From: Prochlorococcus sp. AG-363-O16
GTDB taxonomy: Bacteria; Cyanobacteriota; Cyanobacteriia; PCC-6307; Cyanobiaceae
Direction of reading: 5' to 3'
DNA length: 64,000 nucleotides
NCBI GenBank assembly: GCA_003280095.1
Contig: QCGA01000001.1
Location: forward strand, 1 to 64,000
Shown: in pieces, positions 1-64,000 of the stretch
Layout of the letters: every line of letters begins with the position of its first letter
Position numbering within the stretch: the stretch's first letter is position 1
The notes under the pieces: model-generated
The model's input: only the letters and a program-made list of their open reading frames with translations
The model's database searches: none
Told to the model about the DNA's origin: nothing
Position numbers and translations under genes: made by a program

Positions 1-54
1 TAGGCAAGATAGACATATACATTGCTAGGCATAGCCTTGTCCCTAGCCAGTCCA

Positions 55-822
55 ATGGTAGAGATGAGAGATCTCACAATGAGGTGGGACAAAACATCAG
101 TACTTGAGAAAGTTAACTTGATTATGGAGCCTGGCGAGAGATTGGCGATTGTTGGGCCATCTGGGTCAGGGAAATCAACTGTACTAAGACTGCTTGCTGG
201 GTTACTTTTACCTAGCGAAGGTGATCTTTTCCTTTGTGGCAAGCATCAAGAGTTCCTTCGACCTGACCAAAATAACCCTCCTGATGTTCGCCTTGTTTTT
301 CAAAACCCAGCTCTTCTTGCCTCATTAACTGTTGAAGAGAATGTAGGCTTTCTTCTTATGAGAAAGGGAGTTCTTAAAGAATTGGAAATCCGCGAAAAAG
401 TTAAATCTTGTCTTGCATCTGTTGGTTTATTTGACGTTGCGAATAAATTCCCTGGACAATTAAGTGGTGGCATGCAAAAAAGAGTTAGTTTTGCAAGGGC
501 ATTAATTGATGATCCAGAGACGAATCAACATTCTATGCCTTTACTTCTCTATGACGAACCAACAGCAGGCCTAGATCCTGTAGCTTGCACTAGAATTGAA
601 GATCTAATAATTAAAACTACAACTGTTGCAAAAGGGTGTTCAATTGTTGTTAGTCACGTAAACAGTACTATTGAGCGGGTAGCTGACCGAGTCCTTATGC
701 TTTATGGAGGAAGTTTTCAATGGGATGGTTCTATTGAAGAATTCAACCAAACTGATAATCCCTATGTAGAACAATTCCGTTCAGGAAGTCTGCATGGGCC
801 AATGCAACCAACGGAACACTAA
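55..822 (+). CDS. ABC transporter ATP-binding protein, MlaF-like (lipid trafficking)
   Basis: ATPase subunit of an Mla-type ABC importer that would power lipid movement between outer and inner membranes. Counting from ATG 55 the protein is 255 aa. Walker A GPSGSGKST lies at residues 34-42, a Q-loop in VFQNPALL, the signature LSGGMQKR at 136-143, Walker B LLLYDEP at 163-169 and the H-loop His near 201. The frame stays open to a TTG at 22, but ATG 55 better fits the family's N-terminus. Only 5 nt separate it from the MCE gene downstream, so the two form an operon. The permease (MlaE type) is not in view and may lie just upstream of the window. The ATPase assignment is firm; the Mla role rests on the MCE partner. 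Confidence 0.9.
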   Translation: MVEMRDLTMRWDKTSVLEKVNLIMEPGERLAIVGPSGSGKSTVLRLLAGLLLPSEGDLFLCGKHQEFLRPDQNNPPDVRLVFQNPALLASLTVEENVGFLLMRKGVLKELEIREKVKSCLASVGLFDVANKFPGQLSGGMQKRVSFARALIDDPETNQHSMPLLLYDEPTAGLDPVACTRIEDLIIKTTTVAKGCSIVVSHVNSTIERVADRVLMLYGGSFQWDGSIEEFNQTDNPYVEQFRSGSLHGPMQPTEH

Positions 823-827
823 TTCTC

Positions 828-1688
828 ATGCGCCGTAGTATCAGAGATGCACTTGTTGGCTTTTCTATCGTAGGTGCAATTAGTGTCTTTAGTGGGGCAT
901 CACTGTGGATCCGAGGTATACAGATTGGTTCAAAGGCTTGGACAATTAATGCAAGTTTCTCTGACGCAACTGGCCTAGCAGAAAGATCACCAGTTACTTA
1001 CAGAGGTATTCTTGTGGGTTCAGTCGGAAAAATACAAGTAACCCCCTCAGAAGTAAAAGCAATTCTTGAAATAAATAAAGCTGATCTCCGGCTACCAAAA
1101 CCTGTATTTGCAAAGGTTGTAAGAGGGTCTTTACTTGGTGGTGACGTTCAAGTTTCCCTGGTTGCAAGCAACAACCCACTCCCAGAAGAGACACCCTTCC
1201 CAAACACCGAAGAATGTTTGAGTACCATAATCCTTTGTGATGGAGACACTATTAGTGGGGACCCTTTAAGAAGCATCTCCAGCCTTGCAGAAAAAATAGA
1301 GCAACTCTTTGATCAAGTCGAACAAGAAAAAGTCCTTGAGAGTTTGGTCTCATCAACTGAGCAATTTGACCGTACCCAAAAAAATCTTGACGAATTAATC
1401 ATTAAAATGAAATCAGAACTAGATCGTGCAGAGCCAATAATTAGTAATCTCACCAATGCGACCAGTCACATAAGCAATGTTGTTGAAAATATCAACAATC
1501 CGAAAACACTTGAAGACCTAAAACAGACGGTTAGCTCGACAAGATCCCTAACTGCGAAAATTGATTCGATGGGAGGGGATATAGCAGAGTTAATGTCTGA
1601 CGAAGAATTAAAATCTGCACTTCGGAATGTAACGATTGGCCTAGGTAAATTCTTTCAAGAGATCTATCCAGTCAATACATATGAATAA
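828..1688 (+). CDS. MCE-domain protein, MlaD family (periplasmic lipid-binding subunit)
   Basis: Substrate-binding partner of the preceding ATPase in an Mla/TGD-type lipid transporter. One N-terminal membrane anchor (about residues 8-27) is followed by an MCE domain (about 38-115) with the typical ATGL...V.YRGI.VG pattern. The C-terminal half (about 150-286) is polar and predicted helical, as in MlaD/TGD2 proteins that form a helical needle or plug. At 286 aa it is within the usual cyanobacterial size range. It is tightly coupled to the upstream ATPase gene and convergent with chlD, 21 nt apart. The lipid transported cannot be read from the sequence. Confidence 0.88.
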   Translation: MRRSIRDALVGFSIVGAISVFSGASLWIRGIQIGSKAWTINASFSDATGLAERSPVTYRGILVGSVGKIQVTPSEVKAILEINKADLRLPKPVFAKVVRGSLLGGDVQVSLVASNNPLPEETPFPNTEECLSTIILCDGDTISGDPLRSISSLAEKIEQLFDQVEQEKVLESLVSSTEQFDRTQKNLDELIIKMKSELDRAEPIISNLTNATSHISNVVENINNPKTLEDLKQTVSSTRSLTAKIDSMGGDIAELMSDEELKSALRNVTIGLGKFFQEIYPVNTYE

Positions 1689-1709
1689 GACTACTTTTCA
1701 AAGAGTTAG

Positions 1710-3845
1710 TCAATTCACACTGCTGATTGCATCCATGGCTATTGCAGCAATCGCTTGATCACTAGCTTTTGGAAGTTGTACATACTTCCCACCAGCAGCT
1801 TCAGCCAAATCTTTTCCCATACCACTCCTTATGAATTTCCGTTCGGTATCTATAACCAGCAACTTAATTCCGATACTTCGATAGCGACTTGCCACCTCTA
1901 AGACTTCTTCTTTGAGATCTTTTTGTTCCTCTCCATCCAGCTGAGGTTGCCCCAAAGATTTACCTAGAGGGACATTACCTCGACCATCAGTAATAGCAAC
2001 AACAACAACCTGCCCCAGATCACCGGTAGAAAGAGCATTCGCCCCAACTCTTGCAGCTTGAGTTAAACCATGGGCCAATGGCGAGCCACCTCCACATGGC
2101 ATAACTTCTAACCTTCTCTTGGCGGCAGTAATAGATCTTGTAGGGGGCAGCAAAACCTCAGCCTGCTCACCACGGAATGGAATAAGAGCGACCTCATCTC
2201 TGTTCTCATAAGCCTCGGTGAGGAGACGAATTACAGCACCCTTTGCACCTTGCATACGATTAAGCGCCATTGAGCCACTTGCATCAACAAGAAAAATTAC
2301 CAAGGAACCTGCCTTTCTTTGTAACAACTTTGCACGCAGATCTCCTTCCTCAACAATGACTCTTCTTTCAGGCTGCCTAGCTCTCCTGGCCTTCTGATAA
2401 GGAGCCGCAGCACGTAACGTTGCATCTACAGCAATTCTCCGAACTGGCCCCCTAGGAAGTATTGGCTTGACATAACGACCTCTAGTATCACTTAAAACAA
2501 TTGAGCGACTGCCACTATTACCGCTTTTAGCCTTTGTAGAAGAAAATAGTAAAAGATCTGAATCAATACAAACAGCTTCCGGATCAAGCATAAATTCCTC
2601 TGGGATAGGAGGTGATGATTGATCCTCTTCGGTATCTTCATCTTCTTCCTCTGAAGAGTCTTCTTCTGATTGATCCGGAGGCGGAGGCTCCTGTTGTTCC
2701 TGCGGTGGTGGTGGTTCCATTTGTTCTTCCTGAGGTGGCAATTGCAATGCTCGCGGCGCAATAACCAAACGAACAGCAACCTGGAGATCATCGGCCTCAA
2801 CTTTGTCCCTACCAGACAAAGCAGCATGGGCCTTCGCCACTTTCACCGCATACAGCTCTGAACGATGTCCTTCGACGGAACCCCTGATTGCTTCAGCAAC
2901 TAAATACTCGATTTGAACTTGACTTATTTGAACATCTTTGAGCCACTGCCTTGCTAACAAGAGTTGAGTAGCCAAGGCTTCTGTTTCATCTGCCCATTTG
3001 GCAGAAAAACTAATACTGCACTGACCATGTGACAAAACTGACTGCGTGATTTCAACACGTTGTTCATTAGTTATCAATTGATCGGCAGAGAGAACAATTG
3101 CAAAACGATCAAGCAGATGATCACGCAAAGCTCCTTCCTCAGGGTTATAAGTCGCAAGAAGCAAAGGCCGACATGGATGACTCAAACTCAATCCTTCTCT
3201 TTCAACTTGGTTTTCTCCTGCGCCTACAGCTGCCAACAAAAGGTTGACAATGCCATCGTCCAAAAGATTCAACTCATCCACATAAAGTACCCCCCGATGA
3301 GCTTCTGCTAACAAACCTGGCTGAAAAACTGCTGCCCCAGTTGCCAAAGAAGATGCAACATCTACAGCACCTATTAACCGGTCTTCAGTAACGCCAATAG
3401 GGACCTGCACAAAAGGCGCAGGGATTACTTTCTTTGGGAGTGACTGTTCTAAATCTCCTGGTTGAACTGATCCCAGCTTGTCAGCAAAATATTGCTTAGT
3501 TCCCTCATCCCACTCTTCTGGAAACTTTGGGTCAAGATTGCGACCAAGTGGGCGAGGGTTAGAAGTATTAAGCTGAGCTGCTCCATGTTCTTCAAACTCC
3601 AATACTTCAATTGGAGGCAACAATGCATGCAGACCTCTTGCTAAAACTGACTTTCCAGTACCCCTCCCACCAGCAATAATCACGCCACCAAGCCCAGGGT
3701 CTACTGCCGCAAGTAACAAGGCCAACTTCAAGGTCCCATGACCAGTAATTGCAGCAAGGGGAAAAGCAGTATTAGGCATTTCTTTGAAGCTTCTCTCGCC
3801 AGAACTTGGAGTATTCAGATTTGCGATCGATCCTCGTTCGGCCAT
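1710..3845 (-). CDS. chlD: Magnesium-protoporphyrin chelatase subunit D
   Basis: ChlD forms the AAA+ motor of magnesium chelatase with ChlI, inserting Mg2+ into protoporphyrin IX on ChlH at the start of chlorophyll synthesis. From ATG 3845 it is about 711 aa, normal for ChlD; a TTG at 3857 is the only longer option. The N-terminal AAA+ domain still has an intact Walker A (GGRGTGKS, about residues 59-66) and a Walker B-like [13 protein letters not shown] Pro/Glu/Asp-rich linker (roughly 375-420) joins it to a C-terminal von Willebrand A domain with a MIDAS motif DASGSM (about 517-522). This AAA+/acidic linker/vWA order is diagnostic of ChlD. It stands alone here, with no chlI or chlH nearby. 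Confidence 0.97.
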
Positions 3846-3936
3846 TGATTCACCCAAATCCGATTACTTTTGAACCAGCAATTTCGCTAGTCAGCCCATA
3901 ACCTACTCAGACCTGCCATCCCCAAGCACACTTGCA

Positions 3937-4482
3937 GTGGCATTAGGGGCAAACCTCCCTAGTAAAGCTGGGCCTCCCTGCTCAACAATTAAGGCTATTC
4001 GTCCCTTATTAAAAAAAATCATTCAAGACTGGATCAACTCATCTACTAATAACAAAACAAGTCGTGACAAATCTTCTGAAAACTTGCATTGGAGGTGGTC
4101 CCCTTTATTCAAGACCAAACCCCTTGGGGGGCCAAAAGATCAATCTGAATATATCAATGCAGTTGTAGTGATCAATGGACCTAAACTTGCAGGGATAAAA
4201 CCCTCAGAGCAAAGAGCTGAAGAGTTGCTAGATGCATTCTTATGTTTGGAGAAAGAATTTGGGAGAGACCGCCAGTCAATATCTCAGATCACTTGGGGGC
4301 CAAGAACCTTAGATATTGACTTACTAGCCTGGGGAGATCTCCAAATGAAAACCAATAATCTAACTTTGCCTCACCCACGATTCTTTGAAAGAAGTTTCGT
4401 AATAGTGCCACTTGCTGCCGCATTAACTATTGGGGAGAAAGTACCTACAAGACTCCCTTCACAAAGTGGGTGGCCTGAATAA
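3937..4482 (+). CDS. folK: 2-amino-4-hydroxy-6-hydroxymethyldihydropteridine pyrophosphokinase
   Basis: HPPK transfers pyrophosphate from ATP to 6-hydroxymethyl-7,8-dihydropterin in folate synthesis. The N-terminus VALGANLPSKAG and the signature GPRTLDIDLLAWGD followed by LPHPR are characteristic. The GTG at 3937 gives 181 aa. Upstream in-frame codons hold no ATG, GTG or TTG before a stop at 3871, so GTG is the best start, although it sits right at the conserved strand and a rare CTG at 3913 is possible. It is divergent from chlD with about 90 nt between them. Confidence 0.92.
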   Translation: MALGANLPSKAGPPCSTIKAIRPLLKKIIQDWINSSTNNKTSRDKSSENLHWRWSPLFKTKPLGGPKDQSEYINAVVVINGPKLAGIKPSEQRAEELLDAFLCLEKEFGRDRQSISQITWGPRTLDIDLLAWGDLQMKTNNLTLPHPRFFERSFVIVPLAAALTIGEKVPTRLPSQSGWPE

Positions 4483-4543
4483 AGGTAACCCACCAAAATA
4501 CAAATCATTATCAATCACCTAGAGATTTTTCCTCAAACAGCTC

Positions 4544-5104
4544 ATGCCCCCTCTATCACCTGAAGAACCTTCTTTAGTACTACAAACGGAAGCTTCACTA
4601 CAATCAAAAAAAATTCGTTTCGAAGTTAATAAGTTTGAATTACCCATTGGTATACAAGCAACATTTGGAATGATTCGCCATCCTGGTGCTTCTTTAGCTG
4701 TTCCAATTACGACAACTGGAGAAGTAGTAATACTCCGTCAATATAGATTTGCTGTAGCTCGTCGCATTCTTGAGTTTCCAGCTGGAACACTCGAGAACGG
4801 AGAAGACGCTCTTAATTCAATGAAAAGAGAATTAGCAGAAGAGTCTGGATACAAGGCATCTACTTGGAATCATCTTGGGCAAATGTTGCCATGTCCAGGC
4901 TATTCAGACGAAATCATTCACCTATTTCTTGCAAGAGACCTCGAAAAAATGCAAATATCTCCTCAGGGGGATGAAGACGAAGACATTGAGATTCTTCACA
5001 TGACTCCCATGGAATTAGATGGCTACATTTCAGGAGGAGACGAAGCACTCGACGGGAAAAGTATTACAGCATGGTATCGAGCCAAGCAATTTCTAAATCT
5101 TTAG
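4544..5104 (+). CDS. NUDIX hydrolase, ADP-ribose pyrophosphatase-like
   Basis: Probable nucleoside-diphosphate-sugar hydrolase that splits ADP-ribose or a similar compound. The full NUDIX box is present in the middle of the 186-aa protein: it starts at G in PAGTLENGE and ends in the RELAEESG core, matching Gx5Ex7REUxEExGU. The preceding QYRFAVARRILEFPAG segment is typical of the ADPRase subfamily. It follows folK by 61 nt on the same strand, so co-transcription is possible. Folate synthesis needs a NUDIX dihydroneopterin triphosphatase, but the sequence resembles ADPRases more, so I do not assign that role. Confidence 0.85.
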   Translation: MPPLSPEEPSLVLQTEASLQSKKIRFEVNKFELPIGIQATFGMIRHPGASLAVPITTTGEVVILRQYRFAVARRILEFPAGTLENGEDALNSMKRELAEESGYKASTWNHLGQMLPCPGYSDEIIHLFLARDLEKMQISPQGDEDEDIEILHMTPMELDGYISGGDEALDGKSITAWYRAKQFLNL

Positions 5105-5158
5105 CTCATAAGGACCAATCAACCTTCAGATCAATAATGGTTTTTTGGTTGATAGAAA

Positions 5159-6361
5159 TCAATTCTTCACAGTCATTAGATCCACCACTACTTTAATGAC
5201 AAATTCAACTTGGCTAGTACTTAATTCGGGAAATATTGGAAGGCTTAGCACTTGACTACATAGTTTTTCAGTAACAGGAAGACTTCCAGATGTATATCCC
5301 AATGATTTATATGCAGGTTGAAGATGTATAGGTATCGGATAATAGATAATGGTATTAATACCATTATCTAAAAGCTTTTCTTTTAATTGATCTCTGAATC
5401 GAGCATCAGGCAAGCCATAATTTGCACCTAAAGAGACCTGTTCTAATTTATCCGAAAAAGTCTCTTCCTCATTAGGGAAACTAGTTACACGAACTACAAA
5501 CTGATTCCAAGCATGGCCCGCATTGTCCTGAATTGGTTCAATTGGGAGATCAAGACCGGGTAAATCTTGAAGATTCTCTCTATATTTTTTTGCAATTGAT
5601 TGACGTTGCAATACCCAAGAAGAAAGATGCGGCAATTTTACATTTAATACCGCTGCTTGAAGAGCATCTAACCGACTATTATATCCTAGTTCAGTATGAA
5701 AATACCTCCGTGGCATCCCATGAACAGAAAGTTGCCTCATCTTTTTAGCTAAATCAGCATCTTTCGTTGTTACGGCTCCCCCATCTCCTGCAGCCCCAAG
5801 ATTCTTGGTTGGGAAAAAACTAAAACATCCCACATCTCCCCAGCTACCAACTGAACACCCATTCCAAAAGGCTCCACTTGCCTGAGCGCAGTCTTCAATA
5901 ACTCTTAAACCGTATTTATTAGCTATATCCATCAGATCAGTCATATCAATAGGACAACCAAAAAGATGTACAGGAAGAATCGCCTTTGTTGCAGGAGTAA
6001 TCGCCTTCTCTATCTGATGTAGATCCAAGAGATAAGTCTTTGGATCTACATCAACAAAAACGGGTGTTGCTCCAACTGCACTGATTGACTCTGCCGTTGC
6101 AAAAAAGCTAAAGGAAGTCGTAATAACTTCGTCTCCTAAACCAATTGAAAGCCCCCTCAAGGCCAAAACCAGTGCATCAGTACCACTATTGCAGCCAACT
6201 GCATATGGAACCCCAACAGAATCGGCAAAATTTTTTTCAAAGGTATGATTCACCTCTCCACCAATGTATTGGCCACTCAAAAGCACTTTTGAAACTGCCT
6301 GGTCAAGTTCAGGGCCAAGCTTGGCAAGCTGTTTAGAAAGAGTGAAAGGAGGTACTTGCAT
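5159..6361 (-). CDS. DegT/DnrJ/EryC1-family PLP-dependent aminotransferase
   Basis: PLP-dependent sugar aminotransferase of the fold-type I class that makes amino-sugar nucleotides for surface polysaccharides. From ATG 6361 it is 400 aa; the alternative TTG at 6385 adds eight residues, and AAGG lies just upstream of the ATG. Visible motifs are the cofactor segment NSGTDAL, the VIEDCAQASGA block, and FPTKNLGAAGDGG, whose Lys is the expected Schiff-base residue. The C-terminus has the family's YYPIPIHLQPAY. No other sugar-nucleotide gene is adjacent, so the substrate is unknown. Confidence 0.9.
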   Translation of the reverse strand: MQVPPFTLSKQLAKLGPELDQAVSKVLLSGQYIGGEVNHTFEKNFADSVGVPYAVGCNSGTDALVLALRGLSIGLGDEVITTSFSFFATAESISAVGATPVFVDVDPKTYLLDLHQIEKAITPATKAILPVHLFGCPIDMTDLMDIANKYGLRVIEDCAQASGAFWNGCSVGSWGDVGCFSFFPTKNLGAAGDGGAVTTKDADLAKKMRQLSVHGMPRRYFHTELGYNSRLDALQAAVLNVKLPHLSSWVLQRQSIAKKYRENLQDLPGLDLPIEPIQDNAGHAWNQFVVRVTSFPNEEETFSDKLEQVSLGANYGLPDARFRDQLKEKLLDNGINTIIYYPIPIHLQPAYKSLGYTSGSLPVTEKLCSQVLSLPIFPELSTSQVEFVIKVVVDLMTVKN

Positions 6362-6412
6362 GAAAATAACCTTATGCCTAGTCAAATAGAGATGTACTTT
6401 TAATGAACCAAA

Positions 6413-7027
6413 TCAGACAAACCAAGGTGGCTCCTGACCAGGATGCCATTTAATGTTGCACCCTATAGAGGGTTTTTGGTCAGTACAGACATTTTTCCCA
6501 CTCAAGAGAGCATCTATGGCAAGACGAAGATCTTTTCCGTTTACTTGAAAATTATTCCCTGGCCGACTGCTATCCAACTGTCCACGATATTGAAGCGTTT
6601 GATGCTCGCCATCAAGAGAATCAAATAAAAAGAAATCTGGTGTACAAGCAGCTTTGAGAGCCTTTGCAAGAGACTGATTAGCATCCAGAAGATATGGGAA
6701 CCCCCATCTTCTCTTGTTGGCCTGAGCCGCAAGTTGAACAGGACCATCTTGAGGATGAGTAATCAAACTGTTACTTGCTACTGCAAGGAAAACGATTCGA
6801 TTTCCATAATTCTCATAAATCCTCGTTAATTCTTCCTCAACATGCTTAACAAATGGACAATGTGCACAAAGGACCATAAACAACAGAGGCCTCTTCGTAA
6901 AAGTAAGGCTATTTACAGTTTTTAGGTTTTGATAGGGTTCTTTCAAATTTGTTCCCGGCACCAATGGGAGATCAAAAAATGGCACAGAAGTACCGAGTGG
7001 CAGCATGTTTGATGGTGTGAGAGACAT
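6413..7027 (-). CDS. Thioredoxin-fold protein, AhpC/TSA or redoxin-like
   Basis: Cytosolic thiol-redox protein of the thioredoxin superfamily, 204 aa, with no signal peptide. The active-site region reads LCAHCPFVKHVEEEL, giving a CxxC (CAHC) followed by PF. The cis-Pro region and the C-terminal motif GCNIKWHPGQEPPW are typical of a conserved cyanobacterial and proteobacterial thioredoxin-family protein. It is upstream of the DegT aminotransferase gene in the same direction, 50 nt away. Peroxidase or reductase activity cannot be distinguished from sequence. Confidence 0.82.
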   Translation of the reverse strand: MSLTPSNMLPLGTSVPFFDLPLVPGTNLKEPYQNLKTVNSLTFTKRPLLFMVLCAHCPFVKHVEEELTRIYENYGNRIVFLAVASNSLITHPQDGPVQLAAQANKRRWGFPYLLDANQSLAKALKAACTPDFFLFDSLDGEHQTLQYRGQLDSSRPGNNFQVNGKDLRLAIDALLSGKNVCTDQKPSIGCNIKWHPGQEPPWFV

Positions 7028-7194
7028 TTTCAGACTTCGTCCAATTCATGATGCTTCAATTGCAGCATCATTACTATTGAATTACTTCTAGGAAAGATTC
7101 AATTCTTTTCTATTCCAAAATTCAAAGGGTCCCTCCAACGCCTACCTCGTAATAAGAGAGAATCCTTTAACTGTCCTCAAACAATTAACTTCAG

Positions 7195-7977
7195 ATGCTT
7201 CTAGATCTAAGCGGCAAAAAGATCCTTGTCACTGGAATTGCCAATAACCGTTCAATCGCTTGGGGTATAGCCCAGCAATTGAACGCGGCAGGGGCAGATA
7301 TTGGGGTCACCTACCTTCCTGACGAAAAAGGACGTTTTGAAACGAAAGTCCGAGAACTTACTGCCCCCCTTAATCCAAGTCTTTTTCTCCCTTTAAATGT
7401 TCAAGACACCTCCCAAATTGAAGTTGTTTTCCAAACCATCGAAGATCAATGGAAGCAATTAGATGGACTAGTACATTGTCTAGCCTTCGCAGGGAAGGAA
7501 GAGCTTATAGGCGATTACAGCGCAACAACTTCAGAGGGTTTCGCACGTGCTCTTGAAATTAGTGCATATTCCCTTGCCCCATTATGTCGTCACGCGAAGC
7601 CTCTCTTCAGTGAGGGTGCAGGAGTGATAACTCTGACGTACCTGGGTGCCGAAAGGGCCATACCTAATTACAACGTTATGGGAGTTGCAAAAGCAGCATT
7701 AGAAGCATCTGTTCGATATCTTTCAGCAGAATTAGGCCCAGAAAAACAGGTGCGAGTAAATGCCATTAGTGCAGGACCTATCCGAACACTTGCGAGTTCT
7801 GCAATTGGAGGCATTCTCGAAATGATCCACAACGTTGAAGAAAAAGCTCCATTAAGGAGAACTGTTACTCAGATGGAAGTCGGCAACACAGCTGCCTTCT
7901 TATTAAGTGATCTTGCCAGTGGCATATCCGGACAAACCATATATGTAGATGCTGGCTATTGCATTAACGGTATGTGA
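7195..7977 (+). CDS. fabI: Enoyl-[acyl-carrier-protein] reductase (NADH)
   Basis: FabI reduces trans-2-enoyl-ACP in the last step of each fatty acid elongation cycle. The 260-aa short-chain dehydrogenase shows the FabI-type cofactor motif GIANNRSIAWGIA near the N-terminus, the LTYLGAERAIPNYNVMGVAKAALE segment (Tyr and Lys spaced by six residues) and the substrate-loop sequence AISAGPIRTLASSAI. Length and motifs are standard for FabI. It is followed after 5 nt by hisB, so the two are probably co-transcribed. Confidence 0.97.
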   Translation: MLLDLSGKKILVTGIANNRSIAWGIAQQLNAAGADIGVTYLPDEKGRFETKVRELTAPLNPSLFLPLNVQDTSQIEVVFQTIEDQWKQLDGLVHCLAFAGKEELIGDYSATTSEGFARALEISAYSLAPLCRHAKPLFSEGAGVITLTYLGAERAIPNYNVMGVAKAALEASVRYLSAELGPEKQVRVNAISAGPIRTLASSAIGGILEMIHNVEEKAPLRRTVTQMEVGNTAAFLLSDLASGISGQTIYVDAGYCINGM

Positions 7978-7982
7978 TCTAA

Positions 7983-8633
7983 ATGGCACCATTAGCTCAA
8001 GGAACAAAAACTATGACTACTAAACGACATGGAGTAATTCACCGAGAGACAAGGGAAACCAAAGTTGATGTTCATTTGACTCTTGATGGGAAAGGGAAAT
8101 CCAGCGTTTCTACTGGAATTGCATTCCTTGACCACATGATCCATCAACTCTCCAGCCATGGATTGATGGATATCGAGATCACTGCAGAAGGTGATACTCA
8201 TATTGATGACCACCATACAAATGAGGATGTTGGTATAGCTCTAGGGCAAGCACTTTCCAAAGCCCTGGGAGACAGAAAAGGGATAAATCGCTTTGGTCAT
8301 TTCATCGCCCCACTTGACGAAGCACTAGTACAAGTCGCTCTAGATTGTTCAGGACGTCCACACGTAAGTTATGGATTAGAAATCCCCTCTCAAAAAATAG
8401 GAACCTATGACACTGAATTAGTGAAGGAATTTTTCATCGCTATTGCAAATAATAGTGGCCTCACTCTTCACATAAGACAGGTAGCTGGAGTGAATTCTCA
8501 TCACATTGTTGAAGCCTGCTTCAAAGCATTTTCTAGAGCATTAAGAATGGCTATAAGCATAGATCCACAAAGATCTGAAGACATTCCAAGCAGCAAAGGT
8601 GTTATCGAACAAGCAGGGCAAACAAGTAAATAA
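7983..8633 (+). CDS. hisB: Imidazoleglycerol-phosphate dehydratase
   Basis: HisB removes water from imidazole glycerol phosphate in histidine synthesis and binds two Mn2+ ions. The family repeats are clear: [13 protein letters not shown] and [13 protein letters not shown] in the first half, [16 protein letters not shown] in the second. The protein is 216 aa from ATG 7983; a second ATG at 8013 would give 206 aa and starts closer to the usual N-terminus. The gene begins 5 nt after fabI, an arrangement unrelated to histidine synthesis. Confidence 0.96.
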
Positions 8634-8684
8634 CCTTAAAATATAAAACAAATTCTTCTTTTTTAAAAGACATCGAAAATCAAC

Positions 8685-10178
8685 GTGACTACACCATCTT
8701 TAAAAACTCTTTCAGTCAAAGGTAATAATCATTTTGACCAAGAAGACTGGTCAAGTTCTTACGCGAATGTTGATAAAGAGTTTGAATCAATAGAATTAAC
8801 CAAAATCAAAGGCGAGATACCCAAGGGACTTAGTGGAACCCTTTTTCGCAATGGTCCCGGCAGGATGGAACGCAATGGTCAGTGGATTCACCATCCATTT
8901 GATGGGGATGGAATGATTACTGCCATAAGTTTCTCAAATGGGGAAGTCTCCTTCAGCAATAAATTTGTAGAAACACAAGCTTGGAAAGAAGAAGAAAAGG
9001 CAGGCAAGTTTCTATATAGAGGAGTATTTGGGACTCAAAAACCTGGTGGAATTCTGGCCAATATCTTTAACACTCGTTTAAAGAATATTGCCAATACAAA
9101 TGTAATTAAACTAGGCGATGAACTCCTGGCTCTTTGGGAAGCAGCAAATCCATATGCTCTGGACCCATTAACTCTAGAGACCATTGGCATTTCCACTCTA
9201 AATGGACTGCTCAAGACAAGTGAATCCTTTAGCGCACACCCTCGCTTCGACCCAGGTCACCACACTTATCCAAAATTAGTAACATTTGGCGTAAAACCTG
9301 GTCCAATCAGCACCATCAGATTAATGGAATTTTCCACGGAAGGTGAGGATAAAGGGAAACTTATAAGTGAAAGAAATGATAAATTTAAGGGCTTTGCTTT
9401 TCTACATGATTTTGCAATTACACCCAATTGGGCTATTTTCTTACAAAATGCAATTTCATTCAATCCTATACCATTCCTCTTAGGGAGAAAAAGTGCAGCC
9501 CAATGCTTATCTACAGACACCAACAACACTTCTAAGTTTTGGTTGATCCCTCGCGAAAGTGGCAAGTTTGCAAAACAAAATCCGAGAATAATTGATGCCC
9601 AAGAAGGATTCGTTTTTCACCATCTTAATAGCTGGGAAGACAATGAAGATATAATTATCGAAAGTATCTATTATGATCACTTCCCCAGTATTGATAAAGA
9701 TGAGGATTTCCGTCAAATCAATTTTGATTTAATTCCAGAAGGTCGTCTAAAAAGATCCAGAATAAATCTCGCAGACAAGAGTAGTAAGACAGACTTAATA
9801 AGTGAGCAATGTTGTGAATTCGCCATGGTAAATCCAATGAAACAAGGACTTTCCGCTAGATTTTCTTGGATGGCAGTTGCAGAGAATAAACGAGGTAATG
9901 GACCTTTACAGGCCATAAAGAAACTTGATCTTTTAAACGGAAATTGTTGTTTCTGGAGTGCGGCACCAAGAGGCTTTGTAAGCGAACCAATGATGGTACC
10001 CGAGCCAAACTCTAATTTAGAGGATAAAGGATGGATCCTTGTTGTGATTTGGAATGGATTACGTCGTGGAAGTGATCTAGTCATTCTTAATGCAACCAAT
10101 TTGGAAGAGGTAGCGACTCTTGAACTACCTATTGGAATCCCACATGGACTACATGGAAGCTGGGTTAAAGGGACCTAA
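8685..10178 (+). CDS. Carotenoid oxygenase (RPE65/CCD family)
   Basis: Non-haem iron dioxygenase that cleaves carotenoids or apocarotenoids to aldehydes. The 497-aa seven-bladed propeller enzyme contains four candidate iron-binding His: in SAHPRFDP, in FLHDFAIT, in FHHLNSWED and in IPHGLHGSW close to the C-terminus. The N-terminal LSGTLFRNGPGRMERNGQ and HPFDGDGMI blocks are also family hallmarks. The start is GTG 8685. It follows hisB by 51 nt but has no metabolic link to it. Whether it acts on beta-apocarotenals, as the Synechocystis enzyme does, or on intact carotenoids is unknown. Confidence 0.93.
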   Translation: MTTPSLKTLSVKGNNHFDQEDWSSSYANVDKEFESIELTKIKGEIPKGLSGTLFRNGPGRMERNGQWIHHPFDGDGMITAISFSNGEVSFSNKFVETQAWKEEEKAGKFLYRGVFGTQKPGGILANIFNTRLKNIANTNVIKLGDELLALWEAANPYALDPLTLETIGISTLNGLLKTSESFSAHPRFDPGHHTYPKLVTFGVKPGPISTIRLMEFSTEGEDKGKLISERNDKFKGFAFLHDFAITPNWAIFLQNAISFNPIPFLLGRKSAAQCLSTDTNNTSKFWLIPRESGKFAKQNPRIIDAQEGFVFHHLNSWEDNEDIIIESIYYDHFPSIDKDEDFRQINFDLIPEGRLKRSRINLADKSSKTDLISEQCCEFAMVNPMKQGLSARFSWMAVAENKRGNGPLQAIKKLDLLNGNCCFWSAAPRGFVSEPMMVPEPNSNLEDKGWILVVIWNGLRRGSDLVILNATNLEEVATLELPIGIPHGLHGSWVKGT

Positions 10179-10272
10179 TCAAGAAAAGTAATGTTGAAAC
10201 CATAAAAAAGATTTATTGGAAAAATTAACCAGAAAAGCAACATAAAAAAGTCTGTTGATAATGTGAGAACTT

Positions 10273-10881
10273 TCAAAGGCTTCTTCCATTGCTTAAGTGA
10301 TCCTCAAATTTACTCTTAAACAACTGAAACGCCTTTCCTCTATGCCCATATTTTCTCTTTGTCTCAATAGTCATTTCTGCGAAAGTTAAACCTGTTCCTT
10401 CCACTTCGAAAACCGGATCATACCCGAACCCTCCTTGACCTCTTGGGGAATTAGTAATAGCACCATTACAACGACCCTCCACCTCTATCAACACCCCTTC
10501 TGGTGAGGAAAGACAAAGTGCTGCACTGAAAAAGGCAGAACGATCTTTACTATCTTTCATCTCTGTCAAAAGTCTTCTAATTCGTTCAAAATCTGTAGGG
10601 GCATATCTGGCAGAAAGAACACCTGGAGCCCCCCCTAACGCAGACACACATAAACCAGAATCATCAGCCAAAGTTAAACAGTTTGTGAGCTTAGAGACTG
10701 CCAGAGATTTAATGCGTGAATTTTCCGCAAAAGATTTACCAGTTTCCTCGATCTCTAGTCCAGCTTCCTGAAGCAGTATTTGAACTGGAAACTCTGCCAA
10801 GTACTTTCGAAATTCAAGAACTTTTCCAGAGTTATTACTTGCAATTACAAGACCTTTATCCAGATACTCCGAAATGTTCAT
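10273..10881 (-). CDS. Non-canonical purine NTP pyrophosphatase (RdgB/HAM1)
   Basis: Hydrolyses dITP, ITP and XTP to monophosphates, cleaning the nucleotide pool. The 202-aa protein has the N-terminal IASNNSGKVLEFRKYL substrate motif, LADDSGLCVSALGGAPGVLSARYA and the C-terminal FAEMTIETKRKYGHRGKAF, all standard for RdgB. Its ATG overlaps the stop of the phosphohexomutase gene in an ATGA, so translation of the two is probably coupled. Confidence 0.95.
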   Translation of the reverse strand: MNISEYLDKGLVIASNNSGKVLEFRKYLAEFPVQILLQEAGLEIEETGKSFAENSRIKSLAVSKLTNCLTLADDSGLCVSALGGAPGVLSARYAPTDFERIRRLLTEMKDSKDRSAFFSAALCLSSPEGVLIEVEGRCNGAITNSPRGQGGFGYDPVFEVEGTGLTFAEMTIETKRKYGHRGKAFQLFKSKFEDHLSNGRSL

Positions 10882-12341
10882 TTCCCTTCAGCCAAGTCTT
10901 TTGCCCAATCCAATGTTGTAAATACTTGCTCTTGGCTAGGAGCTTCACAATATATTCTTAGTAAAGGTTCAGTCCCGGAAAAACGAAACATTAACCAATA
11001 ACTAGGAGCCAATCGCAATTTAACTCCATCGGTACGAATAACTTGTTCAACTTCGTGCCCTAGTATTTCATCAGGTGGAGTCTCAAGCAAGAATTTCTGT
11101 AATCGCCGTCTTTGATCCATATTTGCCAACCTCAAATCGATTCTTTCATAACAAGAAAAACCTTCGACCCTCTCCTGAATAGCTCTCAATCTTTTACCCA
11201 AGGGTTCACCCTGCTCAGCAAGTGCCTCGAGAACCATTAAGGCAGCAAAGAGCGCGTCACGCTCAGGCAGATGCATACCAAAACCCACACCCCCAGATTC
11301 TTCACCACCAATAAGCACCTCATTAGCAAGCATTTCTTCAGCGATATGTTTAAACCCAACTGGCATTTCTATAACCTCTCTCCCTAAGTCCTCTGCCACA
11401 AGACGCATCAAATCAGATCCGCTCACAGTTTTTACAACAGACCCAGGTATCTTTCGAATACCTGCTAAATGATCAATCAACAAAGGCATCAATAATTGAT
11501 TGCTGCAAAACCTTCCATCTTCATCAATAGCAGCTATTCGGTCCCCATCGCCATCGAAAACTAGCCCAATTGCAACTTCTCCAGTAACACGAGAGTCCTT
11601 GACCTTAGTAATCACATTTCCCAAATACGGCTCTAAAGGCTCCGGAGGATTACCTCCAAACAGAGGATCGCGATGGCTACGGATTTCAACTACTAATTTT
11701 TTATCGAAGGGATCAAATAAATCAGGAATACATCCAGCCGCAGATCCATGCATAGGGTCAACAATCACCGTAAGTCCCATCAATCTCAATTTCTTCGCTA
11801 TTAATGGAAGATCAAATTTCTTTCTTAAGCCATCTAAGTGCTCACTTCTTCCATCAAATTTTTTAGTGGTTCCCTCAATTGGAACTGTTACTCCAGCTAC
11901 CGCCAATCGTCTTTCCACTGCCTCTGTGAAATCACCTTGAACAGAACCCCCATAAGATCCTTTAACCTTTAAGCCAAGCCACTCAGGAGGATTGTGACTT
12001 GCTGTGACCACCAATGCGCCCAGGGCTTTTTTCTGAACAACGGCCCAGCTGCAAGATGGAGTTGGGACTGGAGTCTGAGTCAGCAAGGGTTCTAACTCGC
12101 ATGCTCTTACTGCAGAAGCAATCGACTCAGCGAACTCAGGGGCTAAGAAACGTCTATCAAATCCAATAACAACTTTTCTGCTAGTGCAATCTCTTGGCGC
12201 CCTATAAAGCAACTCTTGGGAAGCCGCAGCTGCCACAAGCATCATTCGATCAATTGTTATATCAACGCCAAGAACACCTCTCCAGCCATCAGTCCCAAAT
12301 CGAATAGAGGATGCAGTCAATGGAAGTGGAATCGACACCAT
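10878..12341 (-). CDS. Phosphoglucomutase/phosphomannomutase
   Basis: Alpha-D-phosphohexomutase interconverting hexose 1- and 6-phosphates for glycogen and polysaccharide synthesis. Visible motifs in order: N-terminal RFGTDGWRG, the phosphoserine loop TASHNPPEW, the metal loop FDGDGDR, the sugar-specificity loop GGEESGGVGF and the phosphate-binding loop RFSGTEPLLRIY. The length of 487 aa fits the PgmB/ManB-like cyanobacterial class. A second family member, glmM, lies at 50.0 kb; this one has the GEESGG sugar loop typical of glucose/mannose enzymes. It is translationally coupled to the downstream RdgB gene. Confidence 0.93.
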   Translation of the reverse strand: MVSIPLPLTASSIRFGTDGWRGVLGVDITIDRMMLVAAAASQELLYRAPRDCTSRKVVIGFDRRFLAPEFAESIASAVRACELEPLLTQTPVPTPSCSWAVVQKKALGALVVTASHNPPEWLGLKVKGSYGGSVQGDFTEAVERRLAVAGVTVPIEGTTKKFDGRSEHLDGLRKKFDLPLIAKKLRLMGLTVIVDPMHGSAAGCIPDLFDPFDKKLVVEIRSHRDPLFGGNPPEPLEPYLGNVITKVKDSRVTGEVAIGLVFDGDGDRIAAIDEDGRFCSNQLLMPLLIDHLAGIRKIPGSVVKTVSGSDLMRLVAEDLGREVIEMPVGFKHIAEEMLANEVLIGGEESGGVGFGMHLPERDALFAALMVLEALAEQGEPLGKRLRAIQERVEGFSCYERIDLRLANMDQRRRLQKFLLETPPDEILGHEVEQVIRTDGVKLRLAPSYWLMFRFSGTEPLLRIYCEAPSQEQVFTTLDWAKDLAEGK

Positions 12342-12394
12342 TGAAAATCGCGGTATGTTCTCGATCTAGCAAGCATCTGCTCTAACGTCGGCAT

Positions 12395-13870
12395 ATGGGT
12401 GACACCCCTTCCTCTGCCATCGTGATAACAGACCGGCTTCTTAGAAGCTGGATTCGATGTAGGCGCAAAGCTTGGCTTGATAAATACGGAGACAATATCG
12501 ATAGAGCATGGACTGCACACCGCAATCTTTTCCTGGCATCTCAATATCAAAGCTTTCAAAACTTATTGGGATGTAAGCCCGGGAAAGGTCTCAAAGCATG
12601 CATCCAGGGGAATACTGGAGTGGTCGGAGTCAGACTGAAAGGACAAGATTCTTTAGGACATCTTTTAGAAGCCCATCCACCATTACTTTATAAAATCAAA
12701 GGGAAAAGTATTTGGGGAAATTACGCCTATCTACCAGTGGTTGGTCGGCAAGGGCGAAAAGTTAATAGAGACAATAAACTAGCCTTATCCCTAAGTGGTC
12801 TTCTACTAGAGAATGTCCAAAACAGTTCTGTCAAGGAAGGGCTTTCGTTAACAACCTCAGCAAATAACAATACTCTAGACATAGAGCATGTATTCCTAAC
12901 AAAAAGTCTTAAAAAACAACTACACGAATCCTTAGTCAAACTTAAGAATGACCTACTCAAAAAGGATCCCCCACCAATCACTAAAGATCGCCGCAAATGC
13001 AAACTTTGTTCCTGGAGAAAAGTCTGCGATGTAGAAGCTTCAAAAAAGAGTTTCCTCAATGAAGTAAGTGGAATAGGTGCAAGCAGGTGTGAAATGCTGA
13101 ATGATTTAGGTATTTTTTCACTAAAAGACTTGGCCGATGCAAACCCCATCATCTTATCCAAAAAGTTAGAAAGATTTGGCCTACAGCATAGTCAAAAAGC
13201 TTCAGAGTTTATATCTCAAGCAAAGACACAAAAAACCGGAAACCCAGAAAGATTAGACGGGGAGAAAGTTTTCCCAGAATTTAAAAAAGCTCCTGGTGTA
13301 TTAATTTATGATATCGAATCAGATCCAGATATCAAGGAGGATTTCTTACATGGTTTCTTACAAATAAATCGTCAAGGTGCACAAGGCTGGTGTTTGACAG
13401 AGGCGAGATATCATCCATTATTAATGATAGGGAAAGACAGAGAGGGAGTCCGCTGGGAACGCCTAAAGAAAAAGATCTATAAATACTCGAGCTGGCCTAT
13501 CCTTCATTATGGAGAGACCGAGGCTTTATCAATATTAAGAATGGCAAAAAGGCAAAAAGTATCAATATCTGAAATTGACTTTCTAAGAAGAAATCTTATT
13601 GATGTGCAAACACGATTACGCCTAAATTGGCGTTTGCCATTAAGGAACTATGGGCTCAAAGAGGTTGCTAAATGGTTAGGCTTCGAATGGAGCCAAAAGG
13701 GAGCCAGTGGAGCACTGGCTTTGCTATGGTGGCGCCAATGGAAGGCATCAGACCAACAAAGAGGTAAGACCGAAAAGTTATATAAAATTTTTAATTATAA
13801 CCGTGAAGACTGTCTTGCTACATGGGCTATTACAGAGTGGATTCTACAAAACGAAGCCAAATCGAATTAA
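12395..13870 (+). CDS. TM0106-family RecB-like nuclease
   Basis: Putative DNA nuclease. The N-terminus (ITDRLLRSWIRCRRKAWLDKYG) matches the start of RecB/Cas4-like PD-(D/E)XK proteins, and the CKLCSWRKVC segment (about residue 205) resembles the Cys cluster of that fold. A helix-hairpin-helix follows (VSGIGASRCEMLNDLGI), then a C-terminal RNase H-like domain beginning LIYDIESDPD (Asp-x-Glu) and ending NREDCLATWAITEWI, consistent with a DEDD exonuclease or YprB type. At 491 aa it fits the TM0106 family. It is divergent from the phosphohexomutase with only 53 nt between them. Its role in repair or RNA processing is unknown. Confidence 0.8.
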   Translation: MGDTPSSAIVITDRLLRSWIRCRRKAWLDKYGDNIDRAWTAHRNLFLASQYQSFQNLLGCKPGKGLKACIQGNTGVVGVRLKGQDSLGHLLEAHPPLLYKIKGKSIWGNYAYLPVVGRQGRKVNRDNKLALSLSGLLLENVQNSSVKEGLSLTTSANNNTLDIEHVFLTKSLKKQLHESLVKLKNDLLKKDPPPITKDRRKCKLCSWRKVCDVEASKKSFLNEVSGIGASRCEMLNDLGIFSLKDLADANPIILSKKLERFGLQHSQKASEFISQAKTQKTGNPERLDGEKVFPEFKKAPGVLIYDIESDPDIKEDFLHGFLQINRQGAQGWCLTEARYHPLLMIGKDREGVRWERLKKKIYKYSSWPILHYGETEALSILRMAKRQKVSISEIDFLRRNLIDVQTRLRLNWRLPLRNYGLKEVAKWLGFEWSQKGASGALALLWWRQWKASDQQRGKTEKLYKIFNYNREDCLATWAITEWILQNEAKSN

Positions 13871-13879
13871 TATTCTTAA

Positions 13880-14725
13880 TTAAGAATTTGGGAACCCAGC
13901 AAAACCATCAGGGAGAGAAATATTCACGCTTCCCAAGCCTTGACTTAAAAACAATTTTTCATCGTTTAATGCAGTCCTTCTAATCATGGCCAGGCCAAAA
14001 CTAGTATTTGTAATCTTATCGAACATGGCTGAAGTAATATGGCCAACAATAGACGAATCTTGTTCTGAAATCTTCTTATTTAACAACCTCATACCTGGAG
14101 ATATCAACAACTCATTAGATCTCCAAAATCTAATTTGTTGCTTAACACTTTGAAGGTTGGCCAATTTAGCCAAAGTCTCTTGTCCCAGATAACAACCTTT
14201 AGAAAGACTTACCCAATCCCCTAAACCCAACTCAAACGGATTATTCTCTCCATTTAATTCGCCTTCGCCAAAGGGAAGTCCTTGCCTTATTCTCCAAGAT
14301 TCAAATTCTTCAAATGAAGCCTTGCGACGTTCTAACCACTTAGGAGGAAGGGGGACTCCCTCTGACATACAAACCACCTCTGGCAAGTCTTTATTATTCT
14401 TTGAAGTCAGAAGATGCAATCTCCTTATTTGGCCTAAAGATGAAATCTTCACTTGATCCGCCGGGAAAATAACCTTCTCGAATTCACTTACCAAATCTTG
14501 AGAATTACCTGCAATTATTACCACATTTGCACCTAGAGAATCCAAATAAATCTCTAACAAAGCCCTAACTCTTCCCGTAGCTGTAAGCCAACAACCTTGT
14601 ATAGGTTCATCACTCTCAATGGATTTCAAATCAGCAGATGTTTGCCCATGGAGAAATGTTCTACTGCCAGCGCCTTCCAATCGAACGTACGGGCACAAAC
14701 TATCCCAGTAAATCCCTATAGCCAC
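13880..14725 (-). CDS. YgfZ/GcvT-domain folate-binding protein
   Basis: Tetrahydrofolate-dependent protein involved in maintenance of iron-sulfur enzymes in relatives (YgfZ/IBA57). The signature KGCYLGQE, containing the conserved Cys, is present at about residue 178, preceded by the GLPFGEGELNGENNPFELG block. At 281 aa it is short but normal for cyanobacterial YgfZ. The gene sits 3 nt after pyrE on the same strand, so they form an operon, and it is convergent with the TM0106 gene (9 nt). Confidence 0.88.
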   Translation of the reverse strand: MAIGIYWDSLCPYVRLEGAGSRTFLHGQTSADLKSIESDEPIQGCWLTATGRVRALLEIYLDSLGANVVIIAGNSQDLVSEFEKVIFPADQVKISSLGQIRRLHLLTSKNNKDLPEVVCMSEGVPLPPKWLERRKASFEEFESWRIRQGLPFGEGELNGENNPFELGLGDWVSLSKGCYLGQETLAKLANLQSVKQQIRFWRSNELLISPGMRLLNKKISEQDSSIVGHITSAMFDKITNTSFGLAMIRRTALNDEKLFLSQGLGSVNISLPDGFAGFPNS

Positions 14726-14728
14726 TTT

Positions 14729-15316
14729 TCACATCAAGGCCTGCGCTCTTGAGGAAACTTGATCCAGTTTAAATAAGCTAACCAGCTCCAACTGATTTTG
14801 TTTAAGAGAAGCCTCACCACCTTCTTCCCTATCCACAATCGTGATGACTCTCCTAACGTGGTAGCCAGCTTCACGTAGATGCTCTACCGCCTTAATGGAC
14901 GAATTACCTGTGGTAATTACATCCTCAAGCACGGTTATTTGTGAGCCGATTGGCGGCAGCGGTCCCTCAATCCAAGCGCCTGTTCCGTGTCCTTTGGGCT
15001 CTTTACGAACAATTAGCGCATCAAGAGCCCTATTTTCTTGGGCTGCTCTCATGGCAACCCCACTCACCAAAGGGTCAGCCCCAAGCGTTAGACCAGCTAC
15101 TGCAACAACCTGAAGCTCGATCCTCTCCAAAATTGCAGTACTTAATGCGGCAAGACCTACGCCGCTCAAAGTCACTGGCTTGCAATTCACATAATGATTG
15201 CTGTTTTGACCAGACGAAAGAGTGAAAGAACCTTGGCGATAAGCAAAGGTTGCTAACAAAGTTAATAATTTGTCTCGAGAGGCCTCGTCATAAATAGCAG
15301 AACTGATCATTTGCAC
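14729..15316 (-). CDS. pyrE: Orotate phosphoribosyltransferase
   Basis: Transfers phosphoribose from PRPP to orotate in UMP synthesis. The PRPP-binding loop [19 protein letters not shown] and the N-terminal [19 protein letters not shown], with the strand LTLGADPL, are typical of PyrE. The protein is 195 aa; a second ATG two codons in (15310) is an alternative start. It heads a two-gene unit with ygfZ. Aspartate carbamoyltransferase of the same pathway lies far away at 61.2 kb. Confidence 0.95.
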
Positions 15317-15434
15317 ATTTTTCTTGCTGGATTCTCTCCCCAGTCTGCTACGAAAAGATTGTGCTTAATATTCCTGAAATCTCATAAGTACTTCACTTTG
15401 ATCATCTAGCCGTGGTAGATCCATAAAAGAAAAG

Positions 15435-15507
15435 GGGGGTCTAGCAATCTGGTGAATGCACCGAACTCATAATTCGGCTAAGGCGAGTTCGATCCTCGCG
15501 ACCCCCA
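15435..15507 (+). tRNA. tRNA with CAT anticodon (elongator tRNA-Met or tRNA-Ile2)
   Basis: The 73-nt cloverleaf folds fully. The acceptor GGGGGTC pairs with GACCCCC, with discriminator A. The D arm is GCA/TGC, the anticodon stem CCGAA/TTCGG holds the loop CTCATAA (anticodon CAT), and the T arm is GCGAG TTCGATC CTCGC. There is no encoded CCA. The normal G1-C72 pair and a stem lacking three G-C pairs next to the anticodon exclude the initiator. Elongator Met and lysidine-modified Ile2 cannot be separated by eye. It lies 13 nt upstream of the CNNM/CorC-like gene. Confidence 0.93.
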
Positions 15508-15520
15508 TTGACCCAAATTG

Positions 15521-16804
15521 ATGAGATTTCTAGTTCTCTCTATATTGCTTGGCATCTATGCCTTTTTTGCTGCTAGTGAAGTGGCACTTCTACGGCTAAG
15601 ACCAAGTCGTGTTCAAAAACTAGTCGAAGATCAACAATCAGGTGCTTCCTCAATTCAAAGGCTTCAACGACGTCTTCGAAAACTCCTTATGGTGTCTCAG
15701 TTCGGGGGGACGCTCGCACTAGTCGCAATTGGGTGGCTTGGGCACAGTGCTAGCCAACGATGGTGGCCCCTGAACAGCCAAAAAAGCATCTTGATGGATG
15801 GTGGACTATTCCTATCAATAGTTTTGGTTTCCACCTTGCTTGCAGGTCTATTACCGAAAGCTTTAGTACTTAACCGTCCTCAGGCCTCCGCTCTTCGATT
15901 GGCACCTCTGCTTGAAGCAGTAATGCAAGCTTTGGCTCCAATTCTAAGTCTCTTAGAAGCCGCAGCCTCACTCTTACTTCACTTAGTGGGCTTGACAACG
16001 AAATGGGACACTCTGATGCCTGCCTTATCCGCCGATGAACTAGAAACTCTAATTGAGACTGGAAGAGTAACAGGCCTTCGACCAGATGAACGCAATATGC
16101 TCGAGGGAGTTTTTTCTCTAAGAGACACCCAGGTCAGAGAGGTAATGGTGCCACGTTCAGGAATGGTCACACTGTCTTTAAACGCACGCTTTTCTGACTT
16201 AATGAAAGAAGTCCATAAAACACGTCATGCAAGGTTTTTAGTCATAGGTGACTCATTAGATGACGTTCGCGGACTAATTGATCTACGTAGGCTTGCTGAA
16301 CCAATTTCAAGGGGTTTCATGCAAGCAACCTCACTCATAAAGCCATATCTTCAAACTGTCCCAAGGGTCCCTGAAACAAGTACTTTGGCTGAACTACTAC
16401 CAATTATCAGAAGCGGTAAACCGCTTCTACTTGTAGTGGATGAGCATGGTGGAACAGAAGGCTTAGTAACGGCAGCTGATCTGACAGGGGAAATTGTTGG
16501 AGATGAACTTCAGTCAAACAACAATTACATAGGTCTTCAAGAGATCGAGGGTAGTCCATATAATTGGCTAATAGCAGGAGATCTGGAAATTATCGAAATC
16601 AACCGCCAGTTAAAACTAGATTTACCCGAAGCCATCGAACACCATACACTCGCTGGCTTTCTTCTAGAAGAGATGCAACACATCCCTTCGCCTGGAGAGA
16701 CACTAAAATACAACAACTTGCATTTCGAGATAACCACTATGAAAGGTCCACGTATAGAAAAAGTAAAACTGTTATTGCCTACAATTAAACCGAAGGAAAA
16801 TTAA
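15521..16804 (+). CDS. CNNM/CorC-like membrane protein (DUF21, CBS pair, transporter-associated domain)
   Basis: Member of the CNNM/CorC (hemolysin-like) family linked to Mg2+ or Co2+ export in other bacteria. The first half (about residues 1-160) has an N-terminal segment and further hydrophobic helices of a DUF21 domain. It is followed by two CBS motifs (about 185-310, including EVMVPRSGMVTLS and LLLVVDEHGGTEGLVTAADL) and a C-terminal domain ending near 420. The start is ATG 15521, only 13 nt after the tRNA, so readthrough from the tRNA promoter is likely. The ion transported is not visible in the sequence. Confidence 0.88.
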   Translation: MRFLVLSILLGIYAFFAASEVALLRLRPSRVQKLVEDQQSGASSIQRLQRRLRKLLMVSQFGGTLALVAIGWLGHSASQRWWPLNSQKSILMDGGLFLSIVLVSTLLAGLLPKALVLNRPQASALRLAPLLEAVMQALAPILSLLEAAASLLLHLVGLTTKWDTLMPALSADELETLIETGRVTGLRPDERNMLEGVFSLRDTQVREVMVPRSGMVTLSLNARFSDLMKEVHKTRHARFLVIGDSLDDVRGLIDLRRLAEPISRGFMQATSLIKPYLQTVPRVPETSTLAELLPIIRSGKPLLLVVDEHGGTEGLVTAADLTGEIVGDELQSNNNYIGLQEIEGSPYNWLIAGDLEIIEINRQLKLDLPEAIEHHTLAGFLLEEMQHIPSPGETLKYNNLHFEITTMKGPRIEKVKLLLPTIKPKEN

Positions 16805-16844
16805 CCTCTAATAAATCAACCGGTAGATCCATCATGACCTCCCT

Positions 16845-17849
16845 ATGACCCGCTCAATGGTTCCAGTGAAGGTCGGAGTAATAGGTATTGGCAACATGGG
16901 CTGGCACCACGCAAGAGTCCTCAGCCTATTAAAAGATGCAGAGTTGGTTGGAGTGGCAGACCCAGATTCTGAGCGAGGCAACCTTGCTACTGATCAATTT
17001 GGATGCAAATGGTTTAGCGACTACACCTCTTTACTTTCAGAAGTAGAGGCTGTCTGTATAGCAGTTCCTACATTGCTCCATCACAAAGTTGGGTTGGAAT
17101 GCCTACAAGCAGGCCTTCATGTCTTAATCGAAAAGCCTATTGCTGCTTACCAAGAGGAAGCAACTGCTCTTATCAAGGCCGCCACCAAAGCAAAGCGCTT
17201 GCTGCAAGTTGGTCATATTGAACGGTTCAACCCAGCCTTTCGTGAACTAATCAAAGTTGTAGCGAATGAAGAAGTTGTTGTTCTAGAAGCTCGCCGACAT
17301 AGTCCTCATGCAGATAGAGCTAACGATGTGTCAGTAGTTTTGGATTTAATGATTCATGATCTGGATCTAGTACTTGAATTGGCCAATGCACAAGTTGTTC
17401 AACTTGCAGCTGTAGGAGGCAGAAGTGGCGAAGGACCAATAGATTATGTAAACGCAACACTTGGATTTAGCAATGGTGTAGTAGCAAGTCTTACTTCAAG
17501 CAAAATGAGCCACCGCAAGATAAGAAGTCTTAGTGCCCATTGCAGAGATAGCCTTGTCGAAACAGATTTTCTCAATCACAACCTACATATTCATAGGCGT
17601 GCTCATGAGTGGTACTCAGCTGACCATGGGGAATTGCTCTACCGGAATGACGGATTTATCGAAGAGGTCAGTACAACTTCTATAGAACCCCTCTATGCAG
17701 AGCTTGAACACTTTCTGCAATGTGTAAGAGGCCAGGAGAAACCTGCCGTGGATGGACAACAAGCATCTAGAGCACTTCAACTAGCAGATCTAATAGAAAA
17801 TGCTGTAGAACATCCAGGCAATGGTGTTTCGTTAAAACATCCTATTTAA
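16845..17849 (+). CDS. Gfo/Idh/MocA-family NAD(P)-dependent oxidoreductase
   Basis: Dehydrogenase acting on a sugar or sugar nucleotide. The N-terminal Rossmann motif GVIGIGNMGWHHARVL, the EKPIA segment (about residue 98) with the conserved Lys-Pro, and the GHIERFNPAF motif with the DLMIHDLDL block (HDxDL) define the family. ATG 16845 gives 334 aa; ATG 16857 is a close alternative. The GHIERFNPA and MIHDLDL features are common in UDP-N-acetylglucosamine 3-dehydrogenase-like enzymes, but the substrate remains a guess. It lies 40 nt after the CNNM/CorC-like gene. Confidence 0.86.
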   Translation: MTRSMVPVKVGVIGIGNMGWHHARVLSLLKDAELVGVADPDSERGNLATDQFGCKWFSDYTSLLSEVEAVCIAVPTLLHHKVGLECLQAGLHVLIEKPIAAYQEEATALIKAATKAKRLLQVGHIERFNPAFRELIKVVANEEVVVLEARRHSPHADRANDVSVVLDLMIHDLDLVLELANAQVVQLAAVGGRSGEGPIDYVNATLGFSNGVVASLTSSKMSHRKIRSLSAHCRDSLVETDFLNHNLHIHRRAHEWYSADHGELLYRNDGFIEEVSTTSIEPLYAELEHFLQCVRGQEKPAVDGQQASRALQLADLIENAVEHPGNGVSLKHPI

Positions 17850-18129
17850 TCTAAGAGAATCGTCACTCTCTCTAGCAAAAGAAGGATCTCTAAAATTTTC
17901 TAGCTAGAGACTCCCCGTAAGTAAATAGAAAAATCTCATCAAATTTAAGTCTGAGCTAACAGTCTCAAATTTGACATAAATCTCCATGTAACCACCAAGC
18001 AATTAGCCAATGCTTTTGGGCTGAAAACATCAGGTGGTCCAGATGAGGACTCTTTTTTAGGGACCTTCTGAATGCTGACAAGTCAAAATTGAATTCATGC
18101 AGCAAGAGAAGGTCCTAATTGCAGGTTTT
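17850..18129. other. Intergenic region with two inverted repeats, no gene seen
   Basis: This convergent gap lies between the oxidoreductase and psbK. It holds an inverted repeat TCAAATTT/AAATTTGA (17939-17946 and 17967-17974), a weak GGTCC/GGACT hairpin followed by six T (18036-18058), and a longer-range GGACCTTCT/AGAAGGTCC pair (18061-18069 and 18107-18115). The second structure could end the oxidoreductase transcript or an unseen small RNA. I find no convincing reading frame. Confidence 0.4.
18036..18058 (+). terminator. Weak candidate rho-independent terminator
   Basis: A five-pair stem (GGTCC with GGACT, one G-T pair) with a six-base loop is followed by C and six T on the plus strand. 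It lies about 190 nt past the oxidoreductase stop, far for a simple gene-end terminator, so it may belong to a separate short transcript. Confidence 0.35.
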
Positions 18130-18273
18130 TTAGCGAAAACCAACCGCTGCTTGCCAAACAAAAACCATTAAAAAGAAGCCCAAAGGGATCAATGGAAGTA
18201 CATCCACTGTTGGGGCAAAGGCTTTATAAGCCTCGGGCAGTTGTGCAATCAAGTCGAGAGTGAAGGCGGCCAT
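18130..18273 (-). CDS. psbK: Photosystem II reaction center protein K
   Basis: Small single-span subunit of the PSII core near CP43. The reading frame on the minus strand encodes 47 aa beginning [19 protein letters not shown] and ending in the conserved hydrophobic stretch [20 protein letters not shown]. The mature part from KAFAP onward matches the PsbK pattern (P.VDVLP.IP.....F..VWQA..GFR), with a short leader before it as in other PsbK. It begins 31 nt downstream of the tgt stop on the same strand, an arrangement I recall from other marine picocyanobacteria. Confidence 0.96.
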
Positions 18274-18304
18274 TCCTCAGGAATCAATGGACGTTTTAAG
18301 GACG

Positions 18305-19423
18305 CTACCACGTGTAGTGAGCTGGTGAAGCTCTATGCCAGGGAGCGAAATCCTCTGAAAAACAACCATCGAGAATTGCACTAGCCATCGAAGAAGTAAA
18401 TCTAATGAGATGGGTAAGGTTGTGAATACTTAGAAGTGTTAGCCCAAGTAGCTCTTCATTTCGAATCAAATGATGCAAATAAGCGCGAGTATGTCTTCGA
18501 CAAGCCTTACAGCGGCAACTTGAATCAAGGGGGGTGTGATCGTTACGAAAACGTGCATTGCGCAAATTCCACCTTTCCCCTCCTACCAAGGCAGTGCCGT
18601 GGCGTCCTAATCGAGTTGGGAGGACACAATCAAACAAATCAATGCCGTTAGCAACTGCGACGGCCATTTCAGGAAGAGTTCCAATACCCATCAAATATCT
18701 TGGTCGATCATCTGGTAGCAAAGGAGCCAGTTGCCTAACGACCTGATGCATTTCACTCTGAGGTTCTCCAACGCTTACTCCTCCGATCGCAATACCAGGA
18801 AGATCAAAACCAGCTACAAATTTTGCGCTCTCCTCACGGAGATGTGGAAAACAGCCGCCCTGAATAATTCCAAATAAAGCTTGATCTTCTCGTGAATGAG
18901 CTTTTACACAGCGTTGCAACCACTCGTGTGTTCGTTTTGAAGCCTCTCTTACATCGTTTTCATTCGCTCGATAAGGAGGGCATTGATCAAAAGCCATAAC
19001 CACATCAGCCCCTAATTTCATTTGTATTTCGATTGCGGCTTCTGGCGTCAAATTAATCTCCCTCCCATCACGAGGACTACGAAAAACCACCCCTTTATCA
19101 CTAATTTGATTCAGCCCTGCCAAACTAAAAACTTGGAAGCCACCTGAATCAGTAAGAATCGGACCATCCCAACTCATGAATTTGTGAATACCTCCTGCCT
19201 CAGCTACTACGTTTTCTCCAGGTTGAAGATGCAAGTGAAAAGTATTTGACAAAATCATCTGGGCTTGAGTCTCTAACAACTGATCAGTTGTTAGACCTTT
19301 TACTGTTCCGAGAGTCCCTACTGGCATAAAACGAGGGGTAGCAACCACCCCATGAGGGGTTGTAAAACAACCAACTCTTGCCCTAGTAGTAGGACATTTG
19401 GCCTTGACCTCAAAACTAAACAC
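18305..19423 (-). CDS. tgt: tRNA-guanine transglycosylase
   Basis: Exchanges guanine 34 for preQ1 in queuosine tRNAs. The catalytic block [13 protein letters not shown], the [14 protein letters not shown] region, [24 protein letters not shown] and the zinc site [17 protein letters not shown] are all intact in the 372-aa protein. It is upstream of psbK in the same direction; the pair may share a transcript even though the functions are unrelated. Confidence 0.97.
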
Positions 19424-19502
19424 GAGAAGATCTGCAAGATGCCCCGAACAAACATTCGGGTTTTCATGACCCTAGGTTGAAGCTTCTCTAATTACTGGGA
19501 AA

Positions 19503-20279
19503 TTGCGCCTTAATCAATCCTGGCTAAAAGACTTTGCTGGAGCATGGATCTTTTACACAGTTCTACCCATCTGCCCCTGGATTAACCCAAGATTCAAAAG
19601 GATTGCACGGTTTGCACCTGTCATTGGTCTGATAATCGGCTGCCTTCAAGCAGGACTATGGCTTGTCCTCTCTAAGAATAATTGGCCCACACAAGCAATA
19701 GTTCCTCTAGTGCTTGTAACGGAAGTATTAATTACTGGTGGACTTCATCTAGATGGTCTTATGGATACTGCTGATGGAATTGCAGCAGGAGGGAACAAGT
19801 GCCTAAAGGCAATGACGGACAGTAGAATTGGCGCAAGTGGAGTCAATGCTTTATTGATAATAATTTTGGTTCAATTTTCAGCATTAATACGACTAGAAAA
19901 TTTTGCTCCAATAGCAATTCTAATCTCATCCTTTTGGGGAAGAGTCTCACCATTGTGGGCCATTATCAATTTCCCCTACCTACGAGAAGATGGGTCCTCT
20001 TCCTTTCACCGTGAAAATAGCAAAGGCTGGTATGAACTAATTCCTTCAGTTATCGGATTAATAATCTTAATCGGAATACTTACAAGTATATCTATAAACT
20101 GGATGACTAAATTTAATGCAATTTCCGGAACATTAACAGGGGTCATTCCTGCTCTGCTAATTCCTCATTTGCTCGGCAAAAAATTAAAAGGGCACTCTGG
20201 AGATTCCTATGGTGCCACAGTAGTAATTGTAGAAACAATTACTCTCCTCATTCTTGCTTTGTTTTTTCCGGGAGTCTAA
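19503..20279 (+). CDS. cobS: Adenosylcobinamide-GDP ribazoletransferase (cobalamin synthase)
   Basis: Integral membrane enzyme that joins the lower ligand to adenosylcobinamide-GDP in the last steps of (pseudo)cobalamin synthesis. The family motif GGLHLDGLMDTADGIAAGG is clear at about residues 79-97, and several hydrophobic helices run to the C-terminus. The start is TTG 19503 because no in-frame ATG precedes the conserved N-terminal region. The 258-aa product is normal. Its last 32 nt overlap the 3' end of the convergent histidine kinase gene. Confidence 0.94.
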   Translation: MRLNQSWLKDFAGAWIFYTVLPICPWINPRFKRIARFAPVIGLIIGCLQAGLWLVLSKNNWPTQAIVPLVLVTEVLITGGLHLDGLMDTADGIAAGGNKCLKAMTDSRIGASGVNALLIIILVQFSALIRLENFAPIAILISSFWGRVSPLWAIINFPYLREDGSSSFHRENSKGWYELIPSVIGLIILIGILTSISINWMTKFNAISGTLTGVIPALLIPHLLGKKLKGHSGDSYGATVVIVETITLLILALFFPGV

Positions 20280-21381
20280 GAATGAAAGTATTCCCTTCAC
20301 GAAGTATTAACTCGTTAGCATGCTGGGATAAGTGAGCCAATTCAAGAGAACCTCCCAACTCCTCTGCCAATTGTCTTGCCAAGGCCAACCCCAATCCACC
20401 TCCTGGCAAGTTTTCACTGTTAGTCCCTCTAAACCCTCTCTCAAAGATTTTCTCCCTTATTTTTAATGGGATAGGAGTCCCTCCATCCCAAACGCAAATG
20501 CTATTTCCTTCAAAACAAAGGCCTATTGGAGATAAGGGAGTGCTATATCGAAAAGCATTTTCCAAGAGATTGGCAATAATTTCAGCAATAACACCTTCGC
20601 CATGATTTAAGGGTTGATTCGTCCAATCAGGCCATTCATCTGGTCCTTCCCACTTCCTGCCTTCAAGACTTGCTGTTGCAGACGCTCGGGCCAATAATGG
20701 AACAAGAAGGTTTTTTACCGTTAACTCCGAAGTTTTTGAAAGGACAGGAGGGAGAAGCAAAGGAGAGTTTTGCCGAGGATTTCGATCAACCAACCTCGAT
20801 TGACCTATCTGATCAAGTGCAGAAATATATGTATTTAACTGATCTTGTTCGCTCAAAAGACCTTCTACTAAGTTGCGGTGCTTGCTATCTGGACCAAGCT
20901 TCCTAAGTAAAAGTTGTGCATATGTTCTTAATGCACTCAAAGGGTTCCTTAATTGATGAACCATTAAACCTATTTGCTCTTTTTGCTGAGTTACTTGCTC
21001 TAAAAGGTTTGCTTTTTCTAGTTCAAGACTCAAGCAATGAGTAAGAGCACCTGACGTGGCCTGCAATCGTTGGTCGAGTGCCTCAGGCCATCCTGAAGAG
21101 GAAAGAACAACCTCTGCTCTTAATACCCCCAGTAGAATCTGATCTTCCTGAAGAGGGTACCAACGACGGTCTGAGGAAGGTTTCAACAACTCCGGATCAT
21201 GCTCAACCGGTGGCAAAGAATGATTCATTACTGGCCAATACCCAACTGCCTCAAGACTGGGATTCTCCCCTTCGCCTGACTTTGCGACATAAACTACTAG
21301 TTGCTTTACGGACCTATCAGCTTCAAAGCTTTCTAGCTGTTGCTGCAAGAGACTCAAAAAGTGATTCGAGAGCTGAATCAT
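20248..21381 (-). CDS. Sensor histidine kinase, orphan
   Basis: Cytosolic two-component kinase of 377 aa. The H-box LMVHQLRNPLSALRTYAQLL puts the phospho-accepting His near residue 142; the N-box is ANLLENAFRYS, the G1 box VWDGGTPIP and the G2 box GGGLGLALARQLAEELGG. Residues 1-130 form an input region with no predicted membrane span and no sensor domain I can name. No response regulator is adjacent, so its partner is unknown. The 3' end overlaps cobS by 32 nt in antisense. Confidence 0.9.
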   Translation of the reverse strand: MIQLSNHFLSLLQQQLESFEADRSVKQLVVYVAKSGEGENPSLEAVGYWPVMNHSLPPVEHDPELLKPSSDRRWYPLQEDQILLGVLRAEVVLSSSGWPEALDQRLQATSGALTHCLSLELEKANLLEQVTQQKEQIGLMVHQLRNPLSALRTYAQLLLRKLGPDSKHRNLVEGLLSEQDQLNTYISALDQIGQSRLVDRNPRQNSPLLLPPVLSKTSELTVKNLLVPLLARASATASLEGRKWEGPDEWPDWTNQPLNHGEGVIAEIIANLLENAFRYSTPLSPIGLCFEGNSICVWDGGTPIPLKIREKIFERGFRGTNSENLPGGGLGLALARQLAEELGGSLELAHLSQHANELILREGNTFILRLPEKTKQE

Positions 21382-21765
21382 TTCAACCGTTTTATTGATA
21401 AGGAGCTGAAAGAAGCAACCAAGGCCAAAAACTTGAAAAATCTGGAAAAAGTATTAAGATGTGACTATCGACCAGCTAAGCACTTCCCATTGAGGTATGT
21501 GGTCAGGGTCGACTTACTACGCAGAGGTTGCACATTAAGTGCTACCTAAGCTACAGCAGAGGTAGATGCGTCCCTTGCTGTTCCCCGGTTATTCCGGGCA
21601 AGTTGATCAAGAGCCCTAAAAGCAGTATTTGCATTCTTGCAAATACTCTTTTCATGTCTCCAACCTATGAATGTCTAAAGGCTCTGTCGTTTGTCTGAGC
21701 ATTGTCTTTGGCGTCCATAAATTCTTATTTGCTTCACCTCTCCCACTTGGTTAATTAATCTAAAA
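21382..21765. other. Structured divergent intergenic region, candidate small RNA
   Basis: This 384-nt gap lies between the kinase and DUF3155 genes. Three hairpins cluster: CTACCT/AGGTAG (21542-21565), CCCGG/CCGGG flanked by CTTG/CAAG (about 21573-21602), and a perfect ten-pair stem AGTATTTGCA/TGCAAATACT (21625-21648) followed by CTTTTC. The series looks like a small structured RNA with a terminal hairpin, or the 5' leader of the DUF3155 gene. The strand is not certain because T-rich flanks occur on both sides. I could not match it to 6S, SRP, tmRNA or RNase P RNA. Confidence 0.4.
21625..21653 (+). terminator. Candidate rho-independent terminator (10-bp stem)
   Basis: A perfect stem AGTATTTGCA/TGCAAATACT with loop TTCT is followed by CTTTT on the plus strand. 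It would end a short plus-strand RNA starting upstream near 21.5 kb. On the minus strand the flank is GCTTTT, so direction is not proven. Confidence 0.45.
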
Positions 21766-22134
21766 ATGTCTAAAAAGAGAAAAAGAATCAGCCGCAGAAG
21801 ACTTGCCGGGCAAAGGGTTCTAGCCCATGTGCCTACCTATCATCTCGAGACAGGTGAACACAAGCCAGTCACAGCAGCTCGCCGTTTTATTGCTGAAGCA
21901 GGCCTAAGGTCCCCTGCGATTTTGAACGTTCGACGTAACGAACACACTACCGATCGATTTTTTTGGGGAGAAAAAGGCCTTTTCAGCGCTCAATACGCCG
22001 AAGAAAATCATTTCCTCTTTCCATCTCTTAGGACGATTGTGGATTCTGTGGGCGAAGACACAATGTTCGAAGGCCTCGAACTTACTTCGGATGATTGGGA
22101 AGAAATTGAAGAGTATGAATACGCCTTTGTTTAA
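21766..22134 (+). CDS. DUF3155-family conserved cyanobacterial protein
   Basis: Unknown function; soluble, 122 aa. The N-terminus is strongly basic (KKRKRISRRRLAG), suggesting nucleic-acid or ribosome binding. The middle is highly conserved in cyanobacteria (KPVTAARRFI, RRNEHTTDRFFWGEKGLFSAQY, ENHFLFPSLR), and the C-terminus is acidic (DDWEEIEEYEY). I recognise it as the DUF3155 family from this pattern. It is preceded by a long structured leader region. Confidence 0.8.
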   Translation: MSKKRKRISRRRLAGQRVLAHVPTYHLETGEHKPVTAARRFIAEAGLRSPAILNVRRNEHTTDRFFWGEKGLFSAQYAEENHFLFPSLRTIVDSVGEDTMFEGLELTSDDWEEIEEYEYAFV

Positions 22135-22146
22135 GGTTTATTCAAC

Positions 22147-22764
22147 TCAAAGTTTGTCGTCCAACCAATCACTAATAGCGACTCGAATACGAGGGATTAG
22201 TTCTTGATGAATCGAGTGACCACCTTCAAAGTGAATAAGATCAGCAAAAGTAGGACAACTATCTCTAAGGCTCAATAAAAGATTTTCAGACGCAACAAAA
22301 GGAACAACCTCATCACTTACTCCATGAGTAAGCAATACAGGAGGTCTATCCAAATTGAATTGCCAATCAGGGTGTTGATAGGCACTACAACCAATCAAAC
22401 CAGCCAGAGGTAAATTGCATCCACTAGCGAGTGCCATAGCACCGCCTTGTGAGAACCCTAATAAAATTGTCTTCTCCAATGGGATTTTTTCCGATTGGAG
22501 ATCAATTAATCTCCTCCGCAAGGCCGATACAGCAGCAGGAACAGTATCCCAATCAGGTGGGAACAACGAATACCACTGTCTCCCTAGTCCCCCAGGAACC
22601 ACTTCGGGAGCTCTTAAGGCTATTCCCTCAATCAAAACAGATTGCCCTTCAACCAATATCTCACCAAGAGATATCAAATCATCTACGTCAGCACCCCAAC
22701 CATGTAATAAAACAATCCTATGAGTGGCATCTTTAGAGTTAAATCTAAGCAGATCATCAATCAT
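22147..22764 (-). CDS. Alpha/beta hydrolase, phospholipase/carboxylesterase family
   Basis: Probable carboxylesterase of the serine hydrolase fold. The oxyanion-side motif LLHGWGADVDDL, the nucleophile elbow GFSQGGA (Ser), the catalytic Asp in GVSDEVVP and the His in GGHSIHQE form the expected triad order. ATG 22764 gives 205 aa; the longer frame opens with a TTG at 22812 that would run into the divergent purH promoter, so I reject it. The substrate is unknown. Confidence 0.85.
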   Translation of the reverse strand: MIDDLLRFNSKDATHRIVLLHGWGADVDDLISLGEILVEGQSVLIEGIALRAPEVVPGGLGRQWYSLFPPDWDTVPAAVSALRRRLIDLQSEKIPLEKTILLGFSQGGAMALASGCNLPLAGLIGCSAYQHPDWQFNLDRPPVLLTHGVSDEVVPFVASENLLLSLRDSCPTFADLIHFEGGHSIHQELIPRIRVAISDWLDDKL

Positions 22765-22833
22765 GAGAGTTAATTTTTTGCTCCTCACTCTGCTATTAAT
22801 TTGAACAAGCAATTGAATTTCGTCGAGTCAACA

Positions 22834-24387
22834 ATGACACCTGTCGCCTTATTAAGCGTTTCAAATAAAACTGGGTTAATTCCATTAGCAGAAGCCCTAT
22901 GTAAGAGTCATGGTTTTCAACTCCTCTCGAGTGGAGGGACAGCCACGGCCATTGAGGACGCAGGTCTACCAGTAACCCGTGTTTCGGATTACACAAATGC
23001 ACCAGAGATTTTAGGGGGAAGAGTGAAAACACTCCACCCTCGTATACATGGAGGAATTCTTGCTAAGAGGGGAGTAAGAGACCATGAAACAGATTTACAA
23101 AGTCAAGAGATCCCTCTAATTGACTTGGTTGTTGTCAACTTATATCCCTTTCAAGAAACTATTGAGAAGCCAAACGTGACTTGGGAAAATGCAATTGAGA
23201 ATATTGACATAGGTGGTCCAACTTTGGTCCGAGCAGCAGCCAAAAACCATGCTCATGTTGCGGTATTGACAAGTCCAAACCAATACGAATGGTTTATCAA
23301 TGCTCTTGAAAATGGGGTGACATTAGAAATGCGAAGAAGCCTTGCCCTAGCAGCTTTTGAACACACTGCTTCATACGACGTTTCAATTAGCAAGTGGTTA
23401 GGCACAAATGAATCACTCACAAATTCTTTTTGGTTGAAATCATTATCCCTGAAACAGAACCTCAGATACGGGGAGAACCCTCACCAAGAAGCCACCTGGT
23501 ACAGCGATCAAGACATCGGTTGGGGAGGAGCCAAACAAATACAAGGTAAAGAGTTGAGCACCAACAATCTTCTAGACCTGGAATCCGCTCTGGCCACTGT
23601 TCGCGAATTTGGCTACGGCGATGAAGGGCAAAACATATCGAATCAACCTGCTGCAGTGGTGGTAAAACATACCAACCCTTGTGGAGTAGCAACTGGCCAA
23701 AACATTGGATCTGCACTCAAAAAAGCTCTTGATGCTGACCGAACTAGTGCCTTTGGGGGCATCATTGCAGTCAACCGCAATGTAGACAAGGATGCCGCAA
23801 ATGAACTAAACGACCTATTCCTAGAATGTGTTGTAGCCCCTGAATATGATCAAGATGCTTTAAATATTCTTAGCAAAAAGAAGAACTTGCGACTATTAAA
23901 ATTAGCCCCCATATCAATAGATATGGCAGAGAAACAAAACATCAGAAGCATTCTAGGTGGTGTTTTAATTCAAGACCAAGATTCTCTATTTATAAATCCA
24001 AATTCATGGAAAGTTTGCACAGAGATAAAACCACAGCCAAAAGAATTGGAAGATCTTAAGTTTGCATGGAAATTAGTAAAACACGTCCGTTCAAATGCAA
24101 TAGTAGTTGCTTCAAACAGTCAAAGCTTAGGGATTGGTGCTGGCCAAATGAATCGAATTGGATCAGCCAAATTAGCTCTTGAAGCAGCCGGAGAGCAAAG
24201 CAAAGGTGCAGTTTTAGCAAGTGATGGGTTCTTCCCTTTTGACGATACAGTTCGACTCGCAGCCGAACATGGCATTAAATCAATTATCCAACCAGGAGGA
24301 AGCATTCGAGATGAGTTATCACTTAATGCCTGCAATGAATTAGGACTATCAATGGTGTTAACAGGCAAGCGTCATTTCCTACACTAG
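22834..24387 (+). CDS. purH: Bifunctional AICAR formyltransferase/IMP cyclohydrolase
   Basis: Performs the last two steps of IMP synthesis. The N-terminal MGS-like cyclohydrolase domain (about residues 1-190) shows [14 protein letters not shown] and GGRVKTLHP; the C-terminal transformylase carries [10 protein letters not shown] and the [11 protein letters not shown] block. ATG 22834 gives 517 aa, the usual length; the frame is open to a TTG at 22801 but the protein family starts at [15 protein letters not shown]. It is divergent from the hydrolase gene. Confidence 0.97.
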
Positions 24388-24542
24388 CAATCATTAATGA
24401 TTTGTTTAATTTGAGAACCAATCTGAATAAACTCTATTCAGAAGGATAATTAACTAATTAATGAAAGCAAACCATAAAAGATTATCCCAAGAAAGAATGC
24501 TCACAAATATACTTATAATAACAAGTTCAAAACTTTGCTTAA

Positions 24543-25121
24543 TTATTTACTCCTTGGATAATAAGTGATTTTATTTGTCTTTCTAAAAGCTGATAGCCGG
24601 CCAGGTCCTGCACATGTGAAATAGAGGAATATTGCTGCATAAATTGCTGAAAGTTCGAAAGCATAATTATGGTTTTCAACGACTGCGAACGGAAATCCCT
24701 CAAGACCTGTATCAAGCAAGTGGAATGGAATAGCAAATACCATGGTAGTCATTAGTCCTAAAGCAGAAACTCTTGCAAACAAGCCAAGTGCAAGACCTAT
24801 TGGACAAATAACCTGAGTTGCAGCAGCAGCAAACGTCCAAACAATTGGATCACCAGGAAGGAAAGGGAAATATTTGCCGACTACAAACTCAGCAAATCCT
24901 TCTGGGTCCTGAAATTTCTCTAAACCATGATGAACCATCATCACGCTTACTGATACACGCAAAATAAAAATAGCGAGCTCAGCAAGGATATTTACCTCAC
25001 CCTGAGTAGAAGATGGTGTCTCCACAACAACCTCTACCCTCTGAGGTGCAGAGGGCGCATTGAGTTGAGGAGCCACCTCCACTTGAGGTTCTTGTGATTC
25101 AGGAATTTCGAAATCAGACAT
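24543..25121 (-). CDS. DoxX-family membrane protein
   Basis: Small integral membrane protein with about four helices (VSVMMVHHGLEKFQ, AAAATQVICPIGLALGLFARV, LGLMTTMVFAIPF and a C-terminal segment), typical of DoxX. The N-terminal 40 residues are Pro/Glu-rich and probably disordered. ATG 25121 gives 193 aa. The function of this family in cyanobacteria is unknown; it is a thiosulfate oxidoreductase subunit or a redox-stress protein in other bacteria. It is convergent with purH and lies 185 nt downstream of ispH on the same strand. Confidence 0.82.
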   Translation of the reverse strand: MSDFEIPESQEPQVEVAPQLNAPSAPQRVEVVVETPSSTQGEVNILAELAIFILRVSVSVMMVHHGLEKFQDPEGFAEFVVGKYFPFLPGDPIVWTFAAAATQVICPIGLALGLFARVSALGLMTTMVFAIPFHLLDTGLEGFPFAVVENHNYAFELSAIYAAIFLYFTCAGPGRLSAFRKTNKITYYPRSK

Positions 25122-25252
25122 CATCTTCAAGCCTAAGAAGATCATCTTAGTTATCCATTTGCAATTACGCGCTAGTAGGTCATCAAAAAATATCTATCCC
25201 ACCATTCAATAACCAATAAATGCAATTAAATTTCGCCACGATAGTTACCCAA

Positions 25253-25274
25253 AAGAGAGAGAAGTCTCTTCCCA
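25253..25274 (-). terminator. Weak terminator downstream of ispH
   Basis: Read on the minus strand the sequence is AAGAGA, a six-base loop, TCTCTT, then TT and GGG. It lies about 36 nt after the ispH stop. The stem is short and AT-rich, so I treat it as tentative. Confidence 0.35.
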
Positions 25275-25305
25275 TCTCTTTATCAACCCTTACCTATAAG
25301 CCAAT

Positions 25306-26520
25306 TCAGCCAGAGGCCTCATTCACATCACTTAGTTGCACAAGCTTCTGAATAACATCTTCCACTACCCTATCTGGAGTAGAAGCCCCTGATGTAATAC
25401 CCACATTAATTTTTCCAGAAGGAAGAAAATCTTTCTCTGTCAAGAGACTCTCTCCTAATGGTTTGTGAGTAATACTGTTGTCATTTACGTCAATCCTCTC
25501 TGGAGCATCAATATGGAACGATCTAATGCCCCTACTAATCGCAATTTCTTGCAAGTGAGTCGTATTAGAAGAATTAAACCCTCCAATAACAACCAACATA
25601 TCTAAAGGCTCATCGACCAATGAAAACATTGCATCTTGCCTTTCTTCAGTTGCATCGCAAATAGTGTTAAATGCCAAAAAATGATCACTAAGAGCTTTTG
25701 GACCATATCTGGCAAGCATCGTTTTTTCAAATAATCTCCCTATCTCTTCGGTCTCACTTTTCAACATTGTTGTTTGATTAGCAACCCCTAGTCTCTGGAG
25801 ATCTTTATCTGGATCAAACCCAGCTGAAGATGCTTTGGAAAAACGATCTAAAAACTCTTCTCTATCACCTCTACCGAGTATATATTCGGAAACATATTGA
25901 GCCTCATCAAGATCAAGAACCACAAGATAAGTCCCTGCAAAAGAACTTGTCGCTAGTGTTTCCTCATGCTTGACCTTCCCATGAATAATTGAGGTAAAGG
26001 TGTGCTTTTTATGCTTCTCTACCGTATGCCAAACTTTAGAAACCCAAGGACAAGTGGTATCAATAATGTGACAGCCTCTCTCATGAAGCAGTTGCATCTC
26101 CTGAACGGTAGCTCCAAATGCAGGCAGGATAACTACATCACCTTCACAGACACCAGAGAAATCCTTCACTCCACCTTCTGCAGATATAAATAAAACATTC
26201 ATTCGTCTTAGGTGATCATTCACCGAAGGGTTGTGGATAATCTCATTGGTAATCCAGATTCGCTCATCAGGGTAGTGCCGCCTTGTTTCATAGGCCATTG
26301 CAACAGCCCGCTCTACCCCCCAGCAAAATCCAAAGGCTTCTGCAAGTTTGACTCTCAACCTGCCATGCTGAAAAACATAGCCATTGTCTCGAATAGATCC
26401 AATTAAAGAACTTTGATATGCCTGCTCCAATGCTTGCGCTCTTTTTGCAGGCGAACCAAAACCTCTTCTGTTATAACGATCAGAGTGATGTAGTGATCGT
26501 TTAAAAGCCTGAGTGTCCAT
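25306..26520 (-). CDS. ispH: 4-hydroxy-3-methylbut-2-enyl diphosphate reductase
   Basis: Last enzyme of the MEP pathway, making IPP and DMAPP for carotenoids, the chlorophyll tail and quinones. Three Cys that hold the iron-sulfur cluster are seen in [21 protein letters not shown] and [11 protein letters not shown]. From ATG 26520 the protein is 404 aa, the long cyanobacterial/plant type with the N-terminal extension [25 protein letters not shown] or ATG 24 nt further up is not needed. It is transcribed away from the amt terminator. Confidence 0.97.
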
Positions 26521-26572
26521 ATCAATTATTTCCAAAGTAGCCAAATAACTCTATTAGGTATTGAATAAAAAG

Positions 26573-26601
26573 AAAAAGCCTGGCCAAAGGCCAGGCTTTT
26601 T
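26573..26601 (-). terminator. Strong rho-independent terminator of amt
   Basis: On the minus strand a perfect 13-bp stem AAAAAGCCTGGCC/GGCCAGGCTTTTT with a three-base loop is followed by CTTTTT. It starts about 22 nt beyond the amt stop. It is the clearest intrinsic terminator in the window and may prevent amt induction from entering ispH. Confidence 0.92.
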
Positions 26602-26622
26602 CTTTGCATTTGGTACTGCTAT

Positions 26623-28086
26623 TCAATTACCAGCAGAAGCAAAGTCAGGATAAGCCTCCATACCATGCTCCCCAATATCTAGACCTGCGATCTCTTCTTC
26701 CTCAGTTACTCGAATACCACCAAAGAACAAACCAATGACCTGCCAAGCAATCCAGCAAGTCACAACAGTCCAAATGGCATATGCAGCACAGCCAATGAAC
26801 TGTACCCACAATTGGCTAAAGCCACCGCCGACGAAAAGGCCTAGAGCAGATCCATCTCCTTGAATTTGAAAACCCCAAAGGCCAACAACAAGTGTTCCCC
26901 ATACACCACATACGCCGTGCACAGAAAAAGCACCTACCGGATCATCGATACCTAAGGCATCAAGTGCAGAAACGGAAAAGACCACAATGATGCCACCTAC
27001 CAAACCAGCAAGCCAAGCCCCTGAAAGAGTTAGGTGAGCACAGCCTGCCGTTACACTTACCAAACCAGCCAAGATCCCATTAATGATCATGGTTAAATCT
27101 GGCTTGCCTGAAGTAATTGTTGAAATAACAGTCGCGCCAATAGCCCCTCCTGCTGCTGCAAGAGTTGTAGTCACTGCTAAATAAGGAACCCATTGATCCA
27201 TTTGAAGCTGTGAACCAGGGTTAAAGCCATACCAACCTATCCACAGGATCAAAGCCCCAAGTGTTGCTATAGCCATGTTGTGACCAGGCATTGCTTGAGC
27301 CCGACCATTAACAAATTTTCCAAGACGTGGTCCTAGCAACATTGCTCCTACAAGACCTGCCCAAGCTCCAACTGAATGAACAATTGACGAACCCGCAAAA
27401 TCTATAAAGTCAAGTTGAAACAGCCAACCTTCATTCCATGTCCAACTTCCAGCAACTGGATAGATAAAAGCAGTTAAAACCAAGGAGAAAACAACAAACT
27501 CTCCAAACTTGACTCTTTCAGCAACAAGTCCTGAAACGATTGTTGCTGCAGTCCCAGCAAAAGCTGCCTGGAAAAGAAAGTTCACAGTTGGGACTAGTCC
27601 TGCTTCCCCTATCAGTTGCGGTGAAACTGAAGGGTCAAAGAAAAGCCCATTGAAATAAAGCCAACCTGCTGTTATGGGATCGCCATACATCAAGGAAAAG
27701 CCAACAAACCAATATGCAGTTACAGCAAGAGCAAAAACAAAAAGGTTTTTCGCAAGAATGTTTACAGCATTCTTCTGGCGACACATACCTGCTTCGACCA
27801 TCGCGAAGCCGGCGTTCATGAAAATCACCAAAATTGTTGCAACCAACAACCAAAGGTTGTTAGCCAAAAAAGCTGCATTGAGCTCAGGCATCTCTGCGGC
27901 ATGTGCCGACAGATTAAAAAGACCTAAACCGATAAATGCCACAGGAACACAGGCAAGCCACATCAATGAACGATGGGAGCTAAAGCCTCTAATACTGCGC
28001 AGGAGTAGCATGGGCCCCTCCAAGAGACTTACCTCTTGGAGGCGAGCCACACGCCGCCTTGACGGCGAATGCAAAGCAGTTGTCAT
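26623..28086 (-). CDS. amt: Ammonium transporter
   Basis: Amt/MEP/Rh-family ammonium channel with about eleven membrane helices in the plasma membrane. A signal peptide is likely: a hydrophobic run VPVAFIGLGLFNL ends in SAHAAE near residue 64. Family motifs include NAGFAMVEAGMCRQKN, GSWTWNEGWL, DFAGSSIVHSVGAWAGLVGAM (with the pore His) and DDPVGAFSVHGVCGVWGT (second pore His). ATG 28086 gives 487 aa; ATG 28011 would give 462 aa with the same signal peptide. A perfect NtcA box lies upstream, so induction under nitrogen limitation is expected. Confidence 0.96.
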   Translation of the reverse strand: MTTALHSPSRRRVARLQEVSLLEGPMLLLRSIRGFSSHRSLMWLACVPVAFIGLGLFNLSAHAAEMPELNAAFLANNLWLLVATILVIFMNAGFAMVEAGMCRQKNAVNILAKNLFVFALAVTAYWFVGFSLMYGDPITAGWLYFNGLFFDPSVSPQLIGEAGLVPTVNFLFQAAFAGTAATIVSGLVAERVKFGEFVVFSLVLTAFIYPVAGSWTWNEGWLFQLDFIDFAGSSIVHSVGAWAGLVGAMLLGPRLGKFVNGRAQAMPGHNMAIATLGALILWIGWYGFNPGSQLQMDQWVPYLAVTTTLAAAGGAIGATVISTITSGKPDLTMIINGILAGLVSVTAGCAHLTLSGAWLAGLVGGIIVVFSVSALDALGIDDPVGAFSVHGVCGVWGTLVVGLWGFQIQGDGSALGLFVGGGFSQLWVQFIGCAAYAIWTVVTCWIAWQVIGLFFGGIRVTEEEEIAGLDIGEHGMEAYPDFASAGN

Positions 28087-28174
28087 AGAAGATTAAAAGG
28101 CTGCAAATTGGACACGACCATTTAGTCCTAGTCGCATTACTCCAATAAGATGGTCAATTGAAAAGGTTTTTCAA

Positions 28175-28188
28175 GTAATTGTTGTTAC
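28175..28188 (-). promoter_or_regulatory. NtcA-binding site upstream of amt
   Basis: GTA-N8-TAC occurs as GTAATTGTTGTTAC on the plus strand, about 90 nt before the amt ATG. NtcA activator sites lie about 22 nt ahead of a TAN3T -10 box. At that spacing on the minus strand I see CATCTT, with TATTGG just after, so the -10 match is poor. ntcA itself is in this window at 43.2-43.9 kb. Regulation of amt by NtcA is well known in cyanobacteria. Confidence 0.75.
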
Positions 28189-28259
28189 AAACCAGCAAAA
28201 TATGTAGTAATTACTTAGAAATTCTAAAGAACCTCTAAAAAGATGAGTCAAATAAAGAA

Positions 28260-29012
28260 TTATTGATCAACAACTGTGGGTCTTTTCCCTTCCCAAGTGA
28301 TGTGATCTCTATGGAAACCGAAGCAGCAGGGGATGACTTCTACACCAGCGCTCAGGGCTTCTCGAAATAATTCACCATATACAGAATCTGCTTCATCACC
28401 AGGAGCAAAACTTTCCACATCATCCCGGCTTAAACAGGGCAGCAAAACTGCTCTTGATTCAGGCAAAACACTTATTAATTCTTTCAGATGTTTCTGCCCT
28501 CTCTCCGTAACAGTGTCAGGGAATAAAGCAAGGGGACCTTTCGTCCACGTTGTGTTTTTAACTTCCAGATAAATCAACCTGGGATCTTTCATCTCTGGTA
28601 GAGGCATTAACAACAAATCAATGCGACTCCTACCTTCTATGCCATATCTCACTTCAGGACGGATATCCGAAATCAAACCCAATTCATTTTTCAAGCACCC
28701 AGCTTCAACAGCTTTTCTCACAAGTCGATTAGGCAAAGCAGTATTGATTCCAGCCCAACAGAAACCTCCTTTTGCACTGTGAACCTTTGCCTGCTCCCAA
28801 GTCCAGTCCAACTTTCGAGTAGGCGAAGGGTCATATCTAACTCGGACTTTCCCGCCTGGAGAAAGAACCCCAGTCATCGGACCTGTATTAGGGCAATGCG
28901 CAGTAACGACTTCTCCGCTAACTAATTCCACATCAGCTAGAAACCTTTTATAGCGCTTGATCAAGATTCCCTCTTCAAGAGGAGGGAATTTCATCAGTTT
29001 CATACCAGCCAT
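28260..29012 (-). CDS. sfsA: Sugar fermentation stimulation protein A (DNA/RNA-binding nuclease fold)
   Basis: SfsA-family protein of 250 aa. It has the N-terminal LIKRYKRFLADVEL (OB-like) segment, the conserved HCPNTGPMTG motif and the nuclease-like core YGIEGRSRIDLLL ... IYLEVKNTTW with Asp-x-x-x and Glu-x-Lys residues. The physiological function is unsettled despite the name; family members bind DNA or act as nucleases. It is divergent from murJ with about 60 nt between starts. Confidence 0.93.
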   Translation of the reverse strand: MAGMKLMKFPPLEEGILIKRYKRFLADVELVSGEVVTAHCPNTGPMTGVLSPGGKVRVRYDPSPTRKLDWTWEQAKVHSAKGGFCWAGINTALPNRLVRKAVEAGCLKNELGLISDIRPEVRYGIEGRSRIDLLLMPLPEMKDPRLIYLEVKNTTWTKGPLALFPDTVTERGQKHLKELISVLPESRAVLLPCLSRDDVESFAPGDEADSVYGELFREALSAGVEVIPCCFGFHRDHITWEGKRPTVVDQ

Positions 29013-29074
29013 GAGATCTTTTGCACTTCAGGCAGAGTTGCGCGTTGATAGAAGAAGAATGAGCGTCAAACGAT

Positions 29075-30706
29075 TTGACTGAAAAAGGAAACAAAGGGAA
29101 GGCTAGATCTCTTAAAGGAATAGCACTTGTTGTCACTTTAGGAACGTTACTTAGCAAAGCAGGTGGAATGCTGCGGCAACTAGTAATTGCTGCGGCTTTT
29201 GGCGTTGGAGAAGCCTATGACGCCTACAACTATGCATACGTACTGCCTGGGTTTCTTTTAATCCTGCTTGGAGGAATTAATGGCCCCTTTCACAATGCAA
29301 TGGTAAGTGTGCTGAGTCGTAGACCACATAAAGAAAGAGCCCATATCTTGGCCTCACTAAACAGCATGATTAGCGCTGTCTTGATAGTTGTCACTGCAGC
29401 ACTTGTATTAACTGCGGATCAACTGATTGGTGTCTTGGGCCCCAGCATGAGTAGTGAGACTCACAGCATCGCAGTTGTCCAATTGCAAGTGATGGCTCCC
29501 ATTGCACTCCTGGCAGGGTTGATAGGGCTGGGTTTTGGTTCTCTTAATGCAGCAAATGTGTTTTGGCTACCTGCTGCATCACCATTAATGACCAGTCTTG
29601 CTTTGATAATTGGTGTAGGACTTTTAAGACTTCAATTCGGGAACGAGATAGGGTCTACAAAACTTGCATTTGTGGGAGGAATTGTTCTTGCATTCTCAAC
29701 TTTAATTGGAGCTTTGCTCCAATGGTTAATTCAAATACCAGCGCTATTAAAGTATGGATTAATCAAACCAAAGCTGACATGTGATTGGAAGCATCCAGGG
29801 GTTCAAGAAGTCTTAAAAGTTATGGGGCCAGCGACGCTTTCATCAGGCATGTTACAAATTAACGTATTTACCGACTTATTCTTTGCTTCAGGAATATCTG
29901 GAGCTGCAGCTGGTTTAAGTTATGCAAACCTTTTGATTCAGGCACCACTAGGTCTAATATCTAATGCATTAATAGTTCCACTTCTACCTATATTTTCTCA
30001 ACTTGCAAGCGATGAGAACAAGTCCAAACTTATCAAGAGAGTCAAACAAGGGTTAATAATTTCCACTGCAAGTATGATTATACTGGGAACACTTTTTATA
30101 GTCCTTAGCTCACCAATTGTAACCCTGATGTACAAGAGAGGTGCATTTGACAACAATGCAACAAACCTTGTTACAAGTTTATTAATTGCCTATGGAATAG
30201 GAATGCCTGTCTATTTAGGCAGAGACTTGTTGGTAAGAGTTTTCTATGCACTCGGCGATGGAATAACGCCCTTCAGGCTTTCTTCTGCAGGAATAGGTTT
30301 AAATATTATTTTTGATTGGTTGTTAATAGGAGGACCTTCACCCTGGGGCATGCAATCTCCTTTTAATTTTGGAGCTTCAGGTTTAGTTCTTGCGACAGTC
30401 GTAGTTAATTTTTTTACTTGTGCTGCACTAATCAACCAGTTGTATTGGAAGCTAGGTGGATTGCCTCTTGGTAATTGGGCTAATGATGGAATTAAATTAG
30501 TCTTTTCAGGGATAACAACAGGCTTTGTAGTTTGGCATATAAATCATGGAATTGATTGGTCTACTAATTTCTTCGGAACTGCAATGGCAGTATTTTTCCC
30601 AGCTTCAATAGGGCTTTGCCTATTTGGAGTTCTCAGCATATCCCTTGGAATCAATGAAATAAGCCAAATTGTCCTATCAGGAAAAAATAAGTTTCTTACT
30701 CGTTAA
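29075..30706 (+). CDS. murJ: Lipid II flippase MurJ (MviN)
   Basis: Polytopic MOP-superfamily flippase of the inner membrane that moves lipid II outward for peptidoglycan synthesis. The 543-aa protein has about fourteen helices and family segments TLLSKAGGMLRQLVIAAAFG, YKRGAFD and ALGDGITPFRLS. The start is TTG 29075, since no in-frame ATG lies near the conserved N-terminus. A short out-of-frame ATG minigene (29059-29082) overlaps it. It is divergent from sfsA and convergent with the following small gene, overlapping it by 11 nt. Confidence 0.93.
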   Translation: MTEKGNKGKARSLKGIALVVTLGTLLSKAGGMLRQLVIAAAFGVGEAYDAYNYAYVLPGFLLILLGGINGPFHNAMVSVLSRRPHKERAHILASLNSMISAVLIVVTAALVLTADQLIGVLGPSMSSETHSIAVVQLQVMAPIALLAGLIGLGFGSLNAANVFWLPAASPLMTSLALIIGVGLLRLQFGNEIGSTKLAFVGGIVLAFSTLIGALLQWLIQIPALLKYGLIKPKLTCDWKHPGVQEVLKVMGPATLSSGMLQINVFTDLFFASGISGAAAGLSYANLLIQAPLGLISNALIVPLLPIFSQLASDENKSKLIKRVKQGLIISTASMIILGTLFIVLSSPIVTLMYKRGAFDNNATNLVTSLLIAYGIGMPVYLGRDLLVRVFYALGDGITPFRLSSAGIGLNIIFDWLLIGGPSPWGMQSPFNFGASGLVLATVVVNFFTCAALINQLYWKLGGLPLGNWANDGIKLVFSGITTGFVVWHINHGIDWSTNFFGTAMAVFFPASIGLCLFGVLSISLGINEISQIVLSGKNKFLTR

Positions 30707-30956
30707 GAAGAACGTCCCTTTCATTACGGACCTGAATAGGTAGCTCCACATGGTCCTTGCCAATCAATTGGGATCCCTGAACCGAAACTATGCGAGCCTC
30801 AATACCAAATTCTTGAAAAGCAGTCTCCATTTCTTGAATCAAAGCCTTCTCAACCTCAGTTTCTGCATCAACCAGCTTTCCAATTAAACGCTCTCCAAGT
30901 GGCCCGATGCGCTTGCGCATCACCTCTCGAGCATTGGTGACCTGGATAATCAACAC
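30696..30956 (-). CDS. Conserved cyanobacterial protein of unknown function
   Basis: Small soluble protein (86 aa from GTG 30956). The C-terminal part AETEVEKALIQEMETAFQEFGIEARIVSVQG ending VELPIQVRNERDVLL is conserved in cyanobacteria, but I know no function. A longer frame to 31019 would overlap the DUF3181 gene and has no better start codon. It follows the DUF3181 gene by 25 nt, so the two are probably co-transcribed, and it is convergent with murJ. Confidence 0.65.
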   Translation of the reverse strand: MLIIQVTNAREVMRKRIGPLGERLIGKLVDAETEVEKALIQEMETAFQEFGIEARIVSVQGSQLIGKDHVELPIQVRNERDVLLNE

Positions 30957-30981
30957 AAGCAACCCATTTATCAAGACAACC

Positions 30982-31272
30982 TTATCTGCAATAGGGAACA
31001 AGAATCTCTTCGAGGTCAAAAAGCTGTGATGGAGGCATCAAACGTGCCAAAGGCAAATAAGTGCTACCACCAGCCAATGGGACTTGAACAGCCTCAACGG
31101 CTTGGCGAACAGCTGCATTGGCCCCCTTATCTAAGTTTGCGTTGCATTCAATTGCCAACGCCTCAGCGAGCCCTGCATCTCCAAGATAAAGATTCCAACT
31201 GGCAATCTGTAGAAATATTCGATCGCCAATAGCTATAGCGAGTTCGCTTAGTTCTGAAGGATTGAGATTCAT
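30982..31272 (-). CDS. DUF3181-family conserved cyanobacterial protein
   Basis: Small soluble helical protein of 96 aa. The pattern ELAIAIGDRIFLQIASWNLYLGDAGLAE followed by VPLAGGSTYLPLARLMP resembles DUF3181, found only in cyanobacteria. No function is known. It heads a pair with the downstream small gene. Confidence 0.7.
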   Translation of the reverse strand: MNLNPSELSELAIAIGDRIFLQIASWNLYLGDAGLAEALAIECNANLDKGANAAVRQAVEAVQVPLAGGSTYLPLARLMPPSQLFDLEEILVPYCR

Positions 31273-31302
31273 AAAAGAACTTCAAAGTCAAATTTTCTTA
31301 AA

Positions 31303-31563
31303 TCATTGATCATTGGCATTTGGAAGCGACTCGATTGCAGGACGCTTGGAGATTACAAGCCCAAGATGAAACAAAAGTCCAACAAACCAGGCCTCTGTGA
31401 CCCAATCCAAATGCGCCCAAGGGTGCCTAATTTGCTGAAAAAACCATAATCCACTGTTAAGTGCAGAGAAAGCCATGGCGTGGAGAACAAGGTTGACAAC
31501 CCGAGAAAAATGCTGATATGTCGGGTCTGTCTTGTCCCCGGAGCCGTACCATTTGATGGGCAT
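31303..31563 (-). CDS. Conserved cyanobacterial protein with two membrane helices
   Basis: Small membrane protein, 86 aa from ATG 31563, conserved in cyanobacteria (MPIKWYGSGDKTDPTYQHF start). Two hydrophobic segments lie around VNLVLHAMAFSALNSGLWFF and WFVGLLFHLGLVIS, separated by RHPWAHLDWVTE. The frame runs up to an ATG at 31653, but that codon abuts the divergent tRNA-Arg, so no promoter would fit. The function is unknown. It is 30 nt ahead of the DUF3181 gene. Confidence 0.72.
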   Translation of the reverse strand: MPIKWYGSGDKTDPTYQHFSRVVNLVLHAMAFSALNSGLWFFQQIRHPWAHLDWVTEAWFVGLLFHLGLVISKRPAIESLPNANDQ

Positions 31564-31653
31564 AATTAAATTTGCAAGTTTCCCAAATTGTGGCGTGATA
31601 CAAAACCGTAGTTGACGAAGGCCCCCTTTATAGGGTCTTATGAATTGTTCCAT

Positions 31654-31727
31654 GCGCCTGTAGCTCAGCGGATTAGAGCATCTGACTACGGATCAGAGGG
31701 TCGGGAGTTCGAATCTCTCCAGGCGCG
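31654..31727 (+). tRNA. tRNA-Arg (ACG)
   Basis: A 74-nt cloverleaf. The acceptor GCGCCTG pairs with CAGGCGC (discriminator G), the D arm contains GCTCAGCGGATTAGAGC, the anticodon stem TCTGA/TCAGA holds CTACGGA (ACG, presumably edited to ICG by TadA), and the T arm is GGGAG TTCGAAT CTCTC, closed G-C at the first and last pairs. CCA is not encoded. It is followed at once by a terminator. Confidence 0.97.
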
Positions 31728-31733
31728 TTAGAC

Positions 31734-31759
31734 AAACTGTTCTTTAGACAGTTTTTTTT
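31734..31759 (+). terminator. Rho-independent terminator of tRNA-Arg
   Basis: The stem AAACTGT/ACAGTTT with a seven-base loop runs straight into an eight-T tract, starting 6 nt after the tRNA 3' end. It isolates the tRNA from glyA downstream. Confidence 0.85.
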
Positions 31760-31841
31760 CACTCCGCAATCTGACAAAGAAAAGTCTTGTCAAAAAGACT
31801 ACTTAACCTTTAACTAACCATCTCAAGCTTATGGAAAAGCA

Positions 31842-33131
31842 ATGAAGAAGGGATCTTTGCCTTTGATCAACTTACCCTTGGCTGACTCAGACCCTGCAAT
31901 AGCAGCCTTAGTCAATAAAGAGCTTTACCGACAAGAAACACATTTAGAACTCATTGCCAGTGAAAACTTCACCTCTAAGGCGGTGATGGAAGCTCAAGGG
32001 ACTGTCCTTACTAACAAATATGCAGAAGGTCTCCCTAAGAAGCGCTACTACGGAGGATGCGAGCATATTGATGAAATTGAGACATTGGCAATTGATCGAG
32101 CAAAAGAGCTTTTTAATGCCAATTGGGCCAATGTTCAGCCTCACAGTGGGGCCCAAGCCAACTTTGCTGTCTTATTAGCTCTGTTAAAGCCGGGAGACAA
32201 GATCATGGGAATGGATTTATCCCATGGTGGGCATCTCACACACGGATCTCCTGTAAATGTAAGCGGCAAATGGTTTGAGGTAATTCAGTACGGAGTTGAC
32301 CCAACAAGTCAACAACTTGATATGGAAGCAGTTCGTCAAATTGCTCTTCGAGAAAGACCGCAATTAATCATTTGTGGATATTCTGCTTACCCCAGAACCA
32401 TTGACTTTTCTGCCTTTCGTGCAATTGCCGATGAGATAGGTGCCTACCTACTTGCAGACATGGCACATATAGCTGGACTGGTTGCAGCAAAAGTCCATCC
32501 CAACCCTGTTGATTTTTGTAATGTCGTAACTACGACAACGCACAAAACACTCAGAGGACCAAGGGGAGGTTTGATCCTTTGTAGAGATGAGGAATTCGGG
32601 AAGAAGTTCGACAAAGCCGTCTTCCCAGGATCACAAGGTGGCCCCTTAGAACATGTCATCGCAGCAAAGGCTGTCGCATTTGGCGAAGCATTAAAACCAG
32701 AGTTTCAAACTTATTCTCGTCAAGTAGTCGCAAACGCCAAAGCTTTAGCAGCGCGCCTCCAAAAAAGGGGTATTAATGTCGTAAGCAGAGGAACGGATAA
32801 CCACATCGTGCTTGTTGATCTAAGAAGTATTGGAATCACAGGAAAAGTCGCGGACATGCTTGTAAGCGATGTAAATATCACTGCAAACAAAAACACCGTA
32901 CCTTTTGATCCGGAATCACCATTTGTCACAAGCGGTCTACGTTTGGGGACAGCAGCCTTAACAACTCGTGGTTTTGATGAAGAAAGTTTCCAGGAAGTGG
33001 GAGAAATAATCGCTGATAGACTTATAAACAGACACGACGATTTAACAAAAAACCACTGCCTTCAAAGAGTTTTGACATTATGCAAGCAATATCCACTCTA
33101 TAAAAATCCAAGAGCACAAAAAATCAATTAA
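31842..33131 (+). CDS. glyA: Serine hydroxymethyltransferase
   Basis: PLP enzyme that interconverts serine and glycine, feeding one-carbon units to tetrahydrofolate for purines, thymidylate and photorespiration. The active-site lysine is in [15 protein letters not shown]; the N-terminal [18 protein letters not shown] and [11 protein letters not shown] blocks are standard. At 429 aa it is complete. An out-of-frame ATG 10 nt upstream is not used. Confidence 0.97.
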
Positions 33132-33238
33132 AGCACAACCTTTTTAGACCAACTGCTCCACACCGATCAATCTCCAAAGGATGGATTAATAACTTAAACT
33201 AATCAAGAAGAACTTATCAACTATTAGGTCCAATCAAA

Positions 33239-34522
33239 ATGGTCAGAAATGAAGGATTCAATGAAAAAGATAGCGTTGAAATACTTTGCATAGGTAGCGA
33301 ACTATTACTAGGAAACACTCTCAATACGAATTCTCGATGGATAGCGGAAGAGCTTGCATCTATTGGGCTTCCGCATTACAGGCAAACCGTTGTGGGTGAT
33401 AATTCTAAGAGACTAGAAAAAGTCCTAATAGAAGCAACAACAAGGAGTCATATATTAATTACAACAGGAGGATTGGGGCCAACCCCAGATGACTTAACAA
33501 CTCAAACCCTTGCAAAGACTTTCAATATAGAACTAGAAGAAAGGGAAGAGATCTTGACTGATATAAAAAACAAGTTACAAAACTCTAATGATGGATCATT
33601 CTCGTTAAATCGCAAACAAGCTCTTCTACCAAAAGGTTCGGAAATTATTCCAAATCCTAGTGGAACTGCTCCTGGAATAATTTGGCAGCCAATACCAGAA
33701 TTTACCATTCTTACTTTTCCTGGAGTGCCATCAGAATTGAAAATAATGTGGAAAGATACAGCAGTACCATGGCTGAAATCCCATATAAATTTCAACACTG
33801 TTTTAACTAGTAGAACTTTGCAATTCGCCGGGATTTCCGAATCTCTTTTGGCCGAAAAAGTATCTGATTTACTACAAAAAACAAATCCAACTGTTGCCCC
33901 CTATGCCAGTCTTGGTGAAGTGAAATTGCGTATAACTGCAAAAGGAGATTCCTTTTCCGAGACAAGAAATCTCCTGACTCCATGCGAGGAAGAAATCCGT
34001 CAAAGACTTGGCTTGTATTGCTATGGATCAGACGAAGACAGTCTGGCTTCCGTGATCATTGATTTACTTCGCAAAAGGAAAGAAACACTTTCGATCGCAG
34101 AATCTTGTACTGGTGGTCAGTTAAGTGCGGCCCTTACAAAGATTCCTGGAGCATCGGATGTATTTTTGGGGGGTGTAGTGGCTTACTGCAATAACCTAAA
34201 AAAGAATCTTCTAAATGTTTCGACTAAAACTCTCGAACAACATGGGGCGGTTTCCAGCGAGGTAGTTCTAGAAATGGCTAATGGAGCAAAAAAGAATCTC
34301 GAATCTGACTGGGCGATTTCAATTAGTGGTCTCGCCGGACCAAGCGGTAGAACCCAAACCAAACCAATAGGAACAGTGCACATTGGGATAGTTGGACCAG
34401 AAAAAATAGAGGCTGATTATCAAAACCTTTTTGGCAAGCATCTAGGAAGAGAAGGGATTCAAAAAATGTCCGTAATTAGAAGTCTCGACAACTTGCGAAT
34501 ACTTCTTCTCTCTCGGAGCTAG
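33239..34522 (+). CDS. cinA: CinA-family protein (MoaB-like domain and NMN amidohydrolase-like domain)
   Basis: Two-domain protein of 427 aa. The N-terminal MoaB/MogA-like domain (about residues 10-180) has EILCIGSELLLGNTLNTNSRW and TTGGLGPTPDD; the C-terminal CinA domain (about 265-425) has IAESCTGGQLSAALTKIPGASDVFLGG and AISISGLAGPSG. The C-terminal domain deamidates NMN in some bacteria. It lies between glyA and leuC, 25 nt before leuC. Confidence 0.92.
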   Translation: MVRNEGFNEKDSVEILCIGSELLLGNTLNTNSRWIAEELASIGLPHYRQTVVGDNSKRLEKVLIEATTRSHILITTGGLGPTPDDLTTQTLAKTFNIELEEREEILTDIKNKLQNSNDGSFSLNRKQALLPKGSEIIPNPSGTAPGIIWQPIPEFTILTFPGVPSELKIMWKDTAVPWLKSHINFNTVLTSRTLQFAGISESLLAEKVSDLLQKTNPTVAPYASLGEVKLRITAKGDSFSETRNLLTPCEEEIRQRLGLYCYGSDEDSLASVIIDLLRKRKETLSIAESCTGGQLSAALTKIPGASDVFLGGVVAYCNNLKKNLLNVSTKTLEQHGAVSSEVVLEMANGAKKNLESDWAISISGLAGPSGRTQTKPIGTVHIGIVGPEKIEADYQNLFGKHLGREGIQKMSVIRSLDNLRILLLSRS

Positions 34523-34547
34523 TGTTCCGAAGGAATGATTCTTCGCC

Positions 34548-35969
34548 TTGAGCTCAGGGACCCTTTTCGACAAAGTCTGGGATTTACACCGGGTATCTCA
34601 ACTATCCGGTGAATCAACTCAATTATTTATTGGCTTACACCTCATCCACGAGGTAACTAGCCCTCAAGCCTTCTCTGCATTACATGAAAGAGACCTCAAG
34701 GTCCGATGTCCGAATCGCACCGTTGCAACAGTTGATCACATTGTCCCAACAACTAATCAAAACAGACCTTTTCTAGATCCTCTAGCAGAGGAAATGCTTA
34801 CAACTCTTGAAAGAAACTGCTCAAAACACAATATTCCTCTTCACGGCATTGGAAGTGGGAAGCAGGGAATTGTACATGTCATTGCCCCTGAGCTAGGCCT
34901 TACCCAGCCTGGGATGACTATTGCCTGCGGAGATTCTCACACCTCAACCCATGGTGCATTTGGAACCATTGCCTTTGGAATAGGGACAAGCCAAGTGAGA
35001 GATGTTCTAGCAAGCCAAACTCTTGCGATGAGCAAATTAAAAGTACGAAGGATATGGATCGATGGATACCTTAATCATGGTGTATACGCAAAAGATCTAA
35101 TTCTTCATGTAATTCGAATGCTTGGAGTCAAGGCTGGTGTGGGTTATGCATATGAATTTGCAGGCCCTGCGATTCAAAGATTGTCAATGGAAGAACGAAT
35201 GACAATTTGCAATATGAGCATAGAAGGTGGTGCTCGATGCGGATATATCAACCCAGATGATATTACTTTTAAATATCTAAATTCATGTCCTTATGCACCC
35301 AAAGGTGACGCATGGGACAGAGCGCTGGAATGGTGGGAAAAATTACCCAGCGAGAAAGATGCTGTTTTCGATGATGAGGTCATATTTGACGCCAATGAGA
35401 TAGCACCAACTTTGACTTGGGGAATAACACCTGGCCAGGGAATATCTATTGACGAACGACTTCCAAATCCAAACACACTTGCACCAAGCGACCGTCAAAT
35501 CACCCTCGATGCATATTCTTATATGGATTTAAAGGCTGGAATGCACATGAAAGGGCTTCCAATAGATGTTTGTTTTATTGGCAGCTGTACAAATGGTCGA
35601 TTAAGTGACCTAAAAGCCGCAGCAGAAATTGTAAAAGGGAATCATGTTGCCAAAGGCATAAAAGCTTTTGTGGTCCCAGGCTCAGAAAAAGTAGCTAAAT
35701 CTGCAAAGGCAATAGGGATTGACAAAGTATTTCAAGAAGCAGGATTTGAATGGCGAGAGCCAGGATGCTCTATGTGTCTAGCCATGAATCCAGATCGACT
35801 TAACGGCAATCAAATTAGTGCCAGCTCAAGCAACAGGAATTTCAAAGGAAGACAAGGCTCAGCCTCAGGAAGGACCTTATTGATGAGTCCTGCCATGGTT
35901 GCAGCTGCAGCAATAAAAGGAGAAATTACTGACGTAAGAACGATACTTAATCCACACGCAAATCACTAA
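34548..35969 (+). CDS. leuC: 3-isopropylmalate dehydratase large subunit
   Basis: Aconitase-like subunit with a 4Fe-4S cluster that isomerises 2- to 3-isopropylmalate in leucine synthesis. The motifs [26 protein letters not shown] (first ligand Cys) and [12 protein letters not shown] (the other two) are intact in 473 aa. The start is TTG 34548 ([12 protein letters not shown] follows); a nearby ATG is out of frame. It is followed by leuD after 13 nt. Confidence 0.97.
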
Positions 35970-35982
35970 CCATGGATATGTC

Positions 35983-36603
35983 ATGAAAAAAATCAACTTA
36001 TTCCCAGAAGGGTCAATCTCAAAAGTCATTGGCAAAGCAATAGTTTTAAAAGGTGATGACATCGATACAGACCGAATAATTCCTGCCCGTTTCTTGAAAT
36101 GCATTGATTTTGAATCACTTGGAAGCCAAGTTTTTGCTGACGATAGAAAAGAGCTAAATGGTAATCATGTCTTCGACAAAAAGATTCATGAGGAGGCTTC
36201 TATTCTTTCTGTTAATTCAAATTTTGGTTGTGGGTCAAGCAGAGAACATGCTCCGCAGGCATTAATGCGTTGGGGAATAAGAGCAATAATTGGAGAAAGC
36301 TTCGCAGAAATTTTCTATAGCAATTGTCTTGCTATAGGAATACCATGTGTAACAACAACTAAACAGCAAGTCGAAGATATTCAGGGGATAATAACAAAAA
36401 ACAGCAAGGAGTTTTGGGAGTTAGATCTTAGGAACAAAAAACTCCTTGGTTCCAAAAACTCTTGGAATGTAGAAATTGAGAAAAGTACACAAGAAATGCT
36501 TCTAAATGGAAACTGGGATGCAACTTCTGAACTAATGTCGAACGACCTTGAGATACAAAAAATAACAAGTTCTCTCCCTTATATAAATAACTTTTCAAAT
36601 TAG
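35983..36603 (+). CDS. leuD: 3-isopropylmalate dehydratase small subunit
   Basis: Swivel-domain partner of LeuC. The DDIDTDRIIPARFLK motif, the NFGCGSSREHAPQAL loop and AEIFYSNCLAIGIPC are typical. The protein is 206 aa. It forms a leuCD operon and is convergent with the DUF3769 gene, 42 nt away. Confidence 0.96.
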   Translation: MKKINLFPEGSISKVIGKAIVLKGDDIDTDRIIPARFLKCIDFESLGSQVFADDRKELNGNHVFDKKIHEEASILSVNSNFGCGSSREHAPQALMRWGIRAIIGESFAEIFYSNCLAIGIPCVTTTKQQVEDIQGIITKNSKEFWELDLRNKKLLGSKNSWNVEIEKSTQEMLLNGNWDATSELMSNDLEIQKITSSLPYINNFSN

Positions 36604-36645
36604 ATTTGTGCCTATCTTACCTAAAAAATATTTTAACCTCTAATT

Positions 36646-39537
36646 TTATTTATATGGAACAAAAGGTACTCCCGTTCCTCTAAAATCAAAGTCATTCAAT
36701 CTAATTGTGAATCCACCTTCACGAGCTTGAGGATTCATATACAAAGCAAGGTCATAAGATCTTCTTTGCCAACGTAGTTCAATCTTAGAATTAATCACTT
36801 CCCCATAATATCTAGAGTCGGAATCAACATTCATTTCGAAACCTGTATTTAACACTAATGCTCCTGCAATCTGTTGTGTAAGGCCAAAACCAAGAGTTGT
36901 TAAATCTACTGCCTGATCGAAGTCAAAAGGACTACTACCTTGCTTAAAAGTTGATGAGCCTGTTATAGAGAGTCTCGTATAATCAAGATAAGGCTTGGTA
37001 AAAGTGCCTAAGGTTAGCGAGGGGCCACCACTGAAAGTTAATGTCTGCAGAGATTTACCTCCTTCGTATACAGATAAAGAAGTCCTTAAATTAGTATTTA
37101 TTGACAATCCTGGAATCACTACTTGTGGAGAGTAACGAAGCAAAGCCTCATCACCTAAGGCAGATTTTGTACCTGACCAGATTGGGTAATTGCTGTTAAC
37201 TGAACCATAGAAATTAGCCCTCCAAAGATCATCTTCATTGATTGAGTCAAACAAATCCGCCCGATATTTGCCTAGTCCAGCTCTGACAAGATAGTTACTA
37301 TTGAATCTACCTAAATTTAAAAGACCCCTTTTATCTAAAAAGGCACCATATGCAGAATATATATCTGTCTCCCCCAATGAACCGTTCCAAGCTCTATATC
37401 TATATGACCCGAAGAAACGAGTTGAAACATTTCCTATCCAAGGAAGTATTGCTTGTTTCTCTAATCCTCCCCAATATCTACTTGCATTCGAAATATTATC
37501 TAAGTTAAAAGAAGTTATCTCAGAATTCAAATCAACCTTAAACCCAAAAGAATTACCTATCAATTCTGACTTAAGACCAAATAAGTCTGAGGCATACGCT
37601 GTCTGTGTAACAGGTTCAGCATTTAGATTATCTTTCCTCCCAACATAACTATTAGTCTTACCTAATAATGATCTCTGAAAATTAAATTGAGGCTGCAAGA
37701 AAAGAGTATAATAATTACCAATCTCTACAGGCCTTAAGTGTCTTCCGACAAAAAATCCATCTCGATCCCTTTCGTCAAATCCAAACACCCATAGATTTTC
37801 CACATCATCTTTCTTTTTAAACCTTCTACTGCGAATAATAGGTATTGAAAGTCTTTCATCAAGAATTAATCTATTACGACGGCTCTTTATAAGTATGCTT
37901 CCATCATTCTCTTCGAAAGCAGTTACACCATATGCCTCAATTCTTGTTTGTGATGGAGTATAAGGATCATTAGAAAAACTCATCTTATCAGAATTCCATG
38001 AATTCTGATTAATAATTACCTTCTCAGCTTGAACCCTCCATTTTGTTATTGACCCATCAATTAATCTTTTACGACCTCGCTTATTCAATTGAGAAACGGA
38101 AACACCTCCATATCGATTTTTTTCATCAGCATTTCTCTCTATACTTGAGACTCCTATTGTAGCTTCGATGATTACTTTATCTCTCAATCTTATATCTTCT
38201 ATTCTCTGATCTATTCGCGCTATTTCTTGTTCCCTGCGAACCTCTTTCTGTTTCAGGTTTAAAGATTTTGACCTGTGACTTAATAACTCCCCAGATTTGG
38301 TTTTACTCAAAGCAACTCTTTTTGAGTCTTGACATTCTAATGGAGAATTAAGCCTTGAATCTACCAGTCTCGAACGATCTTCCCCCCAGCGATAACGAAG
38401 TCCTAATAAATAAGCATTGCTTCCTTCTCTAGTCCCTCCAAACAACCCAAATGCACCAGATCTATGATTAATTCTTCCAACTAAAGAGAAATTCTCTCTC
38501 AGTTTAGTTTCCAGCTCAAAACTAAGATAATTCAAAAATTTAGAATAATCTTTCCGAAATGTCTTTTCATAATTACTTACTTCATTATTGTAGCTAACAC
38601 CTTCTGTTACAGCAAAACTCAGCCAAGGTCTTATCCAAAATCTTGCACCTAATCCAACAACTAATTCTGTAAAGTTCTGAGATGAAGTTGGAGAATATGG
38701 TATAGGTTGATTGAATGCTCCACCTGACTGAGTTGCAGCTTGATGATTAAAAATATTACCTTCTAACTCTACTGCAAATGGACCAGATCTATAGATTCTT
38801 TTTTGCAATCCAATTCCAAGAAGATATTCTTCTCTCATATCACCACCCAAAATCAATGTCTCTCCGAATTTCGCATTCGTCATTTGTCCTCCCCAAGCAG
38901 TCAAGGACCACGGGTATGGGTGCCAATCGGGAATAGGAGACAAAGACGGTGGGCAAGAAATTGTATCCAGGTTGGAAGTTATTTGAGTTGAGAGTGAATT
39001 CTGACTAGCTGCCTGATCAAAAGACTTTGAAAAACTTTTCTGCAAGAAGTCTTTCCGAACTGTCTTCAAATCAAGTACCCCATATACATCTTGGAGTACA
39101 CCTTTTTCTTGCAGGAAGTTATACCTAAGACTACTCGCTTGAAAATACTGAGCCCCTTTACGAAAACGTACGCTTCCCCTTGCATAAAGAGTTTTAAAGT
39201 CACTATCAAACTCAATGCGATCGGCTTGCAGCACCCCTCCCTGCAAGAAAGCCTTCACAGCTCCTTCGGCTACAAATCTACGCAAACCAGAGTCATAACT
39301 CTGTTTATTAGCCTCAAGGCGCAGCTTCTTGACTGAATGGGCAAAGCTCTTATTTCTTCTAACCTCAGATAATTGGTTATAAACATCCACAACAAGGCCA
39401 TCGGATGACACTTGCATAGGAGAAAACATCAAACGATCGAATTGCTTTCTTGACTCTTCAATCGCTCGAACATTTATCAGGCCAAGGACCCCTGTAGTGA
39501 CAAGCCCTAGAATCCTTATGGAGGGGCTGATCGCCAA
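36646..39537 (-). CDS. DUF3769-family outer-membrane protein, LptD/OstA-like
   Basis: Large (963 aa) protein probably placing lipopolysaccharide in the outer membrane, the cyanobacterial counterpart of LptD. A hydrophobic N-terminal segment is followed by an OstA-like beta region (about residues 85-150; LQADRIEFDSDFKTLYARG), then beta-rich sequence with alternating aromatic residues. A charged helical insert (about 400-450; KEVRREQEIARIDQRIEDI) precedes a second OstA-like segment (about 490-560). A long C-terminal beta-barrel-like region ends in the hydrophobic tail RGTGVPFVPYK. The family assignment is by pattern recall; the LPS role is inferred from LptD similarity. Confidence 0.75.
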   Translation of the reverse strand: MAISPSIRILGLVTTGVLGLINVRAIEESRKQFDRLMFSPMQVSSDGLVVDVYNQLSEVRRNKSFAHSVKKLRLEANKQSYDSGLRRFVAEGAVKAFLQGGVLQADRIEFDSDFKTLYARGSVRFRKGAQYFQASSLRYNFLQEKGVLQDVYGVLDLKTVRKDFLQKSFSKSFDQAASQNSLSTQITSNLDTISCPPSLSPIPDWHPYPWSLTAWGGQMTNAKFGETLILGGDMREEYLLGIGLQKRIYRSGPFAVELEGNIFNHQAATQSGGAFNQPIPYSPTSSQNFTELVVGLGARFWIRPWLSFAVTEGVSYNNEVSNYEKTFRKDYSKFLNYLSFELETKLRENFSLVGRINHRSGAFGLFGGTREGSNAYLLGLRYRWGEDRSRLVDSRLNSPLECQDSKRVALSKTKSGELLSHRSKSLNLKQKEVRREQEIARIDQRIEDIRLRDKVIIEATIGVSSIERNADEKNRYGGVSVSQLNKRGRKRLIDGSITKWRVQAEKVIINQNSWNSDKMSFSNDPYTPSQTRIEAYGVTAFEENDGSILIKSRRNRLILDERLSIPIIRSRRFKKKDDVENLWVFGFDERDRDGFFVGRHLRPVEIGNYYTLFLQPQFNFQRSLLGKTNSYVGRKDNLNAEPVTQTAYASDLFGLKSELIGNSFGFKVDLNSEITSFNLDNISNASRYWGGLEKQAILPWIGNVSTRFFGSYRYRAWNGSLGETDIYSAYGAFLDKRGLLNLGRFNSNYLVRAGLGKYRADLFDSINEDDLWRANFYGSVNSNYPIWSGTKSALGDEALLRYSPQVVIPGLSINTNLRTSLSVYEGGKSLQTLTFSGGPSLTLGTFTKPYLDYTRLSITGSSTFKQGSSPFDFDQAVDLTTLGFGLTQQIAGALVLNTGFEMNVDSDSRYYGEVINSKIELRWQRRSYDLALYMNPQAREGGFTIRLNDFDFRGTGVPFVPYK

Positions 39538-39642
39538 CTAAATCTTCCTAACACCGCTGGTGATACTGACATGGCAAGCGAGCCACACACACTGAGGAGT
39601 CCCAGTACAGTGTGTGGCCGCTAGTTATGCGTTGCGTCAGAT

Positions 39643-39771
39643 TCAATCCTGAGGCGCTTCTAAGTCCTTGCGATTAGGAGTCCTGCCAGGATCACTAGCC
39701 AAGAAGCCTAAAAGAAAAACCCCAACAAAGAATGACACAAGTGTGTATACCGAAAGCTTGATGGCGAGCAT
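39643..39771 (-). CDS. psbI: Photosystem II reaction center protein I
   Basis: Single-span PSII core subunit of 42 aa, reading [19 protein letters not shown] and ending [18 protein letters not shown]. The conserved LKISVY-like start and the GFL.SDP.R.P.RKD motif identify PsbI. It lies 105 nt from the start of the DUF3769 gene on the same strand; a 9-bp GC-rich inverted repeat (39586-39615) lies between them without a T tract. Confidence 0.96.
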
Positions 39772-40168
39772 GTAGATCGACCGTCTAAAGAAGCAACATC
39801 ATCTTATGGGGCATTGCGCGCAAATAACTATGAGAAGGGGGTCTAAAGCGTAATGATTGGATTGGATTGAAATGTTTCGAAGAATCTCAAGGCTCTAGAA
39901 GAGGAAAAAACTTGGCCTTTAAAGCTGTTGCCTCTTATTGCTTTCACGCTCAAAAAACTCCATTACTTCCTGCCTGATTGAGACCTGAAGGGATCCAATA
40001 ATCAAAAAACAAAAATGACCTCCAAATGACCTCCCAAAAAATTGACTCGACCATGTGCCAACCGAAAAACTGTCAGCAAAATGATGTCATTTGTTTGCTT
40101 TTTCAAAATTGAGCCAATAAAAGCCTTATCGGCCTCCCTACAACACCTATCAATTCAAAGCCAGGCCT
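39772..40168. other. Intergenic region between psbI and psbN
   Basis: No convincing gene in about 400 nt. It contains a tandem ATGACCTCC repeat (40017-40025 and 40026-40034, one base apart) and the psbN-end hairpin near 40.08 kb, and should hold the psbI promoter on the minus strand. A 34-codon frame (39950-40054, minus) looks random. Confidence 0.5.
40075..40104 (-). terminator. Candidate terminator downstream of psbN
   Basis: An imperfect stem AGCAAA/TTTGCT encloses ATGA/TCAT. On the minus strand it is about 65 nt after the psbN stop and is followed by GACAGTTTTT; on the plus strand it runs directly into TTTTTC. Direction is therefore ambiguous, but psbN is the nearest gene ending toward it. 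Confidence 0.4.
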
Positions 40169-40309
40169 TCAATCATCGTGATCATCGAAAGGATCATCAA
40201 GTTCCTTAGAGGGAGGACCGAAAGAGGTATAAATGCCAAAGCTTGTAAGCCCAAACAAGGCGGCTAACAAGGCAATTGCCAAAGAAAGGGCAGGAGAGGG
40301 GTTTTCCAT
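40169..40309 (-). CDS. psbN: Photosystem II assembly protein PsbN
   Basis: Small stroma/cytosol-facing membrane protein needed for PSII assembly and repair, not a subunit of the mature core. The 46-aa product MENPSPALSLAIALLAALF followed by GLTSFGIYTSFGPPSKELDDPFDDHDD matches PsbN, including the conserved YT.FGPPS.EL.DPF.DH. A longer in-frame extension upstream is not needed. It is divergent from psbH with 86 nt between starts, the usual arrangement. Confidence 0.97.
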   Translation of the reverse strand: MENPSPALSLAIALLAALFGLTSFGIYTSFGPPSKELDDPFDDHDD

Positions 40310-40395
40310 CACATCTCTAGACAGTATCAACCCCTTTGGGGGTATTGGCCATAGAATATCCAAATTCAATCTTCAATCGAGAGTAAACCCTGGCC

Positions 40396-40596
40396 ATGGG
40401 ACAAAAAACTCAACTTGGAACCCTGCTCAAAAGAATTGGCAATTCTGGCCAAGGCAAAGTTGTGCCTGGCTGGGGAGCCACACCAGTAATGGCTGGTGTA
40501 GGGGTTTTGTTGCTTGTATTTCTGGTGATAATGCTTCAGGTATACAACCAATCACTTCTCTTCCAAGGATTTACTGTTGATTGGAATGGCATCTAA
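40396..40596 (+). CDS. psbH: Photosystem II reaction center protein H
   Basis: Single-span PSII subunit of 66 aa. The sequence [20 protein letters not shown], then [20 protein letters not shown] and [10 protein letters not shown], is a textbook PsbH. It is divergent from psbN and followed by tatA after 45 nt. Confidence 0.97.
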
Positions 40597-40641
40597 ATGC
40601 CATTTAGCCTGACTTGAACAATTGGGGCTAAGGTTCCTAAT

Positions 40642-40920
40642 ATGAATGTCTTTGGCATCGGTCTCCCAGAGGTTGCGGTAATCGGTGCCTTGGCGCTTCT
40701 AGTGTTTGGGCCTAAGCGCCTTCCTGAACTTGGAAGAACACTTGGGAAGACACTCAAAGGCTTCCAAACTGCCTCCTCAGAATTTGAGAGAGAAATTAAA
40801 AAAGCAATGGCGGAACCTGAGGAGCCAGAAGTGGATAAATCTGGCAATTTTCAGGAAAAAGATGAGTTGAGTAATATCCAAGAATCAACTCATCCCGAGA
40901 AAAAGCCACCTAATCATTAA
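40642..40920 (+). CDS. tatA: Sec-independent protein translocase subunit TatA
   Basis: Pore-forming subunit of the twin-arginine translocase in the plasma or thylakoid membrane. A short N-terminal span (FGIGLPEVAVIGALALLVFG) is followed by the hinge GPKRLPELGRTLGKTLKGF and an acidic amphipathic tail; 92 aa. TatA and TatE/TatB-type paralogs cannot be told apart with certainty, but the GLPE..VI..ALLVFGP.KLP pattern fits TatA. pth follows after 5 nt. Confidence 0.92.
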   Translation: MNVFGIGLPEVAVIGALALLVFGPKRLPELGRTLGKTLKGFQTASSEFEREIKKAMAEPEEPEVDKSGNFQEKDELSNIQESTHPEKKPPNH

Positions 40921-40925
40921 TTTGC

Positions 40926-41549
40926 ATGAGTCAAAGAGATTTGCGACTCTTTGTAGGCTTAGGGAACCCAGGTTCTAAATACCTTGGAACACGACACAAT
41001 ATTGGATTTATGGCCCTCCAAAAACTTGCCTGTAGCGAAGGTACAAGTTTTCGGAAACACAAAAAATTGCATGGGTTTCTAGCAGAGGTAGGGATAGGGG
41101 TTCAAAGGGTGAGGCTTTTACTACCAGACACATTCATGAATGAAAGTGGACTGTCAATTCGTGCAGCCTTGGATTGGTTTGGCATCGAAGTCGACCAGAT
41201 ACTTGTTGTTGTAGATGACATGGATCTCCCTTTGGGTCGACTTCGTCTAAGGACCAAAGGGAGTTCTGGTGGTCACAATGGATTAAAAAGCACAATCAAT
41301 CATTTAGGCACAGATCACTTCTGTCGTTTACGAATCGGGATAGGAGCTCCAGCCACCAATCCACAAGAACGAAGATCTAAAACCGTATCTCATGTACTTG
41401 GAAATTTTACGAACCAGGAAGCTGCTTTGTTAGACAAAGTTCTTAAAGAAGTACTAACAGGATTGAAGCAGGTTACTCAGTTGGGGATCTCAAAAACTGC
41501 TACTCGTATAAATTCCTTCCAACCAAAAGATTTGTCTGAAAACCAATGA
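40926..41549 (+). CDS. pth: Peptidyl-tRNA hydrolase
   Basis: Recycles peptidyl-tRNA released by stalled ribosomes. The 207-aa enzyme shows GLGNPGSKYLGTRHNIGF (with the catalytic His), FMNESG, VVVDDMDLPLGRLRLR with the catalytic Asp, and SSGGHNGLKS. It sits between tatA and the DUF3146 gene with spacings of 5 and 1 nt, so all three are likely in one transcript with psbH. Confidence 0.97.
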   Translation: MSQRDLRLFVGLGNPGSKYLGTRHNIGFMALQKLACSEGTSFRKHKKLHGFLAEVGIGVQRVRLLLPDTFMNESGLSIRAALDWFGIEVDQILVVVDDMDLPLGRLRLRTKGSSGGHNGLKSTINHLGTDHFCRLRIGIGAPATNPQERRSKTVSHVLGNFTNQEAALLDKVLKEVLTGLKQVTQLGISKTATRINSFQPKDLSENQ

Positions 41550-41550
41550 A

Positions 41551-41808
41551 ATGACATCTCTACCACTTACAACTGCTCATCTACATGTAACCCGACAAAG
41601 TTTTGTCGAGAAATGTGTTGATGGTGAAGTCAGTGCAGGTGGATTTGATTGGCAATTTCGATGGGCCTTTGATAAGGGAGAGCTAGTTGTTGAGCCGTCA
41701 TTAGGCCGCGCTCTTATTCAAGATGCCCTTCTTCGTTTTCTAGTTAAAACTGATTATCATTTGGAAGCAGGTGGTGATTACATCTTCACTGTTAGGGCAC
41801 GGTTTTAA
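41551..41808 (+). CDS. DUF3146-family conserved cyanobacterial protein
   Basis: Unknown function, 85 aa, predicted mainly beta with one helix. The features TTAHLHVTRQSF, GEVSAGGFDWQFRW, GRALIQDALLRFL and LEAGGDYIFTVRA match a small cyanobacteria-only family that I recognise as DUF3146. It begins one base after the pth stop, indicating co-translation. Its last 17 nt overlap the convergent RuvX-like gene. Confidence 0.75.
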   Translation: MTSLPLTTAHLHVTRQSFVEKCVDGEVSAGGFDWQFRWAFDKGELVVEPSLGRALIQDALLRFLVKTDYHLEAGGDYIFTVRARF

Positions 41809-42223
41809 AATTGGGCAATCCAGACCAAGAAAATTTCTTACCTAAATAGGATTCTATTAAAAGTAAGGCAGCTACTGCATCTAAATCATAAGGAGGAACG
41901 ATTAATCCCCTTGGCAGCCAAGATCTCCAACCAGATGGTGGCCATATTTCCCAAAACCTTTCTCGGGCAAGCAAAGTAGTCCCCTTTTCTTCAACAAGCT
42001 CAACACACAGAATACCCTTAAGTCTTGCACTAAAAACTGAACTTGTAGTTCCATTACCCAAAAGTGTTCTTTCAACACCTGTTGTTTTTTTCCACTGATT
42101 AATCAAGTCAATCACGGATTCTGATCTTACAATTTTCCCTTCAATCACCAACTCTTTATCTAAATCTACAAGTACGAGTCCACATTTATTTCTACCTGGA
42201 TCTATTGCTGTTAACAAACTCAT
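41792..42223 (-). CDS. RuvX/YqgF-like RNase H-fold protein
   Basis: Member of the YqgF/RuvX resolvase-like superfamily, 143 aa. The N-terminal strand LLTAIDPGRNKCGLVLVD carries the family's DPG motif, and the C-terminal DLDAVAALLLIESYL carries an Asp where the fold's last acid lies. The middle contains ERTLLGNGTTS and VELVEEKGTTLLARERF (Glu). Family members process pre-16S rRNA ends or act as nucleases; which applies here is unknown. It overlaps the upstream DUF3084 gene by an ATGA and is probably translationally coupled. Confidence 0.75.
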   Translation of the reverse strand: MSLLTAIDPGRNKCGLVLVDLDKELVIEGKIVRSESVIDLINQWKKTTGVERTLLGNGTTSSVFSARLKGILCVELVEEKGTTLLARERFWEIWPPSGWRSWLPRGLIVPPYDLDAVAALLLIESYLGKKFSWSGLPNFKTVP

Positions 42224-43173
42224 AACTTCCTTTCTCCAGTTCTAAACGGAAGTGAATTTCTGATTTTCAAAACGACCAAAATCGGATCTGCAATCTGACT
42301 ACTTCTCAATGAAATAGCTTCCAAGACAACGCTTCCTTGGGAACCAGTCGCAAGGGACTGGCCAATTTCATTCATAGAGTTTGCATCAAATTGTAGGCCA
42401 GAGCTTAAAGAACCACGCCGCTTCACTTCTGCAAATGCTGAGGCCAGTAAAAGATTTAATTTCTTTCGAATTAAAGCAGAACTTAGTTCACTTTCCTCAA
42501 GAGTTGTTTGAGCAAGTACTTCACCCTTAGTGACAACAGTAATGTTTGCTCTAACCTCTGGAAAAGCATATACATATTTCTCTCCTCTTAATACGTTTGC
42601 TGCTGAGCGAATGCTTACAACCCAAGACCCTTCTTTAACTATAACTTGTTCTAACCTCTTGATATCTGTTTTGGGAACAAGGAGAATTTGGCGATTGGGA
42701 GATTTCCCTGGTCGTACACGTTTGTAAGCTTCAAGGTTAGCTTCTTGAAGAAGACGATCTATCAAATTTCTCGCCTGATTTACATTTTCCAAATTGAAAG
42801 TTGCCTTAGCTAAGGATTGTCCACTACTCAAAACAACATCTCCTCTCCTAAGTGCAATTAAATTATTCTCCAATTGTTTGAGCTCCTTCTCCCCTGCTAC
42901 ATATCTCTCACGACTAGTCTTCAATTTATTCTGAAGATCATTTAATTCAAAAAGGCCTACACGCAACTGACGACTAACCAACAACATAAATCCCAAAGAC
43001 AGTGCGCTAATCAAGCTCCCTGTTATGACAGTTATTAAAACAGCGGTTTGCTTCGGCCTTAAGTCAAAGATGCTTAACCTGGCTTTTCCTACCTTGCTAC
43101 CAAGCCGGTCACCAAGAGTTGAAAGCACCCCACCAAGGATCAGAAGAGTCAGTATCAATAACCAACCAGTCAC
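42220..43173 (-). CDS. DUF3084-family membrane protein with coiled coil
   Basis: Cyanobacterial protein of 317 aa. The N-terminus has two hydrophobic segments (WLLILTLLILGGVLSTLGDRLGSKVG and an ITGSLISALSLGFMLLV segment) followed by a coiled-coil stretch (about residues 75-115; LQNKLKTSRERYVAGEKELKQLENN) and a soluble C-terminal half. The GDRLGSKVGKARLSIFDLRPKQTAVLITV start is highly conserved in DUF3084. The function is unknown. It lies upstream of the RuvX-like gene and downstream of ntcA on the same strand. Confidence 0.82.
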   Translation of the reverse strand: MTGWLLILTLLILGGVLSTLGDRLGSKVGKARLSIFDLRPKQTAVLITVITGSLISALSLGFMLLVSRQLRVGLFELNDLQNKLKTSRERYVAGEKELKQLENNLIALRRGDVVLSSGQSLAKATFNLENVNQARNLIDRLLQEANLEAYKRVRPGKSPNRQILLVPKTDIKRLEQVIVKEGSWVVSIRSAANVLRGEKYVYAFPEVRANITVVTKGEVLAQTTLEESELSSALIRKKLNLLLASAFAEVKRRGSLSSGLQFDANSMNEIGQSLATGSQGSVVLEAISLRSSQIADPILVVLKIRNSLPFRTGERKL

Positions 43174-43239
43174 GTTTTACACCAAGTAAAATCAATCCTC
43201 ATGGGCAAATCAATATTTGGTTTTCAAGCATAGAGAAGC

Positions 43240-43923
43240 TCAATTAAATCGCTTGGCCAATGCGACGGGATCCAATACAGTAATTTTCTTACGGTCAATC
43301 TGAACAAGACCAGCATTCTTAAGGTCCCCTAATAAGCGAGTGATAGTTACACGAGTTGAGCCTATAGCTTCTGCTATGGATTGATGTGACAAGCGCAGAT
43401 CAATAGTTATACCTTTGTCATCTGGTACACCGAAATCTCTACACAAAACCAACAGAAAACTAACAAGTCTTGATGACATATCCCTATGAGTAAGAGTTTC
43501 AATCATGGTTTCAGTCTGCAAAATCCTGCTCGACAATCCTTGAAGTAAAAGCAACCCAACCGATGGATCTGACTCAATGGCCTGCCTAACTGAAGTCGCA
43601 GGCGCTGTAAACATCTCCACGCGAGTAAAAGCCACTGCGTGATAAAAGCGATCTGAACGATGTCCAGTCAACAAAGAAAGCACTCCAAAAAGACTGTTTT
43701 CTCTTAACAAAGCAACGGTTATTTCCTCACCCGACTCGTAAACCCTCGACAACCTTACGGCTCCTCGCCTTATTAAATAAACCTTTTCAGCAGGGTCCCC
43801 TGGGAAGAAAATATTTTTTGCCCTATCGACTAACTCAGTGCTAGCTCCATCTAATCCACGGAGCACATCCGAAAGACTGTGATTACCAAGATTGGTTCTA
43901 GACACTGAATGACTTACTGACAC
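43240..43923 (-). CDS. ntcA: Global nitrogen regulator NtcA
   Basis: CRP/FNR-family activator that senses 2-oxoglutarate (with PipX) and controls nitrogen genes. The 227-aa protein has a cyclic-nucleotide-fold effector domain (about residues 30-145; [35 protein letters not shown]) and a C-terminal winged helix with [28 protein letters not shown] (about 172-200), the exact recognition helix of NtcA. I see no GTA-N8-TAC box in its short upstream region. One likely target, amt, is 15 kb away in this window. Confidence 0.98.
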
Positions 43924-44045
43924 AGGAGGATAAGGTTGTAGGACGTAGATGAGTCAATCCACGAAATCAACTTCTAATTCGATGAAGTAGATGTCAGAAC
44001 GCTAAAGAGAGCTTGAAGAAGAACATGTAGCAATAAACACGATTT

Positions 44046-44780
44046 TTACTCTTGCTCCTTTAATGCTGTCAATTGAGCCACATGAAGTCTTCTTAGCCCA
44101 GATTCAGCTATATCGAGAAGAATATTCAATTGGTTTCTACTAAAAGGAGCTCTCTCCGCAGTGCCCTGGAGTTCCAATAACCGATCATCGGAGGCCATTA
44201 CAACATTTAAATCAACATCTGCAACCGAGTCCTCGCTGTAATCAAGGTCCAAAAGAGGCACACCATGAACCAATCCCACCGAAACAGCTGCAACTTGAGA
44301 GATCAAAGGGTTTCTTTTTAAAGACCCTTTAACGACTAACCGATCAAATGCTTTGTCCAAAGCAACCCAAGCACCAGTAATAGAAGCCGTCCTTGTTCCA
44401 GCATCAGCTTGGATAACATCACAATCAACAATCACTGTCTTTTCACCCAATAGAGAAAAGTCAATAGCAGCCCTAAGACTTCGACCAATCAGTCGCTGAA
44501 TTTCCTGAGTTCGTCCTGAAAGTTTTAACATCTCCCTCTCTTGCCGGCGAGGAGTAGAGCCAGGGAGGAGACGGTATTCAGCACTTAACCAACCTTGGCC
44601 AGAGCCTTTCCGCCATCCAGGGACATCATCTTCTATTGAAACAGCACAAAGCACAGAGGTCCGACCTGTTCGCCATATCAAAGAACTAAGAGCAAAACAC
44701 ATTGGATCCCATTGGACTTCAAACGGTCTAAGTACATCTGCACTGCGACCTCCATCTCTCTGAATTGGAGAATTAAACAT
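44046..44780 (-). CDS. rph: Ribonuclease PH
   Basis: Phosphorolytic 3' exoribonuclease that trims tRNA ends. The 244-aa protein has the RPFEVQWDP opening, [29 protein letters not shown] (catalytic region), [16 protein letters not shown] and [20 protein letters not shown], all hallmarks of RNase PH. It is divergent from the CobO-like gene. Confidence 0.96.
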   Translation of the reverse strand: [244 protein letters not shown]

Positions 44781-44929
44781 TTTTTGTTAAAACCAACAAA
44801 CAAGCAAATACCTGCCTTGAGAGCCTAATTCGGTACTCACAACACTACCCATAGTGTGTGAGCTCTTGTGAACCAGATTCTTGCCGCTAGATTTGATTCA
44901 TCGTTCCACAGACTATCCCTAGGTTTTGG

Positions 44930-45559
44930 ATGACAGCAAGCTTTAAAGCCACTACAAATTCATTTCATCAATCTACGGATGATCCTGGGACAGTTCAACA
45001 TTCGCCTGCTGCGTTAAGAGCTGTCCATTCAGCTATTCCAAAATCACCATTACACCTTGTCTCGCCAGAAGGTCGGCTACAAATTCATACTGCTCCATAC
45101 AGAGGAAGCTTCTCAACAGTTCTTAGCGAGGCAATAAGAGCTGCGGGCTTAGGAAGTCGAGTAGTAGTTGCACAGTTCCTCAGAGGAGGGGTTAATCAAG
45201 GTCCTAGTGGATCTGTTCAACTATGCGGTCGACTCGAGTGGTTGCGTCCAGCAATACAAACCTGCATAACTCACGCCCTAAAAGAAACGTCATCAGATCC
45301 AACTATTCAGGAGTCCTTGGCAGCCGTTAATTCAATCTGGGAAGTTTGTCTAAACCATCTAATCGAAGAGGATCTAGACCATCTAGTCCTCGACGAAATA
45401 GGTCTGGCAATTTCACTTGGTTATCTCAACGAAAACGAAGTAATAGCTAGCCTCGAAAATAGACCAGAAACAATGGATGTCATTTTGACGGGTCCGTCAA
45501 TTCCTCCTGGCCTTAACTCGATTGCAGACCAAGTCACCGAATTGCGCTGTGGGTTCTAA
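44930..45559 (+). CDS. CobO-like protein with degenerate P-loop (cob(I)alamin adenosyltransferase family)
   Basis: Resembles ATP:corrinoid adenosyltransferase BtuR/CobO in overall plan (209 aa): an N-terminal beta strand and loop GRLQIHTAPYRGSFST, then GLGSRVVVAQFLRGG, a Walker B-like LDHLVLDEIGLA, and the C-terminal EVIASLENRPETMDVILTGPSIPPGL...ADQVTEL. In functional CobO the loop reads GNGKGKTT; here Lys and the following Thr are absent. ATP binding is therefore doubtful, and it may have a changed or regulatory role. Its stop overlaps the dcd ATG in TAATG. Confidence 0.7.
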   Translation: MTASFKATTNSFHQSTDDPGTVQHSPAALRAVHSAIPKSPLHLVSPEGRLQIHTAPYRGSFSTVLSEAIRAAGLGSRVVVAQFLRGGVNQGPSGSVQLCGRLEWLRPAIQTCITHALKETSSDPTIQESLAAVNSIWEVCLNHLIEEDLDHLVLDEIGLAISLGYLNENEVIASLENRPETMDVILTGPSIPPGLNSIADQVTELRCGF

Positions 45560-46152
45560 TGCTTAAAAACGACCGTTGGATTACAGAACAAGCAAAAGCT
45601 GGCATGCTTGAGCCTTTTCAAGAAGGGCTTGTCCGCCACCTAGAACCCGAAGAATCGCTGAGACCTGTGCTCAGCTTCGGTTGCTCTTCTTATGGCTACG
45701 ACCTTCGTCTGTCCCCAAAGGAATTTCTCATCTTCAAACATGTTCCTGGAACAGTAATGAACCCGAAAAGGTTTAATCCACAGAACCTCGAACCCACATC
45801 TTTACACAAAGATGAAGATGGAGATTACTTCATACTTCCAGCACACTCCTACGGACTCGGAGTAGCACTAGAAAAAATGAAAGTCCCACCCAATATCACA
45901 GTTATATGCCTTGGGAAAAGTACATATGCCAGGCTCGGAATAATCGTAAATACAACACCTGCAGAAGCCAGTTGGGAAGGTCATTTGACACTTGAATTCA
46001 GCAATAGTTCTGGAGCAGATTGTCGAATCTATGCAAATGAAGGAATTTGCCAACTCTTATTTTTCGAAGGAGACCCTTGTGAAACAACTTACAGTGATCG
46101 TGAGGGAAAGTATCAACATCAGCCTGAAAAAGTAACCTTGGCGAGAATCTAA
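45559..46152 (+). CDS. dcd: dCTP deaminase
   Basis: Converts dCTP to dUTP, the route to thymidylate in many bacteria. The motif VICLGKSTYARLGIIVNTTPAEASWEGHLTLEFSN is diagnostic, with the N-terminal SFGCSSYGYDLRLSPKEF. The protein is 197 aa. The ATG overlaps the CobO-like stop by one base, so expression is coupled. thyX follows after 126 nt, completing a dCTP-to-dTMP segment. Confidence 0.96.
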   Translation: MLKNDRWITEQAKAGMLEPFQEGLVRHLEPEESLRPVLSFGCSSYGYDLRLSPKEFLIFKHVPGTVMNPKRFNPQNLEPTSLHKDEDGDYFILPAHSYGLGVALEKMKVPPNITVICLGKSTYARLGIIVNTTPAEASWEGHLTLEFSNSSGADCRIYANEGICQLLFFEGDPCETTYSDREGKYQHQPEKVTLARI

Positions 46153-46199
46153 CTAAAAGGAGTGAAAGCATCTAGGAACTAACTCTGGACAATTAAATA

Positions 46200-46238
46200 C
46201 TTTTAATAATTAAAAGCTCTAATCTTATATATAGATTA
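46200..46238. repeat. Two AT-rich inverted repeats between dcd and thyX
   Basis: CTTTTAAT/ATTAAAAG with a one-base spacer (46200-46216) and TAATCT/AGATTA with a seven-base loop (46220-46238) sit side by side in the dcd-thyX gap. No T tract follows. They could slow or stop transcription or shape the thyX leader. Confidence 0.4.
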
Positions 46239-46278
46239 AACAAGAACGATTATTGAACAATTAGATTGTAGAATAATC

Positions 46279-46947
46279 ATGTTAGAAATAGCAAGAAAAA
46301 TGAGTCAAGTTGAACTGGTTGCATCGACTCCAAAAGCAGAGCAAACTATGGCTTATATAGCCAGGGTAAGCAATCCAAACAATCAACATAATAATGATTT
46401 CTCTGGTTTACTTGGATATTGCATTAAGCATGAGCATTGGAGTGTTTTCGAGCAAGCCTTCATGACGCTTCAAATAGAAACGAACAGAGGAATTGCCGCA
46501 CAAATACTCCGCCACAGATCATTCACATTCCAAGAGTTTTCTCAACGCTATGCAGAAAGCACACAACTTGGTACTATTCCCCTCCCCGAGCTTAGAAGAC
46601 AAGACCTAAAAAATAGACAAAATTCAACTAGCGATTTGCCCTCCGAAATTAAAGAAAAATACCTAAAAAGAATCAAATCTCAGTTTGAACAAACACTAAA
46701 ACTTTATGACGAGATGATCAAGGATGGAATAGCCAAAGAATGTGCACGTTTCGTCCTTCCAATTGCAACTCCTACTCGAATTTATATGACTGGATCGTGT
46801 AGATCATGGATCCACTACATCAATCTCCGTACAGGTCATGGAACACAAAAAGAACACATAGAAATAGCAAATCAATGCAAAAGAATTTTCTGCAGTATAT
46901 TTCCAATTGTTTCAGGATCACTTGGTTGGGGTGGGCAAGAAAAATAG
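46279..46947 (+). CDS. thyX: Flavin-dependent thymidylate synthase
   Basis: Makes dTMP from dUMP using methylene-THF, FAD and NADPH, replacing ThyA. The signature RHRx7S is present as RHRSFTFQEFS, followed by QRYAE. The C-terminal TGSCRSWIHYINLRTGHGTQKEHIEIA is also conserved. ATG 46279 gives 222 aa; ATG 46300 (MSQVELV) is a plausible alternative. It is convergent with the thioredoxin gene, 20 nt apart. Confidence 0.97.
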   Translation: MLEIARKMSQVELVASTPKAEQTMAYIARVSNPNNQHNNDFSGLLGYCIKHEHWSVFEQAFMTLQIETNRGIAAQILRHRSFTFQEFSQRYAESTQLGTIPLPELRRQDLKNRQNSTSDLPSEIKEKYLKRIKSQFEQTLKLYDEMIKDGIAKECARFVLPIATPTRIYMTGSCRSWIHYINLRTGHGTQKEHIEIANQCKRIFCSIFPIVSGSLGWGGQEK

Positions 46948-46967
46948 TAACCTTATTAACAAGATTA

Positions 46968-47537
46968 TTAACCATGAGAAAGGGGATTCTCAACATTACT
47001 TCTTTGCTCTTTTTCTGTTTTCTTTTGTACTGGTGAATAAAAGTTCGTACTTATGCGTATCCCTACTAATTTCGGCAGTGGGTCATCATTCATCAGTGCT
47101 TCGGCTAATTGAAAAATCTCGGTTTTAGATCTCAATCCCACATAATCACTCAAATGATCTCCTCTTGAATCAAAAAGACTAAGTTGAGGAATCCCATTAA
47201 CTTGGTACAAATCAATCAAATCACTCCACTGGTTATTTTCAATATTCAACATCACAATATCAAAATTACTTTTTGAAATGCTCTCAACCTCAAGCATAGC
47301 GGGTGCCATTTCAATACATGCTTGACACCAGTTAGCATAAAATTCAACCATAGTTGGTCTTCCATTTGTAAAAGCTAAATCAGGGTCAATAGACCTTCTA
47401 GCCAACTGATCTAATGGAGCCTCGGGATTTATTCCACCTCGAAAAATAAAAAGCAAAACTGCCATTAATAAGGCGACAAAAAGCAATAAAAATCTCTGTG
47501 TCATACTTAAAAGAGGAGAGTCTTTAGTTCCGGTCAT
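46968..47537 (-). CDS. Membrane-anchored thioredoxin-like protein (TxlA/HCF164 type)
   Basis: Thiol-disulfide protein of 189 aa with one N-terminal membrane span (about residues 13-32) and a thioredoxin domain. The active site is FYANWCQACIEMAP (WCxxC) and the cis-Pro segment is VNGIPQLSLFDSRGD. This layout matches TxlA/HCF164, which help cytochrome b6f assembly and lumenal redox control in other cyanobacteria and plants. The domain after the anchor would face the lumen or periplasm. That role is inferred. Confidence 0.88.
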   Translation of the reverse strand: MTGTKDSPLLSMTQRFLLLFVALLMAVLLFIFRGGINPEAPLDQLARRSIDPDLAFTNGRPTMVEFYANWCQACIEMAPAMLEVESISKSNFDIVMLNIENNQWSDLIDLYQVNGIPQLSLFDSRGDHLSDYVGLRSKTEIFQLAEALMNDDPLPKLVGIRISTNFYSPVQKKTEKEQRSNVENPLSHG

Positions 47538-47633
47538 AACGCCGAATTTGATTCGACCTCTACTCTGACAGACTATTGAAGATCTTGCCGCACTTTTAAT
47601 TATCAGTTTGATTTATTCAATTATGAAGTCAAG

Positions 47634-47671
47634 CAAATCTATATTTAATATAGATATTAAATATAGATTTG
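47634..47671. repeat. 17-bp perfect inverted repeat with 4-base loop
   Basis: CAAATCTATATTTAATA and its exact complement are separated by TAGA. It lies 21 nt past the slt stop, between slt and the thioredoxin gene. Either strand gives an RNA hairpin of 17 pairs that is A/T rich with no clear T tract after it, although an A/T-rich flank follows. Confidence 0.9.
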
Positions 47672-47692
47672 TTATTTCTCTAATTTGTTCGA

Positions 47693-49720
47693 TTATTTAA
47701 TGCAGGAATAATTATCCAGATTCAAATAGGCCCAAAAGTTACCAAAAACCTTTTTAGTATAAAAACGTGTTTCAGGATAAGGAATCCTTTCGACCCACAA
47801 CTCTGGATCAGATTTAATTTCCTCTGTGATCCAACTTTTTACATTTGCTGGACCAGCGTTGTAGCTGGCTATAGCAAGCAAAAGATTCTCATCCCATTCT
47901 TTAAGTAAACTAGATAAGTATTTTGAGCCTAGAAGGATATTGACCTTAGGGTCGAAGAGAAGGCTCCTATCTATAATAGATTGATTAACCTCATTAGCAG
48001 TTTCAGGCATCAATTGCATTAACCCTATTGCACCAGCACTTGATTGAACCGAAGGGGCAAACCTGGACTCTTCTTTGACTACAGCAAGAATTAATTCATG
48101 TTTAAGATTAGAATCTAAACTAGCTAGTTGTACCTCAGATGAATACCTGTATGGATATTGAGATCTATGCAGAATCTCTCGAGTTTCACAGCCCTCCTCC
48201 TTTAAAAGAAGACTCGCTTGAAATAACTTTCTCAAACCAATCCAATCATTCTCTACTGACATCCTCAATCTCCCTTCAACCAGCATTTCTTCTGGAGTTA
48301 TCAAGGTCTTTTCAAGGGCTGGATTCAAACTAATCCATGCTTCCAAGGCATCAATATTTAAACCAAGTTGCCACAACTGATTAACCAAGTTGTTTTTACT
48401 GCCAAGTGGATGCCATTTTGCAACTTTGATATCAAAAATATATTTTTTCTTTATGCGAGCAGATAGCTCAGATTTTTTTAATCGTTCCTTTGCTCTCCAA
48501 GTGTAATATCCTGACGGATATGATTTCAACATTGCCTCCCAGATCCTTTTTGCATCATCTATCCTCCCTTGTTTCTCTGCTAAAAATCCCAACCAGAATT
48601 GTTGTCGAACAGCAAAAGATTGAGGCAAGTTTTGACTATTGAAAATACTAAGTAAAGATCTTGCCTTCGACCAATCCCTATTCAAAAGAGCTTTTCTAGT
48701 TGCATTCCATTGAATATGCCAAAGGTCTGATTCCTTCATCCAAGGATGTATCTCTTTAATAGATTCATCTGCAGCCTTAATTAAGGATTTAGCGACGTCA
48801 AAACCTGGGGAGTTCTTGAAAAGAGTTGGATTTACAAGTTTCAATAAACGTTCATCTTCTGCTAAAAGAACACCAAATTCCCTTAAAGATGCTTTGGTTG
48901 AAGAAGAATCAGGATAATCACGAATCAAGTTCTCTAAGGTTTCTTTAGCTAAATCACGATGCAAAGAATCATGTTGCATTAAAGCCTTGATTATTAAGAA
49001 ATAGATCTCTTCACTCGGTTCCTCACCACTAAGACAATTCAGAGAAGAGACCCCATCTCCAAGATAGGCAAGTGCACGAGCCAAGACTTGCCTATCCCTA
49101 GAGGAAAGATTCTCATCAGAGCTAGCAGAACAAGCCTCACGGATTATTTTTTCAGCCCCATGCGAACTAGGTCCCCAACGTGCAAGATGAATCGCAGCTT
49201 GATAAGGCGTAATTGCATGCTCACCCAATTCCAAAGCGGCAGCTAATGCTGCAGGATGTGCAGGTTGTTGGCTCAGTAATTCAAGTCTTAATTCAGGTTT
49301 TTTCTTACCAAGAAAATAATAAGCATCAGCTGTAGAAACATGCTCGGGGAATCGATTCAATAAGTTTTTCCAAGAATTCTTCGCGGCATTAACTTGACCT
49401 AAAGAAGAATGAGTCTGAGCCTGTAACTTAATCACCACTGCAGCCAATGGACTATTTCCCCACCCTTGTGCTTGCAACAATCTTTTGCGTCTACGAAAAG
49501 AACCTTTCGATTTAGCAACCAAAGTCAAGGATGCCTTTCTTCTAAGATTTGGATCAATGGACCATCGGTAGTACTTCCAAAGTTCAGATTCAGAAATATT
49601 GGGGTTTATTTTTCTCTCACTAATCTCTAGAAAGAACCTTCCACAAAAAATTGTGGTCAAGCTAATCAAGCAAATTCCACACAGCAATGGTAATCCATTT
49701 AGGGAATTGGTTTTGACCAT
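47693..49720 (-). CDS. slt: Soluble lytic murein transglycosylase
   Basis: Cleaves peptidoglycan glycan strands, releasing 1,6-anhydromuropeptides. The 675-aa protein has an N-terminal hydrophobic anchor (LPLLCGICLISLTTIFCG), a long alpha-helical superhelix region and a C-terminal SLT domain (about 550-670). Motifs in that domain: VKEESRFAPSVQSSAGAIGLMQLMPETA, with the catalytic Glu, then LLGSKYLSSLL and LAIASYNAGPANVKSW. The domain order fits Slt70. It is divergent from glmM, about 300 nt from the glmM ATG used here. Confidence 0.93.
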   Translation of the reverse strand: MVKTNSLNGLPLLCGICLISLTTIFCGRFFLEISERKINPNISESELWKYYRWSIDPNLRRKASLTLVAKSKGSFRRRKRLLQAQGWGNSPLAAVVIKLQAQTHSSLGQVNAAKNSWKNLLNRFPEHVSTADAYYFLGKKKPELRLELLSQQPAHPAALAAALELGEHAITPYQAAIHLARWGPSSHGAEKIIREACSASSDENLSSRDRQVLARALAYLGDGVSSLNCLSGEEPSEEIYFLIIKALMQHDSLHRDLAKETLENLIRDYPDSSSTKASLREFGVLLAEDERLLKLVNPTLFKNSPGFDVAKSLIKAADESIKEIHPWMKESDLWHIQWNATRKALLNRDWSKARSLLSIFNSQNLPQSFAVRQQFWLGFLAEKQGRIDDAKRIWEAMLKSYPSGYYTWRAKERLKKSELSARIKKKYIFDIKVAKWHPLGSKNNLVNQLWQLGLNIDALEAWISLNPALEKTLITPEEMLVEGRLRMSVENDWIGLRKLFQASLLLKEEGCETREILHRSQYPYRYSSEVQLASLDSNLKHELILAVVKEESRFAPSVQSSAGAIGLMQLMPETANEVNQSIIDRSLLFDPKVNILLGSKYLSSLLKEWDENLLLAIASYNAGPANVKSWITEEIKSDPELWVERIPYPETRFYTKKVFGNFWAYLNLDNYSCIK

Positions 49721-50019
49721 AAGCTGAAAAATTGAATTCTTTTTTTCGTAGTTTGCCTATGAATATATTAGAATAAAAGGGTTAAAGATCTTTGAAATAC
49801 TCTTCGACACAAAATAATTAGAAGTTATCAAGCAAAGATAACTAAATCTCATATTGACTACAAATTTTTCATAGGAATTATACGAACTACTGCCCGAATT
49901 TTTACCTATTAAAGAGCCAAGAAATCAAATAAATAAATCCAAGTTACTCTATGGATTAGATTCAGTGACCGTTGTTGGTTCAAATGGTAGTTACTCCCAT
50001 GCATCCCATAGGGCCAACC

Positions 50020-51384
50020 ATGTCCGAAGTAGACCCATGTTTTGGAACAGATGGAATTCGAGGGAAAGTAGACAAAGTTATCTCTCCTGCTCTTTACCTC
50101 CAAGCTGGCTACTGGTTTGGGCAAATACTGAAAGAGAATGGACCCATTCTTATAGGTATGGATTCCAGGCTTAGTGGTCCAATGTTGAGGTCAGCCATAA
50201 CAGCCGGCCTTACAGCATCAGGTCATGAAGTATGGGATCTGGGGATTTGTCCTACACCAGCTGTATCTGAATTAATCAGAAGGGTAAATGCTGGTGGTGG
50301 TTTAATGATATCTGCGAGTCATAATCCTCCCGAAGATAATGGAATAAAGTTTTTCAATTCAGACGGTTCGAAAATTACAAAAGACCAACAAGAAGCAATT
50401 ATTTCAGGTATTCGTGGTGTGCCTTCTATTGATAAAAGTTACCAATCTTCGAACAACTTTGGCATAGCATACGAACGAAATGAATTGCTTAATGTCTACA
50501 TAGACTCTCTATTACAAACAATTAGAAGAGAGAGATTAGAAGGCCTGACAATAGTTTTAGATCTTTGCTGGGGTGCAGCCACATCATGTGGTCACGAAAT
50601 ATTTAAAGAATTAGGGTCAAACCTAATAATAATTAATGGGACACCAAATGGAAATCGAATCAATCAAAAGTGTGGTTCAACTAATTTAGATCCACTAAAA
50701 CAAGCCGTGCTTGATAATGGAGCAGATATGGGATTCGCTTTCGATGGTGATGCAGATAGGGTACTTGCAATAGATAGTAAAGGTCGTGTAATCGATGGAG
50801 ATCACATCCTTTTCCTATGGGGATCTGATTTGCAAGCTCAGGGTGAATTACCCAACCAAATGCTTGTTGCAACTGTGATGTCAAACCTAGGATTCGAGAA
50901 GGCCTGGCTTGCCAAAGGTGGATTATTCGAACGAACCGCAGTAGGCGACCACAATGTTTATTCAAAAATGTTGACTAATGGTGCAGCCTTAGGTGGCGAA
51001 CAATCTGGGCATATACTTACATCGTTGAATGGGCTGCGAGGCGATGGACTTCTAACAGCCCTTCAATTATCAACAATCTGTAAAAGAAAAGGAATTACTC
51101 TCACAGAATGGCTTGATGAAAGTTTTTCCCCATACCCTCAAAAATTAGTCAACTTAACTATTACTAAAGCAGGCCCAAATAGCAATTGGAAAGAATGTAA
51201 GCCACTACAAAAAGCTATTTTAAATGCCCAAGCGGCAATGGGGAAAGACGGCAGAGTATTAGTTCGAGCAAGTGGTACGGAACCATTATTAAGAGTATTG
51301 GTCGAAGCTGAAGATCCAAAAGCAGTTGAATCATGGAGCAATGAACTTAAGAATCTTGCCATTCAGCATATAAATGCAGCCTAA
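50020..51384 (+). CDS. glmM: Phosphoglucosamine mutase
   Basis: Makes glucosamine-1-phosphate for UDP-GlcNAc, peptidoglycan and lipid A. Motifs: FGTDGIRG, the phosphoserine loop ISASHNPPEDNGIKFFN, the metal loop FDGDGDR (FAFDGDADR here), the GlcN-specific sugar loop GGEQSGH and phosphate loop RASGTEPLLRV. The GEQSGH loop separates it from the hexomutase at 11 kb. I use ATG 50020 (454 aa); in-frame ATGs at 49984 and 49999 and a TTG at 49972 would add up to 16 residues, so the start is uncertain. Confidence 0.95.
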   Translation: MSEVDPCFGTDGIRGKVDKVISPALYLQAGYWFGQILKENGPILIGMDSRLSGPMLRSAITAGLTASGHEVWDLGICPTPAVSELIRRVNAGGGLMISASHNPPEDNGIKFFNSDGSKITKDQQEAIISGIRGVPSIDKSYQSSNNFGIAYERNELLNVYIDSLLQTIRRERLEGLTIVLDLCWGAATSCGHEIFKELGSNLIIINGTPNGNRINQKCGSTNLDPLKQAVLDNGADMGFAFDGDADRVLAIDSKGRVIDGDHILFLWGSDLQAQGELPNQMLVATVMSNLGFEKAWLAKGGLFERTAVGDHNVYSKMLTNGAALGGEQSGHILTSLNGLRGDGLLTALQLSTICKRKGITLTEWLDESFSPYPQKLVNLTITKAGPNSNWKECKPLQKAILNAQAAMGKDGRVLVRASGTEPLLRVLVEAEDPKAVESWSNELKNLAIQHINAA

Positions 51385-51458
51385 TAAAAGAATTTATTGA
51401 ATAAAAGATTTTTTATATTTCAATATGAAAAATAAGTCAACATTCAAGTTCAGAATTA

Positions 51459-52190
51459 TTATTCTTTCATTAAATCTTTATTTTTATTCCATTGTTCTTC
51501 CAATACGGATAATTCAAGAGGAGGGTTATTGTTTCTTTTAAAAAGCAATCTATATATGGGTAATCCATTTCTGAAAGCATAAATCTCCCTCTCACTTTTG
51601 ACTGGATATGGGTTTTGTTGAATTGAGTTAAATGGGTCAATGCTCAAACAATCAAAACATTGACTACTGGCTACAAGAGAAAACATTGGCTGAATAATTG
51701 TCATTTGATCACTTTGAATAAATAGGTCTCCTCCAACCGGCAATGCTTTTGCAATTGCATTTAATAATAACGGCTGCAGCACTCTTCTTTTTCTATGTCT
51801 TCTTTTAAACCAGGGGTCAGGAAACTGGATGGACACTCTCCTTAAACGATTTGCAGAAATAAACTCTAACCAGTCCACAAGGCTTACATTGACATTACAA
51901 AAAAGAAATTGGAGATTTTTTAAGGCCAATTTCTCCATCTCAGTCTGAGCAGACTTCACTAAAGGGGAACGTATTTCGACTCCAAGGTGATTCCATTCAG
52001 GAGAAAGCACAGCCATCTCTAGCAAGAACTTTCCTCCCGCCGAACCAATATCTACATGCAGAGGTAAATCTGGTCGTGAAAATAGACTTTCCAAAGCAGG
52101 TAATTCCCTTGGTATTTGAAAAAATCTGCTTAGTGGGTTTACATGCTGGCGCACTAGTTTGAGGACCTCAGGTGTTCGAATGAAAAGCAA
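51459..52190 (-). CDS. trmB: tRNA (guanine-N(7)-)-methyltransferase
   Basis: Methylates G46 in tRNA variable loops using S-adenosylmethionine. The SAM-binding LHVDIGSAGGKFLLEMA, the GVEIRSPLVKSA segment and the catalytic-site FPDPWFKRRHRKRRVLQP are characteristic. The protein is 243 aa. Its first codons overlap the 3' end of the FIST gene by 23 nt on the same strand, so translation may be coupled. It is convergent with glmM. Confidence 0.93.
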   Translation of the reverse strand: MLFIRTPEVLKLVRQHVNPLSRFFQIPRELPALESLFSRPDLPLHVDIGSAGGKFLLEMAVLSPEWNHLGVEIRSPLVKSAQTEMEKLALKNLQFLFCNVNVSLVDWLEFISANRLRRVSIQFPDPWFKRRHRKRRVLQPLLLNAIAKALPVGGDLFIQSDQMTIIQPMFSLVASSQCFDCLSIDPFNSIQQNPYPVKSEREIYAFRNGLPIYRLLFKRNNNPPLELSVLEEQWNKNKDLMKE

Positions 52191-53439
52191 TGTTTCTCAA
52201 TATGCCCCAACAAGCTGTATAACCATGAATATGGGTAACACCTCCAATAGGACCAATCTCTCCATTGCAAAAAGTACCTGCTATTGGGACATCTCCAATT
52301 GCATCTCGAGCAATATCAACATCGCCATTTTCCACGCCATATAAATTAGTCCCTCTACCAATACAAGCCATTAACAGCATAAATAGAGGTTGTTCCTTAT
52401 TACGCAATTTAGACTCAGACAAAAATTGATTGACCTCTCGACGTGAAGCAGTTGCCTCTCGAAGTTGAAATTGAACATTTTGACCTACATACATCCGCTC
52501 TGCTACCGCAATAGCTCCATTAGTTGGGTCAACACCTATTAAATTACGAACTAGAAATGCACCTTGAGATTTCGGGATACCTTTCCCACTAATCAAAATA
52601 TCCCGATGTTCTACCCCTAAACAAAGAGAATCTTTCACACAATCTCTTTCTTGCTCTGATAAATCCTCTAGTACTTTCTGTAAACAAGCTACAGGACTAT
52701 CTCTGCGCCCATCATTACTTAGCGCTAAAAGCACGTTACTACGAACCTGCTCTACTACAAACACAGGTCCAATAGGTTTACACCCTTTAGTTACAACGGC
52801 TTCCAGAGTCCAATCTCCGCTGATAGCGCAACCAACTGCTCCAGAAACAATCTGATTATCAAATAACAATGATCCATAAGGAGCATTGTGAGGCGCCACC
52901 ACACCACCAACAGTAGTAGACCCTAAATAAGCATAATCAAGCCCACTTATTAAATCATTTATACCAACTGCTGAAGGATCAATAAGTAACAGGAAACTCT
53001 TATTTTTAGATGGCTGAACACCAACCCATTCATGCCATTCCATTGCCGGTCCATCCAAGTCCGGCAATGAATCAGTACCAAGCACAAATGGCTCCAAAAC
53101 TGCCCCAGGTAGCTTCAACAAAGTGACGCTCAGTGCCGGTTTTCTCTGAATCTCAAGTGACCTGCCAGTAGAAGAAGTCCCTATCACACCCCCGCCAACA
53201 CAACCAATCCAATGCCTTGCTCCAACTCGTTTTTTCAAAAGAGGTAACAGCCTTGGAATATCACTAGCAAAATCTGTAGAGACAAAAACCAATCCAAGAT
53301 CAGCATGCTTAAGGCCAACTAAAGACTCTGTGACTTCATGAACAGCCTCATCTAGTGAAAACCTTTGAGACATTGCTGTCCCACAAAAGGCCTTCGGCGT
53401 ATGCCCCTTAAACCAATTACCAGGAGTAAACAGCGCCAT
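52168..53439 (-). CDS. FIST-domain protein (FIST N and C)
   Basis: FIST proteins are proposed small-ligand sensors, often linked to signal transduction. The 423-aa protein has the N-terminal FIST domain (about residues 40-210; GLVFVSTDFAS, GCVGGGVIGTSSTGRSLEI, LDYAYLGSTTVGGVVAPHN) and the C-terminal FIST_C (about 235-400; LVRNLIGVDPTNGAIAVAERMYVGQNVQF, ending IAGTFCNGEIGPIGG). An internal ATG at 53373 is an alternative start. No kinase or cyclase domain or neighbour is present. It overlaps trmB, which lies downstream. Confidence 0.85.
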   Translation of the reverse strand: MALFTPGNWFKGHTPKAFCGTAMSQRFSLDEAVHEVTESLVGLKHADLGLVFVSTDFASDIPRLLPLLKKRVGARHWIGCVGGGVIGTSSTGRSLEIQRKPALSVTLLKLPGAVLEPFVLGTDSLPDLDGPAMEWHEWVGVQPSKNKSFLLLIDPSAVGINDLISGLDYAYLGSTTVGGVVAPHNAPYGSLLFDNQIVSGAVGCAISGDWTLEAVVTKGCKPIGPVFVVEQVRSNVLLALSNDGRRDSPVACLQKVLEDLSEQERDCVKDSLCLGVEHRDILISGKGIPKSQGAFLVRNLIGVDPTNGAIAVAERMYVGQNVQFQLREATASRREVNQFLSESKLRNKEQPLFMLLMACIGRGTNLYGVENGDVDIARDAIGDVPIAGTFCNGEIGPIGGVTHIHGYTACWGILRNIAFHSNT

Positions 53440-53509
53440 GGTTTAAACCTAACCAATCCTTCTAAAGTTGAGGTGCAATTGATAATGCCTCAAACTAGGT
53501 ATCTATTTA

Positions 53510-54121
53510 GTGTCTCTACTTTCTCATTCAACCCTTATATGGATCACATACAGGCTGGCGGCGATTTTTACTGTGGGCCTGCCTCTGGTCCTAACAATTT
53601 GGTCATCTATAAAAAAAGAAGCCTCAATGGTCAGGTTGTTTTCCATATATTGGAAAATCTCTACACTCCTAGCAATAAGCTTACTTTTGCTAACCGAACA
53701 AAGACCTATTGGATACATCACAACCTTCATTGCACCAGTGATAATGGTCCTCTCGGTTTGGTTTTGGGTTGACCTCAACGAAGAACTAGCAGATTTACCC
53801 CCTTGGAGAGCATTACCTTTTACTGTTCGATTCTGGAGATGGTCCCTAAGCGGGTTTAGCGTTATTTCCTCCGTCTTATCAATCACAAGCCTTGCCTGTG
53901 TAATTGCACCGAGAAGTCAAAAATGTTTGATTTGGTTAGAGCCTCCAATGGAATTACATCGTTTAATACAACAACTATTCCAATTCCTTTTTGGTGGTCA
54001 ATGGACTGAAGGAATTGCTGCGTTCGTAGGTTATGCAGCACTTATTGCATATATAGTAGGAATATTGCAATGGTCCTTAATAAGACTTCCTAAGCAAGGA
54101 AGGATTGCGGGAGGTTTCTAA
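53510..54121 (+). CDS. DUF3177-like cyanobacterial membrane protein
   Basis: Membrane protein of 203 aa with about five helices, beginning at GTG 53510 (SLLSHSTLIWITYRLAAIFTVGLPL). The segment VWFWVDLNEELADLPPWRALPFTVRFWRW and a C-terminal YAALIAYIVGILQWSLIRLPKQGRIAGGF are conserved in cyanobacteria. I recall it as DUF3177, with moderate certainty. No function is known. It is divergent from the FIST gene (70 nt). Confidence 0.7.
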   Translation: MSLLSHSTLIWITYRLAAIFTVGLPLVLTIWSSIKKEASMVRLFSIYWKISTLLAISLLLLTEQRPIGYITTFIAPVIMVLSVWFWVDLNEELADLPPWRALPFTVRFWRWSLSGFSVISSVLSITSLACVIAPRSQKCLIWLEPPMELHRLIQQLFQFLFGGQWTEGIAAFVGYAALIAYIVGILQWSLIRLPKQGRIAGGF

Positions 54122-54202
54122 TCTAGAGAGAATCCAACACAACACTACTCAGAATATTGAGCCTCAAAAATAAGAATAGCTATATTAAATCGAACCTAAA
54201 TA

Positions 54203-57127
54203 TTAACTTCTCTCCAGTACTCGAATACACCTGCCACAAAGAGTCGGGTGATTCAAATCGACACCTATGTCAGTCTCATAATGCCAACATCTTTCACATT
54301 TAACCCCCCTCGCTCTCGCAATCTCAATATTGGCAAATTCGGTTTCCTGACTTCCAATTAATTCAGCCCATGGTTCACCTCCAACTTGAACATATGAAAC
54401 CAAGAACAATTCACTCAATGCATCCACACTAGGGTCACCATTATTAAACAACCAATCAAGCGAATCTTGAACTTGTTTGGTTCGAGCTTCCAAACGGACG
54501 CATGCTTCCAATGCCGATCCCAAAGATTCTTGAGTTCGGGAATCCTCCAAAACACGATTAACTGAACTACGTAAATCCCTCAAAACCCTCATGTTTGCAA
54601 TAAGGGATTGATCTCTCCAAGAGTCAGGGATCTTAGGCCAACCTCTGAAAAATACAGAATCTTCAGGGACTGAATAGGGTAGATTTTGCCAGATATCCTC
54701 TGCCATATGACATAAAACAGGGGAAATGGTTACAGCTAAATTCTCAACTATTAGGCTCATTACTGTCTGACAGGTTTTACGTCTACGATCTGTTGGTGCA
54801 CTTACATAAAGTCGATCTTTAGCAATGTCTAAATAGAAACTAGAAAGATCAGCAACACAAAAGCTCTGCAATAATTGAAAAAATTTTGAGAACTCATACT
54901 GATCAAATGCTAATTTGACTTCATCCAAAACCTCCGCAGTTCGGTTTAACATCCAACGATCTAAAAGAGGAAGATCTTCCACTGGAATCAAATCTTTTTC
55001 AGGGTCAAAATCATGTAAATTTCCCAATAGATAACGAGCTGTATTTCTAACTTTTCTATAAACATCTGAAAGCTGTCTCAAAATACTCTTTCCTATTGGT
55101 ACATCAACTGTGTAATCAACAGAACTTACCCAAAGTCGTAAGACATCGGCACCATAAGGTGGCTCCTGCTTATGATTTTTACCTCCGTTAATTATCACAG
55201 CAGGATCTATCACATTCCCAAGAGATTTACTCATCTTTCGACCATGTTCATCTAAAGCGAACCCATGTGTAAGGACCTTTTTATATGGAGCTTTACCACT
55301 GACAGCAACCGAAGTGAGCAGAGAAGATTGAAACCAACCTCGATGTTGATCAGAGCCCTCTAAATACAGGTCAGCAGGAAATGACAACAAATCCTCTTTA
55401 CTTGCAACAGCTGCCCAACTAGAACCAGAGTCAAACCAGACATCCATTGTGTCGGAGCCCTTCCTCCAACGTTGTGATTCTGATGAATAATTGGGTGGCA
55501 AAAGTTTTGATTCATCGTTCTCCCACCAATAATCAGAACCATGTTCTGCAATCAAACCCTGAACATGGCTCAGAGTGTCTGCATTGAGAAGCACCTCATC
55601 ACCTTCTCTTTCATAGAAAACAGGAATCGGTACTCCCCAAGCACGTTGTCGTGAAATACACCAATCACCACGTTCTCTAATCATTGCCCTAATCCTGTTT
55701 CGACCAGAAGAGGGGACCCAGTTAACTTGATCTATAGCCGATAATGCTTCTTTTCGGAATCCATCTAATGAGGCAAACCATTGTTCGGTGGCTCTAAAAA
55801 TTGTAGGTTTCTTTGTACGCCAATCATATGGATAGCGGTGTTCATATCTTTCTTCTTTCAACAAGGAACCATCGTCTTTGAGCGCTGAGATAATTGCAGT
55901 ATTTGCATCACTTAAAACATTTAATCCCGCAAATCGACCTGCTTGTTCTGTAAGGAATCCAGACTCATCAACTGGGCAAATCAAAGGAAGATCGTACTTC
56001 CGTCCAGTATTAAAGTCATCTACTCCATGTCCAGGCGCGGTATGAACCAGCCCAGTGCCATTTTCAGTAGTAATGTATTCACCTCCTATGACTATTGGAC
56101 TATGCTTTTCAAGAATGGGATTTTTATAAATAATACCCTCTAACAAGGAACCCTTAACTACTGCTAGAGACTGTAAATTTAACTCAAGTTTTTGCTCTAC
56201 CTCGGTATTAAGTTCTTCCGCTATAATTATTATTCTACCAAATTTATCTTTGCAAAAAGAGTAATCAATACTACTATTTACTGCAACAGCTGCATTGCCT
56301 GGCAAGGTCCAAGGTGTTGTTGTCCAAACTGCAATCTTTAAAGTCTCAGAAAGATCATCTCCATCTGCCTCAAAACTCAAACCTTGATCCTGCACTACCT
56401 CCCGTAATCTTGTAGGGAGACTAATTACAGAGAAAGAAACATAAATACTCAGACTTACGTGTCCCTCTGGATATTCCAATTCCGCCTCAGCAAGCGCTGT
56501 CCTAGAACTTGGACTCCAATGAACTGGCTTAAGGCCTCTATAAATATGACCATTAAGTACCATCTCCCCAAACACCCTGATTTGTTCTGCCTCATAGGCC
56601 TTTTTAAGAGTTAAATAAGGGTTGTCCCAATCTGCCCAAACACCCCAACGACGAAATCCCTCCATTTGGCTCTTTACCTGTTTCCTTGCATACGATGCAG
56701 CCTTTTTCCTGAGCTTCAGAGAGTCGAGAGCCTTACGATCTTCCTTACTAAGACTTTGCAGAACCTTTAACTCAATTGGCAATCCATGGCAATCCCAACC
56801 AGGGACAAATCGAACCCTCTTCCCTAAAAGAATTTGATATTTATTGATTATGTCCTTTAAAACCTTATTAAGGGCATGGCCCATATGGAGTGCACCATTT
56901 GCATATGGAGGCCCATCATGCAATGTAAAAGTTGGACCTTGGTTATTTAAACCAAGTTGAAAGTCAACACCTTTGCTTTCCCAGAATTTTTGCAGTTCTG
57001 GTTCTCGCTTAGAAGCATTGGCACGCATACCAAAGCTTGTCTGCAAGAGGTTCAGGGTTTCCTTATATGTCGACGGACTCTTGGCTCCGTCTTGGGGCTT
57101 CTCCTGTGTCACGTAATGGAATGGCAA
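54203..57127 (-). CDS. ileS: Isoleucyl-tRNA synthetase
   Basis: Class I synthetase charging tRNA-Ile. The 974-aa protein contains the HIGH-like HMGHALNKV, the CP1 editing domain (about residues 220-430), the KMSKS loop [11 protein letters not shown] and a C-terminal zinc site [12 protein letters not shown]...CGRC. It is complete. No T-box or leader signal is visible; the upstream gene is a small membrane protein in the same direction, 21 nt away. Confidence 0.97.
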
Positions 57128-57148
57128 GAAAAATTATGGGTCCTCAGA

Positions 57149-57682
57149 TTATTTTCCAAGATCATCGTGCGCTATTAGTTTGCCACTAGAAGACTCCACA
57201 TCTTCTATAGGTACGTTTCTTGAAGCAGTCTGAGACTCTTCCTCAGACAATTGAGGTTCAACAGCCTCTGACCGTACCCATTTCTTACCAGTTTGTTTTG
57301 TTTTTGACCGAAAATCAGAAAATTTGAAGAACCCTCGAGAAACAGCACCAAACTCAATCACCGATTGCATTAGCTCACCAAAACCGGTATTCCATCTCTC
57401 TATTGTCCCAAAACGGTTTTGTTCATCTTGAGAAAGTTGTTGCCAACGACCTTGGGCCACTTCAAATAGAAGTCTCACAATCAAGCTTGTTCCAAAAAAA
57501 ACAGCCAACATTGGCGCACCTCTCAGCCGATCACTATTGGTGACAAGAACAAGACCCAAAAAAAGGAACACACCCCCCCAAATTAAATCGCGAGGCCGAC
57601 TAATCTCAGTGACCAAGATCGGCAAAAACATCACACCTAACCCAACCAAGAATGAAAGGATCCCTACAGCAACAGCTAACAT
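57149..57682 (-). CDS. Conserved picocyanobacterial membrane protein
   Basis: Unknown function, 177 aa. Three hydrophobic segments lie in the first 75 residues (AVGILSFLVGLGVMFLPIL, LIWGGVFLFLGLVLV, MLAVFFGTSLIVRLLF), followed by an amphipathic region and a polar, acidic C-terminal tail ending SSGKLIAHDDLGK. The early part faintly resembles Ycf66-like proteins, but I do not make that call. It precedes ileS by 21 nt and likely shares its transcript. Confidence 0.6.
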   Translation of the reverse strand: MLAVAVGILSFLVGLGVMFLPILVTEISRPRDLIWGGVFLFLGLVLVTNSDRLRGAPMLAVFFGTSLIVRLLFEVAQGRWQQLSQDEQNRFGTIERWNTGFGELMQSVIEFGAVSRGFFKFSDFRSKTKQTGKKWVRSEAVEPQLSEEESQTASRNVPIEDVESSSGKLIAHDDLGK

Positions 57683-58072
57683 AATCGTAAAGAAGTCCTA
57701 AAACCATTTTGCGGTAAGGTTTCCAATAGAGCAAAGCAATCAAAACTGATTGATAATGACCACATTTAAATTACAAAGTGATTTATAAACCTTTATACAG
57801 AAGAACAAGAAAAACCAAAATCAACAAGAATTAAAAAGTATATATTTTGCCAACCATCACTTAGAAAAAAGTCAATCCAAAATTCTTACCTGTTAAAGGT
57901 TTTCATCAACTAAAACTTTGACAGATTTAGCTCGAAAGATCTTTAGGGCCTGATTTACGTAGTCCCAGCTTCCTTGAGTTAAAAAGGAACAGGATCCTTG
58001 TATATTTCTTTCGCATTACAAAACACCCTCTGTTAGGCTTCATTCGGATTTAGCAAATGCTGAGATCCATTG
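57683..58072. other. Intergenic region upstream of tRNA-Leu
   Basis: About 390 nt without a gene that I can support, AT-rich. A small inverted repeat CAATCA/TGATTG (57737-57752) is near the start of the membrane-protein gene. The promoter of tRNA-Leu should lie in the last 60 nt, around the TGTTAGGCT stretch, but boxes are weak. Confidence 0.4.
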
Positions 58073-58154
58073 GCCCATCTGGCGGAATTGGTAGACGCGC
58101 GGGTTTTAGGTACCCGTGACCTTGGTCGTGGGGGTTCAAGTCCCCCGGTGGGCA
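58073..58154 (+). tRNA. tRNA-Leu (TAG)
   Basis: An 82-nt class II tRNA. The acceptor GCCCATC pairs with GGTGGGC (one G-T), with discriminator A. The D arm contains GGCGGAATTGGTAGACGC, the anticodon stem CGGGT/ACCCG holds TTTAGGT (TAG), there is a long variable arm TGACCTTGGTCG, and the T arm is GGGGG TTCAAGT CCCCC. It is upstream of crtR by 56 nt. Confidence 0.97.
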
Positions 58155-58210
58155 TCTTCTTCATGACTCATGCAGATGTTTAACTCCGACGCGATAAGGC
58201 GATCAATAAA

Positions 58211-59251
58211 ATGACCCAGACACTAAACAAGACAAATACAACAGAAACAAATGCCAAATTGCGGTCACTTAATGACTGGCAAAAATCCATTCAAAGATAT
58301 TTGGACCCACCAGGTAACTTAAATCCAACAGTTGGATTATTCATTGGAGGTTATTGCCTCGCCGCACTGACAATCTGGCAATGGTATCAAGGGAGTTGGC
58401 CCTTACCAGTTTTAGTAGGGTTGGCTTTCATTTCATTGCACATGGAGGGGACGGTAATTCACGATGCTTGTCATAATGCGGCCCATCCAAATCGTTGGAT
58501 TAATCAAGCAATGGGACACGGAGCGGCTATTTTGCTTGGCTTCAGCTTTCCAGTATTCACAAGAGTCCATTTACAGCATCATTCTCATGTCAATGACCCC
58601 AAAAACGACCCAGATCACATAGTTAGCACCTTTGGTCCTGTTTGGTTGATTGCACCTCGATTTTTCTACCATGAATATTTCTTCTTTGAAAGAAAGTTAT
58701 GGCGTAAATATGAATTACTCCAATGGGGCCTTGAACGTTCACTATTCATAGTAATCGTAATTGCAGGACTAAAGTTTGATTTTATGAATGTTATCTACAA
58801 TCTTTGGTTTGGGCCTGCACTAATGGTTGGAGTTACATTAGGGATATTTTTTGACTATCTACCTCATAGACCATTTTTATCACGCAACCGTTGGAAAAAT
58901 GCAAGAGTTTATCCAAGCAGATTAATGAATATCTTGATCATGGGGCAGAATTACCACTTGGTTCATCATTTATGGCCTTCTATACCTTGGTTTGAATATA
59001 AACCTGCTTATGAAGCAACAAAACCATTGCTAGATTCCAAAGGCTCACCTCAAAGAATGGGTATTTTTGAAACGCGTTCAGATAGTTTAAATTTCCTCTA
59101 TGACATAGTTCTTGGAGTAAGAAGTCACAAAAAGCGAAGAAGTAAAATGCGCAAATTGGCAACGCTTCTTCCTAATCTCCGCTGGAGAAAACGATGGATA
59201 AGTCTTCTACACAAAACAGCTGTGACTCCACACTCTATTAAGAATGATTAG
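58211..59251 (+). CDS. crtR: Beta-carotene hydroxylase (fatty-acid-desaturase-like)
   Basis: Diiron membrane enzyme hydroxylating carotene rings to zeaxanthin. The three His boxes are seen as [18 protein letters not shown] and HLVHHLWP, with four hydrophobic segments between them. The 346-aa length and box spacing match CrtR instead of acyl desaturases. Zeaxanthin is a major picocyanobacterial photoprotective pigment. It is convergent with gatC and overlaps its 3' end by 4 nt. Confidence 0.93.
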
Positions 59252-59541
59252 TCGGCAATTATCTTAGGAACTCTATAAAAATCGCCTTCGCGTCTTGGTG
59301 CTAACTTCAAAAGATCTTCTCTAGAATCAGTATCAACCACCAAATCATTCCTTGTGATATTTGTTACTTCTACCGCTCGAGTAGTCGGTACAACATTAGT
59401 AGTTTCAACCTCTTCAAGCTGAGCAACATAGTCAAGTATTTTCTCCAGTTGAAGAGTGTGGGCACAAATTTGTTCTTCAGGCAACTCTAAGCGAGCCAAC
59501 TCTGCAACCTTCCTTACTTCTTCAGAAGAGATCTTGCTCAT
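59248..59541 (-). CDS. gatC: Aspartyl/glutamyl-tRNA amidotransferase subunit C
   Basis: Small structural subunit of GatCAB, which turns Glu-tRNA-Gln into Gln-tRNA-Gln. The N-terminal [20 protein letters not shown] and [17 protein letters not shown] are typical of the 97-aa GatC, as is the late [13 protein letters not shown]. Its ATG overlaps the creatininase-family stop in ATGA, so the two are probably coupled although functionally unrelated. Confidence 0.93.
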
Positions 59542-60332
59542 GAGTCCCCTAGAAAATTAGAAAGTTCATCACCTAATGCTAAAACAGCTTTCTCAAGTAG
59601 TACTCCTCCATGTTCAGGTTTAGCCAAAAAGGGATCTGAACCCATCCGACCGTCAGGGTAACGGCGACGAAAATCATCAGGTCCATGAATCGGTCCTGCA
59701 GGGGCGGGTGTTGGTAGCGGCTTCTGCTTAACAACCAAGGAGGGAGTCAAGTAAAGAGTCAATGAAATCTCACTAGGAGTTGCATGCTGCCCTTCTCGAT
59801 CGCCATATAACCGATTTGCCTCTTGCATTACTGGCTTTGCCAAAAACCAGTTCACCAATTTACAGCGCAATTTTGGAGCCACTGATAATCCCCGCAAAGA
59901 AGCAGTGCTATAAGCCTGCGCAAATGCTGCTTTGGCAGTAGCAATATTACCGCCATGTCCATTGATCATAAAAATCCTCTCAAAACCATGAGTTGCCAAA
60001 GAAATAACTAGATCATGAAGGACCGCTAAAAGAGTAGAAGGCTGAAGACTCATCGTCCCAGCAAACCCCAAATGGTGTTCAGCCATTCCGAAGGATTGTG
60101 TAGGGGCTACCAAAACTCCTGCTCTACGTCCAACCTCAAGAGCTACCGCCTGAGCTGTCATTGCGTCTGTTCCAATAGCTCCCGTAGGGCCATGCTGCTC
60201 AGTTGAACCAATAGGAAGTATTACGCCTTTGGAATGTTCTAAATAATTAACGACTTCTGGCCAACTCCTCAAATCCAAACGAATTTCTTCATAACTAGTG
60301 TCAGTAGAAGCAAAAGCAGAAGACATTGCCAT
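59538..60332 (-). CDS. Creatininase-family amidohydrolase
   Basis: Metal-dependent amidohydrolase of 264 aa. Family hallmarks are [21 protein letters not shown] (metal-binding His and Asp), a [12 protein letters not shown] block, [13 protein letters not shown], and [18 protein letters not shown] with a late catalytic His and Glu. Relatives act on creatinine, formamidopyrimidines (ArfB) or mycofactocin, so the substrate here is not known. It precedes gatC and overlaps it by 4 nt. Confidence 0.85.
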
Positions 60333-60592
60333 CTAAACTAACCAAACTCAAAAATTCAATTTACTCGGAGGTTGGGTCCCCGCAATTTGTTGCATGTTCA
60401 ACAATAAAAAGAAATTTCTTAATTAAAGGCTTAAATAATTGTCGACTAAAGTCGGCCAGATTTTAAGCAATAAATATTATTCCAATTTAGAAACATATTC
60501 CAGATGAGAATAATTAAACGTATAGAATTTTGCAAAAAGCATCAGTCCAAAACGAACTTAAACAATTAATGAGACTTATACCTTAAACTTAG
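60333..60592. other. Intergenic region upstream of the creatininase-family gene and mpg
   Basis: Divergent gap, AT-rich. A short hairpin TTGTTG/CAACAA (about 60388-60405) lies near the creatininase-side promoter. Nothing else stands out. The open frame of mpg begins at 60593 right after a TAG stop. Confidence 0.4.
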
Positions 60593-60721
60593 AGTCAAAT
60601 ATGTTCCACGCCAACCGGGAAAATTTTCTCAACTTCTATTAAAAATTATTTACCAGTTTCGTTCTTTTGCCGACCTGCAGAGGAAGTAGCGCCTGAGTTA
60701 ATTGGTTGTCTCCTAGTAAAA

Positions 60722-61252
60722 ATGCTGCCAAATCAAAACATTCTTTGGGGAGTCATCGTCGAAACAGAAGCATATTCTCAATCCGAGCCTGCATGCCATG
60801 GCTATAATCGACGCACCAAAAGTAATGAAACTCTTTTTGGGAATCCCGGTCGACTTCATGTTTACTTATGTTATGGAATGCATTACTGCATAAATGTGGT
60901 TACACATAAATCCAACTGGGCAAATGGTGTATTACTAAGGGCCATAGCATTACCGAACGAAAACGAAAGAATTGCTTCCGGTCCATCGTTATTAGCCAAA
61001 CGTTTTGGATTAAATCTTTCACATGACAGATTGTCAATCACAGGGGAGAATGAAGTATGGCTAGCCTCTCGGCCATATTCAGCAGAAATTGGCCCGCTTG
61101 TGCAAACTACGAGAATTGGTATTAGCAAAGCCCAAGAGTTGCGTTGGCGCTGGTATCTCAAAAACAGTAGAAGTATCAGCAAGCGCAACAAAGGCGATCG
61201 TTGCCCACCAATTTCAGCTGGATGGACTCCAGCCACTTGCGATTGCCAATGA
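60722..61252 (+). CDS. 3-methyladenine DNA glycosylase (AAG/Mpg type), start uncertain
   Basis: Base-excision enzyme removing alkylated and deaminated purines. Conserved blocks: VIVETEAY (catalytic Glu), [35 protein letters not shown], and a C-terminal [15 protein letters not shown]. The first in-frame ATG is 60722 (176 aa), but about 40 codons upstream (60593-60721) stay open and include the family's [17 protein letters not shown]. That stretch has no ATG, GTG or TTG in frame, so the true start is unclear or the gene has a frameshift. The stop overlaps the pyrB ATG in ATGA. Confidence 0.85.
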
Positions 61253-62286
61253 ATCCCTGGAATCATCGCCACATAATTGATTTAGCAAGCTTCTCTCAAG
61301 AAGATTACGAATCTGTTCTTCAATTAGCCCAAAGATTCCGTGCTCTCCCAAAAACAGGTTCACGCAAACTACCTGCTCTCCAAGGACGGTTAATAGTCAC
61401 ACTATTTTTTGAGCCAAGCACTCGAACACGAAGCAGCTTTGAACTTGCTGCAAAAAGACTTTCTGCAGATGTTCAAAGCTTCAATCCAAACAACAGCGCA
61501 CTCAGCAAAGGTGAAACTCTTCTAGATACAGCAGTTACATATGTTGCGATGGGGGCAGATGTTCTAGTAGTTCGCCATAGGTCTACGAGTGTCCCTGAAC
61601 AGCTAGCTCTTGCACTTGAAAGAATGGGGACTAAGACCTCTGTCTTAAATGGTGGCGATGGACTCCATAGTCATCCAAGCCAAGGACTTTTAGACCTTTT
61701 TACATTGGCAAGATTCTTTGACCCACTAAACCCTTCTATAAAATCACTAAAAGACAAAAACATCTTAATAGTTGGCGACATTCTTCATTCAAGAGTTGCT
61801 CGGTCAAATTTATGGGCACTAACAGCATCTGGAGCCAATGTTGTCCTTTGTGGACCTCCCAGTCTCCTACCTGAAGATTTTAAAGATTTTGTAAAAGCTC
61901 CTCCACCAGGACAAAAACAAGACCCTGTTCGAGAACGCGGCAAAATTGAAATTATAAGAAGCCTGAACGAAGCGTTACCCAGAGCTGATGCAGTCATAAC
62001 TCTACGACTTCAAAAAGAAAGAATGCGAGAATATTTAGTAACTGACTTGTATAGCTATCACTGTGAATATGGACTTAATCACGAAAAGCTTAATTTATGC
62101 AAGAATCCAACACCAATTTTACATCCAGGTCCAGTCAATAGAGGGATAGAGATGAGTAGCGCTCTTTTAGATGATCATTCTATATCTCTCGTAAACGAAC
62201 AAGTTACCAACGGTATATCAATCCGGATGGCGCTGCTATACCTAATTGCCGCTAATGATCAATCAAACGATATCTTTGAAAGATAA
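61249..62286 (+). CDS. pyrB: Aspartate carbamoyltransferase catalytic subunit
   Basis: Joins carbamoyl phosphate and aspartate in pyrimidine synthesis. The phosphate motif [19 protein letters not shown], the PSQGLLDL segment and the [11 protein letters not shown] block are diagnostic. ATG 61249 gives 345 aa; a longer frame from 61201 would sit inside mpg. The ATG overlaps the mpg stop (ATGA), indicating coupled translation. Confidence 0.97.
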
Positions 62287-62349
62287 AAATATCTGACAGC
62301 GAAAATTTATCCCCAAGGAAATCAATTTTTGAAAAATCAAAGTTAATGG

Positions 62350-62697
62350 TTATCCTCCAAGTAACTTAGACCCTTCTAGCAGCAATCCATAAAGCAATCC
62401 GAATCTCGCAGAATCAAGAAGCTGACATGGCAAGTTACTTCGCGCAGACGATGACCAATTACCTCGAATCCGAACCATAAATTCTAAAAATAGAACTGTA
62501 ACCAAAGCCCCTACTGGATCCATTAGTGCTAGAACACCACCGATCATGCCTATAGAACTACCAAGGAAAAATCCACTAAGCAAAATAATCGATAAAAGAG
62601 AATATCTCCGCCAAGGGTTAACACCCCATCTCTCCAATCTTTCAAGAGCTTGACCAATACTCTGATTCAGTCGAGTGCCTTGCATTTTCCTATCCAT
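62350..62697 (-). CDS. Ycf20-like (DUF565) membrane protein
   Basis: Small protein conserved in cyanobacteria and plastids, 115 aa from ATG 62697 (or 111 aa from ATG 62685, MQGTRLNQ). The pattern TRLNQSIGQALERLERWGVNPWRRYSLLSIILLSGFFLGSSIG fits Ycf20/DUF565, with two to three helices. In plants it has been linked to non-photochemical quenching; the role here is unknown. It is convergent with pyrB. Confidence 0.78.
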   Translation of the reverse strand: MDRKMQGTRLNQSIGQALERLERWGVNPWRRYSLLSIILLSGFFLGSSIGMIGGVLALMDPVGALVTVLFLEFMVRIRGNWSSSARSNLPCQLLDSARFGLLYGLLLEGSKLLGG

Positions 62698-62860
62698 GGG
62701 AGAAAACTGATTTAAAAATACCCAAGTCAAGAATTCAAACTTACACTGTAAAAATATACTAAGAACAGTTTAAATCAGAAAATTTTTTAATCTCTAATCT
62801 AAGCAAAAAATTCCGTCAGTGAACCCTACAAAAATTCAATTATTTTCTACATATCAAGCA

Positions 62861-63061
62861 TTAACTAGGCTCTATTTTTGACTTGCGCGCCGCTTTTCCT
62901 TCAAGTAGCTCTAACAAAGCCTCCATTTGTGCCATGACACCCCGCACCTCGCCAGCTTCTGGCAACATGCCATCTTCCAAGATGCCTGTATGCATCGCAC
63001 GCAGTTCTTGTCGGATGTAACGCAGGTGACTCACCACCTGTTCTCTTTTCGATTGTGACAT
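62861..63061 (-). CDS. Small conserved helical protein of unknown function
   Basis: 66 aa, charged and helical: SKREQVVSHLRYIRQELRAMHTG, then AGEVRGVMAQMEALLELLEGKAARKSK. It looks like a small helical bundle or regulator and I recognise no family. The frame has plausible amino acid composition and a good start at 63061, so I keep it. Confidence 0.55.
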   Translation of the reverse strand: MSQSKREQVVSHLRYIRQELRAMHTGILEDGMLPEAGEVRGVMAQMEALLELLEGKAARKSKIEPS

Positions 63062-63418
63062 CGAGGATAAACCCCTTCCTCATACTCTTATCACCAATAG
63101 TCTCTCACCTACGAGACTGGATGCTTGCTGTCAAGAGACCACATAAAGTAACTAAGACAAAAGTCAGCAAAGAAGTAGGTCTTACAGAAACCGTCGTAGG
63201 AACCGAAGCTGCAAGGGAAACCAATATGAGTGAACGCTTCTTATAAAGAAATTTAATCTGAGAGTTCATTTATAAAAGTCGTACCCAACCCAAAAGCTTG
63301 CTTGACCCAAAAAACTCCCAGGAAGAGATTCACAAAGATTCTTGTTCATCATTCAAAACAAGCAAAGAGAATTTATACGCCTCCAGCTTTAACTACAGGA
63401 AATTACGCATATCGAAAG
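63062..63418. other. Intergenic region before tRNA-Ala
   Basis: About 357 nt without a supported gene. Two short plus-strand frames here (63055-63246 and 63298-63480) have unusual composition; the second runs through the antisense of the tRNA. The promoter of the small minus-strand gene should lie at the left end. Confidence 0.4.
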
Positions 63419-63491
63419 TGGAGAATAGGGGATTCGAACCCCTGACCTCTGCGGTGCGATCACAGCGCTCTACCAACTGAGCTAATTCCCC
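63419..63491 (-). tRNA. tRNA-Ala (CGC)
   Basis: On the minus strand a 73-nt cloverleaf. The acceptor GGGGAAT pairs with ATTCTCC, including the G3-T70 wobble that identifies alanine. The D arm is GCTC...GAGC, the anticodon stem CTGTG/CGCAG holds ATCGCAC (CGC), and the T arm is AGGGG TTCGAAT CCCCT. Discriminator A; no encoded CCA. A CGC anticodon for Ala is redundant if a TGC tRNA exists elsewhere. Confidence 0.93.
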
Positions 63492-63571
63492 ATTGAGAAA
63501 CTAACCTGTAAAAACAACTTGCTTTTAGCAGGTTCAAGCAATTAATAGCAGACCTACCAAGTGAACGTTGC

Positions 63572-63784
63572 ATGGCTAAAAACCAAATAAATACAGAAAC
63601 AATCCAGACATTTAGTGAAACAGAAGTTGCTGCCCTCGCAAAACGTCTGGAAGATGATGAATACAACACTCCTTTTGATGGACTTGATGATTGGCATCTA
63701 CTAAGAGCAGTTGCTATTCACCGTCCAGAGCTTGTAAGGCCCTACCTTCACTTAATAGATCAGGAACCTTTTGATGAAGATTGA
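63572..63784 (+). CDS. DUF2555-family small cyanobacterial protein
   Basis: 70 aa, soluble and acidic at the end. The core FSETEVAALAKRLEDDEYNTPFDGLDDWHLLRAVAIHRPELVRPYLHLIDQEPFDED is strongly conserved in cyanobacteria and is the DUF2555 pattern. No function is established. Its 3' end overlaps the coaBC start by 11 nt, so the two are probably co-translated. Confidence 0.8.
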   Translation: MAKNQINTETIQTFSETEVAALAKRLEDDEYNTPFDGLDDWHLLRAVAIHRPELVRPYLHLIDQEPFDED

Positions 63785-64000
63785 GACGACTCTCCCTCTA
63801 AAAGGACGTCGTCTGCTAATAGCAGCATCGGGCAGCATTGCTGCCGTCAAAACCACCATTCTCGTAAGCAACCTGATCAAGGCAGGTGCTCAAGTTCAGT
63901 GTCTAGTTACTCCAAGCGCCTCAAAACTAGTAAGCCCTTTAGCCCTGGCAAACCTTAGTAGGAATCGTTGTTATCAAGATAAAGATCAATGGGATGCGAA
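63774..64000 (+). CDS. coaBC: Phosphopantothenoylcysteine decarboxylase/synthetase (partial)
   Basis: Start of the bifunctional flavoprotein making 4'-phosphopantetheine for coenzyme A. The visible 75 codons open MKIETTLPLKGRRLLIAASG then SIAAVKTTILVSNLIKAGAQVQCLVTPSA, matching the flavodoxin-like CoaC N-terminus (Dfp). The gene is cut by the right edge of the window. ATG 63774 lies in the end of the DUF2555 gene. Confidence 0.9.
   Translation, partial: MKIETTLPLKGRRLLIAASGSIAAVKTTILVSNLIKAGAQVQCLVTPSASKLVSPLALANLSRNRCYQDKDQWDA

Follow-up and report, generated by a model that had tools for sequence, protein, structure and literature searches.

A CobO-like protein without a P-loop accompanies the class II, adenosylcobalamin-dependent ribonucleotide reductase through the Cyanobacteriia. 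This association is the main new result of the present analysis; the link to the B12-dependent reductase had been noted earlier, in a first-pass annotation of the DNA, only as a suspicion. It is now backed by a phylogenetic profile, in which a class II enzyme was found in 223 of 225 genomes with the gene and class I genomes were without it. Because the paralog is missing where the reductase needs no B12, it probably serves the B12-dependent enzyme as a hitherto overlooked helper, and a functional tie between the two is quite likely.

The gene and its altered nucleotide-binding loop

The gene lies in a 64,000-nucleotide stretch of DNA (the window) from a Prochlorococcus assembly (G000) that is 64% complete. 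The features considered here are the following.

43240..43923, minus strand: ntcA, global nitrogen regulator (TIGR03697, 365 bits); divergent, context only
44046..44780, minus strand: rph, ribonuclease PH (TIGR01966, 308 bits); divergent neighbour, context only
44930..45559, plus strand: P-loop-less CobO paralog (PRK07414-like), 209 aa; open reading frame, PF02572, with NF005648 as the best NCBIfam model
45559..46152, plus strand: dcd, dCTP deaminase (TIGR02274, 115.8 bits against a cut-off of 92.8)
46279..46947, plus strand: thyX, FAD-dependent thymidylate synthase (TIGR02170, 174.5 bits against a cut-off of 87.9)

The order originally described, with the CobO-like gene followed by dcd and then thyX, is confirmed by the positions of the reading frames and by TIGR02274 and TIGR02170. 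The reported overlap of the stop codon with the dcd start amounts to one shared base: within the junction TAATG, the TAA of the paralog occupies 45557-45559 and the ATG of dcd 45559-45561. A scan for promoters and terminators gave no signal above shuffles. The neighbouring rph is retained beside the P-loop-less gene in many relatives.

The kinship with CobO claimed for the 209-aa product is borne out by both its profile and its predicted fold. PF02572 (CobA_CobO_BtuR), its sole Pfam match, is found with 84.5 bits (cut-off 25.7; E 1.3e-23). Of the NCBIfam models, NF005648 (PRK07414, named "P-loop NTPase family protein") scores highest, its 151.7 bits falling short of the cut-off of 248; the window protein is the picocyanobacterial ortholog of PRK07414 and belongs to the same clade, in which picocyanobacterial members diverge and fall below this cut-off while other members pass it. 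The cobA models of NCBIfam give about half the NF005648 score, and the equivalog cut-off of TIGR00708 (cobA) is missed (76.6 versus 167.75 bits). An AlphaFold2 model built from 81 sequences (pLDDT 80.1, pTM 0.72; residues 1-24 below pLDDT 50), of the kind that the first-pass annotation had proposed as a check, matches CobA best: Foldseek returns the CobA structures 4hut/1g64 at E about 1e-7, and VIA places Salmonella CobA as the top PDB match (Z 17.4) with RecA as the next fold (11.4). Neither an alignment nor a structure that refutes the likeness to CobO was found. Judged by profile and model, the product is homologous to the ATP:corrinoid adenosyltransferase CobA/CobO.

What has changed within this fold can be seen when the protein is aligned with Salmonella CobA, canonical cyanobacterial CobO, and both domains of PRK07413. 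Residues 54-62, TAPYRGSFS, align with CobA TGNGKGKTT, so that the Walker lysine is replaced by S60, the preceding lysine by R58, and the first glycine by A55. The loss of GNGKGKTT had been reported for the window protein, and as originally put it was understated, since the change is class-wide: the GxGKGKTT loop is replaced in all 58 cyanobacterial orthologs aligned across the class, each with an arginine at the R58 site. Among 81 picocyanobacterial rows, none has a lysine at the Walker position, and R58 is invariant. The 58 orthologs rule out that the P-loop was lost recently or locally, and the 81 rows rule out a sequencing error.

The differences from the CobA/CobO/BtuR proteins (PF02572; Salmonella CobA 1g5r, 1g64, 4hut) extend beyond the loop. 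In CobA, F91 and W93 of the GFTW motif serve corrinoid handling (four-coordinate cob(II)alamin); GFTW is missing from the paralog, where T111 and I113 align with these residues. The TGRG site is TGP or another residue in the P-loop-less family, and the C-terminal KAQxGIEF tail is missing, the window protein stopping just past TELR; both TGRG and the tail are intact in canonical cyanobacterial CobO. Common to the two groups are the LDE motif, the VxQFxxGG strand, and a conserved helix tryptophan (W137 in the paralog), and the earlier statement that the Walker B-like and C-terminal parts remain is in keeping with the presence of LDE and of the domain's C-terminal part. The motifs of the paralog lie at 82-91 (QFLRGG/QG), 102-106 (LxWxR), 137 (W), and 154-156 (LDE). 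Alignments of 28 and 81 sequences give R58, Q82, G87, Q90, G91, W104, R106, W137, and E156 as invariant; R58, the QG at 90-91, and R106 are new relative to CobA/CobO/BtuR. In all, 32 columns are invariant among the 81 picocyanobacterial sequences, and a lysine or arginine after QFL is conserved in the P-loop-less family.

These comparisons point to a protein that is CobO-like in fold and descent, while lacking the features on which the use of ATP by CobO depends. The contrary reading, that it remains catalytic, with a reconstructed ATP site in which R58 and the conserved lysine/arginine after QFL hold the phosphates, could draw on the invariance of R58 at the old P-loop and on the intact LDE motif. 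However, the Walker lysine, the Mg-binding threonine, the glycines, GFTW, and TGRG were lost together, and intact paralogs are present, and such a catalyst is very unlikely.

Clade, selection, and relatives

In a tree of 20 rows the P-loop-less orthologs form a single clade with support of 100/100, apart from CobO and PRK07413. All 60 relatives searched give some match, although the match in one (G057) reaches only E 2.4e-5, and that genome was later scored as lacking the gene. Between close relatives dN/dS has a median of 0.114 and a maximum of 0.263 (140 pairs), indicating purifying selection. The loss of the catalytic loop might be taken as a sign that the gene is decaying into a pseudogene or is an artefact of annotation, but a dN/dS of about 0.11 contradicts this, and with the 32 invariant columns and the presence of the gene in 225 of 242 genomes the chance of either is next to nil.

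The typical cyanobacterial set consists of three relatives: ordinary CobO, the two-domain adenosyltransferase PRK07413 (NF005647), and the P-loop-less paralog. PRK07413 belongs to the same superfamily as the paralog, and both are absent from class I genomes, but PRK07413 has two intact GEGKGKS loops, falls in a separate clade, and lies at a different locus. An intact copy is present in the source genome (C3:79983-81077; NF005647, 772 bits; two GEGKGKS loops). The first-pass annotation had suggested looking for an intact CobO or PduO, and PRK07413 is thus the intact relative at hand; a PduO-type enzyme is ruled out, PF01923 having 0 matches in the source genome, and a canonical CobO was not found there, which could be explained by the incomplete (64%) assembly.

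Other origins of the altered loop were considered. A loss shared with the Vampirovibrionia is ruled out, because the CobO-type proteins read from that group, like those from a second lineage of the phylum, retain the P-loop (GxGKGK[TS]). (In one Vampirovibrionia genome of family f43, within the same phylum and outside the class, two P-loop-intact CobO-type genes lie about 8 kb apart, at L156:2032-2736 and L156:10714-11250.) A phage origin is likewise ruled out, since matches in the phage collection were limited to distant CobO relatives, in 5 records. Cyanophage P-SS2 carries a cobO gene, according to the excerpt of the report available (PMC2784084); this gene (L163:1506-2540) encodes a two-domain protein of the PRK07413 type in which the N-domain has diverged strongly. 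Being of the PRK07413 kind, it was rejected as a source and says little about the P-loop-less gene.

Taken together, the alignments and the tree suggest that the paralog is ancient, probably non-catalytic, and found in the Cyanobacteriia. The NCBI name of NF005648 is a misnomer: it claims a P-loop, which is missing from every member read, and it states no function. Literature searches brought up no paper under the name PRK07414 and, among the titles found, none on the paralog-dcd gene pair.

Linkage with dcd and association with reductase class

The coupling of the gene to dcd, described at first for the window, is conserved in relatives. In 36 of 37 loci of the same family dcd lies directly downstream, the exception (L038) ending at the end of its contig. 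At 80 picocyanobacterial loci the junction is an overlap of one base in 46, abuts in 27, and has a gap of 1-33 bases in 4, with the dcd start not found in the other 3; the junction is operon-like. Outside the family but within the class, dcd comes immediately after the gene, on the same strand, in 12 of 21 loci. The same holds for 81 of 108 other cyanobacterial genomes (those with places listed for both gene and dcd, the family f1 genomes being outside the count), and this arrangement is seen in members of 14 of 18 families. The adjacency of thyX is seen in the window and holds in part among relatives: of the 30 family loci L001-L030, 20 have thyX after dcd.

The linkage is not an obligatory one. 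Several genomes with the gene give no match to dcd (for example G038, G043, G125, G147, and G148), and dcd is retained in class I genomes without the P-loop-less gene. As part of the class keeps the gene where the dcd match is absent or weak, a direct partnership between dcd and the paralog is improbable. In family f23 most genomes match dCTP deaminase very weakly (E about 1e-7), and their dUMP route may differ.

These same observations bear on the proposal that the protein is a nucleotide-sensing regulator, its pocket binding a (deoxy)nucleotide without MgATP chemistry and tuning Dcd or NrdJ. Dcd and NrdJ lie on one route, CTP to dCTP to dUMP to dTMP, the downstream positions of dcd and of thyX fit such a role, and the predicted fold also resembles RecA and thymidine kinase. 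The regulator is nonetheless unlikely, in view of the lineages that keep the gene with no or weak dcd match, the class I genomes that keep dcd without it, and the loss of the phosphate-binding loop.

The profile that ties the gene to reductase class was drawn from 242 genomes of Cyanobacteriia. The gene was scored as present when the best match to NF005648 had an E below 1e-30, a value that falls in a clear gap within the class, between <=1e-36 on one side and 1e-16 to 1e-22 or worse on the other. Matches in Vampirovibrionia family f43 range from about 1e-25 to 1e-31; this family was counted as lacking the gene, because the four best-scoring copies read retain the P-loop. A class II reductase was called from the RTPR model (E below 1e-20), with NrdJ_Z as the other class II type, and the search for class I covered 33 + 16 genomes rather than all 242. 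By these measures, the 223 class II enzymes of the gene-positive genomes comprise 209 of the RTPR type and 14 of the NrdJ_Z type, and in the latter the places matched by the class I model score higher with NrdJ_Z. The two remaining gene-positive genomes, G000 and G062, are incomplete or contaminated assemblies in which no reductase was found. The control genome, of Synechococcus elongatus, scores positive for the gene as well as for the class II reductase. (Many cyanobacterial NrdJ frames are 1,000-1,600 aa long and match the model in pieces, as inteins would give, for example G053:C1:1049439-1053659, 1482 aa, and G048:C1:4163667-4167842, 1601 aa; some class I NrdA frames, in G179 and G326, are similar.)

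The gene is absent from 17 genomes. Ten of these have a class I NrdA above the cut-off (G057, G206, G096, G238, G249, G271, G179, G186, G255, and G220), and six have a class II reductase (G103, G121, G131, G172, G251, and G254). G103, G251, and G254 are also without dcd, so that a gap or a joint loss at the locus is possible; G121 is a single contig. G121 and G131, both of family f33, have a class II reductase and yet at most one CobO-family match. The last of the 17, G165, is a single contig of 3.8 Mb with no match to RTPR, NrdJ_Z, or NrdE/NrdA, and with dcd and three CobO-family matches.

In a separate sample of the phylum, for which the prediction was set beforehand, all seven further gene-lacking genomes proved to have class I, and none of nine gene-positive controls gave a class I match. 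Ordinary CobO is the only CobO-family match in those seven, and in nine class I genomes read it retains GKGKT and GFTW. Since class I genomes often keep ordinary CobO, the P-loop-less gene follows the B12-dependent reductase and not B12 synthesis. For gene versus reductase class Fisher's P is 6e-14 over the typed genomes, three genomes without a class II typing being set aside; it carries no correction for kinship, and it overstates independence to the extent that the class I families may represent a single lineage or a few, possibly the product of a single switch. To count switches from class II to class I, trees of dcd and of CobO were built, which lacked resolution or were not tree-like.

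Published statements, taken from excerpts of the papers, appear to fit the profile. Some endosymbionts and their close relatives are described as differing from most cyanobacteria in having a reductase that needs no cobamide, with MetH and QueG retained, and Synechococcus PCC 7002 as a pseudocobalamin auxotroph (PMC12903740). Synechocystis is credited with an NrdA/NrdF reductase and a potential CobO (PMC7133116). Further excerpts credit cyanobacteria with two B12 enzymes, NrdJ and MetH, and assign the cyanosiphovirus reductases of one clade to class I (PMC6370689), and give NrdJ as the protein with the strongest oscillation in Prochlorococcus MED4 (PMC3430701).

A candidate accessory of the class II reductase

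PRK07413 is also lost in class I genomes (0-1 CobO-family matches), and the profile by itself therefore does not set the P-loop-less protein apart. This parallel loss leaves room for a partnership with PRK07413, in which the paralog would pair with PRK07413 or CobO as a pseudo-subunit that regulates or scaffolds the adenosyltransferase complex; CobA itself functions as a dimer. Such a pairing is decidedly unlikely, since five genomes without the paralog keep three other CobO-family matches (CobO and PRK07413-type), and no operon shared with PRK07413 or CobO was seen.

The reading we prefer, at a little under an even chance, is that the paralog would be a non-catalytic, corrinoid-handling accessory of the class II reductase. 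It would have lost the synthesis of adenosylcorrinoid, leaving that chemistry to PRK07413/CobO, and could hold a (pseudo)corrinoid in the remaining pocket (R58, Q82, W104, R106, W137, and E156), passing it to or from NrdJ for loading, protection, or repair. Co-transcription with dcd/thyX would match the supply of this factor to the demand for deoxynucleotides. The more specific form of this reading, that a dead adenosyltransferase came to serve the class II enzyme as its dedicated cofactor chaperone or repair factor and was lost on the swap to class I, is possible and is put forward tentatively. The six class II genomes without the gene count against the accessory reading, the absence of equivalents of F91 and W93 weakens the claim of corrinoid binding, and nrdJ was not seen beside the P-loop-less gene.

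A precedent is provided by human ATR (MMAB), an adenosyltransferase of the PduO type whose fold is unrelated to that of CobA. As proposed for the accessory, this adenosyltransferase also hands cofactor to a target enzyme, giving AdoCbl directly to its mutase in the manner of a chaperone, as stated in the excerpt available (PMC8633584). It differs in being catalytically active and in having methylmalonyl-CoA mutase as its target. Literature searches, mostly of titles and listings, brought up no cofactor chaperone or repair factor for a class II reductase.

Most cyanobacteria, Prochlorococcus included, rely on the B12-dependent reductase for their DNA precursors, and we know of no route by which the scarce B12 cofactor gets to the class II enzyme and remains on it. 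A near-universal protein that tracks this reductase, and that is misannotated as an adenosyltransferase or a P-loop NTPase, is a concrete target for a knock-out. In addition, surveys that infer B12 capacity from cyanobacterial genomes and metagenomes may count P-loop-less genes as cobO by mistake.
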